From positions 1-45,373 of the forward strand of contig DSAS01000060.1 of NCBI GenBank assembly GCA_011046365.1: a stretch of DNA of 45,373 nucleotides, in the 5' to 3' direction. Positions 1 through 45,373 of the stretch are shown here, piece by piece. Position numbers and translations under genes: made by a program. The first letter of the stretch is position 1. Every line of letters begins with the position of its first letter. Under the pieces are notes generated by a model, which saw only the letters and a program-made list of their open reading frames with translations, had not been told where the DNA came from and ran no database searches. This DNA comes from Fidelibacterota bacterium. Its GTDB lineage: Bacteria > Fidelibacterota > UBA2242.

Positions 1-65
1 AAAATATAGCCTTTGTGAAAATACTTTCGTATTTTTGGTCAGTTATCTGATAAAGGGGGCGTTTT

Positions 66-1574
66 ATTACAGAGACCAAGCATTCTGATAATCCTGGGCA
101 GACACTATCCTACGAATACATTTTTAACCACATCACCGATATGATCATGGTTTGTGACCGGGATTACTCGATTACGCTGTCGAATAACTCCGCCAATATA
201 ATCCTCGGTGCCGGTGAGAGTCTTATCGGTCAGAAATGCTACCAGGTTTTGCGTCAGGCTGGCAATCCTTGTTTCGACTGTCCCCTGCAGGATACGATTA
301 ACAGCGGGACAATTATCCCGCTGGTCAAATTCGACGAGCGTTACAATGAATATTTTGAAGAGCGTTGCTTCCCGATAATGGCGGCAGATAACACCGTGAA
401 GTCCTTTATTCTTTATGTTAAAAACATTACGAAGTCCCGGGAGCTGGAGGAAAAATCATCCCAGATGAAGAAGCTTTCAGCCCTGGGTCAGATTAGTTCC
501 GGCGTTGCCCACGATTTCAACAATGTCCTGACGGTGGTATTGGGACGCGTCCAGCTAATGAAGAAGCAGATTTCCGATCCCTACATGCTCAAAAGCCTCG
601 ATATGATAGAAAAATCAGCTCTGGACGGGGCTTCCAAGGTTCGTAAAATTCAGGAATTTTCCAGACCACACAGCAAGACCCTCAGCCAAACCGTGAACCT
701 GAATGAAATCATTGAGGAGGTTGTCGAAATCACTCGTCCCAAGTGGGACGTCGCCTCAAAAATCCGCGGGATTCTGATTGAACCAATCGTTGATTTGCAG
801 CCGGACATTTTCATCATGGGCGATTCATCAGACATTCGTAATGCTTTTACCAACATCATCTTCAACGCCATTGACGCCATGCCCAACGGCGGCGTCTTGT
901 CTGTCAAAACTCAGCGTACCGATGGCTATGTCACCGTAGATTTCAAGGATACCGGTATCGGTATGACAGAAGAAACCGTCGAGCGGATTTTTGATCCCTT
1001 TTTTACTACCAAGGGTGTCCTGGGCAACGGTCTCGGGATGAGTGAGGTCTACGGGATCATTAAACGCCATAACGGTAAAATCGCCGTCCAGAGTGAAGTC
1101 GGGGTGGGCACAACAATCAAACTGCGCTTCCCGGCTGTCAGGCAGAAAACCGCCGCGGCGCCAAGCGATCGCCTGGATTTAACCGTCACATTTTCAATCT
1201 ATATTATTGATGACGAAGAGTACATCATCGAGACTCTGAAGGATTTTCTCTCCGATCTGGGACATCATGTGACAACCAACACCGACCCCGAAGAGGCACT
1301 CGATGAGATTTCCAAACAGCACTTTGATATCGTCATTACCGATCTCGGAATGCCTGGTATCAGCGGTCTCGAGCTGGCGGAAAAAATCAAAGCCCTTAAA
1401 TCTGAAACCCAGATCGTCCTGATCTCCGGCTGGGCGTTGAATCTGAAAGCCAAGGACATTGAAAACCGGATTGATTTCATCATCAATAAACCCTTCTCCT
1501 TTGAAAAGATCAATTATACCCTTTCGGAAATTGAAGAAAAACTCCTGAAAATCCGCCAAAAGCAAACCCAATGA
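66..1574 (+). CDS. PAS domain - histidine kinase - receiver hybrid sensor protein
   Basis: ORF track 141..1574. H-box SSGVAHDFNNVLT, N-box NAIDAMPNGG, G-boxes DTGIGM and GNGLGMSEVYGIIKRHNG, C-terminal receiver (YIIDDEE, ITDLGMPG, Lys in NKPF). PAS-like N-terminus continues in frame upstream to ATT at 66, preceded by AGGGGG. Confidence 0.85.
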   Translation: MTETKHSDNPGQTLSYEYIFNHITDMIMVCDRDYSITLSNNSANIILGAGESLIGQKCYQVLRQAGNPCFDCPLQDTINSGTIIPLVKFDERYNEYFEERCFPIMAADNTVKSFILYVKNITKSRELEEKSSQMKKLSALGQISSGVAHDFNNVLTVVLGRVQLMKKQISDPYMLKSLDMIEKSALDGASKVRKIQEFSRPHSKTLSQTVNLNEIIEEVVEITRPKWDVASKIRGILIEPIVDLQPDIFIMGDSSDIRNAFTNIIFNAIDAMPNGGVLSVKTQRTDGYVTVDFKDTGIGMTEETVERIFDPFFTTKGVLGNGLGMSEVYGIIKRHNGKIAVQSEVGVGTTIKLRFPAVRQKTAAAPSDRLDLTVTFSIYIIDDEEYIIETLKDFLSDLGHHVTTNTDPEEALDEISKQHFDIVITDLGMPGISGLELAEKIKALKSETQIVLISGWALNLKAKDIENRIDFIINKPFSFEKINYTLSEIEEKLLKIRQKQTQ

Positions 1575-1575
1575 T

Positions 1576-3339
1576 ATGACCTTTCGAAATAGTCTGCGGC
1601 TACATTGGTACTATATTCCGCTTATTTTCTTTCTCGTCTTTTTTTCTTGTCAGAATAAAAACCAACACCAAATTCAACAAACCGCCCTCTATCCACCCAC
1701 CGAGCAAACCGAAGACGGCGGCACGCTGGTTGTCGGTATCCGCACCGAGCCGGAAACCCTGAATCCGCTCTTTGCCTTGTCTCAATCCGCGCGCAATGTC
1801 CTCGGGCTGATCTTTGGGCGTCTGGCTGACATCAATGCTGACCTCGAAACCTTCTCGCCGGGCATCGCCAAATCCTGGGAAGTCTCATCGGAAAAGCGGC
1901 AGATCGTATTTCACCTTCATCAAAATATCCACTGGCATGATGGACGCCCTTTAACGGCAGAGGATGTCGTTTTTACCTACCAAATGCACATCCACCCCGT
2001 CATTGCCTGGGACGGCATCTCCTATAAACAGAACATTTCCGACGTCACGGCACCTGACGATTCGACCGTCATTTTTAAATTTCATCACAGCAATCACACC
2101 ATGCTGCTGGATGCCGTCGAAGGATACATTCTCCCAAAACACATTCTGCAACAGTACCCTCCGGAAAAACTTTACACTGCCGGTTTTAACCGGCGTCCCA
2201 TCGGTTCAGGACCTTTTATCTTCGTCGAATGGCAAGACTTGCAACACATCCGGTTAGCCAAAAACGAGTCCTATTTTAAAGCCACCAAACCACATCTTGA
2301 TTGCGTCATTTTCCGGATTGTCCCGGACAATTTCAATCTGCTGAACCAGCTGAAATCGGGTGAGGCGGATATGGTAGAGGGCATTCATCCAAAAAATTTT
2401 CTGGCGATTCAAAAAAGTTGGGAAGCCGGGCGTTCTGCCATTCGACCTATCAGCTATCTGGGACGCCGCTATGATTTCATCGGGTGGAACCTGATTGATC
2501 CCCAATCCTATGCAGAAGCAGTCGCCGCCGGTGCCACCCGGGCATCCATTGACAGCCTCATCCGCCCTAACAAACTTTTTGGCAATCAGAAGGTGCGGGT
2601 GGCGCTGACCATGGCAATTGATCGTCAGGCAATTATGAATAGTGTCAATTTCGGAATGGCGGTGCCGCTGCACGGACCCGTTCCGCCAATTTTACCCAGC
2701 TACAATGCAGACGCCAACATCGTCTGGGAGTATAATCCCGGGAAATCGCTGGATTGGCTGGCGGAGCTGGGCTGGAAGGACCACGACGGGGATAAAATCC
2801 TGGACAGAGACGGTGAGCCTTTTCAATTTGAAATCCTTACGGAAAGTGGTAATCTGCACTGGGAACAGGTCGCCACCATCGTGCAGGCGCAGCTGGCGGA
2901 GATTGGCATTCGGACGACCCTCCGATTCCTGGAACCGGCGTTGCTTTACGGTAAGCGCCTGCCGAACCGGGAATTCGACGCCGTTATCATCGGTTGGACT
3001 GTGGGACTGACACCGGACTATGCGCCGCTATTTCACAGCGATTACTTTTTTACACCCTTTCACTTTAACGGATACTACTCGCCGGAATTTGATCGTCTCG
3101 ATGCTCTGGCGAAAAGTGCTCCGACCAAAGCCGCCGCGCAGCGGTATTATGATAAAATCGCCCGGCTGCTTTCCAGAGAGCTGCCCTATACCTGGCTATA
3201 TTACCGAATGGAGTGTTCGGCGATACACAGCCGCTTTAAAAACATCATTTTCGACAAACGCGGTCTCTATGTCAACCTTGAAGATTGGTGGATTCCCCAA
3301 AGCGAACGTCTGAAAATTGACAGGATTTTCGAAAATTAA
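1576..3339 (+). CDS. Peptide/nickel ABC transporter substrate-binding lipoprotein (SBP_bac_5 family)
   Basis: Lipobox-like LVFFSC at N-terminus; TEPETLNPLF, KSWEVS, FHLHQNIHWHDGRPLTAEDVVFTY typical of SBP family 5. Confidence 0.93.
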   Translation: MTFRNSLRLHWYYIPLIFFLVFFSCQNKNQHQIQQTALYPPTEQTEDGGTLVVGIRTEPETLNPLFALSQSARNVLGLIFGRLADINADLETFSPGIAKSWEVSSEKRQIVFHLHQNIHWHDGRPLTAEDVVFTYQMHIHPVIAWDGISYKQNISDVTAPDDSTVIFKFHHSNHTMLLDAVEGYILPKHILQQYPPEKLYTAGFNRRPIGSGPFIFVEWQDLQHIRLAKNESYFKATKPHLDCVIFRIVPDNFNLLNQLKSGEADMVEGIHPKNFLAIQKSWEAGRSAIRPISYLGRRYDFIGWNLIDPQSYAEAVAAGATRASIDSLIRPNKLFGNQKVRVALTMAIDRQAIMNSVNFGMAVPLHGPVPPILPSYNADANIVWEYNPGKSLDWLAELGWKDHDGDKILDRDGEPFQFEILTESGNLHWEQVATIVQAQLAEIGIRTTLRFLEPALLYGKRLPNREFDAVIIGWTVGLTPDYAPLFHSDYFFTPFHFNGYYSPEFDRLDALAKSAPTKAAAQRYYDKIARLLSRELPYTWLYYRMECSAIHSRFKNIIFDKRGLYVNLEDWWIPQSERLKIDRIFEN

Positions 3340-3340
3340 A

Positions 3341-4324
3341 ATGTTGTCGGTTTTTTTGCGCAGAATATTAAGCCTTTTACCCACTCTGCTGATCGGTATT
3401 ACGCTCAGTTTTATCATCATTCACCTGGCACCCGGTGATCCGGCAAACCGGTTTCTTAATCCGAATCAAACCCCGGAAATGCAATCTTCCATCCGTGAAC
3501 GGTTCGGTCTCGACCGCAGCCTGCCGGTGCAATACGGCAGATGGCTGAAAAATGTCATTTTTCACCTCGATTTCGGCTACTCTTTTTATAGCGGCAAATC
3601 CAGCCGGGCAGTCATTGCTGTGGCGCTGAAATCAACTGCCATACTCTCCTTCTGGGCACTGGTGTTTGCCCTTATCGCGGGAATATCTCTGGGCATCCTG
3701 GCAGCGCTGAAACAGAATCGGTTTATTGACTATTTCTGTAACAACCTCATGATTTTCTTTTTATCCATACCCGGCTTCTGGCTTGGACTGATGCTGATCG
3801 GAATATTTTCCATACAACTGAGTTGGTTGCCCGGCGCGCACCTACAATCTTTATACCATCATCAACTGGGACCCGGCGCGCGCTTTTGGGACCTGGCAGG
3901 ACATTTAATCCTGCCCGTCATTACTTTGGGTCTTCCCCTGGCAGCCACATTTTTCAAATATATCCGCAGCAATATGATCGAAACACTCAACTCGGATTAC
4001 ATTCTGGCTGCCAAAGCCCGGGGCGTCAACCGTTCGAAAATTCTCTGGAAATATGCCCTGAAGAATTCCCTTTTACCCATTATCAGCCTGCTGGGTATCG
4101 TTATTCCGGCACTGTTAAGCGGCGCAGTCATTGTTGAGGTGTTGTTTGCGTTGCCGGGTGTCGGCAGAACTATGGTGACAGCCGTCTACAGTCGCGACTA
4201 TCCGGTTCTCATGGCGGCGGTTACCTTTGGTTTTATCGCGGTCCTGTTATGCAACCTGTTGGCGGATATCTGCTATCGAATCGTTGATCCGCGAATTCAA
4301 CATTCTCCCGGTGAAATATCATGA
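3341..4324 (+). CDS. ABC transporter permease (DppB/OppB-like)
   Basis: RRILSLLPTLLIGITLSFIIIHLAPGDP; EAA-like loop DYILAAKARGVNRSKILWKYALKNSLLP. The ATG at 3341 follows the upstream stop; ORF track starts at 3317. Confidence 0.92.
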   Translation: MLSVFLRRILSLLPTLLIGITLSFIIIHLAPGDPANRFLNPNQTPEMQSSIRERFGLDRSLPVQYGRWLKNVIFHLDFGYSFYSGKSSRAVIAVALKSTAILSFWALVFALIAGISLGILAALKQNRFIDYFCNNLMIFFLSIPGFWLGLMLIGIFSIQLSWLPGAHLQSLYHHQLGPGARFWDLAGHLILPVITLGLPLAATFFKYIRSNMIETLNSDYILAAKARGVNRSKILWKYALKNSLLPIISLLGIVIPALLSGAVIVEVLFALPGVGRTMVTAVYSRDYPVLMAAVTFGFIAVLLCNLLADICYRIVDPRIQHSPGEIS

Positions 4325-5151
4325 ATAACCTTCACACAAAGAGTAAAATGGGGGGCTCTCTGCGAGCAGGTTGCGGGATCTTACTTTTCATTCTGCTCTT
4401 TATCTTAATCGGTCGGCTGCTAACGCCGTATGATCACTTATCTCAAAATTTGGCGGAAGCGCTGGAATCCCCGTCGAGGTCCCACTGGTTGGGAACCGAC
4501 CACTACGGGCGGGACATTTTTACGCGGCTGATTTACGGCGGACAGCTAACCTGGATTATCGCCATTTTTGCCACATTAATCGCTATTGTTATCGGCACTC
4601 TGGTCGGTCTCTTTACAGCCTGGTGGGGCGGCTGGTTCGATCTGATTGTTATGCGGCTGGTAGATGTCGCTCTTGCTTTTCCGAGAATCTTTATCGTGCT
4701 GCTGGTCATCGGTCTCGGCGGGTCCTCCATCGAATTGTTAATTTGGCTGCTGGCTCTTTTTTCCTGGATGGAAACGGCGCGCATCGTGCGGGCTGAAGTC
4801 AGTACGCATAAAAATTTCGCCTATGTAAAAGCCGCCCGGGCGTCGGGTCTTGGCACAAATCGGATTCTCTTCCGGCATATTTTCCCCAATATAGCCGGAC
4901 CGGTGATTGTCTCAGCTATTCTTCTGATTACAAACATTATTCTTGTCGAATCCAGCCTGAGCTTCCTCGGACTGGGTGTCCAGCCGCCTTTTGCCAGCTG
5001 GGGAACCATATTAAATGAGGGCAAAATAGATCCCCTGGGCAACTGGTGGATATCCGTACCGGCAGGTGTCTGCATTCTTGTCACCGTCGCCGGCTTTAAC
5101 CTGATCGGAGACGGTCTGCGGGACCTATTCGATCCATATAGATTAAATTAA
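4321..5151 (+). CDS. ABC transporter permease (DppC/OppC-like)
   Basis: HWLGTDHYGRDIFTRLIYGG, YVKAARASGLGTNRILFRHIFPN, SSLSFLGLGVQPPFASWG; ATGA overlap with upstream gene. Confidence 0.93.
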   Translation: MNNLHTKSKMGGSLRAGCGILLFILLFILIGRLLTPYDHLSQNLAEALESPSRSHWLGTDHYGRDIFTRLIYGGQLTWIIAIFATLIAIVIGTLVGLFTAWWGGWFDLIVMRLVDVALAFPRIFIVLLVIGLGGSSIELLIWLLALFSWMETARIVRAEVSTHKNFAYVKAARASGLGTNRILFRHIFPNIAGPVIVSAILLITNIILVESSLSFLGLGVQPPFASWGTILNEGKIDPLGNWWISVPAGVCILVTVAGFNLIGDGLRDLFDPYRLN

Positions 5152-5927
5152 TGGCAAATTTTCAAGGTCCAATTCTCGATGTCCACAATCTATGCGTTGA
5201 ATACTCCACCGGATCAGTTAACCTATTTAGTCGCAAAAGAAAGTCGGCGGTAAAGAATATCTCTTTTCAGATTCAGACCGGTGAGTGTTTCGCCGTTTTC
5301 GGTGAATCGGGCTGCGGCAAGAGCAGTATCATCAATGCCATTTTGGCATTTGTTCCCGTCACAAAAGGATTGATTCAGTTTGAAAACCAGAATTTATTGC
5401 ACCTGTTTTCCTCTGTTCCCCGATGGATTCGTCCCCAAATCCAGCCGGTTTTTCAGGATTTCCACCAGGCATTGAATCCGCGCCGGCAAATCGGCAGCTT
5501 GTTTAAAGAAATCCGCTCCATCTATCCCGACCGACCCGATTCCGCAGAGTTGCTGAACCGGGTCGGTCTGCATTGCGATGTCCTGCATGCCTATCCCCAT
5601 CAACTCAGCGGTGGACAAAAGCAGCGGGTCGGTTTAGCCAGAGCTCTGTCTACCAACCCGAAAATGCTTCTTCTGGATGAGCCGGTTACATCTCAGGATT
5701 TGTCCATTGCGGCTCAAATATTAGGACTTTTAAAAACACTGCAAAAAGAACGTAAATTGACCTTTCTGCTGGTATCGCACAATTTTTCAATTCTCCGGCT
5801 ACTGGCAGACCAGGTCGCAATTATGAAGGACGGTGGTTTCCTGGAAATCAACACACCCGGACAGCTGATTGCCAATCCACAGCACGACTACACGGAAAGC
5901 ATCCTTAAACAGAGCGGGATTAGATGA
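5151..5927 (+). CDS. ABC transporter ATP-binding protein (peptide/nickel family)
   Basis: Walker A GESGCGKSS, signature LSGGQKQRVGLARAL, Walker B MLLLDEP. Confidence 0.92.
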   Translation: MANFQGPILDVHNLCVEYSTGSVNLFSRKRKSAVKNISFQIQTGECFAVFGESGCGKSSIINAILAFVPVTKGLIQFENQNLLHLFSSVPRWIRPQIQPVFQDFHQALNPRRQIGSLFKEIRSIYPDRPDSAELLNRVGLHCDVLHAYPHQLSGGQKQRVGLARALSTNPKMLLLDEPVTSQDLSIAAQILGLLKTLQKERKLTFLLVSHNFSILRLLADQVAIMKDGGFLEINTPGQLIANPQHDYTESILKQSGIR

Positions 5928-6898
5928 CCATTCTAGCTGTCACAGAATTAGCGGTTTCAATTAAAACGTCCTCACGCGTGCTGTCATTAATCAAGAATCT
6001 CTCTTTTATACTCCGGCAGGGCGAAACGCTGGCGATCGTCGGCGAAAGTGGTAGCGGCAAGACGACCCTGGGCAGGACAATTATGGGACTATTGCCGGAA
6101 AATTTTCAGGTAAACGGCTCAGTGAAATATTATCCGCATGCAACAACCGCAATCGAACTGTCCGGGCAACCGAAATCCCGACCTAAATACATCATTGGGA
6201 AAGAGATTGCTATGGTCTTTCAGGACGCTCCGGGCAGTCTGAATCCCCTTCTAAAATGCGGTGTCCAGTTATTGGACGTGTTCAAAGCCCATACTTCGGA
6301 ATCCCTTTCCGGCTACAAACAGCGGGCTCTGCATGTATTCGAAAAACTGGGGCTGACCGACCCCGCTACCGTTTTCAGCAGCTACCCACACCAGCTTTCC
6401 GGCGGCATGGCGCAACGAGTCGCTCTGGCGCTGGCGCTGGGCGGTAATCCCCGAGTACTAATCGCTGACGAACCAACCACCGCGCTGGACACCATTGCAA
6501 AAAACCGGTATCTGCAACTGCTGCAAACATTGAAAATTCAAAACAGCCTTTCGCTGATCCTTATTACTCATAATCTAAGTGAAGCCCTGAGCTATGCTGA
6601 CTCCCTACTGGTTCTGTACAATGGTTATGGTCTGGAATACGGGTCAACCGCCACACTGCGGGACCAGCCCCGGCACCCCTACACATCCGATCTGTTGGAA
6701 ATCCAGAAAATGATTGACCGCAATCAATTGCCGCAACCCATCCCGGGAGAATCCCCTTCCCTCGAGCAGCCTCTCAGTGGTTGTCCTTACAACCCCCGCT
6801 GCAGCCGGGCAACAGAGCGGTGCCGGACGACCTTTCCGCCGCGGCTTTCCCTGGCGAATGACGCCTTTGTTTTCTGCTATTATCCCAAAAATATTTGA
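5924..6898 (+). CDS. ABC transporter ATP-binding protein with C-terminal oligopeptide/dipeptide transporter domain
   Basis: Walker A GESGSGKTT, signature LSGGMAQRVALALAL, Walker B VLIADEP, C-terminal CPYNPRCSRATERC. Confidence 0.93.
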   Translation: MTILAVTELAVSIKTSSRVLSLIKNLSFILRQGETLAIVGESGSGKTTLGRTIMGLLPENFQVNGSVKYYPHATTAIELSGQPKSRPKYIIGKEIAMVFQDAPGSLNPLLKCGVQLLDVFKAHTSESLSGYKQRALHVFEKLGLTDPATVFSSYPHQLSGGMAQRVALALALGGNPRVLIADEPTTALDTIAKNRYLQLLQTLKIQNSLSLILITHNLSEALSYADSLLVLYNGYGLEYGSTATLRDQPRHPYTSDLLEIQKMIDRNQLPQPIPGESPSLEQPLSGCPYNPRCSRATERCRTTFPPRLSLANDAFVFCYYPKNI

Positions 6899-6986
6899 GC
6901 GACCGAATATTTCTGCGTGTTACTCTACCAAAAATTTATTAATTTCGCCCCGGGTTGCGAATAAAAACGTTAACAGGCAGAAATTT

Positions 6987-8102
6987 ATGGTAAAAAGAAC
7001 GGTTTCCAACAGGTTTCATACCCTTCTCAAAGTATTGGCTTTGCTGGGATTGATTTACCTCTTTCTTCTCAGCATTACGCTGATCGGATCCTCTTTCAAG
7101 GCTATGGGCAAGGAAACCGCCCAGACCATCATGCAAATGGTCTCAAACCCTGTCATGGGTTTGGTTGTGGGCATTTTCACCACCAGCCTGGTACAGAGTT
7201 CCTCTCTCACCACCTCGCTGGTGGTGAGTATGATCGCCGGAGGTGTCTTTTCCACCGACCCGGATGTTTCAATCCGGCTGGCGATTCCGATCATCATGGG
7301 TGCCAATATCGGCACCAGTGTCACCAATCTGATCGTATCTATCGGTCATATCCGGCGCTCGGATGAATTTGAACGTGCCCTGGGTGCCAGCATCGTCCAC
7401 GATTTCTTCAATGTACTCTCGGTTCTGGTGATCTTTCCCCTGCAGCTGATGTTTAATGTCATCGGCATCCCGGCGCGCGCTGCCTCCGGGCTCTTTGTAA
7501 ATCTGGGCGGTCTGAAGTTCATCAACCCCCTTAATGCCATCCTGAATCCGGTTGCGAAAGCCGTTTTACAGCTCTTCCCGAATCATCCGTGGATCGGTGT
7601 GCTGATCGCCTTTTTCCTGCTCTTCTTTGCCCTCCGCTATCTCGTCGTTGTGATGAAGTCCCTGGTACTGAAAAAAATCGAGGCGTTTTTTGATCAATAC
7701 ATCTTCAAAACCACCTTCCGCGCACTCATGCTGGGAATACTTTTTACCGCCCTGGTTCAGAGCAGTTCCATCACCACCTCCCTGGTGGTTCCGCTGGCAG
7801 CTGCCGGTGTACTCAATCTTAAAAAGATTTTTCCCTACGATCTCGGCGCTAATATCGGCACCACCATTACCGCCTTTCTGGCGTCTCTCGCCACCAGCAA
7901 CGCCGATGCCGTGACAATTGCCTTCAGTCATTTCCTGTTTAATGTCATCGGAATCATCATCTGGCTGCCTCTGAAGCAGGTGCCGATTACCATGGCGAAG
8001 ACGTTCGCCCACTGGTCGGTCCAGCGGCGCTGGATTCCGATTGTCTATATTTTATTGCTTTTCTTTATCATCCCGTGGTTATTAATTTTTATAATGAGGT
8101 AA
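6987..8102 (+). CDS. Na/Pi cotransporter family protein (NptA-like, no fused PhoU domain)
   Basis: Duplicated TTSLVQSSSLTTSLVV / TALVQSSSITTSLVV; GANIGTSVTN / GANIGTTITA. Likely start is ATG 6987; the N-terminal 91 aa of the ORF-track entry overlap the preceding gene out of frame. Confidence 0.9.
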   Translation: MVKRTVSNRFHTLLKVLALLGLIYLFLLSITLIGSSFKAMGKETAQTIMQMVSNPVMGLVVGIFTTSLVQSSSLTTSLVVSMIAGGVFSTDPDVSIRLAIPIIMGANIGTSVTNLIVSIGHIRRSDEFERALGASIVHDFFNVLSVLVIFPLQLMFNVIGIPARAASGLFVNLGGLKFINPLNAILNPVAKAVLQLFPNHPWIGVLIAFFLLFFALRYLVVVMKSLVLKKIEAFFDQYIFKTTFRALMLGILFTALVQSSSITTSLVVPLAAAGVLNLKKIFPYDLGANIGTTITAFLASLATSNADAVTIAFSHFLFNVIGIIIWLPLKQVPITMAKTFAHWSVQRRWIPIVYILLLFFIIPWLLIFIMR

Positions 8103-8108
8103 TGAAAA

Positions 8109-8786
8109 ATGTTAAAAGAGATCTTAAATCTTTGGAAAAAACAGGATGCCACCACGGAAATCCTGAAAAAATATCTCAAAGCACTTGAGACCGATTTCAA
8201 AATGTACACAGAGGCGGTGCGCTGTCTGCGGCGCTGCGAGAACAGTAAAATGGAGCTGGATATCTATCAAACCGATATCACTATTAACAAATCCGAACGA
8301 CAGATCCGCCGGGATATTCTCACCCACCTGATCATGTTCGATAAATCGGAAATCGAGACCGGGCTGACCATCGCCAGCATCGTCATTGACATCGAGCGAA
8401 TCGGCGATTACATGAAAAATATCGCCGATCTCGCCAATCTCCACAAAAGCAAACTGCACGGCGGCATCTACGAAGATGTACTCAACCGGACAGAAAAACG
8501 GATCGAGGAGTTTTTCAAGCTCACTCTCCAGGCTTTTCCGGAGTCAAATGTCGAACTGGCACGCCAGGTGGTCAAGGGCTATCGGGAAGTCTCGAAAGAT
8601 TGCACCGTTACGACCAACGAGTTGATTCAAAACGGCGGCAATTTCAGCGTGTCCGACGCCGTGACGCTCGGACTCTATCTGCGGTTTCTGAAGCGGACCG
8701 GCGCCCATCTGTTTAATATCTGTACCAGTATTATTAATCCATTCGATCGAATCGGTTACGACGAAAAGAAAAAGAAGGAAGAGTAG
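8109..8786 (+). CDS. PhoU-like protein
   Basis: Helical PhoU-type sequence (IDIERIGDYMKNIADLA) directly downstream of the Na/Pi cotransporter. Confidence 0.75.
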   Translation: MLKEILNLWKKQDATTEILKKYLKALETDFKMYTEAVRCLRRCENSKMELDIYQTDITINKSERQIRRDILTHLIMFDKSEIETGLTIASIVIDIERIGDYMKNIADLANLHKSKLHGGIYEDVLNRTEKRIEEFFKLTLQAFPESNVELARQVVKGYREVSKDCTVTTNELIQNGGNFSVSDAVTLGLYLRFLKRTGAHLFNICTSIINPFDRIGYDEKKKKEE

Positions 8787-8794
8787 GTCCCCCA

Positions 8795-10222
8795 TTGTCA
8801 ATTAGTGTCACCAAACGCAGTGAAGATTACGCCCGCTGGTATACCGATATTGTCCAGAAAGCCGAGCTGGCTGATTACGGTCCGGTCAAGGGTACCATGG
8901 TCATCCGCCCCTACGGGTACGCCCTGTGGGAAAATATCCGCAATATCGCCGACCGCATGTTCAAGGAAACCGGTCATGTCAACGCCTATTTCCCCATGTT
9001 TATTCCGGAAAGTTTCATGCACAAGGAAGCCGAACATGTGGAGGGCTTCGCACCGGAATGCGCCGTCGTAACCCATGGCGGCGGGAAAAAGCTGGACGAA
9101 CCGCTCTATATCCGCCCCACTTCGGAAACCATCATCTGGTCTATGTACAAAAAATGGATCAAATCCTACCGCGATCTGCCGCTTTTAATCAATCAATGGG
9201 CGAACGTTGTCCGCTGGGAACTGCGCACCCGCCTGTTTCTCCGCACCACGGAATTTCTCTGGCAGGAGGGTCATACGGCGCATGCCACCTTTGCAGAGGC
9301 AGAAGAAGAGACCCGCAGAATCATCGAGATTTACCGCATTCTGGCAGAAGATTACCTCGCCATGCCGGTCTACGTGGGTAAAAAAACCGACGCCGAAAAG
9401 TTCGCCGGTGCCGTGCATACCTACTCCATCGAAGCCATGATGGGCGATAAAAAAGCGCTGCAATCCGGCACCTCACATAATCTCGGGCAAAACTTCGCCA
9501 AAGCCTTCGACGTTACGTTTCTGAATAGTGAAAACAAACAGGAGTACGTTTACGCCACCAGCTGGGGCGTCAGCACCCGCCTGGTGGGCGGTGTAATCAT
9601 GACTCACGGCGACGATAAGGGGCTGATTCTGCCACCTCGCATCGCTCCCTATCAGCTGGTCATCGTCCCGATCTGGCGCAGTGACGATCAGAAAGCCCGG
9701 ATTATGGAAGAAGTCGCCAAAATCAAACTGCAGTTCAGCAAAGCCGATATTCGCTTTGTGGTTGATGATAATGAACAGGTCTCAGCCGGCTGGAAATTTA
9801 ACCAGTGGGAGATGAAGGGCGTTCCGCTGCGCCTGGAAATCGGACCCAAGGACATCGAGAAACAGCAGGTCGTCTTAGCCCGGCGGGATAATGGGAAAAA
9901 ACAGTTTGTTGCCTTTGAAAGTCTCTTCTCCGTGGTCAACCAGCTCCTGGAAGATATCCAGAGCAGTATTTTTCGGCAAGCCCGCGATTTCCGGGATGAA
10001 AATACAATTGAAGTGGAAAATTATTCTGACTTTAAAAAAATCATCGAAGCGGGCGGTTTCGTAAAAGCCTTCTGGGCTGGCGATGGCGTCGCTGAGGCAA
10101 GAATCCAGGAGGAGACTAAAGCCACTATCCGCTGCATCCCCTTTGAGCAGAACCGCAAAGGCAAATGCTTCTTCACGGGCGGGGCGGCAGATACCTGGGT
10201 AATTTTCGGAAAATCTTATTAA
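8795..10222 (+). CDS. proS: Prolyl-tRNA synthetase, short archaeal/eukaryotic-like type
   Basis: TTG start; class II motifs (GTMVIRPYGYALWE, RPTSETIIWSMYKKWIKSYRDLPLLINQWANVVRWE, LWQEGHTAHAT, TSHNLGQNFAKAF); C-terminal GKSY. Confidence 0.93.
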   Translation: MSISVTKRSEDYARWYTDIVQKAELADYGPVKGTMVIRPYGYALWENIRNIADRMFKETGHVNAYFPMFIPESFMHKEAEHVEGFAPECAVVTHGGGKKLDEPLYIRPTSETIIWSMYKKWIKSYRDLPLLINQWANVVRWELRTRLFLRTTEFLWQEGHTAHATFAEAEEETRRIIEIYRILAEDYLAMPVYVGKKTDAEKFAGAVHTYSIEAMMGDKKALQSGTSHNLGQNFAKAFDVTFLNSENKQEYVYATSWGVSTRLVGGVIMTHGDDKGLILPPRIAPYQLVIVPIWRSDDQKARIMEEVAKIKLQFSKADIRFVVDDNEQVSAGWKFNQWEMKGVPLRLEIGPKDIEKQQVVLARRDNGKKQFVAFESLFSVVNQLLEDIQSSIFRQARDFRDENTIEVENYSDFKKIIEAGGFVKAFWAGDGVAEARIQEETKATIRCIPFEQNRKGKCFFTGGAADTWVIFGKSY

Positions 10223-10329
10223 CAATCGCTTCCAATCTGTATCGCAAATCTCTTCTTTGCCGAGTAATTATTTTAATGTCATAAATCCCTTGTAACCAAT
10301 GGAATATTCTTTTAATCTATGTTGACGAT

Positions 10330-11067
10330 ATGACCTTGATTAAAACAGAGGCGCTTATTTTACGAACAGTTCCCTATCAGGAGAGCAGCAAAATCGTGCG
10401 CATGTTTACCCGCGAACAGGGTAAAATAGCGGTTATCGCCAAGGGCTCACGCCGCATTAAAAGCGGCTTTCGGGGGCTGCTAGAACCCCTCAACCATATC
10501 GAGACAATATATTATTATAAGAGCACGCGGGATGTCCAGACCCTCAGCAATATCGAACTGCTCAACTCATTCCTTGCGTCGGTCGCCAGCATGGAAAGCA
10601 CCATTCTGGGCATGGCATTGCTGGAAATCATTGATAAAATCGTCCATGATCATCAGCACGACAGTGAGATTTTCGACAGCGCCATTACCCATCTCAAAAC
10701 CATGGAAGCAAATCCGGATAATTGTAAATTTGTTTTCATCCGGTTTTTACAGAATTTAGCCGAAATATTGGGATATCGGCTCAATGTGGAAACCTGCCAC
10801 CGCTGCCGGGCTGCGCTGCTGGACAGCGCTTTTTACGATCCCGTGAATGCCATCCTGCTTTGCGCTGATTGCGGACAGCACCTTTCGTCAGGTCACCGGT
10901 TAAGTAAACATGATCTGACCTTTCTCACCAAACCAATTATAGCAGACGTGGGTCCATTAATTACTGAGGAGAAGCTCCGCCGGTTGTTTATTCACTACCT
11001 TTCCTATCACCTCGATTCAGCGCTTGAACTCAAAAGCCTGCGGATGTTATCCTCTCTTAAAATGTAG
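10330..11067 (+). CDS. recO: DNA repair protein RecO
   Basis: KTEALILRTVPYQESSKIVRMFTREQGKIAVIAKGSRRIKSGFRGLLEP; CHRC...CADC zinc cysteines. Confidence 0.92.
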   Translation: MTLIKTEALILRTVPYQESSKIVRMFTREQGKIAVIAKGSRRIKSGFRGLLEPLNHIETIYYYKSTRDVQTLSNIELLNSFLASVASMESTILGMALLEIIDKIVHDHQHDSEIFDSAITHLKTMEANPDNCKFVFIRFLQNLAEILGYRLNVETCHRCRAALLDSAFYDPVNAILLCADCGQHLSSGHRLSKHDLTFLTKPIIADVGPLITEEKLRRLFIHYLSYHLDSALELKSLRMLSSLKM

Positions 11068-11074
11068 GACGATC

Positions 11075-11953
11075 ATGTATCGCAACTATTATCAATACAA
11101 TCCCGGTTTTCATTCGCAATACATCCGCCCGCGAATGTTCGGCGGCGCGGTCAAAACCATTATTATTGCCAATGTAAGCGTATTCCTGTTTATGTTGCTT
11201 TTCAGACTGGAGGGACTTTTCGCCTACTACTTCGGGCTGGTCCCTCAGTTTGTCTGGAGCCGGGGCTTTATCTGGCAGCTGGTCACCTATATGTTCATCC
11301 ATGGTAGTTTTGGTCACCTTCTTATCAATATGTTCATTCTCTGGATGTTCGGCTCGGAAATCGAAGCCACCTGGGGACGCCGGGAGTTTTACAAATTCTA
11401 TTTTATCAGCGGGATCGGCTCGGGATTGATTACGCTGTTGTTCAGTATCAACTCCACAATTCCGGTGGTGGGTGCCAGCGGCGCTATTTACGCTCTACTG
11501 GTCGCCTTCGCCGTTATGTATCCAAACCGGCTGATTTTTCTCTATTTCCTGATTCCCGTCAAGGCAAAATACCTGGTGCTGATAATGGGGATTTTCACCT
11601 TTTTTTCATCCTTCTCGCAGGGCACCGGCGGCATCAGTCATCTGACCCATCTCGGTGGTCTCGTGATCGGTTATATTTATTTGAAACGTCACAATTTATT
11701 TTCATCTATCCACTTTCAGATGCCTCGAATCCGGTTTAATAATCCCTTTAAAAATCCATCTCAAAAACATCATAAAAAATCTTCACCCCGCGATCATACC
11801 CTGCAGGGCTCCGAACAGACTATGCGTGAAGAGCTGGACCGCCTCCTGGACAAAATCAACCTTTCCGGATATGAGAGTCTCGACGAAACAGAACGTAAAA
11901 ATTTGGTGCTGATCGGTAAATATTTCGCCGAGAAAGACAAACAGAAGAACTGA
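11075..11953 (+). CDS. Rhomboid family intramembrane serine protease with cytoplasmic C-terminal extension
   Basis: HLLINMFILWMFG, VVGASGAIYALL, THLGGLVIGYIYL; extension EELDRLLDKINLSGYESLDETERKNL. ATG 11075 preferred over ORF-track 11024. Confidence 0.9.
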   Translation: MYRNYYQYNPGFHSQYIRPRMFGGAVKTIIIANVSVFLFMLLFRLEGLFAYYFGLVPQFVWSRGFIWQLVTYMFIHGSFGHLLINMFILWMFGSEIEATWGRREFYKFYFISGIGSGLITLLFSINSTIPVVGASGAIYALLVAFAVMYPNRLIFLYFLIPVKAKYLVLIMGIFTFFSSFSQGTGGISHLTHLGGLVIGYIYLKRHNLFSSIHFQMPRIRFNNPFKNPSQKHHKKSSPRDHTLQGSEQTMREELDRLLDKINLSGYESLDETERKNLVLIGKYFAEKDKQKN

Positions 11954-12085
11954 CCGGCGGCAGGTCGAATATGCAAAGCAAATATATCAACAGAAACGAA
12001 TTTCACCCTGTTTTCGGCGCCAGTATCGGTACCGTCGCTATCGCCATTATACATGTATAAGACAATGTTATTTTAAGAGAAAACA

Positions 12086-12877
12086 ATGCTAACAATCATC
12101 CTGAATGTCGCCCTGAGTATCTGGATCTACATGTCCCTGTTTTTCCTGCTGGCGGTGATTAAAGAAGACAACTCAATCGCGGATATTGGCTGGGGATTGG
12201 GCTTTGTGATCATCACCATAATCGCTCTGCTGCAAGGGACTTCGCCCGGAATGCGCGGGATTGTCTATCTGTTAGTCATTCTCTGGGGATTGCGGCTTTC
12301 AATTCATATTTATCTGCGTAACCGGGGTCGTGGCGAGGACTATCGCTACGCCAAATGGCGGCAGGAGTGGGGTAAATGGCTGCTCCCGCGCAGCTACTTT
12401 CAAATCTTCATACTTCAGGGATTGCTGATGATAATAATTGCCTATCCGGTGATATTGATCGCCAGCGCACCGCGCGAGCCGCTTGGTACAGCTGGAATCC
12501 TGGGCACCTTGCTCTGGTTGCTGGGATTTTACTTCGAAGTGATGGGAGACTTACAGCTGCTGCGTTTTAAAAAGGACCCGGACAATAAAGGCAAGATTAT
12601 TCAAACCGGCTTATGGCGCTATACCCGGCATCCGAACTATTTCGGTGAGGTCGTCATGTGGTGGGGCATTTTTCTGCTGGCTCTGCCGGTGCAGTCCGGC
12701 TGGACCGCTGTCATCAGTCCGCTGCTGATTACCTATCTTCTGTTAAAGGTCTCCGGCGTGCCAATGCTCGAAAAGAAATACGCGGGCAACGTCCAGTTCG
12801 AGCTGTACAAACAGCGCACCTGCGCCTTCTTTCCCTGGTTCCCGAAAAAACCGTGGTCAATAAACAAGCATACTTAA
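12086..12877 (+). CDS. DUF1295 / steroid 5-alpha reductase-like membrane protein
   Basis: KEDNSIADIGWGLGFV, GLWRYTRHPNYFGEVVMWWGIFL typical of DUF1295. Confidence 0.88.
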   Translation: MLTIILNVALSIWIYMSLFFLLAVIKEDNSIADIGWGLGFVIITIIALLQGTSPGMRGIVYLLVILWGLRLSIHIYLRNRGRGEDYRYAKWRQEWGKWLLPRSYFQIFILQGLLMIIIAYPVILIASAPREPLGTAGILGTLLWLLGFYFEVMGDLQLLRFKKDPDNKGKIIQTGLWRYTRHPNYFGEVVMWWGIFLLALPVQSGWTAVISPLLITYLLLKVSGVPMLEKKYAGNVQFELYKQRTCAFFPWFPKKPWSINKHT

Positions 12878-14106
12878 AGGCGCTCTTCTCGATAGATTTT
12901 CAAAATCCCGAGAACATAATCAATATCGGCTTCCGTATGGTCGGCACAGACCTGAAAGCGGATCTCTTCATCACCTTTGGGCACCACAGGAAAATTCAAG
13001 CCGGTCGCCAGCACACCGTTGTCCATTAAATAAGCTACTAAATCGGATGTCATCGCCGTATCCCTGACCATCAGGGGTACTACCGGATGTTCACCGGGGA
13101 TGGTTTCATAGCCTAGCTTGATCAAGCCCTGTTCGAATTTGTTGGTCATCCGGCGGAGATGCTTTAAAATGTCCCGTCCCGCGGAACTATCCAATATTTC
13201 AACCGCCTTCAGCGCCGCAGCGGCTTCTGAAGCGGTGATTGGGTTGGAGTAGATATACATGGGCGCGGTTTCCCGCAGGAATTCGATGATTTTCCTGTCC
13301 GACACCACATAGCCGCCATTGACACCGAACGCCTTGCCCAGTGTGCCGACGATAATATCAACCCGCGCACCGGTGTACTCTTCGGTTCCGCGACCGGTCA
13401 CGCCGAAGGCGCCTACGCCGTGGGAATCGTCAATCAGGGTAATAACTCCCTCCGCAAACCGGTCGTTATATTTTCCGGCAATCGTCACCAATTCCTTAAG
13501 TGGGGCATGATCACCACGCATGCTGAATATACCATCGGTAACCACCAGTGCCCGCCGCCCCTTACTGACACTCTCTTTTACCTTTTTTTCGAAATCCGCC
13601 ATATCATTATGCCGGTAAATGGCTTTCGCCGCCGGTCGGGCAAGCCGCATCGCCTGGATGATGCAGTTGTGATTCAGTTCATCACTGATCAGAACGGTCT
13701 CCGGAGTGGTCAGCGGTACAATCACACCCATGCTGGTCACATAGGCAGAACTGAAGAGCATGGCGGCGGGGCGGTTATGAAATTCCGCCAGCTTCCGCTC
13801 AAGGTCAATATGCGGTTGCAGTGTCCCGCTGATAAAACGCACCGCGCCCGGACCGACGCCATATTTCCGGGCGGTCGCCTCCTCAGCGGCAATCAGCTCC
13901 TCCCGCAATGACATTCCCAGATAGGAATTGGAATTCATTCTGATAAACTCTTTGGCACCCCAACCGCTGAGATAGTAACGCGGTCCATAATTCCCGGAGG
14001 CTTGTTTGATCCCGGTAATCACCTTCTCGGCGCCCTTGGCGCGACAGCTCTCTCTGATCTCGTTCAGCTGCTTTGAAATTTCGTTCTGGACGCGTTTCAA
14101 AGACAT
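12874..14106 (-). CDS. kbl: Glycine C-acetyltransferase / 2-amino-3-ketobutyrate CoA ligase-like PLP enzyme
   Basis: Alpha-oxoamine synthase features: SNSYLGMS, DELNHNCIIQAMRLA, DGIFSMRGDHAPL, DDSHGVGAFGVTGRGTEE, GTLGKAFGVNGGYV. Context with tdh supports Kbl. Confidence 0.88.
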   Translation of the reverse strand: MSLKRVQNEISKQLNEIRESCRAKGAEKVITGIKQASGNYGPRYYLSGWGAKEFIRMNSNSYLGMSLREELIAAEEATARKYGVGPGAVRFISGTLQPHIDLERKLAEFHNRPAAMLFSSAYVTSMGVIVPLTTPETVLISDELNHNCIIQAMRLARPAAKAIYRHNDMADFEKKVKESVSKGRRALVVTDGIFSMRGDHAPLKELVTIAGKYNDRFAEGVITLIDDSHGVGAFGVTGRGTEEYTGARVDIIVGTLGKAFGVNGGYVVSDRKIIEFLRETAPMYIYSNPITASEAAAALKAVEILDSSAGRDILKHLRRMTNKFEQGLIKLGYETIPGEHPVVPLMVRDTAMTSDLVAYLMDNGVLATGLNFPVVPKGDEEIRFQVCADHTEADIDYVLGILKIYREERL

Positions 14107-14115
14107 AGTTTCCCC

Positions 14116-14502
14116 CTAATTTTGCTTTGCTTCAATGATGACCACCGCACCGGCGAGTTCCCGCAGATGAGACAGGGAAACGTAAATTTCGCCGAATTGG
14201 TTCTGCCGGGCATAGTCTTCGGTTTTTCCGGATAGTCGGATTGTCGGTTTGCCCAGATCATCATTGATAATTGTAATCTCATTGAATGCCAATCCGCCGC
14301 GATAGCCGGTGCCGAGCGCCTTGAAAAAAGCCTCTTTGGCGGCAAAGCGCGCTGCATAGTGCTGGGCTTTATTGACTCTAAAGGACTCGCAGTATTCGAT
14401 TTCCGCAGCGCTGAACATTTTCTCCTTAAAACGGCTGTCGCTATCCACCTGCTTCGCAATCCGCGCCACCTCTATCAGATCAAATCCAATTCCCAGAATC
14501 AT
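14116..14502 (-). CDS. acpS: Holo-[acyl-carrier-protein] synthase
   Basis: MILGIGFDLIEVARIAKQ, FSAAEIEYCESF, RFAAKEAFFKALGTGYRGGLAFNEITI. Confidence 0.93.
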   Translation of the reverse strand: MILGIGFDLIEVARIAKQVDSDSRFKEKMFSAAEIEYCESFRVNKAQHYAARFAAKEAFFKALGTGYRGGLAFNEITIINDDLGKPTIRLSGKTEDYARQNQFGEIYVSLSHLRELAGAVVIIEAKQN

Positions 14503-15455
14503 GCCATTAACTTCTCTCGTAAATGGTTCAACATATCAATTGTCATCCTTTCGAGGTCGTATTCCGGCTGCCAGTCCCACTCCTCCCGGGCAGCGGAATC
14601 GTCAATAGAATCGGGCCAGGAATCGGCAATCGCCTGGCGGGCTGGATCTACATCATAAATAATTTCAAATTGCGGAATATGCTTCCTAATCGAGGCTGCC
14701 AGCATTTCAGGACCGACGCTCATCGCCGTTACATTAAAAGCATTACGGTGAATCAGCCTGGTTGGATCAGCCTCCATCAGCTGGATTGCCCCGCTGATTG
14801 CATCGGGCATATACATCATGTCGAGATAGGTACCGTCTTTTAAAAAACAGGTGTATCGTTTTTCCCGGACCGCTTGATAGTAAATATCCACCGCATAATC
14901 GGTAGTGCCGCCGCCGGGCGGCGTTTTGTGAGAGACAATGCCGGGATAGCGCAGCCCACGGGTATCCACTTTATACCGATTGAAGTAATAGTCGCAGAGC
15001 AGTTCGCCGGCGACCTTCGTGACGCCGTACATTGTTGTCGGGCGCTGGATCGTGTCCTGAGGTGTGGTGACAGGAGGCGTGTTCGGTCCGAAAGCGCCGA
15101 TACTGCTGGGCGTAAATACCGCACAGCCGAATTCCCGCGCTACCTCTAAAACATTGTACAAACCGCTGATATTCACCTGCCAAGCCTGCTGCGGCTTCTT
15201 CTCCGCTACCGCTGATAGCAGCGCCGCCAGATGATAAATCGTACCAATTTTATGGTCTCTTACAATGTCTGCCACTCGTCGCGAATCGGTGACATCCAGC
15301 AATGCCCATTGACAATCGCAATCCTTACCGGGTTCCCGGATATCCGTTGCCAGGACCCTGTTTTCACCATAATGTTCAATTAACGCCGTAGTCAGTTCGG
15401 ACCCGATCTGTCCCAACGCACCGGTCACCAATATTTTTCTCATCAATTTCCCCAC
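14499..15455 (-). CDS. L-threonine 3-dehydrogenase, extended SDR / NAD-epimerase type
   Basis: KILVTGALGQIGSEL, TPSSIGAFGP, TTMYGVTKVAGELLCDYY, LRYPGIVS, DGTYLDMMYMPDAI. Alternative start ATG 15443. Confidence 0.88.
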   Translation of the reverse strand: MGKLMRKILVTGALGQIGSELTTALIEHYGENRVLATDIREPGKDCDCQWALLDVTDSRRVADIVRDHKIGTIYHLAALLSAVAEKKPQQAWQVNISGLYNVLEVAREFGCAVFTPSSIGAFGPNTPPVTTPQDTIQRPTTMYGVTKVAGELLCDYYFNRYKVDTRGLRYPGIVSHKTPPGGGTTDYAVDIYYQAVREKRYTCFLKDGTYLDMMYMPDAISGAIQLMEADPTRLIHRNAFNVTAMSVGPEMLAASIRKHIPQFEIIYDVDPARQAIADSWPDSIDDSAAREEWDWQPEYDLERMTIDMLNHLREKLMA

Positions 15456-15667
15456 TTATACAGTCTTTTTGCCAGTTCTGAGAATCTCACCACCCGGATG
15501 GCTCTGCTTTCCTGATGAACTCACTTCAATAAATTCCGCTTTTCAAATTCATCGCTTCAAGATGGTACAAAAATTACGCCATTTAAAGCAATTATTTCAT
15601 TGAATTTCTTTGAATCCACTGGATCAACTTCTATCTTTAGCACTGGTTTGACCAAGAGGATATCGTT

Positions 15668-16861
15668 TTGTCATTAGTTTGGTTCAGTTTTATTTTCGCC
15701 ATCGTAATTCTGTTAATTGTCGGACGGAAAAGCATCTGGCTTGGACTAATGATTTCAGCAGTTACGCTGGGCGTTTTGAATCTGTCACTCGCGGAGGTTG
15801 TGCTGATTATCATCGGGACAATTGGTGATCCTACGATCTTTCTGCTGGCACTGGCTGTCGGAATTATGCCCATTATCGGCGGCGCGCTGAGCGAATCCGG
15901 GTTAATCCGGGAACTCATCGCGTCACTGAACATCCGCAGTAAAACGTTTCTGTTCATCGCCCCGGCTTTCATGGGCATGCTCACCATGCCGGGCGGCGCT
16001 CTGCTTTCCGCACCGGTCATCGCCAATGTTGGAACCGGCGCCAGCAAAGCCGATTATGCCGCTATCAATGTCTGGTTCCGGCATATTCTGGTACTGATCT
16101 ACCCACTCGCCGGTCTGCTGGCAACGACGAAAATGGCGGGGCTCGACCTGTATACCGAGGTGCTCTATCTGTTCCCGGCGTTTCTGCTACTGACCTTGCT
16201 GGGATATTTTTTCCTGCTGAAACCTATTCACGATACCAGTCATTTGGGCGGGCAACACAATTCGAAAAATTTCCTACTGCCCATCCTGGCAGTCATGATT
16301 GCTCCGACCGTACACCTAGTTGGCAAACTCTGTTTCCCGCAAGTCATTGAGGAGATTCCCTTGATGATAGGGGTTTTTCTATCACTTTCGCTGACCTTTT
16401 ACTTTGGCAGACTGCCGGTCAAAGCGCTCAATCCAATCACCCTCAAGATGCGTCCCTGGCGCTTCTTTCTGCTGGTCCTGGGAATGTTCATCTTTTTGAA
16501 TATTTTTAAAGCCACCGAGGCGTCGGCTGCTATCGCTGCCATTGCGTTTAATAAAACCTTCTTGCTGGTGGGAATCGGTCTGTTTCTGGGCTTTGTGACC
16601 GGGCGAGTCCAGGTACCGGTCTCAATTCTGCTGCCGATTTACTATGCCCGTTTCGGCATTGAAACAATGTCGCCACCGGTCTTTGCCGTTATGTATTTCG
16701 CTGTGTTTATCGGGTATCTCGTTTCACCGATTCACCCCTGTGTAGCGGTGACGCTGGAGTATTTTAAAACAAATTTAAAGGAGTACTACCGTAAGGTTGC
16801 GCTGCCGGCATTGCTGGCGATACTGATCACAACCACATTTTCACTGATAATCTTCGGATAA
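15668..16861 (+). CDS. DUF401 family integral membrane protein / permease
   Basis: TTG start; hydrophobic throughout; GIMPIIGGALSESGLIREL, APAFMGMLTMPGGALLSAPVI, FRHILVLIYPLAGLLATT. Confidence 0.82.
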   Translation: MSLVWFSFIFAIVILLIVGRKSIWLGLMISAVTLGVLNLSLAEVVLIIIGTIGDPTIFLLALAVGIMPIIGGALSESGLIRELIASLNIRSKTFLFIAPAFMGMLTMPGGALLSAPVIANVGTGASKADYAAINVWFRHILVLIYPLAGLLATTKMAGLDLYTEVLYLFPAFLLLTLLGYFFLLKPIHDTSHLGGQHNSKNFLLPILAVMIAPTVHLVGKLCFPQVIEEIPLMIGVFLSLSLTFYFGRLPVKALNPITLKMRPWRFFLLVLGMFIFLNIFKATEASAAIAAIAFNKTFLLVGIGLFLGFVTGRVQVPVSILLPIYYARFGIETMSPPVFAVMYFAVFIGYLVSPIHPCVAVTLEYFKTNLKEYYRKVALPALLAILITTTFSLIIFG

Positions 16862-16979
16862 AAACCGCGCGACCTGTTCGTTAATCGTATGCACCGCGAG
16901 CGGTATTATTAGGGATTTACCCCCGCAAAGTAATCCTTACGGAAGCAATCTTAATTTTCCAACAATACTGTCTGATAAT

Positions 16980-18569
16980 TTATTCCAGCGGTTCCCACTC
17001 GGCGATGGTTTCAATTTCCACCCTGGTCTGCGGATCGGTGGTCCAAAACTCGTTGGCATTATAGGTCCAGCCCATGGTTTCCGAGCCCCCGCCACTCTCG
17101 GTAGTAATTAAAAAGCGATTTGCCAGGTGTCCGAAGTAATTAGCCTGGTCCCGGGGCAGTTCATTATCGCCGCCACTGGGGTCCACCGGTATCCAGCCGT
17201 AATTGGGCAGATAGACCTCCACCCAGCGATGAAAGACATTGTCCATGCAGGCGTCATCCCCGCGAACAACCACCGAGCCTACATAACGCGCCGGCAGTCC
17301 GGCGGCCCGGCACATGGCGATATAGACGAAACTATATTCCGAGCAGGAGCCGTTTCCGCGCGCCAAAACCGTCGGCGCCGTATTCCAGCCGCCCACCATC
17401 TCATAGTACATGTTGTCAATCAGATAGTTGTAGATTTTGCGGGCAATCCAGTAGGGATTGCGCTCGTCACCAAGACATTTTCCCAGCGCTTCCCGGATGA
17501 CCGGATGGTGAATTTGGTATTTCTCACCATCTTCAAGATACAGGGCTTTAATCTCCCCGGGAATGTCTTCCAGCGATCCGACCTTTTCGGGAAAAATAAA
17601 ATAGCGCGTCTCCCAGATCGTTGCATCGGTCACAGACACGATTTCCTGGACGGCTGAGAGGTCCAGATTTTCCGTCAGAAAACAGGCGGTTTTTTGTCCC
17701 CAGCGGTCGGTTTGAATTTTGGTATAGTTGGGAGTATAGACGATTTCAGCGTTGATCTGCTGGCTGTCGCGATTGCCGGGAATCGGCAGGTGAACTTCAG
17801 CCGACCGGACTTTCCCGGGACCGAAATTTCTGATCTGGTGAGTGATCGTCACCTTCGCCCGCCGTTCGTTGCTGCGAATAAATTTATCATCATCAATTTT
17901 CAACTGATACAGTTTATCCGTTTGGTAATCCACCGCCCAGAGATATTTCCCGTCAAACGTCATGCCCCGGGTAAAGGGACCCGGTGCCGCTGTTATCAGA
18001 ACGACACAGCCGCTTTCAGGATCAATCATATAGATTTCATCGGCGACCCGGTCCGCAACCCACAAATAGCGACCGTCGAAACAGAGTCCGCGGGGGTCCT
18101 TCGCCGGCGCGGTAAATTCTTTGATCGTTGTCCCATCAGCAGGGCTGAACTGGATGATTAAATCGGAACCGTTATCGGCGCACCAGAGATATTTGCCGTC
18201 CCAACCGAGTCCGCGCAGCGATCTGTCGGGAGCATCAATCGTCTTCAAAATTAGTCCTGTTTTCGGATCAATCCTGTAAATTTTTCCGGTGCTGATATCA
18301 GCATTCCAGAGTGCCTGCCCATCCCAGGCAAGTCCCATCGGCCAGTAAGCCGGTGAATCAATGGATTTCAGCACTTTACCGTTTTTGCGATTGATACAGA
18401 ACAGCTTGTCGGCTTTGCGGTCAGCCAGCCAGAGATGTTTGCCGTCAAAGGTCAGTCCCGTCGGACAGGTCCCGGGGATATCAAACTCGGCAACCACCTC
18501 ACCGGTAAAAGCCGGCAAATCCACCACTATCCAGGCGAAAACAATCATTAGTGAAAATACTCTTTTCAT
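16980..18569 (-). CDS. Exported five-repeat beta-propeller-like protein with C-terminal transglutaminase-like domain
   Basis: Signal-peptide-like N-terminus; five (F/W)DGxxLW motifs spaced exactly 41 aa; transglutaminase core GSCSEYSFVYIAMCRAAGLPARYV...HRWVEVYLPNYGWIPVDPS with Cys-His-Asp retained. Confidence 0.88.
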   Translation of the reverse strand: MKRVFSLMIVFAWIVVDLPAFTGEVVAEFDIPGTCPTGLTFDGKHLWLADRKADKLFCINRKNGKVLKSIDSPAYWPMGLAWDGQALWNADISTGKIYRIDPKTGLILKTIDAPDRSLRGLGWDGKYLWCADNGSDLIIQFSPADGTTIKEFTAPAKDPRGLCFDGRYLWVADRVADEIYMIDPESGCVVLITAAPGPFTRGMTFDGKYLWAVDYQTDKLYQLKIDDDKFIRSNERRAKVTITHQIRNFGPGKVRSAEVHLPIPGNRDSQQINAEIVYTPNYTKIQTDRWGQKTACFLTENLDLSAVQEIVSVTDATIWETRYFIFPEKVGSLEDIPGEIKALYLEDGEKYQIHHPVIREALGKCLGDERNPYWIARKIYNYLIDNMYYEMVGGWNTAPTVLARGNGSCSEYSFVYIAMCRAAGLPARYVGSVVVRGDDACMDNVFHRWVEVYLPNYGWIPVDPSGGDNELPRDQANYFGHLANRFLITTESGGGSETMGWTYNANEFWTTDPQTRVEIETIAEWEPLE

Positions 18570-18583
18570 CGCTTAACCCTCGC

Positions 18584-19039
18584 TTAAAAAATGTTCTTTT
18601 TGTTCTGAAAATAATGCTGTTTCAGCAACGCATTCAATCCCATTAAAAAAGGTCCCGCTCCACTGCCCATGAACCGCGCCACGACAACATCTTTCAGAAC
18701 CGACTGTTCAAAGGTCTCCACTGAAAACGGAAATTCCTCAATACAGACCTCCACAACGGGAATTTTTAAAATTCCCAGCAATTCCCGCAAACCAGCCGCC
18801 GACCGCGCCAACGCCCCCGGACAGATCAGGATGCCAGACACCTCGTTGCGGTTGCGGCTGATCGCCTTCAGAATCCGGGCTTCATCGTAGAACTGATAAA
18901 TTTTTAATTCAACGCCGGCAACTTGGGCTTCGCGCCGCAGAGTTTTGTTTAGCTTGTCCAGCGTCAGCCGTGTCCCGGTTGCAACCGAAACCTTGCCCAG
19001 CAGTGGCAGATTAGGACCGTGAATGACCAGAATCTTCAT
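18584..19039 (-). CDS. Divergent type II 3-dehydroquinate dehydratase-fold protein, probably not a canonical DHQase
   Basis: KILVIHGPNLPLLG, ICPGALARSAAGLREL, IPVVEVCIEE align with AroQ framework INGPNLNLLG / NPGAxTHTSxALRDA / PxIEVHISN. ORF-track start 19054 adds MYFCI; ATG 19039 preferred. Confidence 0.75.
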   Translation of the reverse strand: MKILVIHGPNLPLLGKVSVATGTRLTLDKLNKTLRREAQVAGVELKIYQFYDEARILKAISRNRNEVSGILICPGALARSAAGLRELLGILKIPVVEVCIEEFPFSVETFEQSVLKDVVVARFMGSGAGPFLMGLNALLKQHYFQNKKNIF

Positions 19040-19043
19040 AATG

Positions 19044-19075
19044 CAAAAATACAAGGGATTATCGTTAGATACAAC
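19044..19075 (-). promoter_or_regulatory. Bacteroidetes-type promoter candidate upstream of AroQ-like gene
   Basis: On the minus strand GTTG-N20-TATTTTTG then 4 nt then ATG 19039. Confidence 0.5.
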
Positions 19076-19175
19076 AGCCCTTTTTAGAAATATTGCAGAA
19101 TTACCCGGGTTTTCAGATAGTGATGGAATCCATCCCCGGTTCGATATCCGGATTAAATTTCCATACTCCGACAGA

Positions 19176-20051
19176 CTACTGTTTCAGGCGCCTATCGTCG
19201 CTGAAAAAGGACCACTCCCAGACCACGGTAAAAGGCTTTAACCAGCCCTGCTGCTGCAGTGCCCAGAAGGGGGCTTCCGGGAGAATCAAGTGCTGGTTGT
19301 TGACAGAGAAAATCACTCTGCTACCATCCTCGCGATACTTCATCCGGGTCGTCGCCCGGCAATCAAAGCGCCAGCGCTGACCTGCCGGGCTGGCTTTTGC
19401 TTCCAGCTTGACCGGATTCAATGCCAGAGCTACCCGCCGATCGTCCGCTGTGCTCTGCCAGCTGACGGTTCGCGCCGGCAGGCTGACAAAGGATACGTCC
19501 CGACTCTGTCGCCCGAGCAGAACAATCCAGTTTTTAAATACTCCGCTCACCTTGGGCGATTTCAATGCAAAATCCGACCGCCAGCTGCGCTGAGTCCCGC
19601 CCCCAATGCCCAGCCGCAAAGACTGTCTGGCATATTCGGGAAATCCCAGTACCTGCCCGGATATGGAAATAATAAGGTTCGTCTGGTACACCGTCAGCTT
19701 GTCGGTAAAGGACAGTGCACCAGGTCCCTCTTTGGCAACTTTGCGCTCCAGCCGGTCAAACCGATGTTGGATTTCCTGAACAGGCAGCTTCGCAAACATT
19801 AACAGCAGAATTAATGCAAAAATGCCGAAAATTATCCGCATGATCGTGAGATGCCGGCTTGCCAGTTTAAACGGTAAAAACACAGGCACCAGAATCAGTG
19901 CAAATACAATCAGAAACAGACCGCCGATAAGCACCGCCCAGAAAAAAAACAGCAGCAGAAAAAATGAAACTGTTCCCAACAGAATAGTCAGCAAAAGCTG
20001 ACCCAGCCTATAAACAAATGCGCGCTCGTTTTTATTCGTCCCCAAACCCAA
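19176..20051 (-). CDS. Uncharacterised membrane protein
   Basis: Intact 291-codon ORF with TTG start preceded by AGGAA; two to three N-terminal hydrophobic segments then a soluble domain; no family recognised. Confidence 0.7.
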   Translation of the reverse strand: MGLGTNKNERAFVYRLGQLLLTILLGTVSFFLLLFFFWAVLIGGLFLIVFALILVPVFLPFKLASRHLTIMRIIFGIFALILLLMFAKLPVQEIQHRFDRLERKVAKEGPGALSFTDKLTVYQTNLIISISGQVLGFPEYARQSLRLGIGGGTQRSWRSDFALKSPKVSGVFKNWIVLLGRQSRDVSFVSLPARTVSWQSTADDRRVALALNPVKLEAKASPAGQRWRFDCRATTRMKYREDGSRVIFSVNNQHLILPEAPFWALQQQGWLKPFTVVWEWSFFSDDRRLKQ

Positions 20052-20121
20052 TGATTCCTATTCAACAGAATAAATATAAGCTTTTCGCCACAGCGTCAAA
20101 ACAGTTTTATCAGGTAAAATA

Positions 20122-21201
20122 TCAAACGTTAAATCGAATTTCCATCACATCACCATCCTGTACAACATATTCCTTACCCTCGAGTCGGAGTAGCCCCTTT
20201 TGGCGACAAGCGGACAGGGAGCCCTGTTCCAACAGCTCTTTACAGGAAACCACATCCGCCCGGATGAAGCCTCTCTCCAGATCGGAGTGAATGACACCGG
20301 CTGCCTGTTGGGCAGTCATGCCCCGGCGGATTGTCCAGGCGCGACACTCGTCCGCTCCAACAGTAAAAAAGGAAATCAAGCCCAGCAAATCGTAGGATTT
20401 CCGCACCAGCCGGTTCAGCGCCGGGTCGCCAATGCCGAGCTCGTCCAAAAACTGCTGTCGGTCCGCTTCGTGCAATTCGGCAATTTCCCGCTCAATTTTT
20501 AAACACATCGGCATGATCTGGTCTCTTGATACTGGTAAACTGCCCCGGTCAGATAACCACCTTTCCGGATTCATCAGGTCAGCTTCAGAAATATTGAAGA
20601 TCGCCAGCCGCGGCTTAACGGATAAAAACTGATAGCCTTTGAGCAGCATCTGTTCCTCCGGGCTGAGCAGAATATCCTGCATCGCCCGCCCCTCCTCCAA
20701 TGATAACCGGCATTTCTGTAACAGTAAAAGCTCTCGCTGGTCCGTTGCTTCAGGTTTCTTTTGAAGCTGCTTTGCAAGGCGCTCCAGACGCTTTTCGATT
20801 ATCAGCAGGTCTGATAAGACAAATTCTGATAAGGCAAACTCCAGGTCTCTGAATGGATTCATCAAACCGAAAGGGTGCGGTACCAGATCATCTTCAAAAG
20901 CCCGCACCACCAGTACGATCTCTTCCACAATCTTTAAATCGGTAAAAAACTGTGACGAGAGCCCGCTCTCATTTAGCGGATCGAGACCGGTGATTTTGAT
21001 GTATTCAACCTGCGCCGGCACCTTTTTCTGCGGCTGAAACAGCGCCGTTAAACGGTCTAACCGGTCATCACCGATCTTAATAATGCCCCGTTCGGTTGAT
21101 TGTTTCGACTTAATGCCGTTACTTTCGGCACGCTGGCTCAACAGGGTTTGAAACAGTGTCGTTTTCCCCGCAAAGGGCAGACCGACAATTCCGACTTGCA
21201 T
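20122..21201 (-). CDS. YchF/OLA1-like P-loop protein with C-terminal DUF933 (TGS-like) domain, divergent
   Basis: P-loop GLPFAGKTTLF; C-terminus AAGVIHSDLERGFIRADVVS...LRLEGKEYVVQDGDVMEIRFNV closely matches YchF; AAGGAAAG SD-like upstream. Confidence 0.85.
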   Translation of the reverse strand: MQVGIVGLPFAGKTTLFQTLLSQRAESNGIKSKQSTERGIIKIGDDRLDRLTALFQPQKKVPAQVEYIKITGLDPLNESGLSSQFFTDLKIVEEIVLVVRAFEDDLVPHPFGLMNPFRDLEFALSEFVLSDLLIIEKRLERLAKQLQKKPEATDQRELLLLQKCRLSLEEGRAMQDILLSPEEQMLLKGYQFLSVKPRLAIFNISEADLMNPERWLSDRGSLPVSRDQIMPMCLKIEREIAELHEADRQQFLDELGIGDPALNRLVRKSYDLLGLISFFTVGADECRAWTIRRGMTAQQAAGVIHSDLERGFIRADVVSCKELLEQGSLSACRQKGLLRLEGKEYVVQDGDVMEIRFNV

Positions 21202-21300
21202 GCTAACTTTCCTTTGTCATGGTTCAAAAAGTGGCGGAATTTACCCCGGATAATTTTAGTCTCAAACAAGAAAACCTGTTATCTTTAACGGGTAAAGGTG

Positions 21301-21308
21301 TAAATTTG
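21301..21308 (+). promoter_or_regulatory. Bacteroidetes-type -7 box candidate 4 nt upstream of ATG 21313
   Basis: TAAATTTG matches TAnnTTTG; no TTTG at the -33 position. Confidence 0.45.
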
Positions 21309-21312
21309 TATC

Positions 21313-22182
21313 ATGAAAAACCTATGGCATGAATACAAATCGATGCTCAAACCGCTACCTATCGAGGGTCTGCCGGATTTATTCGTTTTCCGTCCGCTGG
21401 CATTTTTACTGGTAAAAATTCTAGCCCGCTTCCCGGTTTCACCCAATCAGGTTTCCGTAACGGCTATCCTGACCGGCATCGGCAGCGGTATCTGTTTAGC
21501 GCAGGGCAGCCGGGAGGGTTTTCTGGCGGGTGGATTACTTTACGGCGCAACCGCCGTCATTGATTGCAGCGACGGCATGCTCGCCCGATACAAACGAAAC
21601 GGTTCATTAACCGGTCGCATTGTTGACGGCATCATAGACTATACCAACGGTATCGCCATCTTTACCGGACTGGGAATCGGGATGTCGAAAATGACCACGC
21701 TTCCCGGAGAACAGTTGTGGGCGATCATCCTTCTGGCTGCCTTGTCCATGATTCTTCACAGCATTCTCCTGGATCACTACCGCAGCCAGTTTTATGTACA
21801 CGCCCTGAACGTCCATCGTCCTATCGCTGAAGAGATCGCCCAATTTTCCGCCGAACTGGATCGGCTTAAAAAGGAACATATTCAGCCCGTCAACCGGCTG
21901 TTGATCCGGATATATCTGCTGTATTGCCGTTTGCAGAGCGGCGTTAAACTGTCCTCCGCCCGGTATGACGCCGAAAGGTATTATCGGGTCAACAGGATCA
22001 CCCTGAAGCTGTGGCAGCTGATCGAGCTGTCTGCCCATATCTGTGTCCTGATTGTCGCAGCGCTACTCTACCGCCCGGAAATATTTCTCGTCTACACCAT
22101 CGTCATCGCCAATCTCTGGGTACTGATTATGCTGCCCATTCAGGCAATTGCCAATCGAAAATCGCTTGCATCAAACCATTGA
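21313..22182 (+). CDS. CDP-alcohol phosphatidyltransferase family protein
   Basis: Catalytic motif DGMLARYKRNGSLTGRIVDGIID fits DG(x)2AR(x)8G(x)3D(x)3D; multiple hydrophobic segments. Confidence 0.9.
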   Translation: MKNLWHEYKSMLKPLPIEGLPDLFVFRPLAFLLVKILARFPVSPNQVSVTAILTGIGSGICLAQGSREGFLAGGLLYGATAVIDCSDGMLARYKRNGSLTGRIVDGIIDYTNGIAIFTGLGIGMSKMTTLPGEQLWAIILLAALSMILHSILLDHYRSQFYVHALNVHRPIAEEIAQFSAELDRLKKEHIQPVNRLLIRIYLLYCRLQSGVKLSSARYDAERYYRVNRITLKLWQLIELSAHICVLIVAALLYRPEIFLVYTIVIANLWVLIMLPIQAIANRKSLASNH

Positions 22183-22190
22183 ACCGGCAC

Positions 22191-23165
22191 ATGAAAATAC
22201 TGGTAACCGGGGCAACCGGTTTTATCGGCAGACATCTGGTTCCGCAGCTGCTGGAGGAACATTACGATGTCCGGTGTCTCGCGCGACAGACCAGCCTGAA
22301 ACCCGATAGCTTCAAAGATCATGTCGGGTGGGTGCTTGCCGATCTCAACGACCCGGCATCTCTGGCTGCCGTCTGTGATGAAATAGACCTGGTTATCCAC
22401 CTTGCCGGTCTGACAAAAGCCACTAACGCTGCCGAATTTTTCAAAACCAACGTCACCGGAACTGAAAATCTCCTGCATGTCCTCACACCAGACAAAAAAA
22501 TCATCCTAATCAGCTCGCAGGCGGCAATCGGTCCCAGTGCCACCCTGCAGCCGCTGCCAGAAACCGCCCTGCCCAATCCCATTTCGGCATATGGTCGCAG
22601 CAAGCTGCTGGCAGAAAACCACCTCATCAGAGCCGGTCAGACGATCAATTACACCATCATCCGACCGCCGATTGTTTACGGACCGGAGGACCGGGAGTCG
22701 CTGGCAATTTTCCGCCTGGCAAAATATCGCCTGAATCCGATCATCGGCTTCCGGAAAGCATACGTTAATCTGGTCTATGTGGCGGACCTCATTGAATTTA
22801 TTCTGCTCTGTCTCAAAAACCGTCGTTCCGATGGTGAAATATTCCACATTAACGATGGAAATGATAGCGGATATACCCAGAATGAACTGGTTAAAAAAGC
22901 CGCCGAAAAACTGGAAACCCACCCGGTGCCGCTTTACATTCCAAAATTCCTGCTGAAAACCGTCGCCGAATTCAATACTTTTATTTCGAGGCTGCGCGGC
23001 AACAGCTCCATGCTGAACCGGGATAAATATACTGAGCTCACCGCCCGCGGCTGGCTGCTTTCCTCTCAAAAAGCAAGGACAATCCTGAATTACCAACCCC
23101 GTTACGACATTGACCGGGGATTTGAATTGACCGTCAACTGGTACAGGCAAAAGGGATGGCTGTAA
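22191..23165 (+). CDS. NAD-dependent epimerase/dehydratase family protein
   Basis: MKILVTGATGFIGRHLVPQLL; SAYGRSKLLAE (YxxxK); IIRPPIVYGPEDRE. ORF-track start 22011 overlaps the previous gene; ATG 22191 preferred. Confidence 0.9.
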   Translation: MKILVTGATGFIGRHLVPQLLEEHYDVRCLARQTSLKPDSFKDHVGWVLADLNDPASLAAVCDEIDLVIHLAGLTKATNAAEFFKTNVTGTENLLHVLTPDKKIILISSQAAIGPSATLQPLPETALPNPISAYGRSKLLAENHLIRAGQTINYTIIRPPIVYGPEDRESLAIFRLAKYRLNPIIGFRKAYVNLVYVADLIEFILLCLKNRRSDGEIFHINDGNDSGYTQNELVKKAAEKLETHPVPLYIPKFLLKTVAEFNTFISRLRGNSSMLNRDKYTELTARGWLLSSQKARTILNYQPRYDIDRGFELTVNWYRQKGWL

Positions 23166-24073
23166 AATTTGACCAATGGCTGATTGATCGTCTGCGCAAA
23201 GGCGCCTTCGCGGTGGATTATCTGCTGTTCTGCTTTACGGTCTTGATGACGATGGTTTCGCTTATGTTTTTTCAACAGCTGGATTTCTCTATTCTGTTCA
23301 CACTGGGTGACCTGGCTGTCATCGCAATTTTGCTCTACCTCGTTTTTCAAGAGTCCGGTAGGGAGAATTCCACGTTTCACCAGCTTCACATTTGGCTGCC
23401 CATTATCTCCTTCACACTCTTTTATGTTCAGGCAACCTCCTATGATCACCTCGTCTTTTCAACCACTTTCGACGATGCTCTGATGAAATGGGAATCCACT
23501 CTTTTCGGCGATCTGAACCGGTTCGCCGGTATTCCCGGCAAGTATCTGCTTTTGGACGAGCTGTTCCATTTTTTTTACTTTTCCTATTACATTATTCTAT
23601 TCGTGCCGGGTCTGATCATGACGGCGCGAAAATCGGTAAAATTGCACGAAATGATCTTTTCACTGACGCTGATGATGTTTGTTCACTATCTCGTCTTCAT
23701 TCTGTTCCCCGGTGACGGACCGGTTGCCCGCCGCCAGGACATTTTCCGGCACGGAGCGGTCTTTATCCCGCTGATGAACTGGATCTATACCATTGGCGGA
23801 GAACAGGGTGGTGGTGCGTTCCCCAGTACCCATGTGACAGTCACGGTCATGGTCTTGCTCTATTGCCGCACCGAATTTCCCAGGAGCCGCTGGGTGTTCG
23901 GCATACTGGCGATTGGCATTTGTGTCGCCACCGTCTATTGCAGCTATCACTACATTGTGGATGTGCTCGCTGGTTTGGTCACCGGTACGGCTTTTTATTT
24001 TATCGGAAAGAAAGTTTACTCTAGCTGGATTGATCAGAGGAATCGGAGCGGCGAATCGCTATCTCGCCAATGA
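23156..24073 (+). CDS. PAP2-superfamily membrane phosphatase/transferase
   Basis: AFPSTHVTVTVMV and YCSYHYIVDVLAGLVTG correspond to PAP2 C2/C3 motifs in a multi-TM protein. Confidence 0.8.
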   Translation: MAVKFDQWLIDRLRKGAFAVDYLLFCFTVLMTMVSLMFFQQLDFSILFTLGDLAVIAILLYLVFQESGRENSTFHQLHIWLPIISFTLFYVQATSYDHLVFSTTFDDALMKWESTLFGDLNRFAGIPGKYLLLDELFHFFYFSYYIILFVPGLIMTARKSVKLHEMIFSLTLMMFVHYLVFILFPGDGPVARRQDIFRHGAVFIPLMNWIYTIGGEQGGGAFPSTHVTVTVMVLLYCRTEFPRSRWVFGILAIGICVATVYCSYHYIVDVLAGLVTGTAFYFIGKKVYSSWIDQRNRSGESLSRQ

Positions 24074-25274
24074 TCCGGCTGTTGGCTTTGGTGACAACCA
24101 GTTCGGCATTTTTTAACCGTATCTTTTCACCAACCTTGGGAATACGCTGCGTCCGGTGTAAAAAGAATCCACCGATGGTTTCATACTCTCCTTCAGGAAT
24201 TATAAATCCGAAGCGATCGTTGATATCATCCACCGGCATGCGACCGCTTACCACGATCGTCCCGTCCGGGCGCAGGCGGAAGAGATTCTCGACCTCATCG
24301 TATTCGTCTTCAATATCACCAACGACCTCTTCCAGGATATCTTCAATGGTCACCACCCCTTCGGCGCCGCCAAATTCATCCACAACAACTGCCATGCTCT
24401 GGTGATCATTTTGCAAGTCCTCCAGCAACTTGGCAATTCCCATTGTTACGGGAACATAATAAGCCGGGCGGATCAAGGATTTAATACTCTTGGACGGATT
24501 CTCCCCCAAAATATCAAAACTGTTCAGGACTCCAACGATCTTATCCACCCGGTCACGGTACACCGGAATGCGACGGTGCTTGGTCTGAACAAAGTACTCC
24601 GCCGCTTCCTGGATCGTAGCCTTATCGCTCATTACGGCGACATCAATCAGGGGGATCATGATCTCCCGGACACTGGTTTCCGTAAAATGCAGTAGCCGGT
24701 TGATCATTTTGCGCTCGCTGGGCTTGACATCACCCGTGTCATGCCGCATCTTCATCATCAATTTCAGCTCTTCTTTACTGATGAAAAGACCGTCATTCAC
24801 CCGCTTCTCACCGAAGATAAGCGCTATCAGTGATGCGGTTTGGGAGAACAGCCAAACAACAGGGAAAAAGAGCAGCATGAAAAAGCGTAGGATATAGATA
24901 ATTCGCAGCACAATATCGTTGCTTTTTTGCTGAAAAATACTTTTCGGGACGATCTCGGCAAACACCAAATTAATAGATGTCATCACAAAAATTGCTACCG
25001 GCACACCCATCGCCCCCAACCAGAGATAAAGTTGTGAAGAGACAACCGTCGTACTGATGACAACGCACAAATTGGTTCCAAAGAGGGTCGTTCCGAGGAT
25101 TCTTTCGGGATTTTTTAACATTTCGGAAACCAATTTTGATGCGCTGTGACCCGATTTGGCAGCATGTTTCAGTTGCATCCGGTCTACTGATACCAGTGCT
25201 ATTTCCGTGCCGGAGAAGAAAGCCTCGCCCAAGATACACAGAAAAATGATAATAATCGCTAAAATTCCAGTCAT
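24021..25274 (-). CDS. CNNM/CorC (hemolysin C) family transporter: DUF21, CBS pair, CorC_HlyC domain
   Basis: EAFFSGTEIALVSVDRMQLKHA, VREIMIPLIDVAVM, RRIPVYRDRVDKIVGVLNSFDIL, AVVVDEFGGAEGVVTIEDILEEVVGDIEDEYD. Confidence 0.92.
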   Translation of the reverse strand: MTGILAIIIIFLCILGEAFFSGTEIALVSVDRMQLKHAAKSGHSASKLVSEMLKNPERILGTTLFGTNLCVVISTTVVSSQLYLWLGAMGVPVAIFVMTSINLVFAEIVPKSIFQQKSNDIVLRIIYILRFFMLLFFPVVWLFSQTASLIALIFGEKRVNDGLFISKEELKLMMKMRHDTGDVKPSERKMINRLLHFTETSVREIMIPLIDVAVMSDKATIQEAAEYFVQTKHRRIPVYRDRVDKIVGVLNSFDILGENPSKSIKSLIRPAYYVPVTMGIAKLLEDLQNDHQSMAVVVDEFGGAEGVVTIEDILEEVVGDIEDEYDEVENLFRLRPDGTIVVSGRMPVDDINDRFGFIIPEGEYETIGGFFLHRTQRIPKVGEKIRLKNAELVVTKANSRIIGEIAIRRSDSSDQSS

Positions 25275-26527
25275 TATTGCCTCTTCACCAGTAATGAATC
25301 AATGCGGTTATTTTCAATTTTCTCCACTGTAAATATCAAATTTTCGTGTTTGATGCTGGATTTTACCCGGGGCAGTTCACCAAACAGGGCAAACACAAAT
25401 CCACCGATTGTATCCACATCTTCGGAAACCAACTCGACTTTCAGAAGCTCATTAAATTCATCAAGGGACATATTTGCATTAATTCGAAACAGCGATTCTT
25501 CGAGTTGCTCATGCTGTTCGCTGTCATCTTCAAATTCATCGGTTATATCACCGAAAATAGCCTCCAGCAGGTCCTCCATGCTGACCAGTCCCTGAACACC
25601 ACCATATTCATCCAGAATGATCGCCACCGATATTTTCCGGCGCTGAAAGGTCTGAAACAGTTCGTCCGCCCGCTTGGTGATGGGTACAAAATAGGGCTGC
25701 CGCAGAATCTTGGTCAGAGACTTTTCGTCCTTGGTGTTTTTATCAATACTCAGCTCAATCAGATCATTGGCAAACAGAATCCCGATAATATTATCCTTGT
25801 TATCACGATATATCGGCACCTTGGAATAGTGATTCTTTTTAATCTCGCGGATCATTTCATCCAGCGGCATATCCGCCGGCAGGCAGAACATATTAATCCG
25901 GGGCGTCATCACATCGTCCATCCGGGCGTCACCAAAATCAAAGACATTATAGATATATTCCCGCTCCAGCGAATCAATGATGCCCTCTTTTTCGCCCTCT
26001 TCGACAATCGTTTTGATCACGTCTTCGGTGAGGATACTGCCGGTTCGGGTGGACCCGCCGATAAACAGGTCTACAATACGGTCGGACAGCGTCCGAATCA
26101 GCCAGCGGATCGGCGCAACCATTCTGGAAAAAAAGTAGAGTGGGATCGCCACAAACAGAGCGAAGCCCTCATTCTTCTTAATTGCTATTGTTTTCGGCGT
26201 TATCTCACCCAGCAGGAGCAGTACCGGCAGGACAATCACGATATTGATCCACGGTAGTTCCTCGCCGAAAAGCGCGATGATCAGAGCCGCCGAGATGGAA
26301 GATATTGAGGTATTAACAAATTCATTGCCCAGCAAAATGGTGATAATCAGGCGGCGAGGGCGCTCCAGCAGAATTTTGATATTGCGCCCCTTCTTTTCGT
26401 GGGTCAGTCCTAATTTTTCGATTTGGACTTTGGTTAAGGAAAAAAGCGCCGTCTCGGAACCCGAGAAGAAACCCGACAGAAACAGGAGCACGACGAGCAG
26501 TGCCATTTCAATATAAAATAGCAACAT
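25274..26527 (-). CDS. CNNM/CorC family transporter, tandem paralog
   Basis: SGFFSGSETALFSLTKVQIEKL, MDDVMTPRINMFCL, SKVPIYRDNKDNIIGILFANDLI, AIILDEYGGVQGLVSMEDLLEAIFGDITDEFE. Confidence 0.92.
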   Translation of the reverse strand: MLLFYIEMALLVVLLFLSGFFSGSETALFSLTKVQIEKLGLTHEKKGRNIKILLERPRRLIITILLGNEFVNTSISSISAALIIALFGEELPWINIVIVLPVLLLLGEITPKTIAIKKNEGFALFVAIPLYFFSRMVAPIRWLIRTLSDRIVDLFIGGSTRTGSILTEDVIKTIVEEGEKEGIIDSLEREYIYNVFDFGDARMDDVMTPRINMFCLPADMPLDEMIREIKKNHYSKVPIYRDNKDNIIGILFANDLIELSIDKNTKDEKSLTKILRQPYFVPITKRADELFQTFQRRKISVAIILDEYGGVQGLVSMEDLLEAIFGDITDEFEDDSEQHEQLEESLFRINANMSLDEFNELLKVELVSEDVDTIGGFVFALFGELPRVKSSIKHENLIFTVEKIENNRIDSLLVKRQ

Positions 26528-26690
26528 ATCAGAAAAATGGTCTCCAACTATCTTCCATCACGTGTAATATAATTCCAATACCGGATATTCCAAAATTCTA
26601 TCCGCACTAAATCATCAAACCCCTTGCATTTACCCTGTCTAATCCGGAAATTGCTCTGGTCCATTTGAAAGGAAAATCCAGAAAATCGGC

Positions 26691-28229
26691 ATGAAAAGCA
26701 AACTCACTCCAATCCTAACCACGGCGCTGTTATCATTTTACCTGAGTCAATGCGCTTCTACGTCAATCCAACGCCCTGTGCAAACTGTCGTGACTTCGCC
26801 GGACACAGTCCTGTCGGTCAGCTTCCTGCACTGGAACGATCTGCACAGCGCCAACCTCCCCTATGTTTCCAACTGGGGGTATACCAAAGGGCAGATGATC
26901 GGCGGTTATGCGACTATGGCAGGTTATATTGATTCATTGAAACGAATCTACCCGGAAGCCGTTGTTCTCAATGCCGGGGACGATTTTCAGGGTTCGCCCA
27001 TCTCCGCTCTCACCAAGGGCATGTCCCAGATTCGCATTCTCAATGAAATCAAACCGGATGCCTTTACAATCGGCAATCACGAATTCGATTACAGTATGGA
27101 CAATCTGCGCCGGGCGGTCGCCACCGCAAACTTTGCGGTACTGTCCTGCAATATTTTCGATTCCACCCGCATGACACTGTTTACGGAACCCTACAAAATC
27201 GTACAATCAAGGGGTGTACGCATCGGTATCATCGGGGGCATTATGGAAAACCTGAAATCCACTGTCCTGCCGTCCAATATGGAAAAAATAGCGATTCTGG
27301 ACCTTTCTGCGTCCATCATGAAATATGTCGCCGAAATTCAGGATAAAACCGACCTCATCGTCGTGCTGAGCCATAACGGTTTCCGCGAAGACAGTCTGCT
27401 GGCGACCCGGATAAACGCAGTGGATGTTATTTTCGGTGGTCACTCCCACACCCGCCTCAAACAGCCGGTGCCGGTCAATAACATCCTGATCTGTCAAGCC
27501 GGTTCGCGGGGACAATTTCTGGGACATCTGCGGGCGGTCGTCATGCCGCAATCCGGGCGCATTATCCGCTACGAATACGAACTGATCGAAACCGTTGTTA
27601 AAAATATCACCCCCTCCGCTGCGGTGGCACACATCGTTGATTCCCTCGAAGCCGGCATTGAAACGGAAATGAACCGGATAATCGGTGAACTTAAAACCGA
27701 CTGGGTCCGCAGCAGCCGCGGTGAGTCAAATATCGGCAACTGGATCGCCGATGCCATCTGCCACCACTTCAAAGCTGACATTGCCTTTCAAAACAGCGGC
27801 GGGATTCGCAAGGGGCTCAATGCGGGACCAATCCGGGTCCGTGACATCTGGGAAATTTCGCCCTTTGATAACACCATTGTACTGGTAACCGTCACCGGCG
27901 AGCAGCTCCTGCAAATTTTGAATTGGCGCATCCAGCACCCCCGCGATCTGCTCCAGCAGTCCGGAATCCGCCGCGTATACGATGGGGTGTCAAAAACCCT
28001 TCTTGAGGCTTCAGTGAATGGTGAGCCGATTGATCTACAACAAAAATATGTCATCGCCACCAATAATTACATCGTCGGACACATTGATCGGTTTTTCGGG
28101 CTCTCCGCCGAAGATGTCGAAATTCACGACACCGGTATCATTGGACGGGATGTTCTGATCCAAACCGTAGAAGAGCAGCCGATCGTTGACAGCCGAACCG
28201 ACGGACGATTGATCATCAGAAATCGCTGA
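26691..28229 (+). CDS. Metallophosphatase/5'-nucleotidase (UshA-like) lipoprotein
   Basis: Lipobox-like YLSQC; LHWNDLHSANLP, LNAGDDFQGSPIS, IGNHEFDYS, FGGHSHTRL, FQNSGGIRKGL. Confidence 0.92.
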   Translation: MKSKLTPILTTALLSFYLSQCASTSIQRPVQTVVTSPDTVLSVSFLHWNDLHSANLPYVSNWGYTKGQMIGGYATMAGYIDSLKRIYPEAVVLNAGDDFQGSPISALTKGMSQIRILNEIKPDAFTIGNHEFDYSMDNLRRAVATANFAVLSCNIFDSTRMTLFTEPYKIVQSRGVRIGIIGGIMENLKSTVLPSNMEKIAILDLSASIMKYVAEIQDKTDLIVVLSHNGFREDSLLATRINAVDVIFGGHSHTRLKQPVPVNNILICQAGSRGQFLGHLRAVVMPQSGRIIRYEYELIETVVKNITPSAAVAHIVDSLEAGIETEMNRIIGELKTDWVRSSRGESNIGNWIADAICHHFKADIAFQNSGGIRKGLNAGPIRVRDIWEISPFDNTIVLVTVTGEQLLQILNWRIQHPRDLLQQSGIRRVYDGVSKTLLEASVNGEPIDLQQKYVIATNNYIVGHIDRFFGLSAEDVEIHDTGIIGRDVLIQTVEEQPIVDSRTDGRLIIRNR

Positions 28230-28294
28230 ATGCACCGATTCAGTATTGCCGATATTATTATATCAATTACCTGGGGTTGATTTTGAACAATTTG

Positions 28295-28326
28295 TTTGAT
28301 TTTTTACCTAAATATATTTACATTTG
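28295..28326 (+). promoter_or_regulatory. Bacteroidetes-type promoter candidate for the tRNA cassette
   Basis: TTTG (28295-28298), 20-nt spacer, TACATTTG (28319-28326), matching TTTG-N19-21-TAnnTTTG. Confidence 0.6.
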
Positions 28327-28403
28327 GCGGCTTTTTGGAGAGTGATCCTTTCTGACCATAAAGGGCGCAACTCTTGATAAATTTTCTCCCCGGAGATATA
28401 AAT

Positions 28404-28477
28404 GGTGGGTGTAGCTCAGATGGTAGAGCAACAGGTTGTGGCCCTGTCGGTCGCGGGTTCAAGTCCCGTCACTCACC
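28404..28477 (+). tRNA. tRNA-His (GTG), genome-encoded G-1, no encoded CCA
   Basis: Cloverleaf readable by eye: acceptor GTGGGTG/CACTCAC, anticodon arm ACAGG-TTGTGGC-CCTGT, T-arm GCGGG-TTCAAGT-CCCGT; G28404 opposite C28477. Confidence 0.95.
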
Positions 28478-28488
28478 CGAACACTTAT

Positions 28489-28560
28489 GGCGCCATCGTC
28501 TAGTGGTTAGGACCCAGGATTTTCATTCCTGTAACCGGAGTTCGATCCTCCGTGGCGCTA
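28489..28560 (+). tRNA. tRNA-Glu (TTC), no encoded CCA
   Basis: Acceptor GGCGCCA/TGGCGCT, anticodon arm CAGGA-TTTTCAT-TCCTG, T-arm CGGAG-TTCGATC-CTCCG. Confidence 0.95.
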
Positions 28561-28567
28561 CATTCAA

Positions 28568-28597
28568 GCTTCTCAATCGAGGAGCATTTTTATTTTA
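28568..28597 (+). terminator. Intrinsic terminator of tRNA cassette
   Basis: 7-bp stem GCTTCTC-aatc-GAGGAGC (one G-U) followed immediately by ATTTTTATTTT. Confidence 0.75.
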
Positions 28598-28729
28598 ACC
28601 GTAATCTGTTTCGAAAATATTCCACTTTCTTGTTGAAAATCAGACAAAAAGACCTTATTATCAACCATTATTGTCCGAGGAATTTTTGTCATAACCCTTT
28701 TTTGTCAAGAAAGAACGTTTGCCCAACTG

Positions 28730-29302
28730 ATGGTTGTTGCTAAATATATATCAGTTCTGCTGCACCCCTTTATCTGCGGAACTCTGGCTTTCCTGCTGAT
28801 TCTCTCCAAAAGCTATGTGACCTTTCCTCAATACCTTTTTATTATCCTGATCGCTATCGCGGCGATTGTTGTTTTTCCAGCAATCCATGTCATGACAATG
28901 AAACGAAAAGGGCAGACGGTCAGTCTGGATATCCCGGAGCGGAAAAAGCGAATCTCCCCGTTTATTTTCAGTATCTTTATCTATATCATTGCTCTTTTTC
29001 TTCTTTGGGTTGTCAGCGCACCGAGAGCGGTACTGGTATTGATGTGGGCTTATGCTTTCAATACGATAGTCGCCACTCTGATTACAAAATACTGGAAAAT
29101 CAGCATCCACGGTATGGCTCTGGGCGGACCCATCGCCGCCCTGGGACAGGCGGTCGCGCCCGTTTACTATTGGGGATTAATCTTTGTCATTCCCATAACT
29201 TATTCCCGGGTCCGCCTAAAAGCGCATACGCCTGAACAGGTGGTTGCCGGCTTTGCATTGGGCTTTATTCTAACCATAATTCATTTTAAATTACTGGGGT
29301 AG
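28730..29302 (+). CDS. Small PAP2-like integral membrane protein
   Basis: Hydrophobic multi-TM; C-terminus YSRVRLKAHTPEQVVAGFALGF resembles the PAP2 SRxxxxxHxxxxVxAG motif. Confidence 0.6.
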   Translation: MVVAKYISVLLHPFICGTLAFLLILSKSYVTFPQYLFIILIAIAAIVVFPAIHVMTMKRKGQTVSLDIPERKKRISPFIFSIFIYIIALFLLWVVSAPRAVLVLMWAYAFNTIVATLITKYWKISIHGMALGGPIAALGQAVAPVYYWGLIFVIPITYSRVRLKAHTPEQVVAGFALGFILTIIHFKLLG

Positions 29303-29304
29303 TC

Positions 29305-30546
29305 ATGCGCAGAGCCGATATATTAGCAGTAATTCTCGGAGGCGGTCAGGGAACCCGGCTGTTTCCCCTGACCAAATATCGGGCTAAGCCGGCGGTGCCT
29401 TTCGGCGGCAAATTCCGGATTATTGACATTCCCATCAGCAATTGTCTGAACAGCAAAATCGAACGAATATACGTCCTGACTCAATTCAACACCGAATCGC
29501 TGCACCGGCACATTTACGGCACCTACCGTTTGGGACGTTTTACCAGAGGCTTCGTGGATATCCTGGCTGCTCAGCAAACCACTGAAAATATGGATTGGTA
29601 CCAGGGAACCGCCGATGCCGTCCGCCAGAATCTGGAATATATCAGACAGATAAACGCCAGGTACACACTGATCCTGAGCGGTGATCATCTCTACCGCATG
29701 GATTACAATCAATTTCTGCACTCCCATATCAAAAACCGGGCGGACATTACGATCTCCGTCAAGCCGGTTCCCCGGTGCGAGGCTTCCGGATTCGGCATTT
29801 TAAAAACCGATCAACAAAACCGAATTCTGGAATTCGTCGAAAAACCCGGCACCGACCGCCTCGATGCCTCAGCCAGTCCCGGGTTGCCAGAGGAGACCCC
29901 TTTTCTGGCATCCATGGGTATTTATATCTTCAGTACTCCAATTCTGTTCAAGATTTTACGCCAAAATCAGAGCGCCGATTTCGGGAAACATGTCATTCCC
30001 TACGCCATTGAAAACTATCGCGTTTTCACCCATACATTCAGCGACTACTGGCGCGATATCGGCTCCATGGAATCCTTTTTCAAAGCCAACCTGGAACTGA
30101 CTTCGCTGAAACCGGCATTTACCTTCTACGATGAGAAATTTCCAATCTACACCCATGCCCGCTCTTTGCCCGGTTCGCGGGTAGACAGCTGCCATTTCGA
30201 AAGGGTTCTTTTGGCGGACGGCTGTTTTATTGACGGCAGCACCATTAAAAATTCCGTCATCGGTATCCGGAGTAAAATCGCCACCAACTCTTTGCTTGAA
30301 AACTGTGTCGTCATGGGCGGCGATTTCTATGAAAGCAAGCCGAAAAGGGGCGCTATCCCCATCGGTATCGGCAAAGATTGCATTATTAAAAATGCCATCA
30401 TAGATAAAAATGCCCGAATCGGTAACCAGGTCCGAATTTTAAATCAGGAAAATATCCGCAATCTTGATCATGACAATTACTATATCCGTGACGGCATCGT
30501 TGTCATTCCGAAAAACATGATAATCCCAAACAATACCGTGATTTAG
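29305..30546 (+). CDS. glgC: Glucose-1-phosphate adenylyltransferase
   Basis: VILGGGQGTRLFPLTKYRAKPAVPFGGKFRIIDIPISNCLNS; YQGTADAVRQN; LSGDHLYRMDY; YWRDIGSMESFFKANLEL. Confidence 0.95.
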   Translation: MRRADILAVILGGGQGTRLFPLTKYRAKPAVPFGGKFRIIDIPISNCLNSKIERIYVLTQFNTESLHRHIYGTYRLGRFTRGFVDILAAQQTTENMDWYQGTADAVRQNLEYIRQINARYTLILSGDHLYRMDYNQFLHSHIKNRADITISVKPVPRCEASGFGILKTDQQNRILEFVEKPGTDRLDASASPGLPEETPFLASMGIYIFSTPILFKILRQNQSADFGKHVIPYAIENYRVFTHTFSDYWRDIGSMESFFKANLELTSLKPAFTFYDEKFPIYTHARSLPGSRVDSCHFERVLLADGCFIDGSTIKNSVIGIRSKIATNSLLENCVVMGGDFYESKPKRGAIPIGIGKDCIIKNAIIDKNARIGNQVRILNQENIRNLDHDNYYIRDGIVVIPKNMIIPNNTVI

Positions 30547-30570
30547 AATCAGACTTAGAGATTTCAACCG

Positions 30571-31383
30571 ATGGTTTATACCCGCGACCCAAAGCAAACA
30601 GTCCTTTTTCCGGAGCTGCTGTCCGATCTCGATCTGCCGTCCATCACGACCCTGCCGGACTACGATAAGGCGCTGGAAAATTTCATCAAAATGTCCGACT
30701 ATGGCGCATTTATTGAACTCAATATCGCCGGTCTGGAGAAATCCTTTTCCCTCTCCTTCGATGAGCTGCGTGTCCCGCGGCGCTATCGCCAGCGGCGGCA
30801 AGACGCAAACTCGCCGGTCTTCTACCTCTTTCCCACAGATGTCCGTAATCATCTCAACCGGCTGAAATATGAGGCGCGGGCTTTTTTTAATAAAACCAAC
30901 AGTGTCAAAACCGGCTTCGGCTACTTCGTATTCCGCCAGTATTTCCATCTTTGGGATTTGCACCGTCAAAAATTTACCGCAAACCTGTTCGATTATCTTC
31001 GCCTGGAAATAGGTGAAAAGCACTATCAGAGATATTTTCTATCAGCCTGGAACGATGCCGTCAAATGGACCCGGCTGGGGATCAAGCGTAAATTTCACCA
31101 TCTGCTCCCGCCAGCCGACATTGAATTGATCCAGAACAGGCAGCAGCGTTTCAGTGAATTGAATCTGACCATCTCCCAGCTCGACCGGGAGGACCAGGAC
31201 TACCTGCTGAATTGCCTGATTCTGAAAACCCTTCATATTCCTCCAAATTTACCTGACTTTATTGATGGCATTTCAGTTCTATCCACATTTAAAACAATTC
31301 ATCTGGAACATCTCAAAAATATCTCCATTGAGTCTCTGGAAGACCTTCTGGAATTTTTAAATACTCTTCCGAAACAGTCTTAA
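30571..31383 (+). CDS. Hypothetical protein
   Basis: Intact 270-codon ORF between glgC and pcm on the same strand; no recognisable family. Confidence 0.7.
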   Translation: MVYTRDPKQTVLFPELLSDLDLPSITTLPDYDKALENFIKMSDYGAFIELNIAGLEKSFSLSFDELRVPRRYRQRRQDANSPVFYLFPTDVRNHLNRLKYEARAFFNKTNSVKTGFGYFVFRQYFHLWDLHRQKFTANLFDYLRLEIGEKHYQRYFLSAWNDAVKWTRLGIKRKFHHLLPPADIELIQNRQQRFSELNLTISQLDREDQDYLLNCLILKTLHIPPNLPDFIDGISVLSTFKTIHLEHLKNISIESLEDLLEFLNTLPKQS

Positions 31384-31397
31384 TCCGGGAAATATTC

Positions 31398-32051
31398 TTG
31401 TATCATTCGAACCCCAAGAATCCCGCAGAAATGGTCGCCGTTCAGATCAGTTCCCGGGATATTGTTGACCCGCGAGTGCTGCGGGTTATGCGAAAGATTC
31501 CCCGCGAAAAATTCGTGCCGGAAAAACATCGGGCGCTCGCCTATTCCGACCAGGCACTGCCCATTGGAAAAGACCAGACCATTTCGCAGCCCTATGTCGT
31601 CGCATTTATGACCCAGGCACTGGCGGTGCAGGCTTCTTCAAAAGTACTGGAAGTCGGAACCGGCTCCGGTTATCAAACCGCCATCCTTGCCCGTCTCGCC
31701 CGGACGGTCTATACGGTGGAGATTATTCCATCCCTTCAGGAGCGGGCAAAATCCGTATTGGACTCGCTGGGTTTTAAAAATATCTTTTACAAATGCGGTG
31801 ACGGTCGCCTGGGCTGGCATGAACAGGCGCCCTTTGACCGGATCATCGTCACCGCCGCCAGTCGTGAAATTCCCAAAATGCTGCTTGATCAACTTGCGGA
31901 TAATGGCAAAATGATTATCCCGTCTGGCAAGCAGGGCTGGTCACAAAATCTGATTTTGATCAGCAAACACCATAATCAACTGAAAAGGGAAAAGCTGCTG
32001 CCGGTGCGCTTTGTACCCCTTGTAAAGACCGGTAAAGGAAAACAGACCTAG
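31398..32051 (+). CDS. pcm: Protein-L-isoaspartate O-methyltransferase
   Basis: MRKIPREKFVPEKHRALAYSDQALPIGKDQTISQPYVVAFMTQAL; VLEVGTGSGYQTAILARL. Apparent TTG start. Confidence 0.93.
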   Translation: MYHSNPKNPAEMVAVQISSRDIVDPRVLRVMRKIPREKFVPEKHRALAYSDQALPIGKDQTISQPYVVAFMTQALAVQASSKVLEVGTGSGYQTAILARLARTVYTVEIIPSLQERAKSVLDSLGFKNIFYKCGDGRLGWHEQAPFDRIIVTAASREIPKMLLDQLADNGKMIIPSGKQGWSQNLILISKHHNQLKREKLLPVRFVPLVKTGKGKQT

Positions 32052-32053
32052 CC

Positions 32054-32881
32054 ATGCAGGATCGGGAAAACCAGCTGTTCGAAGAGCTGATTCAAACCAT
32101 CGAACAGGCGGCTTATGGTAATTATGCCAACAGTAAATTCGAAAATTTCATGCGCGTCGGCAATCCGCCTATAATCCGGCGTTTGGCAACAATCATGGAA
32201 AACCTCTGCCGCCAATTTGAAAAACGGGAACGGCACTTGAAAATAGCCGTAGAAGAACTCCGCGTCGCCCGGGTCGAGATGGAGCGCTTCAATGCTCAAC
32301 TGGATGCCCGGGTCAGAGAGCGCACCCGGGCGTTGGAAGAAGCCAATTCCAAACTCGAATCGCTATCCACAACCGATGCACTGACCGGCATCTACAACCG
32401 CCGTAATTTCGACGAAAAGCTGAATTACGAATTTGCCCGGGCAATGCGGTATGAGACGGCGCTCAGCTGCATTATGTTCGACATTGATTTTTTTAAAAAA
32501 GTCAATGATACGCATGGGCATGTTTTCGGCGACGAGGTACTGCGGATGATTGGAAATACGTTACGGAAAGAGTTGCGCGTACACGATATTTACGCCCGTT
32601 ACGGCGGTGAGGAATTTGTGGTGCTTTTACCGGAAACAGAGGCGCAATGTGCCCGGACAGTCGCCGAGAAAATTCGTCATTCCATCGCGCAAAAAACCGT
32701 CTCACAGAACGGTATATCGGTCAATGTCACCGTCTCTCTGGGGGTCGCCGAGCTAGACGGAGATTTTATGAAAACCGGTCGCGATCTCGTCGAAAAAGCA
32801 GACCGCGCCATGTATAACGCCAAAAACAGCGGTCGCAACCGAACGATTATCTACTCCCGGGCAATTGATGACCAAATTTGA
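32054..32881 (+). CDS. GGDEF diguanylate cyclase with N-terminal coiled-coil/HAMP-like region
   Basis: TTDALTGIYNRRNFDEKL; RYGGEEFVVLLPET; RVHD five residues before GGEEF fits an RxxD I-site. Confidence 0.92.
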   Translation: MQDRENQLFEELIQTIEQAAYGNYANSKFENFMRVGNPPIIRRLATIMENLCRQFEKRERHLKIAVEELRVARVEMERFNAQLDARVRERTRALEEANSKLESLSTTDALTGIYNRRNFDEKLNYEFARAMRYETALSCIMFDIDFFKKVNDTHGHVFGDEVLRMIGNTLRKELRVHDIYARYGGEEFVVLLPETEAQCARTVAEKIRHSIAQKTVSQNGISVNVTVSLGVAELDGDFMKTGRDLVEKADRAMYNAKNSGRNRTIIYSRAIDDQI

Positions 32882-32889
32882 GAAAAGCC

Positions 32890-32921
32890 TTTGTATGCTT
32901 GCTCTCGGAGCTGTATATTCC
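32890..32921 (+). promoter_or_regulatory. Weak Bacteroidetes-type promoter candidate for M23 peptidase gene
   Basis: TTTG-N20-TATATTCC; last two bases of the -7 box mismatch. Confidence 0.3.
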
Positions 32922-32945
32922 GTCCTGAATAATGATAATGTATGA

Positions 32946-35186
32946 ATGAAAATAGTCACGTTTCTTTTATCCATATTTTTAATCGCATTTAATCCGCTAA
33001 TAGCCCAGAATTATCTCTGGCCGACCAATGCCAGTCGCCAGCTCAGTTCCAGCTTCGGAGAATACCGCTCCGGACATTTTCATTCCGGAATTGATATTAA
33101 AACAAATTATCACGCCGGTTACCCGGTTTTTGCCGTCGCCGATGGCTATGTCTGGCGTGTACGGACTTCTCCCTTTGGTTACGGAAAAGCAATCTACATC
33201 AAACATGACGATGGTAATCTTTCGGTTTATGGGCATCTCGATGAATTCAATCCTTTCCTAAATGCCTATGTCAGAGCCGAACAGATGCTCCAGAGACGCT
33301 ACCGCACCGATATTTACTTCCGGGAAAATGAGTTCCGGGTCGCCCGGGGCGATACCATCGCCTATACCGGGGAGACCGGCTCACAACATCCTCATCTGCA
33401 CTTCGAAATCCGCGACCCCAATCATCGTTTAATCAATCCCCTGAATACCAATCTGAAAATATACGATCCCACTATTCCGACGATTCAGGCTCTGGCGGTG
33501 GTGCCAATAAACAATTCGTCTCGCATTGACGGGCAGGCAAACTATAAAATTTTTGATGTCGCCTATATCCACCAAAAACTCTTTCGGGTTACCGATACTA
33601 TAACCGTTACCGGTCCCGTCGGCATCGAACTCAAAGCCCACGATACCGTCCGGGGCGTTCCCAATTTTTACAACCCCTACGGAATCCGTCTGTTCGTCGC
33701 TGACAGCCTCTTTTTTCATGTGCAGTACGATAGCTTCGATTTTGATGAAACCCATCTTATCAACCGCGCGCACAATTTCCAGCTGAAGCAGAGGGGCTTC
33801 GGCAATTTTCAGCGACTCTGGTTCAATGATCACACTAAAAATTTACGTTTCTACGCCCCAGCTCCGGGTGACGGCATTCTCCGGCTGGGCAACGGGTTCC
33901 ACGCCGTAAAAATCGAGGTGTACGATAAAAATATGAATACCTCGGCTCTGCACTTCACCCTTAGGGCGGTACCCCCTTTTGAACCGAAGCTAAAAGAGGT
34001 TTTTAAAACAGATCAATATATTGATGCTCTTTTCAGCGTAGAGGCAACCGATTCGGTAGCTATTGACGCCGCCTGGGTCAATTCCGAAGATGTTCTGATT
34101 GAACCGGCTCAGATCGAGAATATTGCTATTGATTCAGCCGGTTTAGCCGTCCGACTCGCGATTTCCAATAATATTCCAAATGCAGTCCTCAAAACGACAC
34201 TCCGTTCGATGCGAAGTAATCAAAAACGCTCTTTCTTCTTCAACTCTCTAAGTAGCCAACGACCTTTTGCAATCGCGCCGACCGTATCGTTTATCCATAA
34301 TCACAACACCTTTCTGTGTCAGGCGACCTTCCACCGGGCACCCACCACACCGCCAACCTTTTATTGCCATACACCGTCTGATTTAATGGAAATACCGGCG
34401 GCTCCCCTCAATCTCCGCGACTATATCAGCAATCCGATCCCGCTTGCCACTCTCGAATATGCCATTGCCCTGGAATGGCGTTACAACGAATCGCCCGAAA
34501 ACATCCTGAGAATTCCCTGCCGGTTTAAACTGGCAAGTCCCGGGAGTTCAATGAGCCATTTTTCCGCTGATTCAACTTTTTCCGTACTGTTCGATACCAG
34601 TTCGGTCTATGATACCCTGGCAACCTGGATCATTCAAAGTCCCCTGATTTCCAGCATGGAATTTCCGTTTTTATCCGAGCTGTATACCATTAATCCTGTC
34701 GAGCAGCCGCTCAAAGCCGACATTTTGGTGGAGCTGAATCTTCCCACCGGAGCGGAGAGCCTGGATAAAATCGGGGTCTATCAGCTGGATGATGATAAAT
34801 GGAAATTTCTGGATAATACCCTGATTGCCGAAAACGGCTGCTTGCGCGCCAAGACAAACAAACTGGGTTCCTTCGCTCTTATCAAAGACAGACAGCCGCC
34901 CGAAATTACGGACATTTTCCCCGGCAACAGCGGTCGTTTCCGCGCCCGGGATATTATTTATATCAGCGCCATCGTAAAGGACCAACTGTCGGGTATCAAG
35001 GATGACACCGCCATCTCTGTTATGTTGAATGATCGCCCACTATTTGTAGAATATAATGCCCCCAAAGATCAAATACGTTATAAAATTGCAGGTGGTCTCC
35101 CCGCCGGTCAGCACACCCTGAAAATCACCGTCGTGGATAACGCCAACAACCAGACAACTCGCAGCAGCACCTTTACCGTATACTAG
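32946..35186 (+). CDS. Exported M23 family metallopeptidase with long C-terminal region
   Basis: Signal peptide; GHFHSGIDIKT, SVYGHLDEF, GSQHPHLHFEIRDP (LytM-type zinc motifs); C-terminal Ig-like sequence. Confidence 0.88.
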   Translation: MKIVTFLLSIFLIAFNPLIAQNYLWPTNASRQLSSSFGEYRSGHFHSGIDIKTNYHAGYPVFAVADGYVWRVRTSPFGYGKAIYIKHDDGNLSVYGHLDEFNPFLNAYVRAEQMLQRRYRTDIYFRENEFRVARGDTIAYTGETGSQHPHLHFEIRDPNHRLINPLNTNLKIYDPTIPTIQALAVVPINNSSRIDGQANYKIFDVAYIHQKLFRVTDTITVTGPVGIELKAHDTVRGVPNFYNPYGIRLFVADSLFFHVQYDSFDFDETHLINRAHNFQLKQRGFGNFQRLWFNDHTKNLRFYAPAPGDGILRLGNGFHAVKIEVYDKNMNTSALHFTLRAVPPFEPKLKEVFKTDQYIDALFSVEATDSVAIDAAWVNSEDVLIEPAQIENIAIDSAGLAVRLAISNNIPNAVLKTTLRSMRSNQKRSFFFNSLSSQRPFAIAPTVSFIHNHNTFLCQATFHRAPTTPPTFYCHTPSDLMEIPAAPLNLRDYISNPIPLATLEYAIALEWRYNESPENILRIPCRFKLASPGSSMSHFSADSTFSVLFDTSSVYDTLATWIIQSPLISSMEFPFLSELYTINPVEQPLKADILVELNLPTGAESLDKIGVYQLDDDKWKFLDNTLIAENGCLRAKTNKLGSFALIKDRQPPEITDIFPGNSGRFRARDIIYISAIVKDQLSGIKDDTAISVMLNDRPLFVEYNAPKDQIRYKIAGGLPAGQHTLKITVVDNANNQTTRSSTFTVY

Positions 35187-35191
35187 AGCAA

Positions 35192-35884
35192 ATGTTTATA
35201 CCGCTGAAAGATTCAACTTTCCGACTCAGTCCGCCGATTGTTACGATCCTGATTATCATTATCAATATTGGCGTTTTTCTTTACCAGACGATTCTTTCAC
35301 GGGAAGCCTTGCAAGCCTGGGTCTATTCCACCGGTATTATTGCGAACAGATTATTTGACCACGGTATCATCGGTGCAATCACGCCCTTTTTCAGCTCCCT
35401 CTTTGTACACGGCGGTTTTCTCCATCTCGCCGGCAATATGCTCTATCTCTGGATTTTCGGCGACAATATCGAGAGTACGCTGGGACATTTTAAGTTTATT
35501 CTGTTTTATTTCTGTGCCGGTATCATCGCTGCTCTCGTTCAGATTCTCATTCACCCTCAAACCGACATTCCCATCATTGGCGCCAGCGGTGCTATATCGG
35601 GAATTCTGGGCGCCTATTTAATCCGCTACCCCCGCGCCCGAATCCAGGTATTTATCTGGTTTTTTATTTATATCCGCCGGGTCTGGATTCCGGCGCTGTA
35701 CGTTTTGGGATTCTGGTTTTTACTGCAACTCAGCAACGGTCTGGGAGCCCTGACCTTCCAACAGCAGGGCGGCGTTGCCTGGTTTGCGCATATTGGTGGA
35801 TTTTTAGCCGGGATTGCCTTATTATTATGGTTGGAGCCCTATGAAAGGAAACGACTATGGCAGCAATTAAACCGGACGTACTAA
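35192..35884 (+). CDS. Rhomboid family intramembrane serine protease
   Basis: HLAGNMLYLWIFGDNIESTLG, IIGASGAISGILG, AHIGGFLAGI. Confidence 0.92.
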   Translation: MFIPLKDSTFRLSPPIVTILIIIINIGVFLYQTILSREALQAWVYSTGIIANRLFDHGIIGAITPFFSSLFVHGGFLHLAGNMLYLWIFGDNIESTLGHFKFILFYFCAGIIAALVQILIHPQTDIPIIGASGAISGILGAYLIRYPRARIQVFIWFFIYIRRVWIPALYVLGFWFLLQLSNGLGALTFQQQGGVAWFAHIGGFLAGIALLLWLEPYERKRLWQQLNRTY

Positions 35885-36267
35885 AGCAACATGCCCAGAA
35901 AGCGGCGACCTTTTCTCACTCCCCCTTTTCGAAATATCCGGTAGGCGCCGCTCTCTTAACGGAGGATGGGACGATTTTTGAAGGTTGTAATATCGAATCC
36001 AGCTCCTACGGACTGACTGTCTGTGCCGAACGCAATGCCATTGCCGCGGCGGTGGTCAAGGGTCATACAAAGTTCAAAGCCCTGGCGGTCTATTCTGTCA
36101 ACGGTGCCACTCCCTGCGGTGCCTGTCGCCAGGTCATCTGGGACATCTGTGGGAATATTCCAATATATATTTTTTCAGAAAATAACTATTCAAAAATGTA
36201 CTTCAGCGGCGATCTCCTGCCCGCTCCTTTCGATAACACCAAACTCGAGAAAGAAAATTCTGAATGA
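35857..36267 (+). CDS. cdd: Cytidine deaminase
   Basis: NIESSSYGLTVCAERNAI and PCGACRQV zinc motifs; 28-bp overlap with the rhomboid gene. Confidence 0.93.
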   Translation: MAAIKPDVLKQHAQKAATFSHSPFSKYPVGAALLTEDGTIFEGCNIESSSYGLTVCAERNAIAAAVVKGHTKFKALAVYSVNGATPCGACRQVIWDICGNIPIYIFSENNYSKMYFSGDLLPAPFDNTKLEKENSE

Positions 36268-36893
36268 AACAGTCTATCCTTATCGGCATTGCCGGCGGTA
36301 CCGGGTCCGGGAAAACCTCCATGGCGAAAAACATCGTGCGCGATTTCAATCCCGATCAGGTGGTTATCATCGAACAGGATTCCTACTATTTCGATCTGAA
36401 AGACATTCCGCTGGACGCACGCCATCATCACAATTTCGACCACCCTGAGGCGTATGATTTCGAGCTGATGAAACAGCAGATTCGCAACCTGATTGACGGT
36501 AAGACTGTCGAAATCCCGGTTTACGATTACAAAACCCACACCCGCAGCAACGAAGTTCACCGTGTCACCGGTCATAAAATTATCGTTCTCGAAGGTATCA
36601 TGGTGCTGTTTGACCCCGAACTGCGCGATTTGATGGATATCAAAATTTACATTCAAACGGCTCCGGATATCCGCTTTATCCGGCGAATGACGCGGGACCT
36701 CAAATATCGGGGACGTACCGTGGATTCGGTCATCAACCAGTATCTGGACACCGTCCGTCCGATGCACGAACAGTTCATTGAGCCCACCAAGCAATACGCC
36801 GATATCATCATTCCGGAGGGCGGGCACAACTCCGTCGTGGTTGATCTGTTTAAAACCAAAGTAACCTCACTATTAAAACAGCTGGCAAAATGA
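36264..36893 (+). CDS. udk: Uridine kinase
   Basis: GIAGGTGSGKTSMAKNI, DSYYFDL, NFDHPEAYDFELM, EGIMVLFDPELRDLMDIKIYIQTAPDIRFIRRMTRDLKYRGR. Confidence 0.95.
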   Translation: MKQSILIGIAGGTGSGKTSMAKNIVRDFNPDQVVIIEQDSYYFDLKDIPLDARHHHNFDHPEAYDFELMKQQIRNLIDGKTVEIPVYDYKTHTRSNEVHRVTGHKIIVLEGIMVLFDPELRDLMDIKIYIQTAPDIRFIRRMTRDLKYRGRTVDSVINQYLDTVRPMHEQFIEPTKQYADIIIPEGGHNSVVVDLFKTKVTSLLKQLAK

Positions 36894-36953
36894 CCGCTTT
36901 TTTGATAATATTAAACCGAAAAATATCACTCTACACACCAATTAGGAACCAAT

Positions 36954-37562
36954 ATGCACAGTCGTACCATGCGTAGTTCTCCAATGGGAATTGAGGAGGT
37001 TGTCGCCCTCACCGGGAAACCCTCCGGCTGGATCGAAGTCATCTGCGGCAGCATGTTCTCCGGTAAGACCGAAGAGCTGATCCGCCGTCTGCGGCGGGCA
37101 CAGATCGCCAGGCAAAAGGTGGCAATCTTCAAGCCGCTGATTGATATTCGTTACAGCGAAGATCACATTGTTTCGCACAACCAGCAGAAAATTCCCTCCG
37201 TCGCCGTGGAAAAGGCGGAAGATATCCTCGAACATGTGGGTGATGCCCAGGTACTGGGAGTTGACGAGGCACAGTTTTTCGACAACGCGCTGGTTGCTGT
37301 CTGTCGCCGGCTGGCAGAGTCGGGTCGCCGGGTCATCGTAGCGGGGCTGGATAAAGACTATCGGGGCGAACCTTTCGAACCGATCCCGCTTCTGCTTTGC
37401 GAAGCCGAATACATCACCAAAACCCTGGCAATCTGTATGAAATGCGGCAATCCTGCCAGTTACACACAGCGCATATCCAAATCCAGTGAACGGGTTCTGC
37501 TGGGCGCCACCGATACCTATGAAGCCCGCTGCCGCAACTGCTTTGAGCCGCCGGAAGAGTAA
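36954..37562 (+). CDS. tdk: Thymidine kinase
   Basis: [53 protein letters not shown]; zinc CMKCG/CRNC. Confidence 0.95.
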
Positions 37563-37599
37563 ACCCCTTGAAACCGTAATAATATAAAAAGGACCCATT

Positions 37600-39234
37600 A
37601 TGCGCTTCGTCGGTGTTCTCGGAATCATAACGTTGCTCGGAATCGCCCTGCTGATGTCCAACAACCGGAAGAAGATTAATGCGCGGACAGTCCTCTGGGG
37701 CTTGCTGCTGCAGCTGCTTTTCGCCGGTATTATTCTGGGGGCTCCTCTGGTGTCCTATTGTGCTATGCTGTTTTTTATCGGCTTGATTGTTCTGTATCTG
37801 TTCAGAAATGAAATTAATGCCGGTTTTATCGGAAACAGTCCTTATCTCTCCGCAATTGTCATTAGTCTGTTCATGTTTATCGCCGGCGCTGTTTTCTTTT
37901 TGCTGAACCGGCTAAATGTACTTGGATGGCTGTGGTGGTTAATACTCATCGCTATCCTCCTCAAAGCTGTTTTCAAAATCCCCCGGTACCAACAATATCT
38001 GGTTGCCGCTCTGCTGACCTCCGGTTATGTCTGGATTGTCACTCATGGTTACACCGGACAGATCATCTTTTCGGCTATCAGCCACCGGGTGGAGAACTTT
38101 TTAGCGCTGGCTGATCTGGGTGCAGAATTCCTCTTCGGGAATTTAGCCGTTTCCAAATACTATTATCCAAACTCCGATTTCTGGCCAGGATTTGGTTACC
38201 TTTTCGGTTTTAAAGTGCTACCGGTGATCATATTTTTCGGAGCTTTCATGTCAATTCTGTATCATCTGGGCGTCATGCAGATCATCGTAAAATGGATGGC
38301 GCGTTTCATGCAGTGGACCATGGGTACCAGCGGCAGTGAAACGCTCTCCTGTTCCGCCAATATTTTCGTCGGACAAACCGAAGCGCCGTTGCTGATTCGC
38401 CCTTTTTTAAGCAGTATGACCATGTCGGAATTATTAACGATTATGGTTGGCGGCTTTGCCACAATAGCCGGCGGGGTTCTGGCGGGCTATATTGCCATGG
38501 GGGTCAGTGCGATTCACCTTATTTCAGCCAGCGTAATGTCGGCGCCGGCGGCGTTGGTGGTGGCAAAAATCATTTTCCCGGAAACCCAGCTCTCAAAAAC
38601 CTCCGGTGATGCCGAACTGCCCGCAGATATCATTAAAACCAACAACCTGCTGGATGCCGCCAGCACCGGTGCCACTGACGGGCTGAAACTGGCTGTTAAT
38701 GTCGGTGCCATGTTGATTGCCTTTATTGCGCTGATTGGGTTTGTGGATACCATTTTATCCTTTGCCGACCGGCTGATTGACGGCAGGCTGCTAGGCGGAA
38801 CACTTTATCACTACACCAACGCCAGCGCTCTGTCGCCTGTCAGTTGCGAATACACGGGAATTTTTCCCGGTAGCATGAAGACCCTTTTTGCCACCGTGCT
38901 GAGCCCGCTGGCTTGGTTGATGGGAGTATCCTGGCAGTACGCCGGTGAGGTAGGCAACCTGCTGGGTATCAAACTGGCGCTTAACGAATTTGTGGCGTAC
39001 GGCTCGCTGGCGGAGCTGATTCACAATCAGGTTATGGATGAAAAAGCTGTTGTGATTTCCACCTATGCGCTGTGCGGATTCGCTAATTTTGCGTCTGTCG
39101 GCATTCAGATTGGTGGGATCAGTGCACTGGCGCCGGAGAGACGTTCGGACCTCTCAAAAATCGCCCTGAAGGCGATGTTCGGCGGCGCTATTGCCAGCTG
39201 GTTGACCGCCTCCATTGCCGGAATATTGCTGTAA
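37600..39234 (+). CDS. Concentrative nucleoside transporter, NupC/CNT family, with internal membrane insertion
   Basis: MRFVGVLGIITLLGIALLMSNNRKKINARTVLWGLLLQ; GQTEAPLLIRPFL; ALCGFANFASVGIQIGG. Confidence 0.92.
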   Translation: MRFVGVLGIITLLGIALLMSNNRKKINARTVLWGLLLQLLFAGIILGAPLVSYCAMLFFIGLIVLYLFRNEINAGFIGNSPYLSAIVISLFMFIAGAVFFLLNRLNVLGWLWWLILIAILLKAVFKIPRYQQYLVAALLTSGYVWIVTHGYTGQIIFSAISHRVENFLALADLGAEFLFGNLAVSKYYYPNSDFWPGFGYLFGFKVLPVIIFFGAFMSILYHLGVMQIIVKWMARFMQWTMGTSGSETLSCSANIFVGQTEAPLLIRPFLSSMTMSELLTIMVGGFATIAGGVLAGYIAMGVSAIHLISASVMSAPAALVVAKIIFPETQLSKTSGDAELPADIIKTNNLLDAASTGATDGLKLAVNVGAMLIAFIALIGFVDTILSFADRLIDGRLLGGTLYHYTNASALSPVSCEYTGIFPGSMKTLFATVLSPLAWLMGVSWQYAGEVGNLLGIKLALNEFVAYGSLAELIHNQVMDEKAVVISTYALCGFANFASVGIQIGGISALAPERRSDLSKIALKAMFGGAIASWLTASIAGILL

Positions 39235-39248
39235 ATTATGAGGGAGTT

Positions 39249-39902
39249 ATGCACATGAAAATGATTCTGTTGGGCCCCCCGGGTGTCGGTAAGGGCACCC
39301 AGGCTCAGATTTTATCCAAAGAGTACGGGATTCCCCAGGTTTCTACCGGCGACATTTTGCGCTCGGCAATCCGGGCAGACTCTGAACTCGGTAAAAAAGC
39401 CAACCATTATATGTCCAAAGGAGAACTGGTTCCCGATGAGATCATGCTGGGATTGGTCCGGGATCGGCTGTTCGGCGACCATCCTCCGAAGGGATACATA
39501 CTTGACGGTTTTCCCCGTACCCTGGTTCAGGCTGAGGCGTTAAATCAACTGTTTACAGAAAACAAAACCCAACTGGATGCCGTCCTGCTGCTGGAAGCCG
39601 ATGAAGAGCTGATTCTCAAGCGGCTGTCTTCCCGCCGGGTCTGTCGGAATTGCCAGACTGTCTATAATCTGCTGACCCAGCCGCCCGCCGTGGAGGGTGT
39701 TTGCGATAAATGCGGCGGCGAACTGTACCAGCGCGAGGATGACAAAATCGAAACCATTAAAAACAGAATTTCAGTCTATAAACATCAAACCAAGCCACTC
39801 GTCAATTTTTATAAATCCATGAGATTATTAAAAACCGTTAATTCATCGGGAAGTCCGCAGGAGGTTCATCGAAAAATTATCAAACAACTGGAGGAAAAAT
39901 AA
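39249..39902 (+). CDS. adk: Adenylate kinase with Cys4 zinc lid
   Basis: MILLGPPGVGKGTQAQ, VSTGDILR, GYILDGFPRTLVQAE, lid CRNC...CDKC. Confidence 0.96.
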   Translation: MHMKMILLGPPGVGKGTQAQILSKEYGIPQVSTGDILRSAIRADSELGKKANHYMSKGELVPDEIMLGLVRDRLFGDHPPKGYILDGFPRTLVQAEALNQLFTENKTQLDAVLLLEADEELILKRLSSRRVCRNCQTVYNLLTQPPAVEGVCDKCGGELYQREDDKIETIKNRISVYKHQTKPLVNFYKSMRLLKTVNSSGSPQEVHRKIIKQLEEK

Positions 39903-39904
39903 CC

Positions 39905-40492
39905 GTGGTCACCATCGGCATTACCGGCGGTCTGGGCGCCGGAAAAAGCACCGCCTGTCAGCGCCTCAAAGAACGGGGCGCGATTATATTTGATGCAGAT
40001 GCGGTCGCCAAAGAAACTTTACAGGAACCCCAAATTCAAGAACAGTTAATTGATGAATTTGGTGCCGAGATTGTCAGGAACGGCATCGTCGTTGCCAGCC
40101 AATTAGCCCGCATCGCCTTTGTCAATGAAGAAAATCAATCCACCCTAAACAATATTGTCCATCCCTGCGTCATCGAACGGTTCGAAAAATTACGGGAAGA
40201 TTTAGGAGGTCGCGACGGCTTGCTGGTTATGGACGCACCCCTGATCTTTGAATCGGGTATTGACGGTCATCTCGATCACACCGTGCTAATCTATTCAACC
40301 ATGAAATTACGGATCGCTCGTGCCCTGCGGCGCGGCAATTTGACCCGCGAACAGATTTTGCAGAGAATGGCTTTACAGATGCCGGAAGAGGAGAAGCGGG
40401 AGCTGGCTGATTTCGTAGTGGAAAACAACGGCACTATCGAACATCTTTACGAAGAGATTGATAAACTCTACACTGAAATCATGGGCGAATAA
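39905..40492 (+). CDS. coaE: Dephospho-CoA kinase
   Basis: GTG start; GITGGLGAGKSTACQRLKERGAIIFDADAVAKE; MDAPLIFESG. Confidence 0.94.
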   Translation: MVTIGITGGLGAGKSTACQRLKERGAIIFDADAVAKETLQEPQIQEQLIDEFGAEIVRNGIVVASQLARIAFVNEENQSTLNNIVHPCVIERFEKLREDLGGRDGLLVMDAPLIFESGIDGHLDHTVLIYSTMKLRIARALRRGNLTREQILQRMALQMPEEEKRELADFVVENNGTIEHLYEEIDKLYTEIMGE

Positions 40493-40557
40493 ATACTCGC
40501 CGGTTCATTAGAATACCTTCTCAAATCAAAAAAGGCGTGAATTAACTGCGGTTTTTG

Positions 40558-40565
40558 TAAATTTG
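40558..40565 (+). promoter_or_regulatory. Bacteroidetes-type -7 box candidate 5 nt upstream of ATG 40571
   Basis: TAAATTTG matches TAnnTTTG; no SD-like sequence before the ATG; no -33 TTTG. Confidence 0.45.
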
Positions 40566-40570
40566 TGTCG

Positions 40571-43500
40571 ATGTTCTGCTATCGCTTAAATAAAATCCGC
40601 CTTTTACTCCGCTGCCTTGTTCTGTGGGCGATTTCGTCATTTTTAGCAGCAGCCGTACAGATTAGCCACTTAACCATTGAAGGCGAGTCGGATCCCCGCC
40701 AATGTCTGAACCACGCCCCGGTTTTCATATGGCAGCTCTCCGATTCCTCCCGGGATATGTCATCCCTTTTACAAATCTATTTCCTAAATGACGACGGCGA
40801 TTCGCTGATCTGGACCAGCGATACGCTGCCCTATCCGGGTAACCATTTCCAGTTTCGCAGCCTGGGTGCACTGCTTCCGGGTGCCAGCTACCGCTTTTCG
40901 ATTCAGATATTTTCCACCCAAGATTCTTCCCAGGCAGAAAAATCCTGTTTCTTTACCATGAATACACCACCAACAGTGCCCAAAATTGATTCAAAAACGG
41001 AATTGGCTGTCACCCGGACCAGCTTGAAGCTACCCGTCATCACCGCAACGGATCGGCAAATATCAGCCTCCGAAATTGCGTATCAAATTCAGGTCGCGAC
41101 GGATTCATTGCTTTCCGAGATTATCCTGGATACCATTTTCACTGGAACGGCAACGTTACAGGACCGGGTAACCCTTTGGTTGCCCATAGCGCTGCGGGAT
41201 AATTCGTTCGGCTATTACCGCATCCGGTCGCATGACGGTGTCGAGTTTTCGGACTGGAGCAATCTCCAGATCTTCCTTGTAAATTACCAAAATGACCCCC
41301 CGCAGAAATTTGACCTGTTATTCCCCGTCCACGGGGATACACTTGCAAACCAACCGCTGCTTGCCTGGCAAGCGGCTTATGATCCCGATGTTCAATTTGG
41401 TCGGGACAGCCTCTCTTATATCGTTGAATACTCAACCGACTCATCGTTTCGCTATTATACAAATAAAATCACCGTTGGCGGTCATCAGACGGAATATCCG
41501 CTGGAAAGCGTCATTAACCACGAGACCTATTACTGGCGAGTCTATGCGGTAGACCGGGAAGGTGCGGTGCAGCGCAGCCGTCAACAGGGCTGTTTTACCC
41601 TGAATACCGGCAACCGGTTTCCGGCGGTTCCCAAAATCCTGGCGCCGCTGGACAAACAGGTCTTGACACCCAATCAATATATCCTTTGGCAATTTGTGGA
41701 CGATCCCGATAAGGCGGACCGTCTTTCCTTTACCCTTATTATTCTTGACCATATTACCAAATACCTGGTGTATCAGGAATACATCTCCGACTCGCTGGTT
41801 ATCGCCTCCCGCTTCGGTCTAGCCGAGGATTTCAGTATCGGGTATAACAATATCGCCCAATATCAGCTCCGGCGGGTTGACTTGAAGAAGCTTTCGGACG
41901 GTCACTATTACGATGTTCAAATCGCGGTCAGTGACAACTGGGGTGGCTATGTTGCCACCGCCGGTGAGGAGGCGGTCTTTCAATACGACGACAATATCAA
42001 TACCGCGCCGGGTCCGCCCCAAACAGGATTTTCACCCAGTGGGACGATTGTAAAAAAACTGCGCCCGGTTTTCAGCTGGGACCCCGCCATTGACAAGGAT
42101 GTTAACGACCGGCTAAAATACCGGGTTCAGATCAGTCGTGACTCCACATTTTCCAACACCCGCTACATTATCCAGGAAAGCCGTTACGACCAGACGCACA
42201 TTCGGCTGAGAAGCACACTGCTCGAAAACACTACCTACTTCTGGCGGGTACGGGCAATTGACCTGGAGGAAGCAATGTCACCCTGGTCACCGGTAAACTC
42301 TTTTACAGTCAATCAATACAACGAAGCACCCGGTCGTGCCGTGCCGCTAGTGTCGCCGCCAGACCTAACTGAAATAGCCGATTCCGGTCTGATCCAGTGG
42401 CTGCCGGTTTTCGATCCCGATCCTGGTGACTCAGTAAGCTATTTAATTGAAATCAGCGAAAGGAACAGCTTCTATAATCCACTGATTCGTTCCCGGTTGA
42501 ATCTCCCTCCGCACCCGGCGGATTTCTGTCCGGCAGACACTCTTGCAGTCAGACTTTTATCCATTGATGCTGCTACCACCAAACTCAACGATAATCAGAT
42601 CTATTACTGGCGTGTTCTGGCTTATGATAAGTTCAACGTCCGCGGACCGGCGCCTGACACGCCAATCCGCTTTATCTACAACCCCATAAATGATCCACCC
42701 TTCAGCGTCACCCACGGGTTCCGCCCCGCCAATGGTGAAATTATTAAAAGCCGCTCACCGGTATTAACCTGGAATGCCGCCAGCGATCCCGACTTTTCAG
42801 ACCTGCAGTTTAAGCTTTCCTATAAAATCCAAATCTCTCCGGATGCCCTGTTTCAGGAATCCAACTGTACGGAATATCGCACCGATCCTGGTGATACCGT
42901 ATGTTTCATCAGCCATCCGCTGGAGGAAAATCAAAAATATTTTTACCGTATTCAAACTCTGGACCCCCATGGTGCAGCTTCCAACTGGTCAACGATAAAT
43001 TCCTTTATCACAAACGAGATTCCCGAGGCACCTTTTCCCGTTACCGCCGGCTTTATTCCGAAAGATTCGGTTATTGTTGACACCCATGAACCGCTGGTCA
43101 CATGGCTGCCGGCTTCCGATCCGGACCCCGGGCAGTATCAACGCGACCTTCACTATATAGTCCGTTACTTTTTAACTACAAAACCCGGAAAACATTTTTA
43201 TGCCTATACTGAAAAGGGGGTCCCCAGCGTCCAGCTGGGCTATCTCAATGAGGATGTCTGGTATGGCTATCAGGTCGCGGCGATTGATCCCGACGGCATG
43301 CAAAGTGAATGGTCGAAAATACACTATTTCGGCGTAAATGCCTACCCGGAATTCCCCGCTGAATTTCAGCTGCTTTCCCCTAAATTTTATGAAGATTCGG
43401 TGCTTACAGACGCCACTTTCCGATGGCAAGCCAGCCGGGACTACGATCTCGGCGACAAGGTTCAGTACACCTTCTACTATTCCACTGATAGCACCTTTTC

Positions 43501-43987
43501 AGCCAACGGCTTCGAGGCTATTATCGAATCTGCAGACACGGTGTTTGTCGAGTTCCAGCCCGCCGTTCCGCTGGAACGGGAAAAGAAATATTTCTGGAAA
43601 GTCGTCGCGACTGATAACAGCGGCAATCAGACCTGGGGCTCGAATAGTGCTGAATACCCCTTTATCTTTACAACCATCGGATACAGAAGAATTAACGACC
43701 AGCTACCAAAACAGTTCATGTTGTATCAAAACTATCCGAATCCTTTCAACCAACTGACAAAATTTAAATATGTGGTTTCCGAGCTGGGTCCCGTGGAAGT
43801 TACGATTTACGATATCCTGGGTAAACGAATCTGCACCCTGGCAAATGGTCAGCACCAGCCGGGCATTTATGAGGTCGTCTGGGACGGAACAGACAACAGC
43901 GGCGTTGCCGTGCCGGGCGGCATGTATCTCTGCCACATGCAAGCCCGCAACTTCAATTCACATAAAAAAGTCTTATTGATGAAATAA
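40571..43987 (+). CDS. Large exported multi-domain Fn3-like protein with C-terminal type IX (FlgD-like) sorting domain
   Basis: Repeated modules (SDPD, YRVQISRDSTF, TYFWRVRAID, WSPVNSF) and C-terminal FMLYQNYPNPFNQLTKFKYVVSELGPVEVTIYDILGKRICTL...VPGGMYLCHMQ...KKVLLMK. ORF-track GTG start 40565; ATG 40571 preferred. Confidence 0.88.
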   Translation: MFCYRLNKIRLLLRCLVLWAISSFLAAAVQISHLTIEGESDPRQCLNHAPVFIWQLSDSSRDMSSLLQIYFLNDDGDSLIWTSDTLPYPGNHFQFRSLGALLPGASYRFSIQIFSTQDSSQAEKSCFFTMNTPPTVPKIDSKTELAVTRTSLKLPVITATDRQISASEIAYQIQVATDSLLSEIILDTIFTGTATLQDRVTLWLPIALRDNSFGYYRIRSHDGVEFSDWSNLQIFLVNYQNDPPQKFDLLFPVHGDTLANQPLLAWQAAYDPDVQFGRDSLSYIVEYSTDSSFRYYTNKITVGGHQTEYPLESVINHETYYWRVYAVDREGAVQRSRQQGCFTLNTGNRFPAVPKILAPLDKQVLTPNQYILWQFVDDPDKADRLSFTLIILDHITKYLVYQEYISDSLVIASRFGLAEDFSIGYNNIAQYQLRRVDLKKLSDGHYYDVQIAVSDNWGGYVATAGEEAVFQYDDNINTAPGPPQTGFSPSGTIVKKLRPVFSWDPAIDKDVNDRLKYRVQISRDSTFSNTRYIIQESRYDQTHIRLRSTLLENTTYFWRVRAIDLEEAMSPWSPVNSFTVNQYNEAPGRAVPLVSPPDLTEIADSGLIQWLPVFDPDPGDSVSYLIEISERNSFYNPLIRSRLNLPPHPADFCPADTLAVRLLSIDAATTKLNDNQIYYWRVLAYDKFNVRGPAPDTPIRFIYNPINDPPFSVTHGFRPANGEIIKSRSPVLTWNAASDPDFSDLQFKLSYKIQISPDALFQESNCTEYRTDPGDTVCFISHPLEENQKYFYRIQTLDPHGAASNWSTINSFITNEIPEAPFPVTAGFIPKDSVIVDTHEPLVTWLPASDPDPGQYQRDLHYIVRYFLTTKPGKHFYAYTEKGVPSVQLGYLNEDVWYGYQVAAIDPDGMQSEWSKIHYFGVNAYPEFPAEFQLLSPKFYEDSVLTDATFRWQASRDYDLGDKVQYTFYYSTDSTFSANGFEAIIESADTVFVEFQPAVPLEREKKYFWKVVATDNSGNQTWGSNSAEYPFIFTTIGYRRINDQLPKQFMLYQNYPNPFNQLTKFKYVVSELGPVEVTIYDILGKRICTLANGQHQPGIYEVVWDGTDNSGVAVPGGMYLCHMQARNFNSHKKVLLMK

Positions 43988-43990
43988 TGT

Positions 43991-44431
43991 TTAGCGTCCC
44001 GTGTCCGACATGTTTTCTAAAAATTTGATGTATTTGGAAGGCAATGACCAGTAGTAAGCCTGCTCGAGAACAATTTCGAGCAGCCCCCGGTTAAACGTCG
44101 GGTTGTCACCAACTTCCGTTATATACAGAAAAGCCGCCGCCTTGCGACCATCCAGAAGGCTTGTTTCTCGGGTAATCTTATCAAACCGACCCAGTGTTTC
44201 GACCTCCTTTTGATCCAGTAAATGAATATCACGCGTTGACAGACACCAGACAATTCCCCAGACCGAGGATAATTCATCCTGTATAATCGTCAATTTTCCC
44301 TGAGAATTAAACACCAGACGATAGCCCCGGAGTTCAGCCACCCCTTCAAAAGACACCCCCGGACAAATTCCCCGGATTATATCTTCGTTCATATTATCGG
44401 CATAGGCGAAATAGAGCCGAGAATCAATCAT
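43991..44431 (-). CDS. Gamma-glutamylcyclotransferase-like protein, divergent binding loop
   Basis: YFAYADNMNEDIIRGICPGVSFEGVAELRGYRLVFN resembles YFAYGSNM...GGCT; VWGIVWCLSTRDIHLLDQKE. Confidence 0.75.
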   Translation of the reverse strand: MIDSRLYFAYADNMNEDIIRGICPGVSFEGVAELRGYRLVFNSQGKLTIIQDELSSVWGIVWCLSTRDIHLLDQKEVETLGRFDKITRETSLLDGRKAAAFLYITEVGDNPTFNRGLLEIVLEQAYYWSLPSKYIKFLENMSDTGR

Positions 44432-44578
44432 ATCCCTTTCTCCCAGAATTAACCCCTTTCAAATTGCCTTTAAAAATATTAACAGAAGTCCTCTAAAAGC
44501 AAGTGTAATATTAAAAATATGATTTTATCCCGGTTAGATTCCCCCTAACTATATTATTTTTATTGATTTGTCTTTAAT

Positions 44579-45373
44579 TTAAAGAAAAGCCAGCCGGGCG
44601 AAAAAATGTCTGAGCGGCGAGTCTGGCTGATCAATGACCTTCATGCCCCGCAGCAACCGGCGCTTTATATATAATTCATTTACCGCTTCGGCAACATACT
44701 CCAGATGTCCCCCGGTATAAACTCTCCGCGGTAGTGCCAATCTGACCAAATCTAGGTCCGGATATTTTAACGCACCGGTGCGAGGGTCTTTTTGAGCAAA
44801 CATAAAACTACCAACCTCCACCGCTCGGATGCCGGCTTCAAGATAAAGGTTTACAACCAGCGACTGTCCGGGAAATTCCGCCCTGGGAATATGTGGCAGA
44901 AATTTCAGGGAATCAATGTAAACAGCATGACCACCAGTCGGCTTCAGGATCGGGATACCGCGCTCTTCCAACAATTGTCCCAGATAACGTACCTGCCCGA
45001 TGCGGTAAGCCAGATAATCTTCGTCCTGAACCTCAATCAGCCCGCGGGCAATCGCCTCGAGATCACGCCCAGCCAGCCCACCATACGTCAGGAATCCCTC
45101 GATCTGAATCAGTTTCTCTCTTAACGGTATCAACAGCCTGGAGTCATTAAACGCAATAAAGCCGCCCATATTGACAATAGCATCTTTCTTGGCGCTCATG
45201 GTGCAACCGTCGGCATAGGAAAAAATCTCTTTGATTATATCGGCAATCAGTTGGTCAGCATAGCCGCTTTCCCGCAGCTTGATGAAATAGGCGTTCTCGG
45301 CAAAACGACAGGCATCGAGAAACAGTGGTATACCATAACGGTCGCACAGATTCCGAACCTGACGCAGATTTTC
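44579..45373 (-). CDS. Tryptophanase / tyrosine phenol-lyase family beta-eliminating lyase, partial at window edge
   Basis: Reading continues beyond the ORF-track Met to the window end: PLFLDACRFAENAYFIKLRE...FSYADGCTMSAKKDAIVNMGGFIA...LALPRRVYTGGHLEYVAEAV; active-site Lys in SAKKD. Confidence 0.88.
   Translation of the reverse strand, partial: ENLRQVRNLCDRYGIPLFLDACRFAENAYFIKLRESGYADQLIADIIKEIFSYADGCTMSAKKDAIVNMGGFIAFNDSRLLIPLREKLIQIEGFLTYGGLAGRDLEAIARGLIEVQDEDYLAYRIGQVRYLGQLLEERGIPILKPTGGHAVYIDSLKFLPHIPRAEFPGQSLVVNLYLEAGIRAVEVGSFMFAQKDPRTGALKYPDLDLVRLALPRRVYTGGHLEYVAEAVNELYIKRRLLRGMKVIDQPDSPLRHFFARLAFL

Follow-up and report, generated by a model that had tools for sequence, protein, structure and literature searches.

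A type II dehydroquinase fold conserved without its catalytic residues across Neomarinimicrobiota

The pseudo-AroQ locus

The window that we analyzed, the whole 45,373-nucleotide stretch of contig DSAS01000060.1 (assembly GCA_011046365.1), belongs to a Ca. Neomarinimicrobiota MAG that is 89% complete. It carries a gene for a protein with the fold of type II 3-dehydroquinate dehydratase (DHQase; AroQ) that lacks the catalytic residues of this enzyme, which we refer to as pseudo-AroQ. As the original prediction had stated, the reading frame is intact: it begins with an ATG, runs from 19039 to 18584 on the minus strand and encodes 151 amino acids without a single internal stop. The features of the locus are as follows:

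16980..18569, minus strand: downstream gene (beta-propeller and transglutaminase core), starting 14 bp after the pseudo-AroQ stop
18584..19039, minus strand: pseudo-AroQ gene (AroQ-fold protein, 151 aa, without dehydroquinase catalytic residues)
18845..18856, minus strand: codons of R62-N63-R64-N65 (positions 64-67 in M. tuberculosis numbering), the R-x-R of the clade, also found in catalytically intact sister AroQs
18953..18955, minus strand: codon of K29 (position 31 in M. tuberculosis numbering), K or R in 41/41 pseudo-AroQs
18959..18991, minus strand: residues 17-27 (VSVATGTRLTL), the remodelled lid loop with the first part of helix 1, standing for R19...Y24 of AroQ
19176..20051, minus strand: upstream membrane protein of 291 aa, without a Pfam match, present in 4 compared neighbourhoods
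20122..21201, minus strand: YchF-type GTPase, an upstream neighbour in 8 genomes of family f1

The downstream gene encodes a secreted-looking protein in which a lactonase-like beta-propeller is joined to the transglutaminase core. It is a conserved partner of pseudo-AroQ in 15 genomes from several families of the window's order, at a spacing of -4 to 75 bp (14 measured). Upstream, the membrane protein gene sits between pseudo-AroQ and the YchF-type GTPase gene, which is only loosely coupled to it (gaps of 255-1428 bp, six measured). In families f11, f13, f17 and f20, tight coupling is instead to the gene of an M23 peptidase lipoprotein (9 gaps measured, -4 to 75 bp), while a NUDIX gene lies upstream of pseudo-AroQ in f14, f15 and f18, and aroB does so in f10. 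Because the partners differ, with four coupled partners in four lineages (spacings of -4 to 75 bp overall), gene context names no function. A Cas6-like gene is found immediately upstream in family f4 (L160:6128-6910, G018), and the truncated neighbour in L162 is likewise Cas6-like.

An AroQ fold that has lost the residues of catalysis

The match of the window protein to PF01220 (DHquinase_II) spans the complete sequence (E 2e-21, 76.6 bits), and its single-chain AlphaFold2 model reached a pLDDT of 93.4. Among the PDB matches listed by Foldseek for this model, all were type II DHQases or a designed derivative, with a query TM of ~0.8. The protein is thus predicted to have the flavodoxin-like fold of AroQ; an AroQ fold had been proposed from the sequence alone. 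A second AlphaFold2 model, made for a shorter relative from another record (L073), had a pLDDT of 82 and was unreliable at 103-115; its best Foldseek matches were still AroQ structures. Against TIGR01088, the AroQ equivalog family, the window protein scored 76.5 bits, far under the cut-off of 169.85.

We aligned 41 pseudo-AroQ orthologues with 105 active AroQs (MAFFT) and numbered the columns by the M. tuberculosis enzyme, a row that serves as a ruler only: the conclusions are drawn from the 105 active sequences, none of which varies at the columns concerned. N12, R19, Y24, N75, H81, D88, H101, R108 and R112 are each present in 105/105 active AroQs. The window protein keeps N12 (its residue 10) and E99, and is otherwise changed: R19V, Y24G, N75C, H81R, D88E, H101C, S103E, R108S and R112F. 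Eight of the invariant residues (N12, R19, Y24, N75, H81, H101, R108 and R112) were scored as catalytic, and only N12 is left; none of the other seven is present. The loss extends to the clade as a whole, with Y24 in 0/41, R108 in 1/41, and R112 and H81 in 2/41 each, although H101 is still present in 17/41. Since these columns are 105/105 in the active set, the losses are neither alignment noise nor chance.

The full alignment does not restore the missing residues, so that the central claim of the original prediction, that nearly all of them are lost, stands. The retention of N12 and the changes R19V, N75C, H81R and H101C were read correctly by eye. Two other readings differ in this alignment, which leaves the conclusion unchanged: position 24, given as Thr, is Gly, with Thr as its neighbour, and position 112, given as Glu, is Phe, with Glu nearby.

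The DHQase of C. glutamicum loses all or nearly all of its activity when Ala replaces any one of N12, R19, Y24, N75, H81, E99, H101, R108 and R112 (PMC10772564). Because seven of these nine residues, each needed in C. glutamicum, are lost from the window protein, there is very little chance that it acts as a DHQase. An annotation based on Pfam only would call these genes DHQase, although this branch, which extends across the phylum, very probably lacks that capacity. Could the protein still catalyze a dehydratase-like or other reaction with different residues? The strongly conserved fold and the retention of N12, and often of E99, would fit such an activity, but the pocket has no conserved acid or base beyond the framework adjacent to N12, and the near-complete disappearance of Y24 and H81, together with the patchy survival of H101, makes altered catalysis highly improbable.

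A single clade with an origin inside the phylum

We surveyed 100 related genomes for full-length PF01220 matches. Active copies scored at least 170 bits and pseudo copies ~49-91 bits, and two intermediate copies scored 116 bits. Pseudo-AroQ is present in 39 of the 100 relatives, which belong to 13 families, always as a single copy per genome. All 41 pseudo-AroQs form one clade (SH-aLRT 97; ultrafast bootstrap 99-100), which is nested among the active AroQs of the phylum itself, with those of families f8 and f7 as its nearest neighbours in the tree. The branches between families are long, reflecting high divergence.

The copies of family f10 branch first within the clade and are partly decayed, with R19, N75 and H101 kept and with Y24F and H81F. 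A second aroB precedes them at a distance of 0 to -4 bp, an arrangement suggestive of a duplicated aroB-aroQ module as the origin of the clade. At two such loci (L170:5115-7404 in G028, and L171 in G033), the second aroB stands directly upstream of the half-decayed pseudo-AroQ, and the full aro operon (L207) is on a different contig; these loci are likely a snapshot of the founding module.

Beyond the phylum, a scan of 84,980 species by peptide patterns from one protein returned 193 relatives. Among the best 80 of the 193 loci, pseudo forms occurred only in Neomarinimicrobiota records and in L034, a record labelled 'bacterium' that matches a relative of the same genus, and the loci from other phyla were all catalytically complete. 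Distant pseudo forms outside Neomarinimicrobiota are possible, given that the patterns came from one protein.

Purifying selection on the pseudo-AroQ gene

Among close relatives, pseudo-AroQ genes have a dN/dS (Nei-Gojobori) of ~0.08-0.2, the same as the active aroQ of the same genus; these values are rough, with several comparisons saturated at synonymous sites. The gene is under purifying selection, with dN/dS ~0.1. Long branches between families, and three close genomes in which we did not find the gene (G008, G009 and G015), could be read as signs of a relic, kept by linkage or slow decay only, and the gene may be dispensable given these three genomes. A relic is nevertheless very hard to reconcile with this dN/dS, with frames that are all intact, with a single copy in 13 families and with columns that are more than 90% conserved. 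We rejected decay on the basis of dN/dS and clade conservation. Catalytic loss is thus combined with purifying selection in a stable orthologous group, as in a conserved pseudoenzyme.

Retention outside the shikimate pathway

The genome of the window encodes a normal, catalytically complete aroQ elsewhere (L001, G000:C15:4500-4901; 190 bits to PF01220). It is flanked by an aroK-aroB fusion and a DAHP synthase gene in an aroKB-aroQ operon, on a contig that also carries aroC and aroE, whereas the pseudo-AroQ gene is outside this operon. The genuine aroQ that the original prediction had said to look for therefore exists, and its absence, which would have spoken against a pseudoenzyme, was not observed. 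The two proteins are distant paralogs with 28% identity.

The 39 genomes with a pseudo gene differ widely in their shikimate genes. A separate active AroQ is present in 20 and a fragment of an active AroQ in one, and eight carry a type I AroD instead. In nine, aroC (chorismate synthase) was not detected, and eight of these genomes are at least 90% complete. In the remaining genome (G006), aroC was found and no DHQase was detected; its aroC contig ends close to aroC, and the absence of aroD there may reflect an assembly gap. We tested ten genomes from the groups without aroC or without DHQase and found aroE in 0/10 and, for aroB, one weak match only, in a single genome. The strongest evidence for a role outside the pathway is that genomes without aroC keep the pseudo gene, and pseudo-AroQ does not depend on the shikimate pathway. 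Together with the long-lived clade and the low dN/dS, its retention alongside a genuine aroQ, alongside AroD or without detected aroC bears out the view of the original prediction that this is a pseudoenzyme and not a decaying gene.

Two further observations concern the shikimate genes of these genomes. G006 has an aroA-aroC-pheA-tyrA cluster (L169, G006:C177), and neither aroB (PF01761) nor the N-terminal domain of shikimate dehydrogenase (PF08501) was detected in this genome, which would mean either that dehydroquinate is made by another route or that the assembly has a gap. In the window's order, the genomes without active AroQ that carry type I AroD (G007, G010, G014 and G016-G020) in several cases have it near a short aroC (335-340 aa), and the replacement of their shikimate genes seems to have occurred en bloc.

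Type II dehydroquinase assembles as a dodecamer (a tetramer of trimers), and a pseudo-subunit with a regulatory or structural part in the dodecamer of genuine AroQ would be in keeping with the retained fold, the many retained hydrophobic positions and the active AroQ that accompanies pseudo-AroQ in 20/39 genomes. We consider this quite unlikely, as no active AroQ at all was found in 18/39 genomes and aroC was not detected in nine, and the active AroQ of the window genome is the distant paralog described above. A heteromeric partner of active AroQ was accordingly disfavoured, the pseudo form being retained in AroQ-free genomes. The same counts affect estimates of the shikimate capacity of Neomarinimicrobiota: PF01220 counts mislead, since 18 of the 91 PF01220-positive relatives have the pseudo form only.

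A basic signature shared with intact sister enzymes

Several positions are conserved across the pseudo-AroQ clade: N12 (40/41), T28 (41/41), K31 (39 K and 2 R), R37 (37/41), K48 (36/41), R64 (33/41) and R66 (40/41); E99 is kept in 28/41. The lid has a new consensus of S20 (35/41), G24 (28/41) and R26 (29/41), which is missing in the early-branching f10 copies, and the pocket positions 75, 81, 101, 103 and 112 vary widely between pseudo-AroQs. The two new cysteines of the window protein, whose conservation the original prediction had said to test, were rejected as a functional pair: C73 is present in 1/41 orthologues and C99 in 5/41.

The basic residues K31, R37, R64 and R66 are also found in active enzymes. 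In the active AroQs of families f7 and f8 that were first examined, each of the four is present in 17/17, while K31 and R64 are present in 0/13 other active AroQs sampled from the phylum. Position 31 is K in all active AroQs that bear this patch and mostly E, D or Q in the others of the phylum. The signature was found in an active AroQ in 40 genomes, which have no pseudo gene, and in a pseudo-AroQ in 39; none of the genomes examined had both. Without exception (20/20), the basic signature is missing from the full-length active AroQs of genomes that have a pseudo gene, and 12 relatives have a signature-free active AroQ only. This exclusive distribution follows the gene tree, and only a few events may lie behind it.

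The main rival to the interpretation given below is a neofunctionalised binding or sensor protein, in which the old cavity under the rebuilt lid (S20, G24 and R26) would bind a new small anionic metabolite and the basic residues would be structural. A lid rebuilt to a new consensus and not randomised, together with the conservation of N12 and E99, speaks for such a pocket, but positions 75, 81, 101, 103 and 112 vary in a way not expected of a pocket constrained by a single ligand, and the f10 copies belong to the clade without sharing the lid consensus. We regard a new pocket as unlikely, though worth serious consideration. The original prediction had favoured a neofunctionalised or ligand-binding protein; either is possible, and the presence of K31, R37, R64 and R66 in intact sister AroQs favours an older side function at least as much.

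A side function that may have outlived catalysis

We propose, with a probability of roughly 45%, that pseudo-AroQ is a non-catalytic and probably oligomeric binding protein whose side function predates the loss of catalysis. A catalytic AroQ, probably one copy of a duplicated aroB-aroQ module, would have given rise to pseudo-AroQ once, inside Neomarinimicrobiota. The dehydration chemistry would have been lost, and the fold, Asn12, a remodelled lid and the basic residues, which are predicted to lie on helix 1 and after helix 2 (K31, R37, R64 and R66), would have been retained. These basic residues and the lid may hold an anionic ligand or a partner, presumably in an oligomer, or the residues could stabilise the fold instead of binding. 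Because the signature is equally conserved in intact sister AroQs, and is present in them only where the pseudo form is absent, the role is likely to have started as a secondary function of the still active enzyme, a moonlighting origin. This side function would have been left behind once DHQase activity had passed to another AroQ or to AroD, or had vanished with the pathway.

More specifically, and only tentatively, the AroQ of the phylum may have had a second, non-catalytic function, marked by K31, R37, R64 and R66, before catalysis was lost, and this function alone may have preserved the protein, with one form per genome, either active or pseudo. If so, pseudo-AroQ would be a case in which nature has cleanly separated a side function from catalysis, and the intact sister enzymes with the same basic signature would offer a direct test of the non-chemical role of AroQ. 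In either case, pseudo-AroQ probably has an undiscovered job other than that of a DHQase.

Relation to known systems

Textbooks cover type II dehydroquinase as a pathway enzyme, and it is also a drug target; pseudoenzymes as such are already known. Our literature search on dehydroquinase pseudoenzymes or moonlighting, and on the shikimate pathway in Marinimicrobia, found nothing relevant and no description of a type II dehydroquinase pseudoenzyme that is kept phylum-wide and outlives its pathway; its coverage was incomplete, and it counts as weak evidence of novelty. Among the closest known systems is type II AroQ itself (PF01220, TIGR01088), with which the window protein shares the fold, the length, the GPN motif, E99 and ~28-40% identity. 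It differs from this enzyme by the lack of R19, Y24, N75, H81, H101, R108 and R112, by a score below the TIGR01088 cut-off and by its position outside the shikimate operon. The aroQ of its own genome belongs to the same Pfam family but is catalytically complete and part of the aroKB-aroQ-DAHP-synthase operon. A third comparison is with the signature-bearing active AroQs of families f7, f8 and f12 (e.g. L023, L142 and L201), which share K31, R37, R64 and R66 and the TLDK signature, and of which those of f7 and f8 are nearest in the tree; unlike pseudo-AroQ, they have all eight catalytic residues tested, and the f8 copy is the aroQ of the aro operon.
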